Below are positions 1 through 42,038 of a stretch of DNA of 42,038 nt, piece after piece. How positions within the stretch are numbered: the stretch's first letter is position 1; each line of letters opens with the position of its first letter. The notes beneath the pieces are model-generated. The model made no database searches. It had not been told where the DNA came from and saw nothing but the letters and a program-made list of their open reading frames with translations. The translations under genes were made by a program, and so were the position numbers. Source of the DNA: Bacteroidota bacterium. Lineage in GTDB: Bacteria > Bacteroidota > Bacteroidia > Bacteroidales > JAGONC01. The stretch is taken from assembly GCA_026391695.1 (NCBI GenBank), contig JAPLDP010000029.1:1-42038 (forward strand). The letters are read 5' to 3'.

Positions 1-2
1 AT

Positions 3-446
3 ATGCTGGTATTCCGGCCGGTAAAAGGTACTAAACCGTTTATCACCTGGAATAAATCGGGTGACAGTCTACAAGTTGAAATGTATGGCGGCAGGAAGTA
101 TTTTCTTGTCGAAACCTATGCGATGGGTTATGTGGCGATTGGGAAATTGAATCAATCACGCACGACGTTTTTTGTGCAGATCCCCCGTTTCAGTAAAGTA
201 AAGATTATAGTACAGTCCGATTCTGATAATTTTCTGGCCATATTTCATGTGCGTGATCAAAGCATGTTCCGGTTCATGCCCGGCGACTCCCATGCGGGTT
301 GGTTAAAAGATTCATTCATAAGCGCCGAAGGTATTGATGGCTCCGGCAATTTGTATATACTGAAACAAACTGCATTTGACCGGTTTGCCGGTAAAAAGAA
401 AAAGAATTACTTTGTCATCCGGAAAAGGGATTTTGCAAAATTATAA
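3..446 (+). CDS. Unrecognised protein, 3' part (probably 5'-truncated)
   Basis: The frame is open from the left edge of the window to a TAA at 444-446. The first ATG is at base 3, so the visible 147 residues may be only the C-terminal part of a longer protein. The sequence is rich in beta-strand-forming and aromatic residues, with a lysine run (KKKKN) near the end. I see no signal peptide, membrane segment or catalytic motif that I recognise, and I do not assign a function. Phrases such as SAEGIDGSGNLYILK are compatible with a beta-propeller or other repeat-rich beta fold, but this is weak inference. It converges on the toxin-antitoxin pair, with about 80 bp between the stop codons. Confidence 0.6.
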   Translation: MLVFRPVKGTKPFITWNKSGDSLQVEMYGGRKYFLVETYAMGYVAIGKLNQSRTTFFVQIPRFSKVKIIVQSDSDNFLAIFHVRDQSMFRFMPGDSHAGWLKDSFISAEGIDGSGNLYILKQTAFDRFAGKKKKNYFVIRKRDFAKL

Positions 447-527
447 GGGGTTTCACTCAAAAGCGGGACGCGCGCCAGCTGAGGGAATTAGTCGATTTGT
501 CGATTTTACAATAAGTTTCTTCTGACA

Positions 528-821
528 TTATAATTTAAACGAATCCAGATTTTGCCTACAATCCCAAATCAATAAAATAATAATCTCTTTTTTACCAATT
601 CGATAAAATATCTTATAATCACCTTTGATGAGTACCCGCACATGATCCATTTCCGTTTTCCTTCCTAAAAAAGGATGTTTATAAAGAAGGGAAACAAGAT
701 CTTTTACCTCTCTATTGAGGTTGGAACTATATGTTTTTGTCCCATTTCTAAGGTAATAAAACTCAAGAATTTTTTGAAAAACAGAAATAGCACGGTGTGT
801 CCAGATTATTCGCTTAACCAT
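528..821 (-). CDS. ParE/RelE-superfamily toxin of a type II toxin-antitoxin pair
   Basis: A small basic protein of 97 residues, the usual length for RelE/ParE toxins. The order of features fits the family: an N-terminal beta-strand (KRIIWTHRAISVFQKI), two helices, then the C-terminal sheet RVLIKGDYKIFYRIGKKEIIILLIWDCRQN, where the GDYKIFYRI and IWDCRQ segments match the family's strand pattern. RelE members cleave ribosome-bound mRNA and ParE members poison gyrase; the sequence alone does not decide which applies. Its ATG (819-821) lies inside the end of the preceding antitoxin gene (16-bp overlap), so the two are transcribed and probably translated together. The superfamily call is firm; the target is unknown. 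Confidence 0.82.
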   Translation of the reverse strand: MVKRIIWTHRAISVFQKILEFYYLRNGTKTYSSNLNREVKDLVSLLYKHPFLGRKTEMDHVRVLIKGDYKIFYRIGKKEIIILLIWDCRQNLDSFKL

Positions 822-1036
822 TTTTCTGTTTTTGCGAAAACCTCATCATTTGACTCCACCTTTCCGGAAAAATATTCTTCCAGGCTCTCCTGAACGACCT
901 GTTTCTCAAAGGAGGTCAGTTCATACATAATAGCCTTTTCATTGCCGGCAATGCCGTAAAGATATTCTAATACCTCCTGGTCACTTATGTCGAGTATCCT
1001 TCGGATTAATTGATTTTGTAACTCATTCGTTGACAT
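806..1036 (-). CDS. Antitoxin partner of the ParE/RelE-like toxin
   Basis: An acidic, helix-rich protein of 76 residues encoded directly upstream of the toxin and overlapping it by 16 bp. Such antitoxins bind and neutralise the toxin and usually repress their own promoter. The C-terminal half (SLEEYFSGKVESNDEVFAKTEKWLSE) resembles the toxin-wrapping tails of small Bacteroidota antitoxins; I see no clear ribbon-helix-helix or helix-turn-helix motif in the N-terminal half, so direct DNA binding is uncertain. The ATG is at 1034-1036. A TAACTTTG element lies just upstream, and a 9-bp inverted repeat around it could be the autoregulatory site. The pairing is supported mainly by gene order and overlap. 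Confidence 0.72.
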   Translation of the reverse strand: MSTNELQNQLIRRILDISDQEVLEYLYGIAGNEKAIMYELTSFEKQVVQESLEEYFSGKVESNDEVFAKTEKWLSE

Positions 1037-1050
1037 TTTGGATGTTTTTA

Positions 1051-1100
1051 CAAAGTTACTACAAAATTTCGTGACTTATAACGTTAGATATGTAACTTTG
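1051..1100. promoter_or_regulatory. Divergent TAnnTTTG elements in a 9-bp inverted repeat (candidate TA operator)
   Basis: CAAAGTTAC at 1051-1059 and GTAACTTTG at 1092-1100 are perfect inverted repeats. Each contains TAACTTTG, the Bacteroidota -7 form TAnnTTTG. The minus-strand copy is placed to serve the antitoxin (ATG at 1036), and the plus-strand copy points toward the gene at 1328. An 8-bp palindrome TAACGTTA (1079-1086) lies between them. Neither copy has a clear TTTG -33 box at about 20 bp, so promoter function is tentative. The symmetry suits an autoregulated toxin-antitoxin operator. The rest of 1101-1327 holds no gene I can support. Confidence 0.4.
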
Positions 1101-1184
1101 CTGCAATATTCAACTATTCGCAGAGGAGCTCATGTCAGGTGTCATTCAAATTCAAAAATCATTTCCACTTCGCCTTCGCCTTAT

Positions 1185-1222
1185 TGTAGAACATCGAACA
1201 TCGGCCATCGACAATCGCCCAA
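1185..1222. repeat. Short imperfect repeats of an ATCG-containing unit
   Basis: Four imperfect copies of a 7-8 bp unit follow one another (ACATCGA, ACATCGG, CCATCGA, CAATCGC) in the non-coding stretch before the secreted-protein gene. Low-complexity ATCG runs of this kind are common between genes in Bacteroidota. I see no function. Confidence 0.45.
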
Positions 1223-1327
1223 TCATCATATATCTATGTATTTTTCTTTAAGGATAATTTTCCCATTATTTTATTAGAGTTCCTATCTTATAAATACTAC
1301 CTTAGTGAACTCTTAAATCTTTCTCCG

Positions 1328-4300
1328 ATGACCAGATATCTATTTCAATCCGTGATACTGATAATTTTATTGCTCTCCGTGCATCAGCAAATCAATGCAC
1401 AACAGATTGATATTGACCGCATCGAAATGATGCCCAATATGCCTCAGCCTTATGAAATGCGCGATTGGAAGTCAGTTGCCAGGAGATATGATTCATTGGT
1501 CTTTAATCTGGAAGCAACCGGACAGTATCTGCCGCTTACAACTATTATCGAAAACACCATCAACTACCCGGAACATCCTTCATTTGGGATACAGTCGTAT
1601 GTGGGTTCCAACAGCCTTCCGGGCCAGGAAGCCATAAACCTTATACCGGCAGTCGTTGGAGCGACCCTGGCAGGAATCGATAAGAGCGATCAGTCAGGAT
1701 ATAACTGGGCACTGATGTGCGAAGAATTTTTTAATAAAAGGCCGGAAGAAAATGTCTATCTGAACAACCCAGTTGCGAGTTCAGGGGATGATTGGTGGTA
1801 TGAGACAATGCCGAATGTTTTCTTCTATCAGATGAATTATTTATATCCCGGCACCGGTGATTTTGATTATCAATTCGTGACTGTTGCCGACAGGTGGCTT
1901 GAAGCAGTGGAAGCAATGGGTGGAGATGACACACCCTGGAATGAGGCTTACATGAATTACAGGGCATTTGATCTGTCATCCATGACACCGCTCGTAGAAG
2001 GGGTGAAAGAGCCGGAAGCGGCCGGTGCCATAGCCTGGATCCTTTACCAGGCTTATCATGTCACAATGGATTCAAAATACCGTAAAGGAGCTGAGTGGGC
2101 GATGGAATTCCTTGATGGCTGGAACACGAATCCTGCCTATGAATTACAGCTTTCTTACGGAGCTTACATGGCTGCCCGTATGAATGCAGAACTAAGTACT
2201 ACCTATGATCTGGAGAAGATAATGAATTGGTGCTTCGATATTGGTCCGTTGAGGCAATGGGGAGCCATAGTCGAAAGATGGGGAGGCCAGGATGTACAAG
2301 GACTCATCGGTGAGGCCGTGGAGGAATATGAGGGATATGCATTTAATATGAACGGAACGGAACAGGCTGGTGCGCTTGTTCCGTTGGTAAGGTACGATGA
2401 CCGGTTTGCAAGAGCGATCGGAAAATGGACATTGAATGTTGCCAACGCAACACGGCTCTTCTATTCGGCATACCTTCCGGATGATATGGAAGATAATGAA
2501 GATTGGACGGAAATATACGACCTTCATTCCGTTATAGCTTATGAGGCCTTACGTGAGAATATTGCCGGCCCGTATGGCACCGGTGATGCCATGTCAGGAA
2601 ACTGGGCAGAGACTAACCTGGGTTTATACGGATCATCTCATGTCGGGATACTGGGGGCTTTGATCGATACGACCGATGTGCCGGGAATACTCAAACTGGA
2701 TCTTCTTGCAACAGATTATTATCATGATGATGCATATCCATCTTACTTAATTTATAATCCATACGAAGAAGAAAAGACAGTCGTCGTTCACTTCACAGAA
2801 AATCCGTTTGATATTTATGATGCCATATCAAACCAGGTGATCATCACCAACGCTTTGGGAAGCACTTCAGTGACAATCCCTTCCGATAGTCCGGTTATAG
2901 CAGTGCTTATTCCATGCGGCTCGATCATCGAATATGACCTCAATAAAGCATTGGTAAATGGTATTGTGATTGATTACAACTCAGGAAACCCTGTGGCTAA
3001 CTATCCTCCAAGGATCAAGTCGGTTGCAGTATCCGATACGTTAGTCCTGACAGGGGCAGAGATCAGCTTATTTTGTACGGCCACTGACAGGGAAACCGTC
3101 GATCTGACTTATTTATGGGAGTCGGAAGATGTTATCGTCGGATCGGAAAGCCAAGTAACAGTGACAGCTCCGCCGGAACCGGCAATCCTTGTTTTTAAAT
3201 GTACGATAACAGATGAAGGAGGATTACAGGCAGCAGATTCAATAACAGTCGACGTTGTTGAGACTATCAACTACCCTCCTGAAATCGAGTTGATGACGGT
3301 TTCGGACAAGTACATGGAATTGGGCGATACAGCTATCATTCTTTGCAGAGCAACGGATCCGAATGGAGATTCTCTTTCATATATGTGGACCGCTGATGGA
3401 GGATCGATCCAGGGTAATGACAGCACGGCAGCTTACACTGCGCCGGATATCGAAGGAATATATATTATCTCCTGTACAGTTACGGATACAGCCGGAGCTT
3501 CAGTATCGAAAAATATTTCAGTTCTGGTGAATAATCCCGGTAGTGGTCAGACAGGGAATCTGGTGGCAAGTTATGAGTTTGCCGGTAACCTGTTGGACCA
3601 GAGCGGTTACGGCAATGATGGAGCACCCGTCGACGTAGAATATGTTGATGACATGCATGGTAATCCTTCCCAATCGCTTTCATTTCCTTCCTCTACAAGT
3701 ATGGTAAGAGTCGAAAATTCCGATATTCTGAATTTTCGTGAGGGACTCTCATTCACCGGATGGATTTATATAGACAATTTTTTCGACAGGGAATCATATA
3801 TTGTTTCTCATGGAAATTGGAATAACAGGTGGAAAATATCTTTAGGAGATCACACGCTGAGGTTTACCCTCAACGGAGAAGCGGGAATAATCGACCTGGA
3901 TATTAACAGCCTTCTCGAAGTGGACAGATGGTACCATTTGGCCGCAATATATGATGGAACTTTTTGTCAATTATACCTGGATGGATCACTTGATGCTTTC
4001 GCCCAGTTTCAGGGTAAGATCAATACAACCACTTATGATCTGGTCATGGGACAGTCATTGCCCGGACAGACCGGGTTCGATTTTAAAGGGAAATTAGATA
4101 AGGTGAAGATTTTTAACTATGGTATCAGCCATGAAAAAGTTTTGGCCATCTTTGAAGAAGAATCTTCCGAGATATATGAAGATCAACTCGATGAGAAGCG
4201 TATTCACGTATTTCCGAATCCTGCTTCAGATGTCGTAAATCTGGTATTGAACCTGGATCGGGAAATCCGGGTTGATCTGAATATTATACGACTGGATGGC

Positions 4301-4447
4301 TCCTCCGTTTACAAGATGACTTATTTACCTGATAAAAGTGGCGCAACGATTACAATTCCTGTCAAACGCCTCAGTCCCGGTATTTATTTGTTACTTATCA
4401 GCAATGGTATGACCCTGTTTCCGGAAAAACTTGTTATAATACGCTGA
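1328..4447 (+). CDS. Secreted multidomain protein: helical (alpha/alpha) region, Ig-like modules, LamG, T9SS sorting domain
   Basis: The 1039-residue protein begins with a signal peptide ending near QQINA (about residue 24). Residues ~30-460 are helical and rich in Trp, Tyr and Gly (GDDWWYETMPNVFFYQMNYL, AYHVTMDSKYRKGAEWAMEF), as in alpha/alpha-toroid glycosidases and lyases, followed by a beta-rich segment to ~545. Two Ig/PKD-like repeats follow (~552-640 and ~645-735, each with 'YPP.I....VSD'), then a LamG/concanavalin-like domain (~745-940, 'LVASYEFAGNLLDQSGYGNDG'). Residues 958-1039 form a typical Por sorting domain (VFPNPASD...LSPGIYLLLI), which sends proteins through type IX secretion to the cell surface. 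A surface carbohydrate-active enzyme is the best guess; the catalytic family is not recognised. It is separated from the Sus operon by 320 bp and could serve the same glycan. Confidence 0.8.
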   Translation: MTRYLFQSVILIILLLSVHQQINAQQIDIDRIEMMPNMPQPYEMRDWKSVARRYDSLVFNLEATGQYLPLTTIIENTINYPEHPSFGIQSYVGSNSLPGQEAINLIPAVVGATLAGIDKSDQSGYNWALMCEEFFNKRPEENVYLNNPVASSGDDWWYETMPNVFFYQMNYLYPGTGDFDYQFVTVADRWLEAVEAMGGDDTPWNEAYMNYRAFDLSSMTPLVEGVKEPEAAGAIAWILYQAYHVTMDSKYRKGAEWAMEFLDGWNTNPAYELQLSYGAYMAARMNAELSTTYDLEKIMNWCFDIGPLRQWGAIVERWGGQDVQGLIGEAVEEYEGYAFNMNGTEQAGALVPLVRYDDRFARAIGKWTLNVANATRLFYSAYLPDDMEDNEDWTEIYDLHSVIAYEALRENIAGPYGTGDAMSGNWAETNLGLYGSSHVGILGALIDTTDVPGILKLDLLATDYYHDDAYPSYLIYNPYEEEKTVVVHFTENPFDIYDAISNQVIITNALGSTSVTIPSDSPVIAVLIPCGSIIEYDLNKALVNGIVIDYNSGNPVANYPPRIKSVAVSDTLVLTGAEISLFCTATDRETVDLTYLWESEDVIVGSESQVTVTAPPEPAILVFKCTITDEGGLQAADSITVDVVETINYPPEIELMTVSDKYMELGDTAIILCRATDPNGDSLSYMWTADGGSIQGNDSTAAYTAPDIEGIYIISCTVTDTAGASVSKNISVLVNNPGSGQTGNLVASYEFAGNLLDQSGYGNDGAPVDVEYVDDMHGNPSQSLSFPSSTSMVRVENSDILNFREGLSFTGWIYIDNFFDRESYIVSHGNWNNRWKISLGDHTLRFTLNGEAGIIDLDINSLLEVDRWYHLAAIYDGTFCQLYLDGSLDAFAQFQGKINTTTYDLVMGQSLPGQTGFDFKGKLDKVKIFNYGISHEKVLAIFEEESSEIYEDQLDEKRIHVFPNPASDVVNLVLNLDREIRVDLNIIRLDGSSVYKMTYLPDKSGATITIPVKRLSPGIYLLLISNGMTLFPEKLVIIR

Positions 4448-4462
4448 CTTTTAGCGATTTTT

Positions 4463-4560
4463 AATTGACCTCACCCCCCGCCGGGGGTGAGGTGGTTTGG
4501 TTAAATTCCCTGCAGCTCGCTGCGGAATTTGAGTCCAAAGCCTACTCTGGGATTCATACC
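4463..4560. repeat. Dispersed palindromic repeat, copy 1 (short form)
   Basis: This contains a CCTCACCCC / GGGGTGAGG hairpin (4469-4492), the linker GGTGGTTTGGTTAAA, a second hairpin built from AAATTCC, GCAGC, GCTGC and GGAATTT (4503-4530), and the tail GATTCATACCAATT. The same modules return near 34863 and 41309. The first hairpin lies 20 bp after the stop of the secreted-protein gene and could act as an RNA stabiliser or terminator, although no T-run follows it. The remainder of 4448-4767 holds the susC promoter and leader. Confidence 0.8.
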
Positions 4561-4636
4561 AATTGATTCGCTTGCTAGAAATATCTGATAATATTCTTAT
4601 TATTTTTATATGTAGTCATATTATTTCATTATTTCT

Positions 4637-4668
4637 ATTGTATGTATCCTGAATTTTCTATACCTTTG
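4637..4668 (+). promoter_or_regulatory. Candidate Bacteroidota promoter for the susC operon
   Basis: A -7 element TACCTTTG (4661-4668) fits TAnnTTTG exactly, and ATTG (4637-4640) sits 20 bp upstream at the expected -33 position. Transcription would start near 4673, leaving a leader of about 95 nt. The leader contains two small inverted repeats: CGCA/TGCG at 4691-4702 and ATCTAA/TTAGAT at 4704-4723. No sigma/anti-sigma pair or hybrid two-component regulator gene lies beside the locus, so the inducing signal is not visible. Confidence 0.6.
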
Positions 4669-4767
4669 AAAAAAAGATTAAACCTGATATCGCATAAGTG
4701 CGCATCTAAGATAAATTTTAGATTTCAGGCTTTGAATTGTTGAAATGAACTTCTAATTAAAAAGTTT

Positions 4768-7700
4768 ATGAATAAAGGTTTACTCAAGGGGCTGGCCTTC
4801 TTTTCTTTTATGCTTGTATCGCTTGCTTCCATATCACAAACCATCCAAGGAGTTATAACGGATGAAACGAATTCTACTATTCCGGGGGTATCTGTCTATG
4901 CTTTAAATACCACACTAGGGACTGCCACCGATTTTGAAGGGAAATACCGACTAGTCATACCCGAAGGAAAGATTGCAGGCGATTCGATCACAATCGTTTA
5001 TTCTTTTATTGGATATAAGACCGAACAACGCCGCATTCCCAACAAACCTTCTGCATCCCTCATTATGGACATTGTATTAAAGACTGAAGTCGCCACGCTT
5101 AATGAATTAGTTGTGGTGGGATATGGAGTTCAGCGAAAGAGTGATGTAACCGGTGCCATTTCAACCATCAAAATAAATGAGATCACGGACCAGCCGATCA
5201 CACGGATCGACCAGGCTTTGCAGGGTAAAGCTGCAGGGGTGCAAGTGAGCTCCACTTCCGGCCAGCCGGGCGAAAACATTAAAGTCCGGATCAGGGGTAT
5301 CGGGACCATCAACGGCAACGATCCTCTATATATTGTAGATGGCGTGCCGACACAAGATATTTCTGGAATTTTGAATCCGGAGGATATCGAATCGATGACG
5401 GTATTGAAAGATGCTTCATCTGCAGCTATTTACGGCTCAAGAGCTGGTAACGGTGTGGTCATCATCACTACGAAAAAAGGAGTAGCCGGTAAGCCTGCCT
5501 TCAGCTATAATTTTTACGGCGGTATTCAGACTCATGGCCACCTGACAGAAATGACCAATACTGATGACTATATAAAGATATATAATGAAGCTGCCCTTGC
5601 AGACGAAAGGGAAACTATACCTGACGCGATAAGATCGCAGCTTTCCAACACCGACTGGATGAAGGAAATCTTTCGTCCTGCAATTATACAAAATCATGAA
5701 ATATCTATAAGCGGCGGGAATGACCGCACAACTTATTTCGTTAGTGGAGGCTACCAGAAGCAGGATGGGATCATGCTTAATTCTGCCTATGAAAGAATAA
5801 ACTTCAAAACAAGTATTTCAACTATACTTGCGAAGTGGGTTACGGTTGGATCAAATGTAAACCTGTCTTTCACCAAACAAAACCTTGTAGGCAGTTCGGG
5901 CGATGGATATGGCGGAAACGGAGGCAGTGTCGTTCGGTACGCTTTCTTCAGAAATCCTGCTATCCCCGTTTATGAAGCTGACGGAAGTTTTTCCGATATT
6001 CCCACGTTTGATGGGTACAGCCTCGCACAAACGATTATGTGGTTCGGTGATGGTTACAACCCGGTTGGACTGGCGGATAAATATGACTGGACATTGAAAA
6101 CATACAGGATGTTCGGGGATGTCTTCGCTGAATTCACTATCGTGAAAGACCTTAAATTCAAATCAGATCTGGGGGTTGATGTCACTTTCAGTGATGAGAA
6201 ACGCTTCAACGAAAACTGGGGAACTGATGGAAGGGTTAACAGCCCGAATTCACTCAGTGTAGGAACCGGAATCGGGTTCACTTACAACTTGACCAATACG
6301 CTGAACTATACGAAAATATTTAATGAAAAACACCATCTCAATTTCCTGCTCGGGACCGAAGCCATAAAGAACCAATCAAACGGACATGGCGCTTCCGACC
6401 GTGATTTTCCTGATCAATCGCCAAATATGAGATACCTTGGCAATGGTCTGGTCCTCAACAAAAACGCATACGAATACGCTTCCGGCTGGGCTTTGTTGTC
6501 TGGTTTTGCACGAGTCAATTACAATTTTGATAATCGCTATTTGGCAGAGGGGGTTATACGTTATGACGGATCATCACGATTTTCTCCTGAAAACAGGTGG
6601 GGTGCATTCTATTCCGGCTCACTGGGATGGAATATTCGCCATGAAGCATTCATGAAAGACTTCGATTGGTTGAACCAGATGAAGTTAAGGGTTGGCGTCG
6701 GTCAGACGGGAAACCAGGAGATAGGTCTTTATAATTACCTGTCTGTTGTAAGTGATGGCTACAACTATCCTTTCAGCAACAATAATAATTACGGTTACGC
6801 CGTATCTTCCCTGGGAAATATAAACACCTCGTGGGAAACCACAACAACCTATGACATTGGTCTTGATCTGGCTTTTCTTGATGACAGGCTTACATTTATC
6901 ACAGATTATTACTGGAGATATACGACAGATATGCTAATACCCGTATCATTGCCTGCCAGCGGCGGAGACGCAAATCCACCTTGGGTCAATGCAGGCGAGA
7001 TGCTTAACCGCGGTCTGGAATTAGAGTTATTTTGGAGAGAAGAACGTGGCGGGTTCAAATACGAAATCGGAGGTAATTTCTCCACCCTTCACAATGAAGT
7101 TCTGTCCTTAAGCAATGGCCGGCCGATTGCTGCCGGAAGGATCGATGATGCAGTCTATGCAACCCTTACCGAAGTGGGTTACCCGATTGGGTCATTTTAC
7201 ATCTATGAGATGGAGGGAATATTTCAGAATGAATTGGATATATTCACCCATGCGTACCAGGGGCCGGGTATTAAACCAGGTGACGTAAAATTCAAGGATC
7301 AGAACGCCGACGGTATAATCGACGAAAAGGACAGGGCACATGTAGGAAGTGGCATTCCCCGTTATATGTATGGTATGACTGCTAATCTGGCATGGAAAGG
7401 ATTTGATCTTTCGCTTTTCATCCAGGGTGTGGCGGGAAATGATATCTATATGCAAGTAAATCAAGATATTGAAGGATTCTACAGAGGATTTACTGTCACC
7501 CAAAGATATTATGATAACCGCTGGACGGGAGACGGCTCGACCAATGAATATCCCAGGGCATCATGGATAGGCTCTTCCAATAATAAAAAGGCTTCTACAA
7601 GATTCCTTGCATCAGGCTCTTATGCAAGATTGAAGAATGTGACGCTGGGTTACAATTTTAAACTTGGTGAAAACTCTTCTGTCAAGTCTATGAGGGTTTA

Positions 7701-7878
7701 TATCAGCGCGCAGAACCTGTTAACGATCACAAAATACCCGGGACTTGATCCTGAGATGTACGATAGTGATAACCTGAAGAGTGAAATTGTTCATAATGCC
7801 GATTTGGCACCAGGGATAGACTGGGGAACATACCCTCTCTCCAAAATATACACATTAGGATTCAATATCCGGTTTTAA
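4768..7878 (+). CDS. susC: SusC/RagA-family TonB-dependent outer-membrane transporter
   Basis: The 1036-residue protein imports oligosaccharides across the outer membrane using TonB energy. After a signal peptide (~1-23, ending SISQ) comes a carboxypeptidase-D-like regulatory domain (~25-115; GVITDETNSTIPGVSVYALNTT...FEGKYRL), then the plug (~120-230) with SusC-class hallmarks: RKSDVTGAISTIK, QALQGKAAGVQV, IRIRGIGTING-like text (RIRGIGTINGNDPLYIVDGVP) and LKDASSAAIYGSRAGNGVVII. The rest is the 22-stranded barrel ending in the aromatic TLGFNIRF. Length and ending are typical of a complete protein. SusD follows after 17 bp, so the two are co-translated partners. The substrate cannot be read from the sequence, but the neighbouring GH130 enzymes suggest a manno-oligosaccharide. 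Confidence 0.97.
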   Translation: MNKGLLKGLAFFSFMLVSLASISQTIQGVITDETNSTIPGVSVYALNTTLGTATDFEGKYRLVIPEGKIAGDSITIVYSFIGYKTEQRRIPNKPSASLIMDIVLKTEVATLNELVVVGYGVQRKSDVTGAISTIKINEITDQPITRIDQALQGKAAGVQVSSTSGQPGENIKVRIRGIGTINGNDPLYIVDGVPTQDISGILNPEDIESMTVLKDASSAAIYGSRAGNGVVIITTKKGVAGKPAFSYNFYGGIQTHGHLTEMTNTDDYIKIYNEAALADERETIPDAIRSQLSNTDWMKEIFRPAIIQNHEISISGGNDRTTYFVSGGYQKQDGIMLNSAYERINFKTSISTILAKWVTVGSNVNLSFTKQNLVGSSGDGYGGNGGSVVRYAFFRNPAIPVYEADGSFSDIPTFDGYSLAQTIMWFGDGYNPVGLADKYDWTLKTYRMFGDVFAEFTIVKDLKFKSDLGVDVTFSDEKRFNENWGTDGRVNSPNSLSVGTGIGFTYNLTNTLNYTKIFNEKHHLNFLLGTEAIKNQSNGHGASDRDFPDQSPNMRYLGNGLVLNKNAYEYASGWALLSGFARVNYNFDNRYLAEGVIRYDGSSRFSPENRWGAFYSGSLGWNIRHEAFMKDFDWLNQMKLRVGVGQTGNQEIGLYNYLSVVSDGYNYPFSNNNNYGYAVSSLGNINTSWETTTTYDIGLDLAFLDDRLTFITDYYWRYTTDMLIPVSLPASGGDANPPWVNAGEMLNRGLELELFWREERGGFKYEIGGNFSTLHNEVLSLSNGRPIAAGRIDDAVYATLTEVGYPIGSFYIYEMEGIFQNELDIFTHAYQGPGIKPGDVKFKDQNADGIIDEKDRAHVGSGIPRYMYGMTANLAWKGFDLSLFIQGVAGNDIYMQVNQDIEGFYRGFTVTQRYYDNRWTGDGSTNEYPRASWIGSSNNKKASTRFLASGSYARLKNVTLGYNFKLGENSSVKSMRVYISAQNLLTITKYPGLDPEMYDSDNLKSEIVHNADLAPGIDWGTYPLSKIYTLGFNIRF

Positions 7879-7895
7879 ATAATAAATAAAATCAA

Positions 7896-9398
7896 ATGAG
7901 GCGCATAAACACAAAAATTATTACGCTGTTAGTCCTTGTATCGGCAATGCTGCCGGGATGTCAAAAATTTCTGAATGAAGACCTCCTGGGAGAACGTTCA
8001 GACCAGCAGTTTTACAAGACTGCCAACGATGCTGAACTTGCCCTCACAGGCATTTACAATGTTCTATCCTTTGCCAATTCTGACAACAGGATATGGGTTT
8101 TCGGCGATGTAGCTTCTGACGATGCTGCAAAAGGAGGAATTCCGGGCGACCAGGCCGATATAGGTTTGATTGACGATTTTAATGTTTCAACAGATAATGG
8201 CAACCTTGAAACAGTCTGGGTCGTTTACTATGAAGGAATCTCTCGAGCCAACAAGTTGCTTGACAATATCGACGGCATTAATATGGACGTCGAACGGCGC
8301 AACCAGATCAAAGGAGAAGCAAAATTCTTACGTGCCTACTTCTACTATTGGCTGGTGAATATTTACGGTGATATACCGGTACATCTCACCACGCCCACCA
8401 CGGAAGAGATGCAAAGAGCAGCTACACCGGTCGCCGAGGTCTGGTCATTAGTAATAATTCCGGATTTAACAGCGGCTGCAACCTTACTGCCGGAAACATT
8501 TACAGGCAAAGACCTGGGCAGGGCAACAAGCATAGCCGCATACGCTTTCCTGGCTAAAGCATATTTATTCAATGAGCAGTGGTCGCTGTCGGAGGAGGCT
8601 GCCATGAATGTCGTGAATTCCGGCTTACACCAACTGGCTTTAGTATATAAGGATAATTTTACATACGCTACAAAAGATAATTCTGAAGTGATTTTTGCCG
8701 TACGACATCTTGCGGGGCAGGATCCTGGGCTTGGCAACGGTATGAACTCGTGGTTCGCCCCCAGGGCTCAGAATGGTTATGGCTTTGATGCCCCCACGCA
8801 GAATTTTGTGGATGAATTCGAGAAAACCCCAACGGGCATTTACGATCCCAGGCTGGATTATACGATTGGAAGAGAAGGCCAGATATGGCTGGACAGCAAT
8901 GTGATGTTTAATCCGGATTGGTCACCAACAGGATATTTACAGAAGAAATATATACAACCCCTTGCTGAAGTCCCGAAAGAAAATAAGGACCAAGGGCAAC
9001 TCCATTATATATTCCTCCGGTATAGCGATGTAATATTAATGCTTGCTGAAGCGTTAAATGAACAGGGTAATACGGCTCAAGCCGAGCAATATATCAATAT
9101 GGTCCGACAAAGAGCCCGCGAATCTTATCTGTACGATACCAACCTTCCGGGTTATGGGACAATCCCGGATGGCCTCTTACCAGATATCTCCGGCAGCAGC
9201 CAGTCATCATTAAGGGATGCTATCAGGCATGAAAGGAGAGTCGAGCTCGGATTTGAATTTCACCGGTACTTTGACATTATAAGATATGGAGAAAATTATG
9301 CAAATGAAGCTTTTTCAGACAAAGAAAATTTTGACTACTCAAAATATAAGCATTTCCCCATTCCTCAAAGTGAGCTGAATACGAATTTTGAATTATAA
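7896..9398 (+). CDS. susD: SusD/RagB-family surface glycan-binding lipoprotein
   Basis: The 500-residue lipoprotein forms the extracellular lid on the SusC barrel and captures the glycan. The signal peptide ends at a lipobox (MLPGC, Cys at ~22), and QKFLNEDLLGERSDQQFYKTANDAELALTGIYN is a characteristic SusD start. The TPR-like helical scaffold shows RNQIKGEAKFLRAYFYYWLVNIYGDIPV, the best-known SusD signature. The C-terminal part has LRYSDVILMLAEALNEQG and AIRHERRVELGFEFHRYFDIIRYG, again diagnostic, and ends near FPIPQSELNTNFEL. Nothing is missing relative to the family. The 17-bp gap after susC indicates one transcript. Confidence in the family is very high; ligand identity is inferred only from the locus. 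Confidence 0.97.
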   Translation: MRRINTKIITLLVLVSAMLPGCQKFLNEDLLGERSDQQFYKTANDAELALTGIYNVLSFANSDNRIWVFGDVASDDAAKGGIPGDQADIGLIDDFNVSTDNGNLETVWVVYYEGISRANKLLDNIDGINMDVERRNQIKGEAKFLRAYFYYWLVNIYGDIPVHLTTPTTEEMQRAATPVAEVWSLVIIPDLTAAATLLPETFTGKDLGRATSIAAYAFLAKAYLFNEQWSLSEEAAMNVVNSGLHQLALVYKDNFTYATKDNSEVIFAVRHLAGQDPGLGNGMNSWFAPRAQNGYGFDAPTQNFVDEFEKTPTGIYDPRLDYTIGREGQIWLDSNVMFNPDWSPTGYLQKKYIQPLAEVPKENKDQGQLHYIFLRYSDVILMLAEALNEQGNTAQAEQYINMVRQRARESYLYDTNLPGYGTIPDGLLPDISGSSQSSLRDAIRHERRVELGFEFHRYFDIIRYGENYANEAFSDKENFDYSKYKHFPIPQSELNTNFEL

Positions 9399-9445
9399 TA
9401 TTTTTAATACTAACAAAACCAATTACAAACTTAAATTAAAAAAAA

Positions 9446-10492
9446 ATGAAAAAAAGTACAATTTTGATGTGGGCAATTATTCTCCCACTGAGTCTGGGTC
9501 TGTTTATCTCAGGATGTAAAAAAGACAAAAAAGAGGAATGTCCGACTGTAAATTACACAGTGCTTGACGCTACTATCCAACTGGCAGTGGATTTGAATGC
9601 TGCTGCCGTTGAAGGAACTGCATTGGGCCAGTATCTGGCAGGTGCTAAAGCTGCTCTTCAGACTGCTAAAGATCTGGGAAAGAATGTGCGTGATACAGAA
9701 TGCGTCACACAGGCTGCACTGGATGCTGCCAATACGAACCTTGGGGCTGCTATTACTGCATTCGATGCTCAAAAGATCACTGATGTTTCACCTGCAAACC
9801 TGATAGCACATTGGCTGTTTAATGGAGATGCAAATGATGCTACGGCTAACGGAAATAATGGTACGCCAACGGCGGGTCATACATTCTGGGGCGGTGGCAC
9901 AGCTCCGCAATTGGTTGCCGACCGCTTCGGAAATGCCAATTATTGTTATCACTTTGACAAAGGTTCCAATATTGAAGTGCCCTATTCCACTGCATTAAAT
10001 CCTCCGGATATGACAATAAGTCTTTGGATAAAAATGGAAGAACAGCCTAACAATGATTACATTATTGCAATGAACCGTTGGAATGGGTGGAAACTGAATC
10101 TCCAGGATGCGAATTTCTTATTCTTTACTATTAAGACTAATCAAGGTATTTATGACAGAGATAGCAATCCAGGGGCAATTTTGCCCGATGTCTGGACATA
10201 TGTCACCGTTACCTTTACAGATGGATTTATGAATTTTTATATCGATGGAGAATTAGCATTAGCATGGGACAATACTCCAGGAATTCCAGCGGCTGATGGT
10301 ACTATCAACGTATCAATCGGATCAGATCTTCCGACCAGCGTTTATTCACCGGATGATACAAGTCCGTTCTATGTGAATTGGGGCGGCTACTTTAAAGGCA
10401 ATATAGATGATGTCAGGTTCTATAATGTTGTTCTTACAGCAACTCAGATTACCTCTCTCTACAACTACGAAAAAGATAATGTAGTAGAATAA
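9446..10492 (+). CDS. Lipoprotein with one FIVAR-like module and a LamG domain (candidate surface glycan-binding protein, copy A)
   Basis: A 348-residue protein in the position where Sus loci carry SusE/SusF or other surface glycan-binding proteins. It has a lipoprotein signal with lipobox FISGC (Cys24) followed by KKDKKEE, a charged start of the kind linked to surface export in Bacteroidota. A single three-helix FIVAR-like module follows (~31-110; two cysteines, one at the start and one in ECVTQ). Residues ~115-348 are LamG/concanavalin-like (LIAHWLFNGDANDATANGNNG, WTYVTVTFTDGFMNFYIDGE, FKGNIDDVRFYN). No catalytic residues are evident. It is a paralogue of the next gene, with near-identical signal, first module and LamG. 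A terminator follows directly. Role inferred: holding the glycan at the cell surface. Confidence 0.85.
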   Translation: MKKSTILMWAIILPLSLGLFISGCKKDKKEECPTVNYTVLDATIQLAVDLNAAAVEGTALGQYLAGAKAALQTAKDLGKNVRDTECVTQAALDAANTNLGAAITAFDAQKITDVSPANLIAHWLFNGDANDATANGNNGTPTAGHTFWGGGTAPQLVADRFGNANYCYHFDKGSNIEVPYSTALNPPDMTISLWIKMEEQPNNDYIIAMNRWNGWKLNLQDANFLFFTIKTNQGIYDRDSNPGAILPDVWTYVTVTFTDGFMNFYIDGELALAWDNTPGIPAADGTINVSIGSDLPTSVYSPDDTSPFYVNWGGYFKGNIDDVRFYNVVLTATQITSLYNYEKDNVVE

Positions 10493-10513
10493 GTCAATTC
10501 TGCAATTACTGAA

Positions 10514-10550
10514 ATGGTCGCCCTGCCCAATCAGGGCAACCATTTTTTTT
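10514..10550 (+). terminator. Rho-independent terminator after lipoprotein copy A
   Basis: ATGGTCGCCCTG (10514-10525) pairs with CAGGGCAACCAT (10532-10543) with one mismatch, across a 6-base loop, and is followed by eight T. It lies inside the plus-strand operon, so downstream genes depend on read-through or on a new start. TAAATTTG at 10553-10560, immediately after it, matches TAnnTTTG and could restart transcription 18 bp before the next ATG, though no -33 box is visible. Confidence 0.85.
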
Positions 10551-10577
10551 GCTAAATTTGGCATTATCAGACAGAAA

Positions 10578-12347
10578 ATGAAAAATAGAACAATTTTGAT
10601 GTGGGCAATAATTCTCCCACTAAGTATGGGTCTGTTTATCTCAGGATGTAAAAAAGATAAAAAAGAGGAATGTCCGACTGTAAATTACACAGTGCTTGAC
10701 GCCACTATCCAACAGGCACAGGCATTGCATGATGCTGCCGTTGAAGGAACTGGACCGGGCCAGTATCCGGTTGGTTCTAAAGCCGACCTTCAAGTTGCTA
10801 TTAACCTGGCGCGGGGTGTGCGTGATAAAGAATGCGTAACCCAGGCTGAACTGGATACTGCTAAAACGAATCTTGATGCTGCTATTGACATATTCGAGGC
10901 CCTGGGATGTCCGATTGTTGATTTCACAGAGATTGACACTACTATCCAACAGGCACAGGCTTTGTATGATTCTGCCGTTGAAGGAACTGAACCTGGCCAG
11001 TATCCGCCAGGTGCTAAAGCTGACCTTCAAGTTGCTATTAACCTGGCGCAGGGTGTGCGTGATAAAGAATGCGTAACCCAGGCTGAACTGGATACTGCTA
11101 AAACGAACCTTGATGCTGCTATTGACATATTCGAGGCCCTGGGATGTCCGATTGTTGATTTCACAGAGATTGACACTACTATCCAACAGGCACAGGCTTT
11201 GTATGATTCTGCCGTTGAGGGACCTGAACCGGGCCAGTATCAGCCAGGGTCTAAAGCCGACCTTCAAGTTGCCATAGACCTGGCGCAGATTGTGCGTGAT
11301 GCAGAATGCGTAACCCAGGCTGAACTGGATGCTGCCAGGACAAACCTTGAGACTGCTATTGACCTATTCGAGTCGCTGCAATGTCCGATTGTTGATTTCA
11401 CAGAGATTGACGCTACTATCTTGCAGGCACAGGCTTTGTATGATGCTGCCGTTGAAGGTACTGAACCGGGCCAGTATCCGCCAGGTGCTAAGGCCGATCT
11501 TCAAGTTGCTATAGACCTGGCTCAAATTGTGCGAGATGCAGAATGCGTAACCCAGGCTGAACTGGATGCAGCCACGACGAACCTTGAGGCGGCTATTAAT
11601 GTATTCGAGGCTAAAAAAATTCCCGATTTATCATTTGAAAATATGGTTGCTCACTGGATGTTCAATGGAGATGCCACTGATGCCACAGCCAACGGGAACA
11701 ATGGCACGCCAACGGCGGGTCATGTATTTTTTGGCGGTGGTGCAGCTCCGCAATTGACTGCCGACCGCTTCGGAAATGCAAATTATTGTTATCATTTTGA
11801 CCAGGGATCTAATATTGAAATACCCTATTCCACCGCATTAAATCCTCAGAGCATGACTATTAGCCTTTGGATAAAAATGGAAGAACAGACTAACAATGAT
11901 TACATTATTTCATTGAACCGTTGGAATGGCTTTAAACTGAACCTTAACGACGCGAATTATTTATTCTTCACTGTGAAGGCGATTTTTGGAGGCAATGATG
12001 TTTATTATGATCGGGATAGTAATCCGCATGCGATCACTGCTGATACCTGGACTCATGTCGCTGTAACCTTTGCCGATGGATTTATGAATTTCTATATCAA
12101 TGGAGAATTGGCAAAAGCATGGGACAATACACCCGGAACTGCGGTGGTTGTTGATAATATCAACCTGTCAATCGGATCAGATCTACCCACCGGCGTTTAT
12201 TCACCAGATGATACCAGCCCATTCTACGTTAATTGGGGTGGTTACTTTAAAGGCGATATGGATGATATCAGGTTCTATAAAATTGCCCTTACCGGGGCTC
12301 AGGTGGCCTCAATATACGACTTCGAAAGCACTAACGTAGTGGAATAA
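10578..12347 (+). CDS. Lipoprotein with four FIVAR-like modules and a LamG domain (candidate surface glycan-binding protein, copy B)
   Basis: A 589-residue paralogue of the preceding gene. The first ~45 residues are almost identical between the two, including lipobox FISGC and KKDKKEE. Here the single FIVAR-like module is expanded to four tandem copies of exactly 79 residues (from residue ~32 to ~347), each with a cysteine at position 1 and another at ~55 (ECVTQAELD), which could form a disulphide. The C-terminal ~240 residues are LamG-like and closely match copy A (WIKMEEQTNNDYII, DGFMNFYINGELAKAWDN, FYVNWGGYFKGDMDDIRFYK). The extra modules would act as a longer stalk holding the LamG domain away from the membrane. 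The same terminator type follows. Function as a glycan-binding protein is inferred from domains and position. Confidence 0.85.
   Translation: MKNRTILMWAIILPLSMGLFISGCKKDKKEECPTVNYTVLDATIQQAQALHDAAVEGTGPGQYPVGSKADLQVAINLARGVRDKECVTQAELDTAKTNLDAAIDIFEALGCPIVDFTEIDTTIQQAQALYDSAVEGTEPGQYPPGAKADLQVAINLAQGVRDKECVTQAELDTAKTNLDAAIDIFEALGCPIVDFTEIDTTIQQAQALYDSAVEGPEPGQYQPGSKADLQVAIDLAQIVRDAECVTQAELDAARTNLETAIDLFESLQCPIVDFTEIDATILQAQALYDAAVEGTEPGQYPPGAKADLQVAIDLAQIVRDAECVTQAELDAATTNLEAAINVFEAKKIPDLSFENMVAHWMFNGDATDATANGNNGTPTAGHVFFGGGAAPQLTADRFGNANYCYHFDQGSNIEIPYSTALNPQSMTISLWIKMEEQTNNDYIISLNRWNGFKLNLNDANYLFFTVKAIFGGNDVYYDRDSNPHAITADTWTHVAVTFADGFMNFYINGELAKAWDNTPGTAVVVDNINLSIGSDLPTGVYSPDDTSPFYVNWGGYFKGDMDDIRFYKIALTGAQVASIYDFESTNVVE
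10671..11618 (+). repeat. Four tandem 237-bp coding repeats (FIVAR-like modules)
   Basis: Units start at TGT 10671, 10908, 11145 and 11382, each exactly 237 bp (79 codons). Units 2 and 3 are almost identical at nucleotide level over their first ~75 bases, pointing to recent unequal crossing-over. Units 1 and 4 are more diverged. The antisense strand also stays open through much of this block because of the repeat period; that is a shadow and not a gene. Confidence 0.95.
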
Positions 12348-12366
12348 GTCCATTCTGCAATTACTG

Positions 12367-12405
12367 AAATGGTTGCCCTGCCCGTTCAGGGCAACCATTT
12401 TTTTT
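12367..12405 (+). terminator. Rho-independent terminator after lipoprotein copy B
   Basis: A perfect 14-bp stem, AAATGGTTGCCCTG (12367-12380) with CAGGGCAACCATTT (12387-12400), loop CCCGTT, followed by a T-run to 12405. It is nearly the same sequence as the terminator after copy A, and the match continues into the following leader (GCTAAATTT...ATCA.GCAGAAA), so the duplication included the terminator. It separates the Sus-type genes from the ABC binding-protein gene. Confidence 0.88.
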
Positions 12406-12436
12406 GCTAAATTTAATCCCATCAAGCAGAAAAGGA

Positions 12437-13729
12437 ATGAAAAAGATATTATCAATTCTTCTCATCTTATTTCAGGCAATCCTGATAATATCCTGCAGGT
12501 CCGGAACCGATAAAGGAGAAATGCTTATATGGTCTTCAAATAATTCCCAGGAAATATCCTATCTGTCTGAAAAAATTGAACAATGGAATTCAGCAAATCC
12601 TGACAGGCAAATCCGGTTCCAACCTATCCCTGAAGGGCAATCCAGCGAAGAGATCATACTTGCATCAGTAGTCGGAGGAACCACCCCGGCAATCTATGCC
12701 AACATGTGGCAGGGAAATATAGAAATGTATGCCCAGGCGGGAGTGCTCATCAGGCTTGATACGATGCCCGGATTTATCGAAACAATCACTGAAAGGTGCT
12801 CTCCTGAAGCGATTAAAGAGATCACATCTGCCGATGGGCATATCTACCAGGTCCCTTGGAAAGTGAACCCAATCATGATGCTTTACAATGTGAAAATTTT
12901 TCAGGAAGTGGGTCTGGAAAAATTCCCCCGGACATATCAGGAATACATGGAGGCCGCCGGGCTTATCAGTGCAGATAAAAACAATGATGGATATTTCGAC
13001 CGCTGGATATGTTATACAACAGTCCAGCCAATATGGTACCAAAGACTTTTCAATTTCTATCCCCTTTATCTGGCAGCAAGCAACGGGGCATCGCTCATCG
13101 AAAACAACAGGGCTGCCTTTAATAATCAGTATGCATTTAAGGTGTTTGCCTTTCTTCAGGATTTATACAATAAAAACTATTTGTCACGACAACAAATGAC
13201 GTCCAGTCAGGATCCTTTTATCATGGAAAGCGTAGCTACCTTGATTACAGGACCTTGGGAGGTTCCTTACCTGGAAAAGTTCAAACCGCCGGAGATGGAA
13301 TATGAATTCATGCCCATGATGGTGCCTGAGGAGACTAACAGTCCGGTTTATACATACGGCGATCCAAAAAATATCGTGATCTTTAACACGTGCTCCGATC
13401 CCCTCACCGCATGGGAGTTCTTAAGGACGCTTATCAGCGAAAAGGGTGATTTCGATCTGTTGCGTGTCACCGGTCAATTCCCCAGAAGGAAGAACATTTC
13501 CACAAATCCTGTTTATGAATCTTTCCTCAATGAAAATCCCAAGCTAAAGCCATTTGCCATGCAGGCGGATTACATAAAGGGTGTGGACAACCACCCTCAG
13601 ATAGTGGAGGTTTTTGACATCATCTCTCAAGAATATGAAGCTTGTGTGCTCTATGGAAGAAAAACACCTGAAAAAGCCGTGAAAGATGCTGCCGACGCTG
13701 TTAATGTCCTGCTAAATGGATTAAAGTAA
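12437..13729 (+). CDS. ABC sugar-transporter substrate-binding lipoprotein (family 1, MalE-like)
   Basis: The binding protein that would deliver oligosaccharide to the ABC permeases encoded at 19609-21300. I place the start at ATG 12437, behind AAAGGA, because the upstream in-frame start near 12404 falls in the terminator T-run; this gives 430 residues. The signal peptide ends at lipobox LIISC, so the protein is anchored in a membrane, as expected where a solute-binding protein must stay near its permease. Family features include GEMLIWSSNNSQE..ISYLSEKIEQWN at the N-terminus, the central YQVPWKVNPIMMLYNVKIFQEVGLEKFPRTYQEY block, an EF-hand-like loop (DKNNDGYFD) and MESVATLITGPWEVPYL. It is the last plus-strand gene and ends 2 bp from the stop of the ATPase gene of the same transporter on the opposite strand. 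Confidence 0.92.
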   Translation: MKKILSILLILFQAILIISCRSGTDKGEMLIWSSNNSQEISYLSEKIEQWNSANPDRQIRFQPIPEGQSSEEIILASVVGGTTPAIYANMWQGNIEMYAQAGVLIRLDTMPGFIETITERCSPEAIKEITSADGHIYQVPWKVNPIMMLYNVKIFQEVGLEKFPRTYQEYMEAAGLISADKNNDGYFDRWICYTTVQPIWYQRLFNFYPLYLAASNGASLIENNRAAFNNQYAFKVFAFLQDLYNKNYLSRQQMTSSQDPFIMESVATLITGPWEVPYLEKFKPPEMEYEFMPMMVPEETNSPVYTYGDPKNIVIFNTCSDPLTAWEFLRTLISEKGDFDLLRVTGQFPRRKNISTNPVYESFLNENPKLKPFAMQADYIKGVDNHPQIVEVFDIISQEYEACVLYGRKTPEKAVKDAADAVNVLLNGLK

Positions 13730-13731
13730 GA

Positions 13732-14829
13732 TCACTTAATAACGTCTTCTGTATCAGCATCAAAAAACACCGCATTTTCCAGATTGAAATGGAGAGTTGC
13801 GTCACTCCCCGGATTCAGCCGGCTGGAAGGAGAAAGACGTGCAATCAGTGGGGTATCTTCCGCATTGGCATATAGCAGTATTTCACTTCCCAGGTGCTCA
13901 ACACCTACCACTGAAACATGCATTGAACAGCAGCCGGACACATCTACAGGAGCGTTTTCAGTTATGTTTTCCGGACGGATTCCTATATAAATATTTCGGT
14001 CATGATATCCTTTTAACCTCGACACCACACTTTCAGGTAATTGCATCAATTCTTTCCGGTTTTTACCGGCAAACATGTTCCCGCTTTCTATCTTGCCGTA
14101 GAGGAGGTTCATTGGAGGTGAGCCAATAAACCCTGCTACGAAAAGATTCTGAGGATGGTCATAAAGTTCCATGGGAGTGCCAATCTGCATGATAATGCCA
14201 TCTTTTAATACGATGATCCTTTCACCCAGTGTCATAGCTTCCGTCTGATCATGGGTTACATATATCATGGTAGAGTTTAGCCTCCGGTGAAGGTTTTGCA
14301 GTTCAATACGCATCTGGACACGAAGTTTTGCGTCAAGATTGCTGAGTGGCTCATCGAAAAGGAAGACCTTCGGTTTCCTGACAATGGCTCTTCCTATGGC
14401 TACTCTCTGGCGCTGCCCACCCGACATTTCGCCGGGCTTGCGTCCAAGCAGATGAGTTATTTCTAAAATCGCTGCAGCCTCACGTACCCTCTTATCGATC
14501 TCCTTTTTGTTCATTTTCTTGATCTTCAAACCAAAGGCCATATTCTGGTAAACCGTCATGTGAGGATAGAGTGCATAATTCTGAAAAACCATGGCAATAT
14601 CCCTGTCTTTGGGTAAGAGGTCATTGACACGCTGGCCGTCAATCAGGATATCGCCGCCTGTAATGCTTTCCAGCCCCGCAATCATCCTGAGGATGGTTGA
14701 TTTGCCACATCCGGAAGGTCCGACAAGCACAACGAATTCTTTATCATATACTTCGAAACTCACATCTTTGACGACTTTGGTTTTACCGTCGTAACTTTTG
14801 CTTACATTCTGAATGCTAACTCCTGCCAT
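13732..14829 (-). CDS. MalK/UgpC-type sugar ABC transporter ATPase
   Basis: The nucleotide-binding subunit of the carbohydrate importer. I start it at ATG 14829, 11 bp after the upstream stop; an in-frame start at 14883 would overlap the GH130 gene and add 18 residues with no family counterpart. The resulting 365-residue protein has Walker [10 protein letters not shown] (37-45), Q-loop [10 protein letters not shown] (Q83), ABC signature MSGGQ (135-139), Walker B VFLFDE (155-160), the D-loop SNLDAKLR and H-loop [10 protein letters not shown], then a C-terminal TOBE/OB-like regulatory domain with GIRPENI. These features define the MalK class, which energises MalF/MalG-type permeases. It is the last gene of the minus-strand operon. 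Some bacteria share one MalK among several importers, so the pairing is likely but not certain. Confidence 0.95.
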
Positions 14830-14840
14830 AGAAATTTTTT

Positions 14841-15965
14841 TTATAAGCCAAATATTTTTTTTGGAATCCGGGATATCCTGCAAGCCAGGTCAAGCTCCCC
14901 GGATGCAACAATAAAGTGGTCATTACATTCTGCTATGCCTGTGGTGAACACTACATCTTTAAGGTATATCTTGTCCTTCATTCTTTCTGTCAGGCTATCC
15001 ATGGCTTCAAGGACCGGCCTGGTGTCATCGTGCTGAAGGATTCGCCACGGTTCAAACTTATCCAGCATTGCCCAATATGTGCGATATATACCGACTTTGC
15101 CCTTGTTTTCCACCCCGTGGTAAAGCATGAGCCATCCTTTATCAGTAAGAATTGGGGGGGTGCCTCCACCGATACGGTTACCAAAGCCGGATCCTGTTCG
15201 CGGACGAATGAATGCTTTGTCAAAAGGCTTCCAATGCATCAGGTCGGGCGAAGTAGCCAGGTTTATCGATGGCCCTGGTATCCATTCGGAAGATTTGCCG
15301 GTGACAAAATATAAAGAGCCCAGCGGACGCGTCAATGCATAGTACTCATTACCCACTTTTTCATTGAAAATGAGCATATCCTTATTCTGGTGATCTAGGA
15401 TGATCCCCTTAAACCTGTAATTGAGGCCATCATTACTTTCAAATAAAGTGGTAGCATGACGCTCAGAACTTACAGTACATGTTGTCATGTAATATTTATT
15501 GCCTATCTGCGATATCCGCGCATCCTCTATTCCATATTCCTGACTTGAACGATCAGGAGCAATCGCTTTGTCATAATGCACTTCTGCGATGCTTCTTCCA
15601 TCTGGCGAAAGCTCTACCGGAAGCAGCCACGACAATGAAGTGAGGGCATATACAATATTTGGCTTGAATCGCTTCAGCGTAAATTTCCTGGGATCTTCGG
15701 TTTCAACTTCATCAAGGGCATAACGATCGATGACATACCTTCCGTCCTCCCATCGAATAGTATGGATATGTCCATCCTTTACCGGCTCAGATAATGCTTC
15801 GGCAACACGCACCATGAGGAGGAGGTTGCCGTTCGGTAATCTGGCCATGCCCGGATTAAAAGATCCCAGGACGTATGTATCCTTTCCCAGGCTGGTTCGC
15901 AAAGGAGATTTGTTCAGGTCAACATCGTCGGGTGAAATTATGATCCAGTCGTCTATTTGTTCCAT
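14841..15965 (-). CDS. GH130-family beta-mannoside phosphorylase or mannosidase (paralogue 1)
   Basis: A cytoplasmic (no signal peptide) five-bladed-propeller enzyme of 374 residues. GH130 hallmarks are [21 protein letters not shown] (36-56), GIEDARI (145-151) with the likely proton-donating Asp148, [11 protein letters not shown] with the lysine that many family phosphorylases use near phosphate, and [24 protein letters not shown] followed by VVFTTG. Characterised GH130 members either phosphorolyse beta-mannosides to mannose-1-phosphate or hydrolyse beta-1,2-mannosides, and the choice depends on a few basic residues that I cannot place without an alignment. It is encoded 3 bp after paralogue 2 and just before the ATPase gene. 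It differs strongly from the other two GH130 genes, so they should have different linkage or chain-length preferences. Confidence 0.9.
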
Positions 15966-15968
15966 TCC

Positions 15969-17087
15969 TTAAATCTTATATAAAGGTTTACCCGTTAACG
16001 GATCCTGTGGATATCGCTTACACATGGCAGCCAGGATATCTTCATGACTAAAGCCGACGTTCATAACAGTATCATTGCCACCATAATAGATCCTTATCAT
16101 ACCGTTATCATTCCTTATAGCACCGCATGTAAACACAACCTGCGGTACGTGAACATATTCCTCGGGCCCTACTCTGCAATCATCCTTCGTCGGAAAGACA
16201 ACAGGTATAGACGATACTTTTACCTTTGAGGGATCATCCAGGTCGTGAAGGGCAACACCCAGGACATAGGGATTTCCGTCCATTGTTGACCTTACGCCGT
16301 GAAAGATGCTAAGCCAGCCATGCCTGGTCTTTATAGGTGGTGCCCCGGGACCAATCTTATGCTGAAAAGGGCTTGGCCCACCTCCCTGCCGCATCACAGG
16401 TTCATCATAGACCTCCCATACGTTGTTTTCCAGTGCTTCCGCCCGGGCAAGCCGTATTTCCTTAAAAATTCCTCCCTTGTGGCCTGACAAGGGATCGTCG
16501 TTGGGACGCATGAGTGCATAAAAATAACCTCCGATCTTTTCGGGAAATATCACGACATTGCGCATATCCCGATCCAGTATAGGGCCATGCCGCAGAAAGG
16601 TGATAAAATCATCGGTCGAAGCCAGGCATACCCTTACCCTGTCCTCAACCATTCCATGATAGGCGCTGTAAGTTATATAGTATTTATCTCCAATCCTGCT
16701 GATACGGGGGTCTTCAACTCCGCCTGCTTCCATTTCAATCTGTGGATAGATATCGCTGCTGTTGGCGAAAATGTCGTTTTCGTCACAGGGTTTAAGTGCC
16801 GGCCGGTTATCTACGTGCCAGTCAGTCAAACCGTCACGGCTAATTGCTTTACCTATAACCGAAATACCGTTGCGTAAATGACTGCGGAAAAGCATCATTG
16901 TCATTTTTTTGTAAATAGCTACACCTGCATTATGTACGGTTACCACCTTCAGGTGAGGCTCATTCCACTTTTTATTCACCTGAGAGGAAGATAAAATAGG
17001 ATTTCCCTCAAAGCGCACGAAGGGACAGGCTGCACTCAGCCTATATTCTTTATCGCCGATATTAATCGGCCTTTCCTCAATTGCCAT
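15969..17087 (-). CDS. GH130-family beta-mannoside phosphorylase or mannosidase (paralogue 2)
   Basis: A 372-residue protein with no signal peptide, so it should act in the cytoplasm. Family motifs are FRSHLRNGISVIGKAISRDGLTDW (67-90), GGVEDPRI (122-129, probable acid Asp126), MRNVVIFPEKIGGYFYALMRP, GPGAPPIKTRHGWLSIFHGV and, near the C-terminus, IRIYYGGNDTVMNVGFS. That last motif resembles the 'YYGAADT' ending of GH130 mannosyl-phosphorylases, so of the three paralogues this one looks most like a phosphorylase. The position that carries Lys in NKD of paralogue 1 reads Met-Arg-Asn here. The ATG is at 17085-17087, overlapping the end of the preceding lipoprotein gene by 11 bp, which suggests translational coupling. 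The exact substrate is not determinable here. Confidence 0.9.
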   Translation of the reverse strand: MAIEERPINIGDKEYRLSAACPFVRFEGNPILSSSQVNKKWNEPHLKVVTVHNAGVAIYKKMTMMLFRSHLRNGISVIGKAISRDGLTDWHVDNRPALKPCDENDIFANSSDIYPQIEMEAGGVEDPRISRIGDKYYITYSAYHGMVEDRVRVCLASTDDFITFLRHGPILDRDMRNVVIFPEKIGGYFYALMRPNDDPLSGHKGGIFKEIRLARAEALENNVWEVYDEPVMRQGGGPSPFQHKIGPGAPPIKTRHGWLSIFHGVRSTMDGNPYVLGVALHDLDDPSKVKVSSIPVVFPTKDDCRVGPEEYVHVPQVVFTCGAIRNDNGMIRIYYGGNDTVMNVGFSHEDILAAMCKRYPQDPLTGKPLYKI

Positions 17088-18351
17088 ATAACTCTACTAT
17101 ATTAATTCCCATCTTTTCAAGAGCCTGCAATGATAATAATGCCTCAATGGTTGACTCGGCCCCTGAATTCATGTTTATCTCCTTATTACTTACGATTCCG
17201 TCGAAACACCTTCCGGTTGCAGGATCCCACATCACCTTGCCGGCAGGATTTTTCCCTGCAAACCAGGCGGCAGCTTCCTTAGCCATGCCGAGGTACTTTT
17301 CTTTTCCCGTAATTCGGTATGCTTCTGCACAGGCATAAACCATCGGCCGGATACCATAGGCTATCTGGGGAAATTTTTCTTGTTCTATAATCTCATAATT
17401 TCCTTCCCTTCTCATGATAGTGAAATAATTCAGAAACCCGTTTTCAATGAGCCAGGGATAGAAATTGTCCACTTCGATCAAAGCTTTATCAATGATGTTA
17501 GTGTCGTTTAACAAATTACCTGCCCTAAGCAGAGCATAAGCCTGTATGTTGCCGTATGCATGCCAAGTATTGTTCCAACTAAGGAATGCGCCGTAAGGAA
17601 AATTCAAGCTGTCGCCGGCCTGCATTACAAGGATCCCTTCAGCCAATTGCGCTATCAATTCAGACGCACGGCCATCATTAGTCCTTTGGTAATATTTTTC
17701 AAGAGCAAGGATCAGGACTCCAGCCTGGTCAGAAGCCGTTTTACCAGGAAGCCATGACGGCAACCGGACACCTTCGACTTCACTAATCGCTCTGTCGGCA
17801 GATGCCAGGTCTTCAAATATTTTCTCCGCAAGTTTATTACTTGCTTTTTCAATCTTTTCAACATTTCTTGCACTTTTGGCGGCGAATTCTTCCAGTGCCC
17901 AGAAACTTCTCCATGACCACCAGTCGGGCTGTGCCTGTGAAGTCCTGTAAGTTTTATTTATTCTCCCGTTGTCCCAGATGAAATTATGGAAGTATCCATT
18001 ATCCGATTGCATATAAAGAATAAAATCTATCATCTCATTCAGAATGACATTACGGGATTTGCCATTGCCCTCATCAGGGCAATTAACGAGAAGTACCACT
18101 GCGCGCGCCACGTCGTCCACACAGGCAAAACCCTCTTTTGGTTCGATATTATAATTGTAGTCAGGAAATTCGCTGTATATGTGGACAATTCCAGCCTTAG
18201 TGCCATTTTTCAAATTCACTTCAGAAAACAGGTGATCAAGATGACTCATATTCAGTTTTCCGCAAATGATATCAGGTCCCTTGGCATTTTCGATGCATCC
18301 CGGTAGAAATATCGATAAGGCAATGAATATTTTAAAATTCCTTAACATCAT
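17077..18351 (-). CDS. Lipoprotein with a six-hairpin (alpha/alpha) barrel, putative glycosidase
   Basis: A 424-residue protein with a lipobox LPGC (Cys19), hence membrane-anchored in the periplasm or at the surface, unlike the cytoplasmic GH130 enzymes around it. The body consists of repeated helical hairpins with conserved acidic and aromatic spots: EGFACVDDVARAVVLLV, MQSDNGYFHNFIWDNG, PDWWSWRSFWALEEF, FLSWNNTWHAYGNIQAYALL and MNSGAESTIEALLSLQAL. That pattern fits the six-hairpin glycosidase superfamily; candidate catalytic acids include the Asp pair in CVDDVAR and the Glu in SGAES. I cannot name the GH family. It overlaps the GH130 genes at both ends (4 bp upstream in an ATGA arrangement, 11 bp downstream), so it belongs to the pathway, perhaps trimming the oligosaccharide before import. 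Confidence 0.72.
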   Translation of the reverse strand: MMLRNFKIFIALSIFLPGCIENAKGPDIICGKLNMSHLDHLFSEVNLKNGTKAGIVHIYSEFPDYNYNIEPKEGFACVDDVARAVVLLVNCPDEGNGKSRNVILNEMIDFILYMQSDNGYFHNFIWDNGRINKTYRTSQAQPDWWSWRSFWALEEFAAKSARNVEKIEKASNKLAEKIFEDLASADRAISEVEGVRLPSWLPGKTASDQAGVLILALEKYYQRTNDGRASELIAQLAEGILVMQAGDSLNFPYGAFLSWNNTWHAYGNIQAYALLRAGNLLNDTNIIDKALIEVDNFYPWLIENGFLNYFTIMRREGNYEIIEQEKFPQIAYGIRPMVYACAEAYRITGKEKYLGMAKEAAAWFAGKNPAGKVMWDPATGRCFDGIVSNKEINMNSGAESTIEALLSLQALEKMGINIVELYGN

Positions 18352-19598
18352 CTTAAAAGTTCATCTAATAAAAGATCCGTTTCAATCCAGGCAAATCTGT
18401 AGCGTGAATCGGACATAGCATAAGGTATGAAAAGCTTATCAGCACTGATCATCCCTCCGCTTGAATAGACTACGTTGGGAACATACCCTTCACGCTCATG
18501 CTTTGTAGCAGTAATGATGGGGCGATCCAGCCTTGAAATGATCCGGGTAGGATCTTCCAAGTCAAGCAAAGCAGCACTGATATAATATTCACGGACAGGG
18601 CCCACGCCATGCGTAAGCAAGAGCCATCCCTTTTCCGTTTTAATAGGTGAACCACAGTTTCCGATCTGCACTAACTCAAAAGGATACATCGGCTCCATCA
18701 ACAGTTCATGGTTGTCCCATCTGTAAAGATCATCAGAGAACATGATGGAAATACTATCACCGCCCTGCCTTGAAATGATCGCATATTTACCATTGATCTT
18801 TTCCGGGAAAATGCCCATGCCCTTATCACTTGCAGAGGCACCGGTGAGAGAACGGATCTTAAACGTACAGAAGTCTTCAGTCTCCAACAGCCTGGACTGA
18901 ATATTTCTTCCGTCATAAGCAGTATAGGTTCCATAGAATCTTATCCCTTTCTCATCGTTGAACTTTACAAGTCGGACATCTTCCATTCCCATACTCTCTA
19001 TGATGGTACCGGGAAAGATGACCCGTTCTTCGATAAAGGAATCCTGATCGAACACGAGGTTATAATCCATACCGCCGTCACCGACCGGTATATACTCACC
19101 AAGCACATTATAAGGAGTTAACTGAGAAAGACTTATTGATCCATCCGGGGAAAGGATCCCAGTCTGGAATACAATGCTGGAAACATGTCCCTCGCCTGTG
19201 GCCCTGAGGCTCATCACAAACCTGGTCTCTCCTTTTTCGAGGCCGGATTGGTCAGGATGAGGCACTATGGAAGGATTGAACAATGCAGCCGACTGAATTG
19301 AGTATTCCTTACTGAGCAGGGCGCCCGCCAGGAGTTGCCTGGATTCATCAAACCGCTTGTCCGAAGTTCCCTGTCCGGCGTAAATATAAAAGTGTCGTTT
19401 CAGTATTGTATCGAATTTTTTATGCCGGTACCCGAATTTTTTATGGACCGATGAGAGCATTTCCTCTACTTCAGCATCTGTAAGGCCGTCTATCCTTTTG
19501 AAAATCCTCTCAACCCTTTCGGAACCGGGCAGGATAAGAGGTAGAAGGATTACCCGGCTTTGGTCTGCTTTTAATATGATCTGGCTTTTATGTATCAT
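18348..19598 (-). CDS. GH130-family enzyme, divergent (paralogue 3)
   Basis: I begin at ATG 19598, 10 bp after the stop of the permease gene. A start at 19673 is possible but would overlap that gene by 65 bp and precede the conserved part by a non-matching leader. The protein then has 416 residues, with ~100 extra at the N-terminus before the propeller. Family signs are AALFNPSIVPHP (105-114), RFVMSLRATGEGHVSSIVF, GMEDVRL (204-210, probable acid Asp207, with Val where the other family members have Pro or Ala), DKGMGIFPEKINGKYAIISR, NCGSPIKTEKGWLLLTHGVG and VVYSSGG. The arrangement, with the acid motif followed by 'FPEKI.GKY', is clearly GH130, but it is distant from the other two. No signal peptide is visible, so it is cytoplasmic. 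Specificity is unknown; a hydrolase and a phosphorylase are both open. Confidence 0.85.
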   Translation of the reverse strand: MIHKSQIILKADQSRVILLPLILPGSERVERIFKRIDGLTDAEVEEMLSSVHKKFGYRHKKFDTILKRHFYIYAGQGTSDKRFDESRQLLAGALLSKEYSIQSAALFNPSIVPHPDQSGLEKGETRFVMSLRATGEGHVSSIVFQTGILSPDGSISLSQLTPYNVLGEYIPVGDGGMDYNLVFDQDSFIEERVIFPGTIIESMGMEDVRLVKFNDEKGIRFYGTYTAYDGRNIQSRLLETEDFCTFKIRSLTGASASDKGMGIFPEKINGKYAIISRQGGDSISIMFSDDLYRWDNHELLMEPMYPFELVQIGNCGSPIKTEKGWLLLTHGVGPVREYYISAALLDLEDPTRIISRLDRPIITATKHEREGYVPNVVYSSGGMISADKLFIPYAMSDSRYRFAWIETDLLLDELLR

Positions 19599-19608
19599 TG
19601 AATTTTTT

Positions 19609-20427
19609 TTAATCTTTAAGTCCGCTGGAAGCCATACTTTGGATGAAATATTTCTGGAAGAAAGCATAAGCAATTATGATCGGGGCTGCGAGAAATACTG
19701 CCGAGGCCAGCTTGACACCGAGCTGCGCCTCCGCCCTTCCGCCCACTGCAAACAGGGTCACCATTTGCGGTAGCGTCATCAGGTTTTCATCCCTTATTAC
19801 GATAAGTGGCCACAGTACTTCGTTCCAGGATGACATAAAAACAAGTATAGCCACAGTTATGATCGTAGGTTTGATATTCGGCCACAGTATTGAAAATACT
19901 ATTCGCATTTCGCCGCAACCATCGATATGTGCGGCATCGATAAGTGCCTGCGGAATGGTCTGGAAAGCCTGTCGGAACATGATGATGGCCAACGCATTAA
20001 CCAGGAAAGGGATGGTCAGGCTCAGGTAGGTGTCGATCCATCCGAATTTCACCATCAATATATAATTGGGGATCAACGTGATCAGGAATGGTAACGACAT
20101 GGTAAAGATGAGGATGATAAAGATCACACCGCGGCCACGGAAACGCATCCGTGACAAAGCATATCCTGCCATCGATGAAAAGACCAACGCCATCCCGGTA
20201 TTGATGAAGGAAACGATGATGCTGTTCAGCAAAGCCCGTTCAATCGGAATTTTCGAGAACATCGACCTGAAATTATCAAAAGTCAGCTCAGGAGGAAAAA
20301 ATATAAGATTACCGATATGCTTCTCAGGAGTGAAAGAGGCCATGAACATCCAGTAGAAAGGATAAACAAAGCTGAGGGCAGCCGTTGTCAATACCAGATA
20401 GAACAATATTTTCCTGACAGTAATCAT
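19609..20427 (-). CDS. Carbohydrate ABC transporter permease (MalG-type)
   Basis: A 272-residue inner-membrane protein with six predicted membrane spans, starting with KILFYLVLTTAALSFVYPFYWMFMASF. The MalG-type N-terminus (YPFYWMFMASFTP) and the cytoplasmic EAA-type loop (ALIDAAHIDGCGEMRIVFSILWPNIKP), which docks on the ATPase, identify it. The end (FFQKYFIQSMASSGLKD) is the usual one for this class ('QRYFVQGLTAGAVKG'-like). It partners with the MalF-type protein encoded 3 bp upstream. ABC sugar permeases of this class are much less usual in Bacteroidota than MFS or SusCD systems, so their presence with SusCD is worth noting. Confidence 0.94.
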   Translation of the reverse strand: MITVRKILFYLVLTTAALSFVYPFYWMFMASFTPEKHIGNLIFFPPELTFDNFRSMFSKIPIERALLNSIIVSFINTGMALVFSSMAGYALSRMRFRGRGVIFIILIFTMSLPFLITLIPNYILMVKFGWIDTYLSLTIPFLVNALAIIMFRQAFQTIPQALIDAAHIDGCGEMRIVFSILWPNIKPTIITVAILVFMSSWNEVLWPLIVIRDENLMTLPQMVTLFAVGGRAEAQLGVKLASAVFLAAPIIIAYAFFQKYFIQSMASSGLKD

Positions 20428-20430
20428 TCC

Positions 20431-21300
20431 TTAATCATGCCTTTCTTTTTCAATAAATCGCTTCTGGATAATTATGACAAGCACAATCATCAGCGCAAAG
20501 AAAAGTCCGAGTGTCGCAGAATATCCCATATGGTAATATTCAAAAGCTTCCTTATAAATATATAAAACCGCTGACAAGGTAGAGTTCATAGGGCCACCAC
20601 CGGTCATGATGTAAGGTTCGATGAACAGGGAAAATCCACCAAGGGTGGATAGAACTAACACCATGAAAATGGTAGGATTGATCATTGGTATGGTGATTTT
20701 TGTGAATTTTTGCCAGTGAGAAGCTCCTTCAAGATCTGCTGCGTCGTAATATTGTTTCGGTACTGTTTGGAGTCCCACAAGGAAGAGGATCACGTAAAGG
20801 CCGACATTTTTCCAGGTAGCCATCAATGCTATTGAGATCATTGCAATATCCGGATCGGTGAGCCAGCCCACCTTTCCAAGTCCGGCAAAAACAAACAAAC
20901 GGTTAATGATCCCATTCTCGTAACCAAGCAATTGTTGCCACATGATCGTCACCACGACCCCGGAAATAACCACCGGCATAAAAAAAGCAGCTCTGAAGAA
21001 ACCCCTGAATCGGATCTTCTGGTTCAGCACTTCGGCAAGTGCGAGCGCGATGATGATCTGGAGAGGAATGTGAACGGCAAGAAATCTCAAGGTGTTAAAA
21101 ATGGATTTCCAGAATAACCTGTCGCTTATTACATGCTTCCAGTTGCCCAGTCCGTTCCATTCCAGCGGACTGATGATATTCCAGTTGAAAAAAGTAAGGA
21201 CGATTGAGAATATAACCGGAAAGGTTGTAAATACCAGCAAATGAAGCAGGTATGGAGAAACCATCAGATATGGCAAATATCCCTTATTCAGTTTCTTCAT
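20431..21300 (-). CDS. Carbohydrate ABC transporter permease (MalF-type)
   Basis: A 289-residue protein with about six membrane spans. The N-terminus (GYLPYLMVSPYLLHLLVFTTFPVIFSIVLTFFNW) and the EAA loop (YDAADLEGASHWQKFTKITIPMINPTIF) are standard for MalF/UgpA/LacF-type sugar permeases, and GGGPMNSTLSAVLYIYKEAFEYYHMGYSATLG is the typical C-terminal stretch. It forms the translocation pore with the MalG-type partner and is energised by the MalK-type ATPase of the same operon. It follows the oxidoreductase gene after 7 bp. Substrate is inferred from the clustered GH130 genes. Confidence 0.95.
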   Translation of the reverse strand: MKKLNKGYLPYLMVSPYLLHLLVFTTFPVIFSIVLTFFNWNIISPLEWNGLGNWKHVISDRLFWKSIFNTLRFLAVHIPLQIIIALALAEVLNQKIRFRGFFRAAFFMPVVISGVVVTIMWQQLLGYENGIINRLFVFAGLGKVGWLTDPDIAMISIALMATWKNVGLYVILFLVGLQTVPKQYYDAADLEGASHWQKFTKITIPMINPTIFMVLVLSTLGGFSLFIEPYIMTGGGPMNSTLSAVLYIYKEAFEYYHMGYSATLGLFFALMIVLVIIIQKRFIEKERHD

Positions 21301-21307
21301 CAGTTTC

Positions 21308-22420
21308 TTAACCGATTATTTGAGCTTTTTTTTCTGACTCCCAGGCCATCTTCAAAGAATTAACACCATTCAATCCGGTTATGACCCTCTTATGACCTCT
21401 GTCGTGGATCCATTTTACCTGGTCGGCTATCATTTCCCGAAGGATGACCTTATAAATATCTTCTTTCTTAGTATGCTTCCCGTATTCCAGATGAATCATC
21501 TTATCGACGATATATTCCTTGAAGTTCCCGTGGCAAATCCTGTTTTCCCCTTCATATTTTTCAATTTCTTCAATTATCGCTCCCGGGAAAAGCTCCAGCC
21601 ATATCAGTTCTTCTTCATTGGTTATCAAACCTTTAATATTCACCCGCACAGGCACCCATTCATGCAACGTCACTTCTCCCCTTTCAAAAAGCAAACGCAG
21701 TTCCTGCCTGTCCATCCTTTTGGGTTGATCAAATCCATGGTATAAATTTACAAGCCCGCCAGCATACAGTCCGACTGCTTGTACACGGGAAAAGAAAGTT
21801 CTGTAATAACCCGGCCTTTTTACTTTCTGCGACGAAATTAAGGTTCCTTCACCAAACCAGCCCTCAAACATATCGAAGAAATGTACGGCATGTTCGATAA
21901 ATATCCCTCCGCTGATTTCAGGACTCCACATCCAGTGACCGGGGCTCAGCGCTTCATCAGAGGCATAATTCTCAAAGTAACCATGCAGGAATTCACCCAG
22001 TAACTTTGATTCGATCAGTTTTGAAACTTTCCGGTACAGGGGATTGTATCGCTGCATCAAATTAACCACATAGAGCAGTCCTTTCTTCTCAGCTATTTCG
22101 TATAGTTCCACTGCATGAAAGGGCTCTATGGCCGCAGGTTTCTCGCAGATAACATGCTTGCCGGCCAAAAGGGCCGATTTACTTTGTTCATAATGAAGAT
22201 TTGGAGGTGTTGAAATATAAATGAGATTGATATCAACATCACCCAACATTTCATCCATTGAATCAAAAATCCTAGTACCGTATTTTGAAGCAAAAGCACC
22301 GGATTTCTTCGCATCAACATCAAAAACACCTGCCACTGAAATATTATCATTCTGCAGAAAAGCATCTACGGAAAACATTGAAAAAGAACCGGCTCCAACA
22401 ATGCCTAATTTAAAAATCAT
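21308..22420 (-). CDS. Gfo/Idh/MocA-family NAD(P)-dependent oxidoreductase
   Basis: A 370-residue cytoplasmic enzyme that oxidises or reduces a sugar or cyclitol. The N-terminal Rossmann fold has GIVGAGSFS (6-14) for dinucleotide binding, then FDVDAKKSGAFASKYG, and INLIYISTPPNLHYEQSKSALLAGKHVICEKP with the family's EKP motif, whose lysine is usually catalytic. HWMWSPEISGGIFIEHAVHFFDMFEGWFG supplies the later Gly-Gly...His region typical of the substrate pocket. It is the first gene of the minus-strand operon (ATG 22418-22420) and may act on the released monosaccharide or on an unusual sugar of the glycan. Family members are too varied to name a substrate. Confidence 0.9.
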   Translation of the reverse strand: MIFKLGIVGAGSFSMFSVDAFLQNDNISVAGVFDVDAKKSGAFASKYGTRIFDSMDEMLGDVDINLIYISTPPNLHYEQSKSALLAGKHVICEKPAAIEPFHAVELYEIAEKKGLLYVVNLMQRYNPLYRKVSKLIESKLLGEFLHGYFENYASDEALSPGHWMWSPEISGGIFIEHAVHFFDMFEGWFGEGTLISSQKVKRPGYYRTFFSRVQAVGLYAGGLVNLYHGFDQPKRMDRQELRLLFERGEVTLHEWVPVRVNIKGLITNEEELIWLELFPGAIIEEIEKYEGENRICHGNFKEYIVDKMIHLEYGKHTKKEDIYKVILREMIADQVKWIHDRGHKRVITGLNGVNSLKMAWESEKKAQIIG

Positions 22421-22476
22421 AAGACTATTCTTTCAGGCGCATTTTGTTATGTAAATGTAAAGTTTTTACAGGATAA

Positions 22477-22508
22477 CAAGGTAAATAATACACTAAGTAC
22501 ATGACAAA
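22477..22508 (-). promoter_or_regulatory. Weak candidate promoter for the oxidoreductase-ABC-GH130 operon
   Basis: On the minus strand, TTTG (22505-22508) is followed after 21 bp by TACCTTG (22477-22483), one base short of the TAnnTTTG form. Transcription would begin near 22470, about 50 bp before the ATG. The match is imperfect and other starts are possible. Confidence 0.28.
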
Positions 22509-22530
22509 AATTTACAATACTCCAGTTGAG

Positions 22531-22542
22531 GTAAACGTTTCC
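22531..22542. promoter_or_regulatory. Candidate LacI-family operator
   Basis: GTAAACGTTTCC contains the 8-bp palindrome AAACGTTT with flanks close to the TGTAAACGTTTACA type used by LacI-family sugar regulators. It lies ~110 bp upstream of the first gene of the ABC-GH130 operon. No LacI-family gene is in the window, so the regulator would be encoded elsewhere. One half-site is imperfect (TTTCC against GGTAA). Confidence 0.4.
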
Positions 22543-22651
22543 TCCAGCCGAGGCGTATCTATTTAGCTCAGCAAGAAATTACGCCGATTTGGATTATTTG
22601 ATAGTGATTATCCCGGAAACGCCTAAATTAATAGCATACTGAAGGAATTCA

Positions 22652-22698
22652 CGTTACAAACGCTTAATTATCAGGCACGCGTTACAAACGCGCGCCAG
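22652..22698. repeat. GTTACAAACGC repeat pair with an ACGCGCGCCAG tail
   Basis: ACGTTACAAACGC (22652-22664) and GCGTTACAAACGC (22680-22692) are direct copies about 28 bp apart, and the second runs into ACGCGCGCCAG. The same 11-base tail occurs at 469-479 beside the toxin gene, so this is a dispersed intergenic element. The rest of 22421-22763 carries the operator, the weak promoter and the terminator described separately; I see no gene in it. Confidence 0.6.
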
Positions 22699-22707
22699 AT
22701 GTGAATG

Positions 22708-22736
22708 AAAAAAAGGTGCCTCATTTTTGAGACACC
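22708..22736 (-). terminator. Rho-independent terminator of the FadL-type porin gene
   Basis: GGTGCCTCA (22715-22723) pairs with TGAGACACC (22728-22736) with one mismatch around a TTTT loop. Read on the minus strand it is followed by seven T (complement of 22708-22714). It lies 28 bp after the stop codon of the porin gene. Confidence 0.85.
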
Positions 22737-22763
22737 CTCTTCAATCAGGTGAAAATCATCCGA

Positions 22764-24398
22764 TTACTTCCCGAATTTGAAATCAAGTCCAATAGCATAA
22801 GCTTGTGTAAACTTTCCATAGGTCGTCGTAACAGGAATGTATGTAGCGTCAAGGATATGTCCCAGGTTCGTTGAACCATCCTTATAAAAGGCAAACATGG
22901 CACCAATGTTAAGGTCAATTTTCGGGGTTATTTTCCAGGCTCCTCCAAAGCCGACAGCATTCGATGACGTGCTGTAGCTGAGATCGGACTGATAGAACTG
23001 GTTTGTGCCATCCTTTGAATAGAGATACCCTGCGCTGACCAGTATTTTCTCGCTGATATCGTATTGCAGTCCAACGCCAATTTCCCAGAAATTTTTATCG
23101 ATAATCGAACTGTTGGTGGGGTTATCCTTCTCGAAAGTAAGCGTATCTGACTTACCATAATATGCATTTTTGTCCCAGTAATAGTTAAAGTCGGCATAAG
23201 CTCTGAGTTTTTCGGTCACAGGGTATGAAGCACCGACAGCAAGCATAGCCGGCAAGTCGCTGCCCGATTTTTCCTTGTCGGGAAATTCACCGGTACCATC
23301 CACTTTTGTATCGTTTTCGACATCAATCACTGTTAAGAATTCATATCTCAGGCTGAGAGTCAGTTTTTCCTGAAAAGTCAGGTTTGCAGCGATAATTGGT
23401 GTGAATCCATGGCCTTTTTGTACGACGTCGACCTCCTTATCACCGGTTTGTGCGGCAAGTCCGGTCATTTGAGCAGCTCCTGCAGTAGCATTACCGGCTA
23501 CTGTTGTAAATACCACCTGAGCCTGGCCAATTGGAGTTTCAATTGGTTGCTCTGCACCCTGAAGAGCTTGTTCGAAGGATGCCTGCTGTTCAGGAGTTAT
23601 GTAACCGGCAGCTGCAGCCTGAGCAAAGGTTACATCACCTAATCCTGCGGCAGCCAGATTGCTTGCACCGGTGGCAGCAGTATTATAACTTGTTGCAACA
23701 CCAGTATAATATTGAGCCATGTCATTGCCGAATGCATCAGCTTGTATAAATAATCCACCCCCACTTGCAGGATTGATCATGATATTCCGTATTGATCCTT
23801 TATAAGTGTTCTTTACGGTCACATACCTTACGCCAGCATAAACCGAAACCTCGGGACTGATCTCATAGGATAATCCGGCCTGATAACCAAAGTAAACAGA
23901 GGTACCTTCAAAACTGATGTCGACCTTGTAATCGGTCACACCGGCAGAAGGACGCAGGGCTGGAACCAGATCGGAAATAGGAATCGCAAAAGATGGTACT
24001 CCTTTGTCATACTCAGCGCTGCCGCCGCCGCCAATGGGATTAAAACCAAAGGAGACTGCGAATTTACCAAACCTGTAAGCTGCATAGATACCAGGGAAGA
24101 AAGGTGCTGATACCTTACCGGTATACTCAGCTTCAGGTGCGCCATGTAAGAAAGGGTAATTACTTGTTACAGTGTTGGTCTGAAAAATCGATTGGTTGTT
24201 AATAGACAGAAAAAGACCTTTCTGCAGCTTTGTAAGACCGGCAGGGTTAAAATACACGGCATCAATGCCGAGTGAAGCGTTCCGTGCCATGAGCCGGGCA
24301 AAGGCCGCACTCTGGTTGGTGTTCGTCACGATGCCCCCTGCCAACACATGCAGACTAAGTGTGGCAAGTGCAAAAAACAAGAATAATGCTTTTTTCAT
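22764..24398 (-). CDS. OmpP1/FadL-family outer-membrane transporter
   Basis: A 544-residue outer-membrane barrel. The signal peptide ends around LSLHVLA-GG (20/21). The mature N-terminus (GGIVTNTNQSAAFARLMARNASLGIDAVYFNPAGLTKL) is the FadL hatch region, including the nearly invariant NPAG at 51-54. Alternating beta-strands fill the rest, ending YAIGLDFKFGK. FadL-type channels pass hydrophobic molecules such as long-chain fatty acids or aromatics. Residues ~225-325 are an unusual Ala/Gly/Gln-rich insert (e.g. AQAAAAGYITPEQQASFEQAL) that would form a long loop. It stands alone, with its own terminator, downstream of the ABC-2 exporter genes. The hydrophobic substrate is not known. Confidence 0.93.
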   Translation of the reverse strand: MKKALFLFFALATLSLHVLAGGIVTNTNQSAAFARLMARNASLGIDAVYFNPAGLTKLQKGLFLSINNQSIFQTNTVTSNYPFLHGAPEAEYTGKVSAPFFPGIYAAYRFGKFAVSFGFNPIGGGGSAEYDKGVPSFAIPISDLVPALRPSAGVTDYKVDISFEGTSVYFGYQAGLSYEISPEVSVYAGVRYVTVKNTYKGSIRNIMINPASGGGLFIQADAFGNDMAQYYTGVATSYNTAATGASNLAAAGLGDVTFAQAAAAGYITPEQQASFEQALQGAEQPIETPIGQAQVVFTTVAGNATAGAAQMTGLAAQTGDKEVDVVQKGHGFTPIIAANLTFQEKLTLSLRYEFLTVIDVENDTKVDGTGEFPDKEKSGSDLPAMLAVGASYPVTEKLRAYADFNYYWDKNAYYGKSDTLTFEKDNPTNSSIIDKNFWEIGVGLQYDISEKILVSAGYLYSKDGTNQFYQSDLSYSTSSNAVGFGGAWKITPKIDLNIGAMFAFYKDGSTNLGHILDATYIPVTTTYGKFTQAYAIGLDFKFGK

Positions 24399-24430
24399 GG
24401 GATAGGTTTTAGTTACTACTTGTTTTAAGA

Positions 24431-24451
24431 ATTCCTGTGGAATTCCGCAGC
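24431..24451. repeat. Small palindrome upstream of the FadL-type gene
   Basis: ATTCC-TGTGG-AATTCCGCAG contains GAATTC twice around CTGTG and resembles the AAATTCC/GGAATTT hairpin module of the dispersed repeats at 4503 and 41370. It sits between the ABC-2 permease stop and the porin start, and may be a decayed fragment of the same family. Confidence 0.35.
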
Positions 24452-24522
24452 CAAGATATGCTAAAATAAGATTTTCTCCAAATTTTGATGAAACTTACAT
24501 TGATTTTTACCGGCTCTATGAC

Positions 24523-25665
24523 TCAATGCCACTTAAAAATTTTGAGACCGGCAGAAAAGAAGATCACACCGGTAGCAGCCATAAACAGGGAAGGACCGGA
24601 GATATCCCTCAAGTCGGCTCCCTCAATAAAAACACTTCGTAACCCGTCGGCCAGCATGGTAAGAGGTAATTTCTGGATAATAGGAATACTCCACTCCGGG
24701 AAATTATGATAGCTGAAAAAAATACCCGATAGCACCATCATAGGCATGACGACGACATTAATAAAGCCATTACCGATTTCGGTTTTCGATGTGTGCGATG
24801 AAATAAAAATAGCTATACCGGCAAATGCTATATTACCTGTTATAAAGATGATCAGCAATCCGGCAACACTGCCCTGAACAGTGATTCCAAAGACAATATT
24901 GGCAAAAAGAAAAAGCAGGGCTGATTCCACGAAATTCATCGCTACCCGCACGGATATCAGCGTAATCAGAAAATAGGATTTTTTCATCGGCGTAGCCACC
25001 AGCCGACGAAGTAGTTTTTTAGATCTCTTTTCGATAATACCCCATGATATACCCCACATGCTCGACATCATGACGCCCATAGCTATCAGTCCGGGAACCA
25101 GAAAATCAATATAGCGGGTGCCGCTGACTGTTAAAGGAATGATATTTTCATTGATTATATTGACCTTTATCTGCCTCCTGCTGAAGACATCCGAAAGTTT
25201 AAGATAGGTTAGCTGCGCATCAGGATTTAAGGGATCAAAATGATATTGTATCTCGCCATCTTTTTCATCTATCACCAGGTTCAGATTACCGCGTTTAAGC
25301 CGGATGATAGCATCTTTCCATGAGGTCTTCTGAAATAAAAACGTGGTATTCCCCAGCTTATCATCAGGTATAGTCAATTTATACTGTGACGTGTTATTAC
25401 CGGAAATAATCTTTTCAGTGTTGGATTGTAAAAAGGTTTCTATCACATGAAGGGTATCATCAATCGTGCTGTCTATCCCATTTCTTTCAATAACAGCGAC
25501 TTTCCTCGTGATATCGGGTTTTTGGGTGAAAGCTATTCCCAGTCCAAGCGACATAAGTATCGGAAAAACAATGCCCCAGAAGAGAACACCCGGCTCACGG
25601 ATGAGCTCCTTGAATTGTGCCGAGAGCAACTGAAAAAACTGTCCCTGTCGAAAGAGATTATACAT
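24523..25665 (-). CDS. ABC-2-type exporter permease
   Basis: A 380-residue inner-membrane protein with one N-terminal span (VLFWGIVFPILMSLGLGIAF), a large extracytoplasmic domain (~50-180, KVAVIERNGIDSTIDDT...), then about five C-terminal spans beginning with FLVPGLIAMGVMMSSMWGISWGIIEKR. That topology and the RSKKLLRRLVATPMKKSYFL loop are typical of ABC-2 permeases of the YhhJ/NatB type that pump drugs, lipids or ions outward. Its ATG overlaps the end of the ATPase gene by 8 bp, so the two subunits are co-translated. No membrane-fusion partner is encoded next to it. Substrate unknown. Confidence 0.9.
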   Translation of the reverse strand: MYNLFRQGQFFQLLSAQFKELIREPGVLFWGIVFPILMSLGLGIAFTQKPDITRKVAVIERNGIDSTIDDTLHVIETFLQSNTEKIISGNNTSQYKLTIPDDKLGNTTFLFQKTSWKDAIIRLKRGNLNLVIDEKDGEIQYHFDPLNPDAQLTYLKLSDVFSRRQIKVNIINENIIPLTVSGTRYIDFLVPGLIAMGVMMSSMWGISWGIIEKRSKKLLRRLVATPMKKSYFLITLISVRVAMNFVESALLFLFANIVFGITVQGSVAGLLIIFITGNIAFAGIAIFISSHTSKTEIGNGFINVVVMPMMVLSGIFFSYHNFPEWSIPIIQKLPLTMLADGLRSVFIEGADLRDISGPSLFMAATGVIFFSAGLKIFKWH

Positions 25666-26431
25666 GCAAATGTCTTCCTGTTAATGATATAAACAGATCA
25701 TCCAATGTATATGTATTTGTTGAGCTGTCATTTTTTTCCGACAGAAGCTGTCCTAATGTGCCTTCCTTTAAAATTCGTCCCTTGTCGATGATGATGATAT
25801 AGTCGCAAAGCTGCTCAGCTTCCTCCATATAATGGGTTGTGAGGACAAGAGAAGTGTGCTCCTGTTCCTTAAGCTTCAGAAGTATCGACCAAATTTCCCT
25901 CCGGGCATTGGGATCTAAGCCAGTAGTAGGCTCATCCAAAAGCAAAATCCGGGGTTTGTTGATCAAGGCTATACCGATGGCGAGCCGTTGCCGTTGTCCC
26001 CCTGAAAGATTGACGACATAGGCTTTTTTTTTCTCCTCCAGGCCAATAATATCCATGATTTCGGCAGCACGTTCATGGCCAAGGCGAAAAAAGCTGGCAA
26101 AGAGCCTGAGTGTCTCCCAGACAGTCAATTTATCAATAAAATGAGTTTCCTGAAGCGACAGGCCGATGATCTGGTGCAGGGTATCCTCATGACCTCTCCA
26201 TGGCATGCCCAGAATATATATTTCTCCTGCATCAGGTTTCTGAATACCTTCTATCATTTCCACCAGGGTCGTCTTTCCGGCACCATTAGGTCCCAGCAAA
26301 GCAACAAACTGCCCCTGTGGAATCCTGAGGTCAATGCCTTTGACAGCCTGCACGGTTTTAAAGGACTTATGTACTCCTTTCACTTCAATGACAGGATCGG
26401 CATTTATCGTATCTTTGCCAGGAATATTCAT
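25658..26431 (-). CDS. ABC exporter ATP-binding subunit (CcmA/NatA type)
   Basis: A 257-residue ATPase with Walker A GPNGAGKT (47-54), Q-loop LSLQETHFIDKLTVWETL, signature NLSGGQRQRLAIGIAL, Walker B RILLLDEPTTGLDPNARREIW and the switch histidine in LVLTTHYMEEAEQLCDYIIIID. This motif set is that of the daunorubicin-resistance/ABC-2 class of exporters. It powers the permease encoded immediately downstream, which overlaps by 8 bp. It is divergent from the EF-G gene, with ~100 bp between the starts; I see no convincing promoter in that gap beyond A/T-rich sequence. Confidence 0.95.
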   Translation of the reverse strand: MNIPGKDTINADPVIEVKGVHKSFKTVQAVKGIDLRIPQGQFVALLGPNGAGKTTLVEMIEGIQKPDAGEIYILGMPWRGHEDTLHQIIGLSLQETHFIDKLTVWETLRLFASFFRLGHERAAEIMDIIGLEEKKKAYVVNLSGGQRQRLAIGIALINKPRILLLDEPTTGLDPNARREIWSILLKLKEQEHTSLVLTTHYMEEAEQLCDYIIIIDKGRILKEGTLGQLLSEKNDSSTNTYTLDDLFISLTGRHLHV

Positions 26432-26532
26432 GAGTGATCAATGTAACAGGCTTATTTGCAGAATTTGACCGATTCAGGTGCCGAAATTACAACAAAAATC
26501 CCTGAGGAATGTTTGATAGATAAAACTAAAGT

Positions 26533-28614
26533 ATGCAACAGATGCCATTAACCAGACTTCGGAATATTGGTATTGCAGCTCATATAGATGCAGGAAAAAC
26601 AACAGTTACAGAGAGGATACTTTTTTTTACAGGGACTAACCGGAAAATCGGAGAGGTGCATGATGGCCAGGCCACGATGGACTTCATGAAGCAGGAGCAG
26701 GAAAGAGGGATAACCATCGCGTCGGCTGCCATCACCTGTTTCTGGAAAGGATCGCAGATCAATATCATTGATACCCCGGGACATGTGGATTTCACTATTG
26801 AGGTTGAACGGTCATTGCGAGTGATCGACGGCATGGTCGCTGTATTTTGCGCTGTCGGCGGCGTAGAACCCCAGAGCGAAACAGTATGGAACCAGGCCGA
26901 CCGCTACCGGGTGCCGCGTATAGCTTTTATAAATAAAATGGACCGTGCGGGCGCAGACTTCAATGAAGCTGTAGCCCAGATGAACAAGTATCTGGATGCC
27001 AATGCTGTTCCATTCCAGATTCCTATTGGCGCTGAAGAAAACTTCCGTGGCATCATCGATATCATGGAAAGAAAAGCCTTTATTTTTGATGACAAGGAAT
27101 GGATTGAAACGGACATTCCTGCCGGGTACAAAAACACCTGTGAAGAAGCCCGTAACTTACTTATTGAGAATATTGCCGACTTTAACGAGGAAATAATGGA
27201 ACTTTTCCTTCATGACAAGGAAGTGACGACAGAGAGCCTGAAGCTGGCCGTGCGTGAGGCTACGCTGAAGTTACTCATCACTCCCGTTTTCTGCGGTGCA
27301 GCATACAAAAACAAGGGCATACAGCACCTTCTCGACGCTGTGATAGATTATCTGCCCTCCCCCGTCGATGTCGGTGCTGTCATTGGCTTAGATGTCGATG
27401 ATCCTGAAAAATTCCATTCACGCCACCCATCGCCAAAAGATCCCTTTGCGGCGCTGGCATTTAAACTTATCACTGATCCCTTTGTTGGTCAACAGACATT
27501 TATACGCATTTTCTCCGGAACCCTGAAAAGCGGCATGCAACTCGTAAATTCGACTAAGAACAAATATGAGCGTGCCGGAAGAATTCTTAAAATCCATGCA
27601 AAAGCCAGGGAAGAAACCGAAGAAGCCGGGCCCGGGGATATTGTCGCCCTTATCGGCATGAAGTACACTAAAACAGGTGATACCCTCTGCGAAGAAGGTC
27701 ACAGGCTGTTTCTCGAATCCATCCACGTCCCGCCTTCTGTTATTGAACTCAAGGTAACACCCCTGAGACGGAAAGACCTGGAAAAATTCAGCGAGGCACT
27801 GAAAAAACTTTCGAATGAAGATCCGTCATTTCATTTCCACTTTGACGAGGAAACAAATGAAACGATCATCTCAGGAATGGGAGAGCTGCACCTTGAGATC
27901 ATCATCGACAGGCTGAAATATGAGTTTGATGTGGAAGTGGAAACTGGTGAACCCTCTGTGTCATTCAGGGAAACCATTACCGGTGAAACGGAGTCGAATT
28001 ACAGGCATGTCAAGCAAACCGGTGGCAAAGGACAGTTTGCACATACGGTCATACGCATTGAACCCAACGAAGGAAAAGGATATGAATTTGTAGATAAAAT
28101 CAAGGGAGGAGCTATTCCTACTGAATATGTCCTGTCAGTCAACAAAGGCATACAGAAAACAATGGAAAAAGGCATCCTGGCCGGTTATCCCATTATGGAC
28201 ATAAAAGTGGTGCTGCTTGATGGCAGCTATCATCCGGTTGACTCGTCGGACATGGCTTTCCAGACCTGTGCTTCGATCTGTTTTAAAAACGGATTCATGA
28301 AAGCCAACCCTATACTCCTCGAACCTGTGATGAAAGTCGAGGTCAACACGCCTGACGATTATATCGGAGATATTGTGGGAAATCTTCACCGGCGACGCGG
28401 CAAGATCGAGGCGATGCGGAGATTCAGAAAAGGATCACAGAAAGTTAACTGCTTTGTTCCGTTGATGGAGATGTTCGGTTATTCCACACAGCTCCGCAAT
28501 CTTTCCAGCGGCAGGGCAGCCTATTCCATGGAATTCTTTAAATATTTACCCCTGACCAAAACTTTACAGGATGAGGTGTTAAAGAATCTGGCCGAAAAGA
28601 AAAAATCAGGATAA
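26533..28614 (+). CDS. fusA: Elongation factor G (translational GTPase)
   Basis: A 693-residue GTPase that moves tRNA and mRNA through the ribosome. GTP motifs are complete: AHIDAGKT (16-23), switch [16 protein letters not shown] (80-84) and NKMD (132-135), so catalysis should be intact, unlike the GTPase-altered EF-G2 of some Bacteroides. Domains II-V follow, with domain IV text [19 protein letters not shown] and [12 protein letters not shown] and the domain V segment [20 protein letters not shown]. It stands alone, with no rpsL, rpsG or tufA nearby, so it may be a second, paralogous EF-G; the canonical copy usually sits in the str operon. The family is certain; the primary or paralogue status is not. 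Confidence 0.93.
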
Positions 28615-28639
28615 GTAGCAGCCAAACAGTTTATATGAT

Positions 28640-29872
28640 CTATTCCGCAGGCTTTTTTCCTGTCAGAAGAAGCGACTCCCTCAGCCGTGTCGAGAGAAGA
28701 AAACTCACTACCATCAGGCCTATGAGCACGAGCAATGATAAAGTCATGGACCCTGTGCCCGGAGCCTTATACAGATCCATGCCAAAGATGAAAATGATAC
28801 CTGATATCTGTCCCATGAGAATTAGCAAACCATTTGTCGTGCCTTCAGGTGCCGGATTGGCTATTTCTGCCCCATATTGAAATCCTATCGGTCCCGCGCT
28901 GAGCAGGAAAAAACCCATGACAAAGGAAGCTGCCAGCAACAGCCCGTAACTGGTAGCATACGTGATGCCGATGAGGCCTAATGTGGATGCGCCCAAAGCG
29001 ATAAGAATAAAAGGTACCCGTTTACGGTAGCGGTCCGACAGAAAGGGCATGATCACAGCGCCTACAATGCCCCCGAGGACCATCAGTCCGCCGGATAATC
29101 CGGCCTGTGTGATGGTAAATCCCCGTGGCCGCAGGATATCTTCGATCCATGTTGTCACACAGTTGAAAACCCCTAATCCAATAAAAAAGACTACCATCAA
29201 CAGGACGAAATCCTTTTTATGTAAAGCATTTCTGAGTCCGTCAAACACCAGCGACCGCTCCTCCTGCCCCGGCAGGCATGCCGGTGTGGGCGGACGCTCC
29301 CTGGCAAGAAATATAAACAGAACAGCCGAGAAAATCGAAATAAACCCATAAATGAGCAACATGGTGCTGATACTATGGCTGATGATAAGAAACGGTGTTA
29401 GCGCCATGCCAATGACAATACCCAAATACATGGCAAGAGCGCCCAAACCCGTGGCTGTCGCCCTTTCCTGTATTGGAAACCAACGGGCAGCGATGGCAGT
29501 GGTCGAGTTGAGTATAAATGGTTGCCCAATGGCAATTCCTATTTGTGCTATCAAAACAAGTGTATAATCCGATGCAAATATGCCACGCATAAGCCCGAAG
29601 ACACCCGTGAGGACAGCACCAATGCCGACGGCTACCTTAAATCCATATGTATCGATGATCCATGAAGCCGGTAGCGATACAAAAATGTAGACGATCATAA
29701 AACTCATGGAAAGCAGGCCGATGCTTAAATCCGACACACCATAAAAGCTGGCGGCACTACCGGTGATAGGTGCAAAGGTTATCCATAACAATTGATTGAC
29801 TATGGAGACCGACATGAATGCGATGAGAATGATCCATCGGTAACCATAAATTTTGAAGTTCTCAGGTTCCAT
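28640..29872 (-). CDS. MFS transporter, FLVCR-like
   Basis: A twelve-span carrier of ~410 residues. I choose ATG 29872 (MEPENFKIYGYRWI) over an upstream GTG at 29881. The opening YGYRWIILIAFMSVSIVNQLLWITFAPI matches the FLVCR-like branch of the major facilitator superfamily, whose animal members move haem, choline or ethanolamine; bacterial relatives are mostly uncharacterised. ASWIIDTYGFKVAVGIGAVLTGVFGLMRG is the loop 2-3 signature region, and SDRYRKRVPFILIALG the repeat in the second half. Between spans 6 and 7 the cytoplasmic loop contains PPTPACLPGQEE, encoded by a GC-rich palindrome that looks inserted. It converges on EF-G with 25 bp between stops. Substrate unknown. Confidence 0.88.
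   Translation of the reverse strand: MEPENFKIYGYRWIILIAFMSVSIVNQLLWITFAPITGSAASFYGVSDLSIGLLSMSFMIVYIFVSLPASWIIDTYGFKVAVGIGAVLTGVFGLMRGIFASDYTLVLIAQIGIAIGQPFILNSTTAIAARWFPIQERATATGLGALAMYLGIVIGMALTPFLIISHSISTMLLIYGFISIFSAVLFIFLARERPPTPACLPGQEERSLVFDGLRNALHKKDFVLLMVVFFIGLGVFNCVTTWIEDILRPRGFTITQAGLSGGLMVLGGIVGAVIMPFLSDRYRKRVPFILIALGASTLGLIGITYATSYGLLLAASFVMGFFLLSAGPIGFQYGAEIANPAPEGTTNGLLILMGQISGIIFIFGMDLYKAPGTGSMTLSLLVLIGLMVVSFLLSTRLRESLLLTGKKPAE
29262..29293. repeat. GC-rich palindromic repeat inside the MFS coding sequence
   Basis: CCGGCA (29269-29274) and TGCCGG (29279-29284) form a hairpin around GGCA, flanked by CCTGCC and GTGTGGGCGG. On the coding strand it gives in-frame PPTPACLPGQ in the central loop. 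The base composition differs from its AT-richer surroundings, and it resembles GC-rich palindromes normally found between genes in Bacteroidota. Confidence 0.6.
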
Positions 29873-29939
29873 GTAAAGCACTTTATTAAGTAAAATTTTG
29901 TGAAACGGCCAAAGGTATAAAAAAAGTCAGTAGTATCAA

Positions 29940-31964
29940 TTATTTAGATTCTGCCCTGATAAAGAACATTTTCATCTTGCCTTTACCTTTTACCTCTATC
30001 TCTTCCCTTTCCTCGAATTTGAACTTATCTTTAACGAGGTTGTAGGTTACATCGGAAATATTGATCCGCATAGGTTCAGAGACATTTTCTATTCGGGAAG
30101 CAGTATTGATAGTATCACCAAAAACATCGTAAATGTATTTTTTAACTCCGACCACACCGGCAATTACAGGGCCGGAATGGATGCCCACACGAATCCGCCA
30201 GTCTATTTTTGATTCAAGGTTTTTCTTTTCCAAATATTGAATCATCTCCACGGCTGACCAAATGATATTTTCGGCATGTCGTGGATTTTCATCCGGCAAA
30301 CCGCAAACTGCCATATATGCATCACCAATGGTTTTTATGCGTTCACAATTATATTTCTCAATAATGGTATCAAATGCAGTAAAGATTTTATTCAATTCAT
30401 CAATAAGAAACTTTGGCTCCATTCTGGCAGCCAGTTCAGTAAAATCCACGATATCGGTAAAACAGACTGTAACGTTTTCATAGAGCTGTGGTTCTGTCTT
30501 GCCTTTCTCCTTCAGGTCAGTGGCAATGCCTGACGGTAGTATGTTCAATAACAATTTGTCAGATTTATCCTTCTCGCTGACAATGATCTCATTTGCTTTT
30601 CTTTTCTGGCGAAGGCTTAAATAAATGACAACAGCAAGCATGATAAGTAATGCGATACCACCTATCAGCGAATTTCGGAATATCCTGTCCTTTTTTATGG
30701 TCAGGGTCTGAATAACTTCTTTTTGTTGCAGTAATGTAATAACCCTATCCTTTTTTTCAGTTTCATATTTTACTTCAAAGTCAGTGATCTGTTTATGTAT
30801 TTCCTCACTATAAAGTGTATCCTTTATGTCCACATATTTTTTATAATAATTCAATGCTTCAGAATAATTCCCCATTGCAGCGTATAGATCGGAATACAAG
30901 AGGTAATTGGTTTTCAGCTGATCCTTAAGACTAATCTGGTCAGCAATTTTTGTACTCTGCGACAAATAACTGATGGATTGGTTATAAGCGCCCTTTACCT
31001 TGGAAATATCGGCCAGTGTTGCATAAACAGAAGCAAGATTAACAGGTCTATCCAGTTCCTGATAAATTCCAACAGCCAGCTGGAGGTATTGAATGGCCGC
31101 ATCATATCTCTGCTGCCCGAAGTAACAACTTCCCATATTCGCATTCAGAGTTGCAATCAGATCCTTGTTATTCTGTTCATTTGCCATTGTGTGAGCCATT
31201 TGGAAATATTCCAAAGCTTTGTCAAATTGTTTCTTATGTGAATAAGCCACTCCAATGTTATTCAGGCGGTTAGGGATCTCTCTTACTTTACCGAGTGCTC
31301 TGTCAATCGCCAATGCCTCTTCAATGAATTGTATGGCCTGGTCGAACTTTTCCCATTCTTTGTAAACCAAGCCAATATTGTTCAAAGAAATGGCCATACC
31401 TGCTGAGTCACCTAATTTTTCTTTGAGTTTTAAAGACCGTTCATAAAAGAGAATGGCAGTGTCATAGCGTCCCCAGGAATCATAAATAGAGCCAAGATTG
31501 TTCAGTGACTTTGCTATACTTTGGGTATCGCCCTGTTGCATATCCAATACAAGAGCTTTATTATAGTAGGCAACAGCACTGTCATAAGTTCCTAATTTTT
31601 TATAGGCCAGACCAATGTTATTATAGCGGGTGGCATAATTAGCCGGCACTTTAATTTTTCTGTCTTCCGAAAGGGCTCTTTCATACCATGTTATCGCCTC
31701 ATGATAATTATTCATCATGAAATAGCAAATCCCGATATTATTCAATGCTTCAGCGATTTTTTCCCTATCCGGTTCGCTCACAGTGTTTTCCTTTTGAAGA
31801 AATGAAAGGTACTTCTCGATGGCTTCGGAATATTTCCTTTGGTCAATTAATGCATAAGCCCTGTCATAATCAGTGAGCGTATCATTTTGAGCATTGGCTT
31901 TCAAGGTCAATACCACAATGACCAGAAAAAATGAGAATATGCCCAAAATCTTTAAAATCCTCAT
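29940..31964 (-). CDS. TPR-sensor class III adenylate cyclase
   Basis: A 674-residue membrane enzyme. A signal peptide (~1-25, ending KANA) is followed by about nine TPR units to ~380 (repeating NNIGLAYK..G.YD.A..YY.KAL), a coiled segment, one membrane span (431-451, NSLIGGIALLIMLAVVIYLSL) and a cytoplasmic class III cyclase domain (~495-670). Catalytic residues are present: metal-binding Asp504 (FTDIVDFT) and Asp548 (IKTIGDAYMA), adenine-selecting Lys544 and Asp613 (YDVFGD), and transition-state Asn620 and Arg624 (NTASR). This predicts cyclic AMP, not cyclic GMP, as product. The TPR region would be periplasmic and sense proteins or peptides. The gene stands alone between the MFS and PepE-like genes; no cAMP receptor is in the window. 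Confidence 0.93.
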   Translation of the reverse strand: MRILKILGIFSFFLVIVVLTLKANAQNDTLTDYDRAYALIDQRKYSEAIEKYLSFLQKENTVSEPDREKIAEALNNIGICYFMMNNYHEAITWYERALSEDRKIKVPANYATRYNNIGLAYKKLGTYDSAVAYYNKALVLDMQQGDTQSIAKSLNNLGSIYDSWGRYDTAILFYERSLKLKEKLGDSAGMAISLNNIGLVYKEWEKFDQAIQFIEEALAIDRALGKVREIPNRLNNIGVAYSHKKQFDKALEYFQMAHTMANEQNNKDLIATLNANMGSCYFGQQRYDAAIQYLQLAVGIYQELDRPVNLASVYATLADISKVKGAYNQSISYLSQSTKIADQISLKDQLKTNYLLYSDLYAAMGNYSEALNYYKKYVDIKDTLYSEEIHKQITDFEVKYETEKKDRVITLLQQKEVIQTLTIKKDRIFRNSLIGGIALLIMLAVVIYLSLRQKRKANEIIVSEKDKSDKLLLNILPSGIATDLKEKGKTEPQLYENVTVCFTDIVDFTELAARMEPKFLIDELNKIFTAFDTIIEKYNCERIKTIGDAYMAVCGLPDENPRHAENIIWSAVEMIQYLEKKNLESKIDWRIRVGIHSGPVIAGVVGVKKYIYDVFGDTINTASRIENVSEPMRINISDVTYNLVKDKFKFEEREEIEVKGKGKMKMFFIRAESK

Positions 31965-32011
31965 TCGCGAGATGATGAATTAGCCATATCCAGTAATGTA
32001 ACTAATGCGGA

Positions 32012-32698
32012 TCAGGTTGTAACGAGATTTCCTCCTGACAGTGCAAATACTATGGTTGAAGCAGGGCTTGTGCCGGGTCCGTATACCAATCCCTCATTAT
32101 CATCTTCAAGACGGATACCGGATCCACCAGGTCCATCTGTCATACAATACACTTTAGTGATGGGAGGAGTGTCATTTTTATGATTCAATAGAAAATTTTT
32201 TATCTCCTGCCTGTTGATCGAGGTATCGACATAATGGGAATATATCTGAAAACTGATCGCGCCAATGCAATTGGAACTGACAGGTATGACAGATGGTACA
32301 ACGTATGTTGGTGACACTACAACACTGCCTTCATTCCATCCAAGATATGGTGTTCCTGTTGTCAATTTAGTTTTCAATAAACCAAGATGGTCGACCAAAC
32401 CTTCTAATAATTTTGTCAAATCGCCTCCGCCGGTTGCAATAAATGATGCTTCTTTGAGCAGGGTAGCTGGATTTCCCTCGGTGATGAGCTTTACATTTAT
32501 CTTAAAAAAAGAGAAGAGTTGCTTAATATCCTGTATAAATGAATTATAATATTGTCCGTCATAAGCATATGGAATAAGCAGGACCTCGCTTATTTTCTGG
32601 CTGTTTAACAGCCATGTTATCTGCGATTTTAAAAAGTCGGAAAACAACAGGATGTCATAGTTGTTTTCAAGGTTAGCAAGTGTTAATTTTCTTTTCAT
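32012..32698 (-). CDS. Peptidase E-like (S51 / class I GATase-like) protein lacking the catalytic serine
   Basis: I start at ATG 32698 (MKRKLTLANL), the usual PepE-type beginning; longer in-frame starts exist up to 32743 but add no recognisable sequence. The 228 residues follow the PepE plan: EVLLIPYAYDGQYYNSFIQDI, then ATGGGDLTKLLEGL (GGGD at 90-93), then YLGWNEGSVVVSPTY (119-133), and a C-terminal PGGSGIRLEDD. Peptidase E cleaves Asp-X dipeptides with the serine in GW-S-AG. Here that position (residue 122) is Asn (GWNEGS), so peptidase activity by the standard mechanism is not expected. It may be a binding protein or have another activity. The gene is alone on this strand, ~50 bp upstream of the cyclase gene, and could be co-transcribed with it. 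Confidence 0.7.
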   Translation of the reverse strand: MKRKLTLANLENNYDILLFSDFLKSQITWLLNSQKISEVLLIPYAYDGQYYNSFIQDIKQLFSFFKINVKLITEGNPATLLKEASFIATGGGDLTKLLEGLVDHLGLLKTKLTTGTPYLGWNEGSVVVSPTYVVPSVIPVSSNCIGAISFQIYSHYVDTSINRQEIKNFLLNHKNDTPPITKVYCMTDGPGGSGIRLEDDNEGLVYGPGTSPASTIVFALSGGNLVTT

Positions 32699-32835
32699 GG
32701 CGATCATCTTAGTAAATATTAATTTAGATAAAAAGTTTGCCAAATATAATGAAAATTTGCCTGATTCGCAGGTGAATATTTTTGGATTTTAAATATTGCC
32801 ATAATCCGGTTTATTCCGTTCAGGTGTATACAAAT

Positions 32836-33015
32836 CTATGCTGGCTTTTTTCGTAAAGAGTACCAAATAATAAATGTACTTACCAAGGCCATTACAGCAA
32901 GACTAACCAGGTAAGATGGATTAGAGAATATCTCAGGGATACTATGAAATATTTGAGATGTAATGGTATATGAAAGAAAATAATTATTTATAAATATTTC
33001 GGATAACGAAATAAT
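32836..33015 (-). other. Open frame continuing past the histidine-kinase stop (possible gene remnant)
   Basis: Directly after the kinase TAG (33016-33018) the same frame stays open for 59 codons to a TAG at 32836-32838. It encodes a hydrophobic tail with a membrane-like stretch (SYLVSLAVMALVSTFIIWYSLRKKPA) ending in basic residues. There is no early ATG, GTG or TTG, so it is probably the leftover C-terminus of a membrane protein or a chance frame. Nothing else is visible in 32699-33015 except AT-rich sequence. Confidence 0.35.
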
Positions 33016-34068
33016 CTATCCTTTTTTAAGGGTGAATGAAAAGGTGGATCCCACACCTGGCTTGCTGCGCACATTAACCGTTTGCTCATGCGATTCAATG
33101 ATATGTTTTACGATGGCCAACCCTAAACCGGAGCCTCCCATGCCACGCGAACGGCTCTTATCCACCCTGTAAAAACGTTCGAAAAGTCGGGGTAGATGCC
33201 CGGCATCAATGCCAATGCCATTATCGGATACTTCAACCAGGATCTGCTCATCCATGTCATAAAAGCTCAACTTGGTCCGGCCACCCGTGTGCCCATATTT
33301 TATTGAATTATCGATCAGGTTAATCAAAACCTGCTTGATACGCTCCTTATCAGCCCAAACAAAAATGTGGGAATCTTTTGCGACTCCTGCCTGAAAAATC
33401 AGATGAATATCTTTTTGTTTTGCCTTATCTTCAAGTAACTCAAAAACATCATTAACAAGCGCTACTATATTGAACCGGGTATATTCTAACTTCAACATAT
33501 CTGACTCCAGCTGCGAAATAATCTCCAGGTCTTCCACAATGGTGATCATACGTTCAACATTCTTCGCCGTTTTATACAGATAGACCTTATTCACTTCGGG
33601 ATCAAGATATGCACCTTCGAGCAAGGTGAGGATATATCCCTGAATATTGAAGATCGGCGTTTTCAGCTCATGCGAGATATTACCTAAAAATTCCCTCCGG
33701 TAGGCTTCCATACTCTTCAGTTTTTCGATTTCCTCTCTTCGTTTCACAGCCCATTCCATGACTTCTTCATTGACAGTATGAATGATATCTTCCTTCAAAT
33801 CGACTTTTGCCACTTTCTCATCTTTTGAAAGCTTTAGTGTCCGGATGGTCTTATAAACCAACTTAATCCTGTCGTGTATATATTTTTTCAGAATAAAGGA
33901 AAATGTAAAGAAGGTCACCGCAAGTATGATGACTCCGGATAAACCGAATACGAGCCAGTGGATATGCTGATATACCAGAATGCTGATAATGGTATAAACA
34001 GCCAGATAAAATACCAGGATAACTGCCGAAGCAAGGAGAACAAGGTAGTATGGTTTTGACGGTCGCAT
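33016..34068 (-). CDS. phoR: PhoR-like sensor histidine kinase
   Basis: I start at ATG 34068 (MRPSKPYYLV); the alternative is a TTG at 34083 inside a repeat. The 350-residue protein has two N-terminal membrane spans (~7-32 and ~40-62) separated by only a few residues, so it has almost no periplasmic sensor, as in PhoR, which senses through the Pst transporter and PhoU. A dimerisation domain carries the phosphorylated His133 (NISHELKTPI). The ATP-binding domain shows the N box (INLIDNSIKYG), G1 (VSDNGIGID), F box (LFERFYRVDKSRS) and G2 (GGSGLGLAIVKHII). No PAS domain is evident. Its regulator is encoded just upstream and PhoU before that, which supports a phosphate role. Confidence 0.9.
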   Translation of the reverse strand: MRPSKPYYLVLLASAVILVFYLAVYTIISILVYQHIHWLVFGLSGVIILAVTFFTFSFILKKYIHDRIKLVYKTIRTLKLSKDEKVAKVDLKEDIIHTVNEEVMEWAVKRREEIEKLKSMEAYRREFLGNISHELKTPIFNIQGYILTLLEGAYLDPEVNKVYLYKTAKNVERMITIVEDLEIISQLESDMLKLEYTRFNIVALVNDVFELLEDKAKQKDIHLIFQAGVAKDSHIFVWADKERIKQVLINLIDNSIKYGHTGGRTKLSFYDMDEQILVEVSDNGIGIDAGHLPRLFERFYRVDKSRSRGMGGSGLGLAIVKHIIESHEQTVNVRSKPGVGSTFSFTLKKG

Positions 34069-34080
34069 AAATTCAATTAT

Positions 34081-34170
34081 CAATGATCAAGGATCAATGA
34101 TCAATAAAAAAAATACAACCAACTGATCATTGATCATTGTTCATTGATCATTGTTCATTGATCATTGTTC
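34081..34170. repeat. TGATCATTGTTCAT tandem repeat with inverted arm between regulator and kinase
   Basis: Full 14-bp copies start at 34131 and 34145, with partial copies at 34124 and 34159. An inverted arm (CAATGATCAAGGATCAATGATCA) occupies 34081-34103, so the 78-bp gap can fold into a long hairpin. The array includes the last codons and TGA of the regulator gene. It may affect how much kinase is made relative to regulator. Confidence 0.8.
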
Positions 34171-34848
34171 GTATTTGTATCCAACTCCCTTAATGGTTAC
34201 AATATTGTCTGTGCCCAGTTTTTCACGGATCTTCCTTATGTAAACGTCAATGGTACGTTCACCGACAATAATATCATCACCCCATATTCTGGCATATATT
34301 TCTTCGCGTGTGAACACCCTGTTGGGTTTGGAAACCAATAGGGCAAGAAGTTCAAATTCTTTTTTGGGCAGCGTGAATGACCTGCTTTTAAAATGGACCT
34401 CGTATGCCTCGCGATCAATTATCAGGTCGTCCGCAGAGGAGCCTGTTTCCGGCTTTTCATCAGATATCCTGTAGCGACGCAGCAACGCCGCTACCTTGCT
34501 TATTAGTAAACGGGGCTTGATGGGTTTGGTGATGTAATCATCAGCACCGGCGTCAAATCCGGCAATCTGGGAGTAATCTTCACTCCTGGCGGTAAAGTAA
34601 GTGATGACGGTATTTTTAAGCAGTTCGATATCTCTCATCTCCCGGCATGTTTCAATGCCATCCATTCCGGGCATCATGATATCGAGGATGATCAACTGCG
34701 GCACATGTTGCCGTGCAAGCGTTACAGCTTCGTCACCATTGCCGGCAGTAATCACCTGGTATCCCTCCTTGCGCAGATTATAACCTACAAACTCCAGTAT
34801 ATCTTCTTCATCATCAACAATAAGTATTTTAATATCACTATTGGTCAT
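34162..34848 (-). CDS. phoB: PhoB-like response regulator (OmpR family)
   Basis: A 228-residue transcription factor: receiver domain (1-~120) with acidic pocket DDEED (12-16), phosphorylated Asp56 (LIILDIMMPGMDG), Thr86 (FTARSED) and Lys108 (DDYITKPI), followed by an OmpR/PhoB winged helix (~130-228: VHFKSRSFTLPKKEFELLALLVSKPNRVFTREEIYARIWG...RTIDVYIRKIREKLG...IKGVGYKYE). Members bind tandem direct repeats as head-to-tail dimers, which fits the 11-bp TTAA repeats before pstS and the porin. The gene lies between phoU and phoR on the same strand, so the phosphate assignment rests on both sequence class and context. The ATG is at 34846-34848. Confidence 0.92.
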   Translation of the reverse strand: MTNSDIKILIVDDEEDILEFVGYNLRKEGYQVITAGNGDEAVTLARQHVPQLIILDIMMPGMDGIETCREMRDIELLKNTVITYFTARSEDYSQIAGFDAGADDYITKPIKPRLLISKVAALLRRYRISDEKPETGSSADDLIIDREAYEVHFKSRSFTLPKKEFELLALLVSKPNRVFTREEIYARIWGDDIIVGERTIDVYIRKIREKLGTDNIVTIKGVGYKYEQ

Positions 34849-34862
34849 TATGCTTGGCTGTT

Positions 34863-34948
34863 TTTAATTGACCTCACCCCCCGTCCCCCTCTCCTCCAGG
34901 AGAGGGGGTGAAGGGGGTGAGGTGGTTTGGTGATCATACCAATTAATT
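34863..34948. repeat. Dispersed palindromic repeat, copy 2 (long first hairpin)
   Basis: TTTTTAATTGACCTCACC opens the element exactly as in copy 1. A longer palindrome follows (CCCCCTCTCCTCC / GGAGAGGGGGTG), then GGGGGTGAGGTGGTTTGG and CATACCAATT. The second hairpin of copies 1 and 3 is missing. It lies between phoU and the response-regulator gene and could separate their expression. Confidence 0.8.
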
Positions 34949-35000
34949 TGTGCAACTTCAAATTACTACAGTATCCAAAATTACAAAAGAAATATATCAT

Positions 35001-35672
35001 CTACACCTTGTTCTTGTGTTTCTTATGCCGCAGCACTTTGGCTTCCAGGTAAAAAATAATCTCCTCCGATATATTTTTGGTATGATCTCCTACCCTTTCA
35101 ATTTTACGTATGGCGATTAGTAAGTTGAGATGATTTATTATGCCCTCAGGATTTTGTTTGATGATACTCGCAATGTTACCAACGGCATTTTTATTACTGT
35201 TATCCAGTAAATGATCCCTTGTGAATACATTTCTGGCAAGGCGGTTGTCTTCATTTTCAAAAGCAGTCAAAGCTTCTTTCAGCATATCGATGCCGGCATC
35301 AATGATATCCGGCAGATTTGTCTTTTCAAGATGCTCTTTTTCAAACGGTTGTGTACTTTCTTTGACGATTTTTGCCAGTCCCCATGCAAAATCGCCAATG
35401 CGTTCAAGATTATAGTTTATTTTAAGCACAGCCAGTACAAACCTGAGATCATTGGCAAGAGGATTGAATAAAGCCAGGAGGTTCTCGCAGTCCATATCAA
35501 TTTTCAGCTCAAAGGCATCGATAAGCTTTTCTGTTGATGCCATTTCCGCAATGATATCCTTATTAAAGTTTTCAACGGCATCACGGGCCCTGGCAAGCTG
35601 ACTGATGACCAGTTCCCACTCGTCGATGATATCCGACTTTAATATTTTCAATTCAGTATTGAGATGCGTCAT
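35001..35672 (-). CDS. phoU: Phosphate-signalling regulator PhoU
   Basis: A 223-residue all-helical protein built of two three-helix bundles. Family signs are the helix-1/2 text ARDAVENFNKDIIAEM, DCENLLALFNPLANDLRFVLAVLKINYNLERIGDFAWGLAKI (first metal-binding-type E/D cluster) and the equivalent in the second half, HLNLLIAIRKIERVGDHTKNISEEIIFYLEA. PhoU links the Pst transporter to the PhoR kinase and shuts the Pho response off when phosphate is plentiful. The tail KVLRHKKHKNKV is basic. It follows pstB after 64 bp and precedes the phoB-phoR pair, as in typical pst-phoU operons. Complete and standard in length. Confidence 0.94.
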   Translation of the reverse strand: MTHLNTELKILKSDIIDEWELVISQLARARDAVENFNKDIIAEMASTEKLIDAFELKIDMDCENLLALFNPLANDLRFVLAVLKINYNLERIGDFAWGLAKIVKESTQPFEKEHLEKTNLPDIIDAGIDMLKEALTAFENEDNRLARNVFTRDHLLDNSNKNAVGNIASIIKQNPEGIINHLNLLIAIRKIERVGDHTKNISEEIIFYLEAKVLRHKKHKNKV

Positions 35673-35736
35673 AACATTTAAAATTTAAAATCTGACCAAA
35701 GTACATAATATTTTGCTTTTCACTGGTAAAACAGGA

Positions 35737-36495
35737 TCAACCGAACTTACCCGTAACGTAATTTTGTGTTTTTATATCTTTCGGATTTGTAAAAATAGTT
35801 TTTGTTACATCCCATTCAACCAGTTCACCCAGGTAGAAAAAAGCAGTATAATCGCTAACGCGGCCTGCTTGCTGCATATTATGTGTCACGATGATAATCG
35901 TATAGTTTTTCTTTAATTCATAAATCAGGTCCTCGATCTTACCCGTCGATATCGGATCCAAAGCCGAGGCAGGCTCATCCATGAGTACCAGCGATGGCTC
36001 AATGGCCAGTGCACGGGCAATACAGAGCCTTTGCTGCTGTCCTCCTGAAAGATCCATAGCCGATTTTTTCAGGTTGTCCTTTACCTCTTCCCACAACGCT
36101 GCCTGCTTTATTGAGTCAACTACCTTCTCCTCAATATAATGCCGGTCATTCATGCCGTTTACCCGCAGCCCAAAGGCCACATTCTCAAAAATCGACTTTG
36201 GAAAGGGATTCGGTTTCTGAAACACCATGCCGACTTTCTTGCGCAATTCATCCACTCTGATGTTTTTATCATATACATCCAGTCCGTCGACAAAGGCACT
36301 TCCGGTTGTCGTGACACCATGAATCAGGTCGTTCATGCGGTTAAAGACACGCAAAAGTGTCGATTTCCCGCATCCCGACGGGCCAATGAACGCTGTGATG
36401 GTATTCGCCATGGCCGTGAAGTTGATATTCTTCAATGCCTGGAATTCATCATAGTATAAATTTAAATCCTTTACTTCTACTTTATATTCTGACAT
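35737..36495 (-). CDS. pstB: Phosphate ABC transporter ATPase PstB
   Basis: A 252-residue ATPase with Walker [10 protein letters not shown] (38-46), the PstB-specific Q-loop [27 protein letters not shown], signature [16 protein letters not shown] (148-163), Walker [14 protein letters not shown] and the H-loop [29 protein letters not shown]. The motif 'QKPNPFP' and the ending [11 protein letters not shown] are diagnostic for PstB. It energises PstC/PstA. It starts 12 bp after pstA and is clearly in the same operon. Confidence 0.98.
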
Positions 36496-36507
36496 ATTAT
36501 ACTGTTA

Positions 36508-37356
36508 TTACTTTTTTCTGGAGCGGTATGACCTGATGAAGTTGACTGATAAATTTGCGATCAATACCATTGCAATGAGAACAAGCGCGGTACCATAAGC
36601 CATAGGCCTCGACTTTTCGATATTTGTCCCGCTGGTCGTCAGGACATAAAGGTGATACGGTAAAGCCATCACCTGGTCGAAAATGCTATGAGGCAATCTG
36701 GGTAAAAAATATGCTGCTACAGTAAAGAGAATGGGCGCCGTCTCACCCGAAACCCTTCCGATTGATAAAATCAACCCCGTCAGAATGTTAGGAAATGCAA
36801 CCGGTAAGACGACTTTTCTTACGGTATACAGTTTTGTAGCTCCGAGTGCATAACTGCCGATGCGCAAGCCATCATCCACCGACTTGAGGGCTTCTTCGGT
36901 GGTACGTATAATGACCGGTAAAACCATCAAACCAAGGGTAAGGGAGCCCGCAATGATGGAATCGCCGAATTTCAGCGTGTTAACAAACAAAGCCATGCCA
37001 AACAGCCCGAAAACAATCGAAGGAATACCTGCCAGGTTATTGGTCATCGAACGCATGAATTTCTTCAGAAAAGTCTCACGGAGATACTCATTAATATAAA
37101 TACCTGACAACACACCTACCGGAAAAGCAAAGATCATACTGCCTGCAACCAGGCAAAGGGTTCCGACAATAGCCGGGAGAATTCCGCCTTCAGTCATGCC
37201 CTCTTTTGGCATAGAGGTGAGGAAGGTCCAGTTTACAGCCGAAATACCATGGATTACAATGAAGCCCAAAATAATAAAAAGGACAGCCACAACCATCAGG
37301 CTGATTATCCTGAAGGTGTTAAATGCTATGGCCTGTGTTAGCTGTTTCTTGGTCAT
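36508..37356 (-). CDS. pstA: Phosphate ABC transporter permease PstA
   Basis: A 282-residue inner-membrane permease with six spans. The segment WTFLTSMPKEGMTEGGILPAIVGTLCLVAGSMIFAFPVGVLSGIYINEY is typical of PstA, and the EAA loop is RTTEEALKSVDDGLRIGSYALGATKLYTVRKVVLPVAFPNILTG, which meets PstB. The end, PYHLYVLTTSGTN...YGTALVLIAMVLIANLSVNFIRSYRSRKK, is also standard. It pairs with PstC, whose gene it overlaps by 4 bp (37353-37356), a sign of translational coupling. Confidence 0.97.
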   Translation of the reverse strand: MTKKQLTQAIAFNTFRIISLMVVAVLFIILGFIVIHGISAVNWTFLTSMPKEGMTEGGILPAIVGTLCLVAGSMIFAFPVGVLSGIYINEYLRETFLKKFMRSMTNNLAGIPSIVFGLFGMALFVNTLKFGDSIIAGSLTLGLMVLPVIIRTTEEALKSVDDGLRIGSYALGATKLYTVRKVVLPVAFPNILTGLILSIGRVSGETAPILFTVAAYFLPRLPHSIFDQVMALPYHLYVLTTSGTNIEKSRPMAYGTALVLIAMVLIANLSVNFIRSYRSRKK

Positions 37357-38543
37357 CTCTTTGCTTTTACCAGTTCGACTAACGAATTAAAAACAAAAGT
37401 TATAATAAAAAGGATGATGCCTAAGGCAAACAAAGCTTTGAAGTGGGTGCTGCCAAAGGGTGCCTCACCAAGCTCTGCGGCAATGGTGGCAGGGATCGTC
37501 CTGACAGGTTGTAAAAACGATGACGGGATCACCGAAGCATTGCCGGTGACCATTAATACGGCCATGGTCTCCCCCACTGCCCGTCCTATTCCAAGAATGG
37601 CTGCGGCTGTTATGCCTGATATTGAATGAGGTATAATGACCCGTCTGATAGTCTGCCATTTGGAAGCGCCTAAGGCAAGGCTGGCTTCTTTAAGGGATAC
37701 AGGCGTTGTACGTAGAGCATCCTCCGTGATCGTTATGATCGTCGGCAATGCCATGATAGCCAGGATAACACTGCCTGCCAGGGCCGTTTCACCGACAGGC
37801 AGGTTAAAAGTTTTCTGAATAAGAGGGACAAGCACCACGAGGCCGAAAAAACCATATACAACTGAAGGGATGCCCGACAATAATTCAATGACAGGCTTTA
37901 AGATATTACGGAAACGGTTGCCTGCCACTTCAGCCATGTATATTGCAGTCACCAGTCCTATTGGCAGTGCAAGCGCTATTGCTCCCAGGGTAACCCACAG
38001 TGTACCGAGGATGAGCGGTAGTACTCCATATAATGCAACAGGAGAGGCCGTGGGATACCATTGCTGGCCGGTCAAAAATTCACCGACACTGATTTTATGG
38101 ACAGGGATTATTTTCCATCTGAAGTTCCCGGTTATATAAGCCTTGGAAATATAAGCGAAAACTCCGGTATGTTGCTGCACAAAATCATTGATACGCTGGG
38201 GCAGATACTCGAAATTCGCACCAAGTTCCTCTTCAGAATAATAATTACCTATTTCTGAAATGGTAAGCAGGATAATGCTGTCATTATTACCACCCAGTGT
38301 TTTCCAGTTTGTGATGTCCTGGTTAAATATATCCTTTAAATGACGCGCACTTAACTGGTTAATTGGATTATCCTGGTTTACAACGATTTCATAGTTATTT
38401 TCGACCGGACGGCTGTTAAATATACCCAGCCCTTCCCTGAAAAGAAACAAAATAATAAAAAGCACGGTTATTGTTGTAACCGTGCTGCTGCTGAATAGGA
38501 TGCCTACTGCGACTTTTTCTGAAATTCTCCGGTATTTTTTCAA
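37353..38543 (-). CDS. pstC: Phosphate ABC transporter permease PstC with a PstS-like periplasmic insert
   Basis: A 396-residue permease, longer than the ~300-340 typical for PstC. After TM1 (~13-38) comes an insert of ~100 residues (50-150) that strongly resembles one lobe of PstS: VVNQDNPINQLSARHLKDIF (54-73) with ITNWKTLGGNND (77-88) matches PstS residues 110-143, and QQHTGVFAYISKAYITGN (123-140) matches the PstS segment TAGAIGYIGLAYINKD. The phosphate-binding RESSSGT stretch of PstS is replaced by ISEIGNYYSEEEL. The standard PstC core resumes at GEFLTGQQWYPTASPVALYG, with the EAA loop EDALRTTPVSLKEASLALGASKWQTIRRVIIPHSISG. Start codon: TTG (38541-38543), as no in-frame ATG precedes the conserved part. 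A neighbouring 195-bp repeat-rich gap separates it from pstS. Confidence 0.95.
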   Translation of the reverse strand: MKKYRRISEKVAVGILFSSSTVTTITVLFIILFLFREGLGIFNSRPVENNYEIVVNQDNPINQLSARHLKDIFNQDITNWKTLGGNNDSIILLTISEIGNYYSEEELGANFEYLPQRINDFVQQHTGVFAYISKAYITGNFRWKIIPVHKISVGEFLTGQQWYPTASPVALYGVLPLILGTLWVTLGAIALALPIGLVTAIYMAEVAGNRFRNILKPVIELLSGIPSVVYGFFGLVVLVPLIQKTFNLPVGETALAGSVILAIMALPTIITITEDALRTTPVSLKEASLALGASKWQTIRRVIIPHSISGITAAAILGIGRAVGETMAVLMVTGNASVIPSSFLQPVRTIPATIAAELGEAPFGSTHFKALFALGIILFIITFVFNSLVELVKAKR

Positions 38544-38551
38544 TTCTCTTG

Positions 38552-38584
38552 TATTGACCTCTCCCCATTCCGGGGGTGACTAAT
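38552..38584. repeat. Dispersed palindromic repeat, degenerate copy 4
   Basis: ATTGACCTCTCCCCATTCCGGGGGTGAC keeps the TTGACCTC...CCGGGGGTGA core of copy 1 (4463-4492) but has lost the symmetric stem and the GGTTTGG linker. It lies just upstream of pstC. Confidence 0.55.
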
Positions 38585-38609
38585 AAGTTAAAATGTTTTA
38601 GGTTTCTTC

Positions 38610-38704
38610 CTTTGTGTCACTTTGTGTATTCTTTGTGAACCTTTGTGTTACAATTAATTAGGTTAACCACAAAGGGACACAAAGGCAATCACCAAGGAAC
38701 ACTA
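38610..38704. repeat. CTTTGTG-type inverted repeat between pstS and pstC
   Basis: The left arm (CCTTTGTGTCACTTTGTGTATTCTTTGTGAACC..., 38609-38649) is complementary to the right arm (TTAACCACAAAGGGACACAAAGGCAATCACCAAGG..., 38662-38699) with several mismatches, so the RNA can form a long stem. Elements of this type are scattered in many Bacteroidota genomes. In this position it could lower pstCAB expression relative to pstS. Confidence 0.75.
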
Positions 38705-38738
38705 AGGGCTATTGAGACAACCTCCACAGGGGGCGATG

Positions 38739-39569
38739 TCACTTTATTGGCACATACCCTTCCTCATGAACGATTTTCTGTCCGTCGGCCGATAAAATAA
38801 AATCAACGTATGGCTTAACCGTCTTTTCAATTGATGTTAAGTAATAATAATACAAAGGCCTTGTAATAGGATATGTTTTATTTTTTGCTGTTTCGACTGC
38901 CGGAGCGACATAGGTCTTCCCCTGGTCATAAGACACCTTTAAAGCCTTAACGTCCTTATTGATATAAGCCAGTCCGATATAACCAATAGCACCGGCCGTC
39001 TGGCTGACCGACTGGACGATGGCGCCTGTGGCAGGCATCAATAAGGCCGTTGTTGCAAAATTCTTCTTATTGAGTACATGCTCTTTAAAGAATTCAAATG
39101 TACCTGAGCTCGACTCGCGCGAGTAAGCAATGATTTTCATATCGTCACCACCCACTTCTTTCCAGTTTGTGACCTTACCGGTAAAAATATCCTCCAGTTG
39201 TTCCCTGGTAAGTTGATTCACCTTATTGGCAGGATTGACGACGACGGCCAGTGCATCATAGGCGATGATGACTTCCTTAAAGGCCTTGCCGGCATCCTGC
39301 AGTTTGATTTTCTCGTCGAGCTTCATCTTGCGCGATGATTGCGCAATGTCGGTAGTCCCGCTTAACAATGCTGCCAGACCGACACCCGAGCCACCGCCAA
39401 CAACAGAAATGGATGATCCCGGGTTCTTTTGCATGTAAACCTCAGCTTCTTTCTGCGAAAGAGGCAAACAGGTGTCACTTCCTTTGATTTTACATACGAC
39501 CCTTTGCGCCTGAACAAGTGCAGGTACCGCAAAAGCTATGACTGATAAGGCAATGATGATCTTTTTCAT
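38739..39569 (-). CDS. pstS: Phosphate-binding protein PstS
   Basis: A 276-residue periplasmic binding protein; the signal peptide ends at VQAQ (~21), and there is no lipobox. Phosphate-site segments are IKGSDTCLPL, GGGSGVGLAALLSGTTDIAQSSR (58-80) and IAYSRESSSGTFEFF (147-161). The second-lobe text VVVNPANKVNQLTREQLEDIFTGKVTNWKEVGG and TAGAIGYIGLAYI is the part echoed inside PstC. It supplies phosphate to PstCAB. A likely Pho box lies 38 bp before the ATG. The usual order pstS-pstC-pstA-pstB-phoU is kept, with a repeat-filled gap after pstS that may allow extra PstS production. Confidence 0.97.
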   Translation of the reverse strand: MKKIIIALSVIAFAVPALVQAQRVVCKIKGSDTCLPLSQKEAEVYMQKNPGSSISVVGGGSGVGLAALLSGTTDIAQSSRKMKLDEKIKLQDAGKAFKEVIIAYDALAVVVNPANKVNQLTREQLEDIFTGKVTNWKEVGGDDMKIIAYSRESSSGTFEFFKEHVLNKKNFATTALLMPATGAIVQSVSQTAGAIGYIGLAYINKDVKALKVSYDQGKTYVAPAVETAKNKTYPITRPLYYYYLTSIEKTVKPYVDFILSADGQKIVHEEGYVPIK

Positions 39570-39606
39570 AATCTATTTAAATTTTAGTGCGAAATAACAA
39601 TTTGTG

Positions 39607-39645
39607 TATTAACTGATTTTTAAGTCAATATTAATTTACTGTTAA
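39607..39645 (-). promoter_or_regulatory. Candidate Pho box before pstS: four TTAA repeats at 11-bp spacing
   Basis: Read on the minus strand: TTAACA (39645-39640), TTAATA (39634-39629), TTAAAA (39623-39618) and TTAATA (39612-39607), each separated by exactly 5 bp (11-bp period). PhoB/PhoP-type regulators bind tandem direct repeats with 11-bp spacing, and Bacillus PhoP uses TTAACA-like units, so this fits the PhoB-like regulator encoded nearby. The last unit is 37 bp from the pstS ATG. A core promoter after the box is not obvious. Confidence 0.65.
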
Positions 39646-39666
39646 GAAAGTTGGGTAAAATTCATT

Positions 39667-41115
39667 TTAGAATTTGTATTGTAACCTCAGAGTAAAGACA
39701 TTATCTTTTATATCACCTGCAAAATCTTTTAATGGGCTCTTGTTGGTTATTGCGCTTGTTGATTCGTTTTTTACGATATCATAATATGCGGTTAATTTAA
39801 CATTGCTGTTCCAGCGGAAAGCCCAACCAATACCAATGGTCGAATATTTAATATCCGTCGACGAAGTTGGTTTTGCTCCTTTGGGTAAGGATTTCGCATT
39901 TGCACCAATGTCATTTCCTGAAACGTCAGTATTCGGATCATACCAGTCATATTTAAAGATGAACTGATGTCGTGTCTGAAAGATGTTCTGAACCAGGTAG
40001 AAATAGAATCCATCTAATTTCCGTCTGTAGGCATCGGAGCTCACCGCAGCGTTTGCTACAGTGGTATAACCGGTGATGGCTCCGGTGGTATCATAGATGG
40101 CGGTTGTCGCGTATGGAACTGAAGGATTCTGTGTTGGCTGGGCAGTAGCACTGGTCGTAGTCGAAGAAGTACCCGGCTGTGTACCCATGATAAATTCCCC
40201 GCGTATCTGTGTCATGCCAAATGGGAAATCAAAGGCAAACTGTGCATCAACCCCAAAATATTCTCTTTTCAGCATGTCACCTATCGCTGAACCTGCTGAG
40301 TCCACCACAAACGCCTTCATTGTACCGCCCTCCTTCAAAGTGACATCCTTCATTGAATAGTTAAATTTTGTTGCTTGTTTCCAGCCACCATAATAATAGG
40401 ATACTCCAACCCCATACTTGATGTTCTCCTTTTTGTTGCTTTTCACAATCGCCAATCGTCCGATAAAGTCCTTATATTTATCGAAATCGACTGCCGTATT
40501 GCCGGTGCCATTTATGAGCGCCAGATCGAGCGATATAAAATTATACTTTGACGTTTTTGGAGGCTGAATGGTCAATTTGGCACCCAGGTCTCTTTCACCA
40601 GGAAAAAGAGTCTGCACGAATCTGGAACGCTCAGGTGATTCCCTTATACTGGACGAATAGACAATTTCATATCCGAAAGGACGGTTAAAAACACCACCGG
40701 TCAAAGTAAAATACTTTGTCCACGGATCCGTAAAACTTGCATAGGCGTCCTTAATAGCGACACCTCTTTCAGTCACATCCAATTGCAAAACATATTGCGA
40801 CCAATCATTATCATACGTAAACTTAACACGTCCACGTCGCACCGAAAAACGGTTATCGACATCTGCCGTGAAATTTCCACCGGCAAATGACGGGATGCCT
40901 GCTTGTTCGGCCTTCTGCCATTGCGCCTGGATATAACCTGATATTTTCAGCCGTTTCAGAACGGTCAGGTCCGATTTGACCTGCTCAACAGCCGGTGTAA
41001 GTGTATCGGCCTTTTGCTCATCATTCACCTGTGCTGCGGCAGGTAAAATTCCGGCCATAATTAATAGAATGATGCCAAAGAAATAAAATTTGGATTGTGT
41101 GATTTTCTTTTTCAT
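39667..41115 (-). CDS. Phosphate-selective porin (OprO/OprP-like)
   Basis: A 482-residue outer-membrane protein; the signal peptide ends around LPAAAQ (~29). A short coiled segment (~31-52) precedes the barrel, which has the family's N-terminal signs: LKISGYIQAQWQ, FSVRRGRVKFTYDNDWSQYVLQLD and AYASFTDPWTKYFTLTGGVFNRPFGYEIVYSS, with RESPERS and LFPGERDLGAKLT after. OprO/OprP-type porins select phosphate or polyphosphate. The barrel ends with the aromatic FTLRLQYKF. Residues ~305-345 form a Ser/Thr-rich loop (GTSSTTTSATAQPTQNPS). It is first in the phosphate block, and TTAA-type 11-bp repeats stand upstream, suggesting control by the PhoB-like protein. In other Bacteroidota this family is also used for other anions, so selectivity is inferred mainly from context. 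Confidence 0.9.
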   Translation of the reverse strand: MKKKITQSKFYFFGIILLIMAGILPAAAQVNDEQKADTLTPAVEQVKSDLTVLKRLKISGYIQAQWQKAEQAGIPSFAGGNFTADVDNRFSVRRGRVKFTYDNDWSQYVLQLDVTERGVAIKDAYASFTDPWTKYFTLTGGVFNRPFGYEIVYSSSIRESPERSRFVQTLFPGERDLGAKLTIQPPKTSKYNFISLDLALINGTGNTAVDFDKYKDFIGRLAIVKSNKKENIKYGVGVSYYYGGWKQATKFNYSMKDVTLKEGGTMKAFVVDSAGSAIGDMLKREYFGVDAQFAFDFPFGMTQIRGEFIMGTQPGTSSTTTSATAQPTQNPSVPYATTAIYDTTGAITGYTTVANAAVSSDAYRRKLDGFYFYLVQNIFQTRHQFIFKYDWYDPNTDVSGNDIGANAKSLPKGAKPTSSTDIKYSTIGIGWAFRWNSNVKLTAYYDIVKNESTSAITNKSPLKDFAGDIKDNVFTLRLQYKF

Positions 41116-41140
41116 AGGTTTATTATTTTATTTTAAATAG

Positions 41141-41200
41141 CCCCGGACTTTAGTCCGGGGTAAGCAAATGACAACCAATTTATTACCGGACTTTAGTCCG
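41141..41200. repeat. Two GGACTTTAGTCC palindromes before the porin gene
   Basis: CCCCGGAC-TTTA-GTCCGGGG (41141-41160) and CGGAC-TTTA-GTCCG (41187-41200) share the same core and loop. They lie between the candidate Pho box and the porin ATG, so they would be in the 5' untranslated RNA if transcription starts near the box. They may be RNA-stabilising hairpins or mobile palindromes; no T-run is seen on the minus strand. Confidence 0.75.
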
Positions 41201-41253
41201 TTAATTTTTAAAATATGCGCGATATTTTAATCGCTGCAAAGTACCTGTGTTAA

Positions 41254-41281
41254 TGTTAATTGAATATTAATTGAACGTAAA
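41254..41281 (-). promoter_or_regulatory. Candidate Pho box before the porin gene
   Basis: On the minus strand: TTTACG (41281-41276), TTAATA (41270-41265) and TTAACA (41259-41254) at exact 11-bp spacing. The latter two match units of the pstS site. TTTG (part of TACTTTGCAG) follows downstream and could be the -33 box, with TATTTTAA 21 bp later as an imperfect -7. The site is ~140 bp before the porin ATG. It is weaker than the pstS array, having only two good units. Confidence 0.5.
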
Positions 41282-41308
41282 GAAATGGTGAAGATTCCTG
41301 TCTATTAG

Positions 41309-41460
41309 CCTCACCCCCCCGTCCCCCTCTCCTCCAGGAGAGGGGGTGAAGGGGGTGAGGTGATTTGGTTAAATTCCTAGCAGTTCGCTGCGGAATTTGG
41401 GTCCAGGGCTTGCCCTGGGGTTCATACCTGTGATTAACTACCTCAAAATTCCACAGGTCG
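41309..41460. repeat. Dispersed palindromic repeat, copy 3 (full length)
   Basis: This holds all modules: the long G/C hairpin (CCCCCTCTCCTCC / GGAGAGGGGGTG), GGGGTGAGGTGATTTGGTTAAATTCC, the second hairpin with GCAG/CTGC and GGAATTT, a third small hairpin CAGGGCTTGCCCTG (41404-41417), and TTCATACC. The tail CAAAATTCCACAGGTCGC follows. It sits between the divergent porin and lipoprotein genes and appears to be the most complete copy in the window. The gene-free stretch 41116-41612 is otherwise filled by the palindromes, Pho box and promoter listed. Confidence 0.8.
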
Positions 41461-41512
41461 CTCTTATGGAGTCTGTTCTGCCAAAAAAAGTTACCTTACA
41501 GAATAAAATCGT

Positions 41513-41520
41513 TAAATTTG
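41513..41520 (+). promoter_or_regulatory. TAAATTTG -7 element upstream of the small lipoprotein gene
   Basis: TAAATTTG fits the Bacteroidota form TAnnTTTG, ~93 bp before the ATG at 41613. A clear TTTG -33 box at the usual distance is lacking (GTTACC occupies that place), so this is a tentative promoter. Confidence 0.35.
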
Positions 41521-41612
41521 TTTAAATTTACAGAGTGCGCTGATAAGAGAAGTATAAATTACAGCCGTATACACATACGTTACGCATTTTAAAAATATAA
41601 GAACAAGGAAAA

Positions 41613-41945
41613 ATGAAAAAGCTAATTATAATTTGCTGCATTCTTTTGCTTACTCTGATAGCTTGCAAAAAGGACAATCATTTAATGTACGAAGGAAAAA
41701 TTACAGGTTTCGATGCAAGTAAGTGTATGTGTTGCGGAGGATGGTTCATTGAAATAAACAATACTACATTCAGATTTTATAATTTACCAGAAAACAGCAA
41801 TTTAGATTTATGGAATGAACCTTTACCAATCTATGTTGAAGTAGTTTGGAAAAAAGATGAAAAAGGTTGTTTAGGAGATGAAATAATTATTGAATACATA
41901 AACATAGATTTTCACGGTAAACAACCACCCGTATTTTACGAGTAG
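41613..41945 (+). CDS. Small lipoprotein with a CMCCGGW motif
   Basis: A 110-residue protein behind an AAGGAA ribosome-binding site. The signal peptide has a lipobox LIAC (Cys18) followed by KKDNH, so it is a membrane-anchored lipoprotein and possibly surface-exposed. The mature part has KITGFDASKCMCCGGWFIEINN: three cysteines in CxCC followed by GGW, which might bind a metal or form disulphides. Further on are a beta-rich region (PIYVEVVWKKDEKGCLGDEIIIEYINI) and one more cysteine. Similar small DASKCxCCGGW lipoproteins are familiar in Bacteroidota but have no function I know. It is monocistronic as far as visible and converges with a gene entering from the right edge, overlapping it by 10 bp. 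Confidence 0.8.
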   Translation: MKKLIIICCILLLTLIACKKDNHLMYEGKITGFDASKCMCCGGWFIEINNTTFRFYNLPENSNLDLWNEPLPIYVEVVWKKDEKGCLGDEIIIEYINIDFHGKQPPVFYE

Positions 41946-42038
41946 GAAGCTCCCTCAAAGGTAACATTCATATTGTTAAGCCAGGAGTATTTCTGCCTGG
42001 AAAATTGTTTCATTACCTCGAGAATGAGCGGGAGGGTT
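41936..42038 (-). CDS. 3' end of a gene cut by the right edge of the window
   Basis: On the minus strand a frame is open from the window edge to TAA at 41936-41938. It encodes the 33 C-terminal residues (TLPLILEVMKQFSRQ, then KYSWLNNMNVTFEGASYS). The composition looks like real protein, and of the two other minus-strand frames one stops within about 25 codons and the other sooner. It overlaps the last 10 bp of the lipoprotein gene tail to tail. It is too short to identify. Confidence 0.5.
   Translation of the reverse strand, partial: TLPLILEVMKQFSRQKYSWLNNMNVTFEGASYS

Follow-up and report, generated by a model that had tools for sequence, protein, structure and literature searches.

A predicted PHO-box operator of 11-bp direct repeats before pstS in a Bacteroidota genome

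The region upstream of pstS in the Bacteroidota genome analyzed here carries four hexamers in direct repeat at an exact period of 11 bp. Judged by its sequence, its position and the genes found behind similar sites, this array is very likely a PHO-box-type operator. It lies within a window of 42,038 nucleotides, by which we mean the whole stretch of DNA that was analyzed, in a genome of 3,633,986 bases and 95 contigs. The minus-strand gene order is porin, pstS, pstC, pstA, pstB, phoU, response regulator and histidine kinase (Table 1). A preliminary description of the same DNA had reported the four hexamers, and they were confirmed on the minus strand as TTAACA (39645-39640), TTAATA (39634-39629), TTAAAA (39623-39618) and TTAATA (39612-39607). 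Read towards pstS, the full array is TTAACA GTAAA TTAATA TTGAC TTAAAA ATCAG TTAATA. A gap of 97 bp (39570-39666) separates the stop of the porin gene from the start of pstS and contains the array, whose last unit ends 37 bp upstream of the pstS start. The window holds one box before pstS and one before the porin gene; the latter, a predicted operator of the porin gene's own, had not been mentioned before.

Table 1. Predicted operator and promoter elements and genes of the pst block in the window.
Feature	Position	Strand	Basis or remark
Predicted PHO-box array before pstS	39607..39645	minus	Four units, 11-bp period; top R1 match genome-wide, E 3.3e-4
Weak -7-like element TTATTTCG, pstS promoter	39590..39597	minus	Sequence read against the phase-lock spacing
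Second, weaker predicted PHO-box array, before porin	41254..41292	minus	TTCACC, TTTACG, TTAATA, TTAACA; second R1 match genome-wide, E 1.8e-3
-7-like element GTACTTTG, porin promoter	41237..41244	minus	TTTG in the phase-locked place
Porin	39667..41115	minus	Without a Pfam/NCBIfam match of its own at E<=0.001; homologue (58% identical, other genome) matches Porin_O_P
pstS, phosphate-binding protein	38739..39569	minus	TIGR02136, 258.6 bits, above cut-off of 206.6
pstC with PstS-like insert	37353..38543	minus	TIGR02138 above cut-off; PF12849 at residues 49-91, below gathering score
pstA	36508..37356	minus	TIGR00974 above cut-off
pstB	35737..36495	minus	TIGR00972 above cut-off
phoU	35001..35672	minus	TIGR02135 above cut-off
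OmpR-family response regulator, PhoB-like; proposed to bind the boxes	34162..34848	minus	PF00072 and PF00486
PhoR-like histidine kinase (HisKA and HATPase_c)	33016..34083	minus	TIGR02966, 239 bits, below cut-off of 334.2

The regularity of the array exceeds what chance would give, as had been claimed from the window. Exact matches to TTAAHA(N5)TTAAHA(N5)TTAAHA were confined to the array itself (2 overlapping matches in the whole genome), and the reversed pattern, used as a control, had 0 exact matches genome-wide. Within the window, three TTAANA(N5) units with at most two mismatches were matched 6 times against 0.33 expected, a number reached by none of 100 shuffles. Genome-wide, the TTAA triple pattern with two mismatches had 53 matches vs 72 for the reversed control; the bare pattern is unspecific at this level, and it is therefore the exactness of the array that constitutes the signal.

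We analyzed 93 pstS loci, made up of the window, the best 12 pstS matches from other genomes in a set of 60 belonging to the window's order, and 80 named loci (the best 80 of 325). A recognizable porin was found upstream of pstS in 60 of the 93. Up to 300 bp of DNA was scanned before pstS (93 regions) and likewise before the porin gene (50 regions). Regions in the TTAA pair count were cut at the porin end where one was found and may otherwise include coding DNA, with redundancy kept. In these 143 regions two TTAA words were 11 bp apart 65 times and 22 bp apart 31 times, against 1-18 times at each other distance from 4 to 47. TTAACA pairs were found 16 times with a distance of 11 bp and 6 times with 22 bp, while every other distance occurred 0-3 times. 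In both counts the word was preset while the spacing was left free. An EM repeat model seeded with TTAACA was fitted at periods of 9 to 13 to 114 non-redundant regions, 29 of the 143 having been dropped as redundant or shorter than 45 bp. It was coherent only at period 11, where the unit is KTAACA(W4)Y, and nothing similar emerged at 9, 10, 12 or 13. Of the TTAAnA repeat proposed earlier, the 11-bp period thus recurs before pstS and porin genes of relatives, whereas KTAACA replaces TTAAnA as the general unit.

Two-fold cross-validation against dinucleotide shuffles gave 42 of 47 porin-upstream regions at p<=0.05 (2.4 expected), 38 of them at p<=0.01, and 42 of 67 pstS-upstream regions at p<=0.05 (3.4 expected), with 34 at p<=0.01. 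At least one region at p<=0.01 was found for 62 of 85 loci, so that conservation before pstS or the adjacent porin gene is evident in many related genomes, though not in all. In many relatives the main box is located before the porin gene, the porin being the first gene. The window was included in the pair counts, the EM model, the cross-validation, the TTTG spacing and the box alignment, and was excluded from model R1 described below.

A feature absent from the preliminary description is a phase-lock between the array and the -7 element of the promoter. Among 86 array-bearing regions, 76 of the 97 TTTG words found downstream at offsets 1-99 fell in one of the eleven possible phases, a fixed short spacing to the core promoter. 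With offsets counted from unit 1 of the three-unit array that was scored, 21 of these words were at offset 41 and 34 were at 52, and the phase-locked TTTG follows the start of the third or a fourth unit by 19 bp. The longer word TAnnTTTG, which we take to be the -7 element of Bacteroidota with TTTG as its conserved end, was in place in full in 23 cases (9 at offset 37 and 14 at offset 48). Alignment of 54 boxes on TTTG gave TTAACAWTWTY KTAACA N5 KTAANA N5 GTAACA N9 TAnYTTTGCA. Since the array is phase-locked to TTTG, it occupies the place of the -33 element. In the pstS promoter of the window, TTATTTCG begins 15 bp beyond the point where the last unit starts, which is precisely the place predicted for TAnnTTTG, and it matches that word poorly. 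The word TAnnTTTG also appears in a B. fragilis paper (PMC4747536).

A sequence-only model, R1, was built from 43 boxes of other genomes. The 54 aligned fragments were reduced to 48 in named loci and then to 43, L079, L084, L117, L128 and L129 being left out by no fixed rule. The TTTG columns of R1 are invariant by construction, because only fragments that have TTTG at offset 41 or 52 had been selected. The control, R2, consisted of the same 43 sequences read backwards and hence had equal composition and information. In the window's genome R1 ranked the pstS array first and the porin array second, while the next match had an E-value of 0.22; 150 of 2070 first-look candidates were scored in this search, and the E-values of the models are rough. 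Among the downstream reading frames listed for the next 16 R1 matches in this genome (E from 0.22), no phosphate gene was recognized by eye. Only two boxes stand out, so the regulon in this genome looks tiny or its other sites are weaker.

In the 80 named pstS loci R1 found 101 matches at E<=0.1 and R2 found 2. At E<=0.01, 74 of 85 R1 matches were located within 2.2 kb upstream of pstS on the same strand, which corresponds to 8.9% of the bases searched. All 34 training loci matched, as they must. An upstream box at E<=0.01 was present in 23 of 46 held-out loci, or in 22 of the 40 whose upstream DNA covers 1.6 kb or more; half of the held-out loci had no such box, so some pstS genes lack a box or carry a diverged one. 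Among the held-out loci that matched are those of Rufibacter, Sabulibacter and Adhaeribacter, genera that do not belong to Bacteroidales; one Rufibacter was in the training set.

The 60 genomes of the order were searched with both models, 92 candidates being scored per genome. Among the matches listed, those of R1 numbered 35 at E<=0.001 (22 genomes) and 76 at E<=0.01, with 9 and 12, respectively, upstream of a PstS match; those of R2 numbered 3 and 7, none upstream of PstS. The window itself accounts for two of these 12, and the box sequence of at least G022 recurs in the training locus L062. The upstream test used 53 of 64 PstS matches, the 11 omitted being short or weak and mostly located in the neighboring pstC. 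At E<=0.3 matches were listed for 57 of 60 genomes with R1 and 51 of 60 with R2; the two models are similar at this level, so only strong sites carry information.

The best R1 sites of 29 other genomes were followed by a downstream reading frame in 24 cases under a fixed rule, and 14 of these 24 genes encode phosphate functions or PhoB-like regulators: 5 PHO4 (PiT) transporters, 1 Na/Pi cotransporter, 3 PBP_like_2 (PstS-type) proteins, 2 porins (1 by homology) and 3 response regulators. The other 10 comprise 2 TonB receptors, 3 small CarboxypepD_reg proteins, a metallophosphoesterase, a SulP transporter and 3 others. Under the same rule the 30 R2 sites gave 14 downstream frames, none of which encodes a phosphate protein or a response regulator according to Pfam. 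Strong sites are thus found in excess before phosphate-acquisition genes rather than equally before unrelated ones, and together with the conservation before orthologues this supports the earlier suggestion that the array is the (predicted) operator used by this lineage.

The small CarboxypepD_reg proteins (119-133 aa) are encoded directly behind strong boxes in L171, L176 and L196 and have N-termini that look secreted; they are candidate new members of the Pho regulon. TonB-dependent receptors with a CarboxypepD_reg domain are located behind strong boxes in L170 and L192, and perhaps serve in the uptake of phosphorus compounds. For F. johnsoniae, passages of PMC8115612 report that in Pi depletion a TonB receptor of a 'PhoBR operon' cluster is strongly induced and an OprP of that cluster is not; these data fit the R1 regulon in part.

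The domain models settle the fold of the linked regulator, which has a receiver and a winged-helix domain and is encoded with pst genes, phoU and a PhoR-like kinase. It scored 211.8 with TIGR02154 (PhoB; cut-off 296.2) and 201.6 with NF053854 (Bacteroidota PhoB; cut-off 270), and is nevertheless the best NF053854 match in its own genome. It lies below both PhoB cut-offs, so it is PhoB-like by score, while its identity comes from gene context and phylogeny; the PhoB-like regulator noted earlier in the block is upheld in its domains and pst linkage and falls short of PhoB proper in its scores. Relatives at E<=1e-60 were found in 38 of the 60 genomes, mostly without a PhoU, PstB or PstS match within about 1.5 kb on either side. 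In a tree whose bootstrap had not settled, the window's regulator grouped (support 95/94) with the pst-linked regulators of L061, L063, L067 and L275 and the unlinked one of L230. The window's genome encodes four further full-length PhoB-like regulators with 172-186 bits (G000:C64:20947-21609, C42:69677-70348, C89:42131-42796 and C71:21520-22182).

Boxes with a matrix score above 15 were present directly before the regulator gene in L077, L095, L250, L251, L252, L261, L264, L269, L273 and L191, of which L191 and the L273 site had been found with R1 itself. Such boxes are as expected of autoregulation; none was found directly before the regulator gene of the window.

We consider it probable that this putative binder, and not another protein, recognizes the boxes. 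The best-surviving alternative is a real operator bound by a different OmpR-family regulator, either ArcA-like or a PhoB-like paralogue, with the linked regulator merely nearby. The reverse complement of TTAACA-N5 is N5-TGTTAA, which the ArcA repeats of E. coli resemble, and the DAP-seq motif of PhoP from Riemerella anatipestifer has been called ArcA-like in passages of PMC9603813; the unlinked relatives and the four paralogues add further candidates. Against these stand the phosphate genes downstream of the boxes, the boxes directly before PhoB-like regulators in several genomes, and the linked regulator's rank in its own genome, its place beside phoU and pst and its grouping with pst-linked regulators. 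A different binder is on this evidence unlikely. Still less can be said for phased A/T tracts that bend the DNA, or an UP element, acting with no specific regulator. The repeats are indeed A/T-rich, about one helical turn apart and directly upstream of promoters, but their conserved core, KTAACA, is not an A tract: it includes an invariant preference for C, allows G or T at one position and is directional. In addition, the reversed model of identical composition finds next to nothing where R1 finds its matches, and the sites are concentrated at phosphate genes; this explanation is very improbable. A chance arrangement in A/T-rich intergenic DNA, in whose favor it can be said that the reversed control matches no less often than the bare pattern when two mismatches are allowed, deserves almost no credence and is refuted by the uniqueness of the exact array, its first rank in 3.63 Mb with a model that excludes the window, the excess of R1 over R2 and the conservation before orthologues.

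The boxes were also compared with the regulators that the box-bearing genomes encode. A regulator above the NF053854 cut-off was encoded in 21 of 58 box-bearing genomes searched; none was found in the other 37, many of which are drafts, so that absence there is no proof. Of 57 boxed loci 48 entered the comparison (L062, L073, L079, L101, L104, L109, L115, L119 and L124 were left out). L105 was then left out, as were L076, L113 and L136, which could not be classified, and L033, L037 and the window were added. This gave 26 boxes from 18 loci with an NF053854-type regulator and 35 boxes from 29 loci that have none. G002, G028 and G030, although over the cut-off, contributed no boxes. The first letter of unit 2 was G in 22 of 26 boxes with an NF053854-type regulator and in 2 of 35 without (T in 4 vs 26, A in 0 vs 7; Fisher's test on G/T, 5.9e-9), a comparison that was made post hoc with the boxes already seen and with statistics that ignore kinship. 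Unit 4 also differed (p 0.0046), while units 1 and 3 displayed no clear difference (p 0.065 and 0.79). For units 2 and 3 taken together, the difference persisted at G+C contents of 28-38% and 38-46% and was weaker above 46% (5 and 3 boxes); the bands take in 25 of the 26 and 34 of the 35 boxes. It may reflect one or few events.

The two groups of regulators also differ in the recognition helix, at positions 200 and 201 of E. coli PhoB, which presumably face the DNA and are Arg and Arg in the E. coli protein. NF053854-type regulators have Thr at the first in 19 of 21 and Arg at the second in 21 of 21. Window-type regulators linked to pst or to a box have Arg200 and Lys201 in 17 of 17 readable cases of 18, one gene being counted twice, and unlinked ones have Arg200 in 38 of 38 and Lys201 in 37 of 38 readable cases of 40. 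We infer that these residues may cause the difference in the boxes. Bacteroidota may thus share one PHO-box architecture with two dialects, each of which evolved together with its own PhoB lineage, a joint reading for and against which we hold the chances to be evenly balanced. Its G dialect would be TTAAC-GTAACA with a degenerate third unit, used with NF053854-type PhoB (mostly Thr200, with Arg201), and its T dialect would be TTAACA-TTAACA, used with the window-type regulator (Arg200 and Lys201) where no NF053854-type regulator was found. If this is true, regulator replacement kept the promoter geometry and re-tuned the operator, and the two dialects are a natural experiment on the joint change of response regulator and operator.

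PHO boxes are described in passages of PMC4415409 as direct repeats of 11 nt whose consensus differs by species. The array has this 11-bp organization, as do the units bound by E. coli PhoB (PMC4415409), and the E. coli box is likewise located directly upstream of a -10 element, according to PMC1906773. PhoB of E. coli is a winged-helix regulator of the same family with the pst operon among its targets. The array is not an E. coli PHO box in the strict sense, the unit being KTAACA rather than CTGTCAT and up to four units being present. The E. coli box is coupled to TATAAT and the array to TAnnTTTG, with 15 bp from unit start to element start here vs about 18 bp in E. coli (derived from an 8-bp repeat plus 10 bp). 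In Bacillus subtilis the PhoP box consists of TTAACA-like direct repeats of about 11 bp, in another phylum and with another promoter type. The 11-nt organization is similar in the Bacillus box (PMC4415409). Cyanobacterial SphR boxes look at least as close to the array as those of Bacillus. The SphR box is given in passages of PMC1906773 as CTTAACCT with 3-bp linkers and shares with the array the 11-bp period, the TTAAC core, the presence of at least three units and the position before pst genes; its unit ends in CCT rather than CA, and promoter context and phylum differ.

For Bacteroidota we found no PHO-box consensus or spacing in the openly licensed literature searched, save the related TTTAACA motif of Riemerella. 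There, passages of PMC9603813 give TTTAACA as the most conserved letters of the DAP-seq motif of a PhoP-type regulator. It is compared there with ArcA and with virulence genes, these passages state neither a period nor a spacing, and neither 'pstS' nor 'porin' occurs anywhere in the main text (PMC9603813). PhoB of B. fragilis is required for pstC expression and binds the pstC promoter in EMSA, as stated in passages of PMC3547664 that give no sequence for the site. To judge from the model name, it presumably belongs to the other, NF053854 lineage.

A mechanism may be proposed. During low phosphate, the PhoR-like kinase would phosphorylate the PhoB-like regulator, which would then bind the 11-bp direct repeats head to tail and, from the place of the -33 element, could recruit RNA polymerase to TAnnTTTG, the -7 element. 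This would switch on pstS together with the pst genes that follow, and the second box would do the same for the porin gene. Members of Bacteroidota figure prominently in gut, soil and marine communities, and phosphate stress matters to these bacteria. With a consensus and an exact promoter spacing, Pho regulons become predictable from sequence, and reporter and footprint studies have a concrete target.

Several minor observations were made in and around the block. The PstS-like stretch in PstC (PF12849, residues 49-91, E 1.6e-5) precedes the permease domain, and in several relatives the PstS query matched again directly downstream of pstS. The PhoR-like kinase, which scored below the PhoR model cut-offs, had HisKA and HATPase_c alone in Pfam at E<=0.001, and neither a PAS nor another sensor domain was found at that threshold. 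On the minus strand at 29940-31964 a TPR-like repeat protein is encoded, the C-terminal part of which resembles adenylate/guanylate cyclase when the translation is judged by eye. The stretch that leads from the porin box to the start of the porin gene has two copies of the perfect palindrome CGGACTTTAGTCCG, at 41144-41157 and 41187-41200, which could form leader hairpins, and CGGACTWWAGTCCG has just one further exact site in the window's genome.
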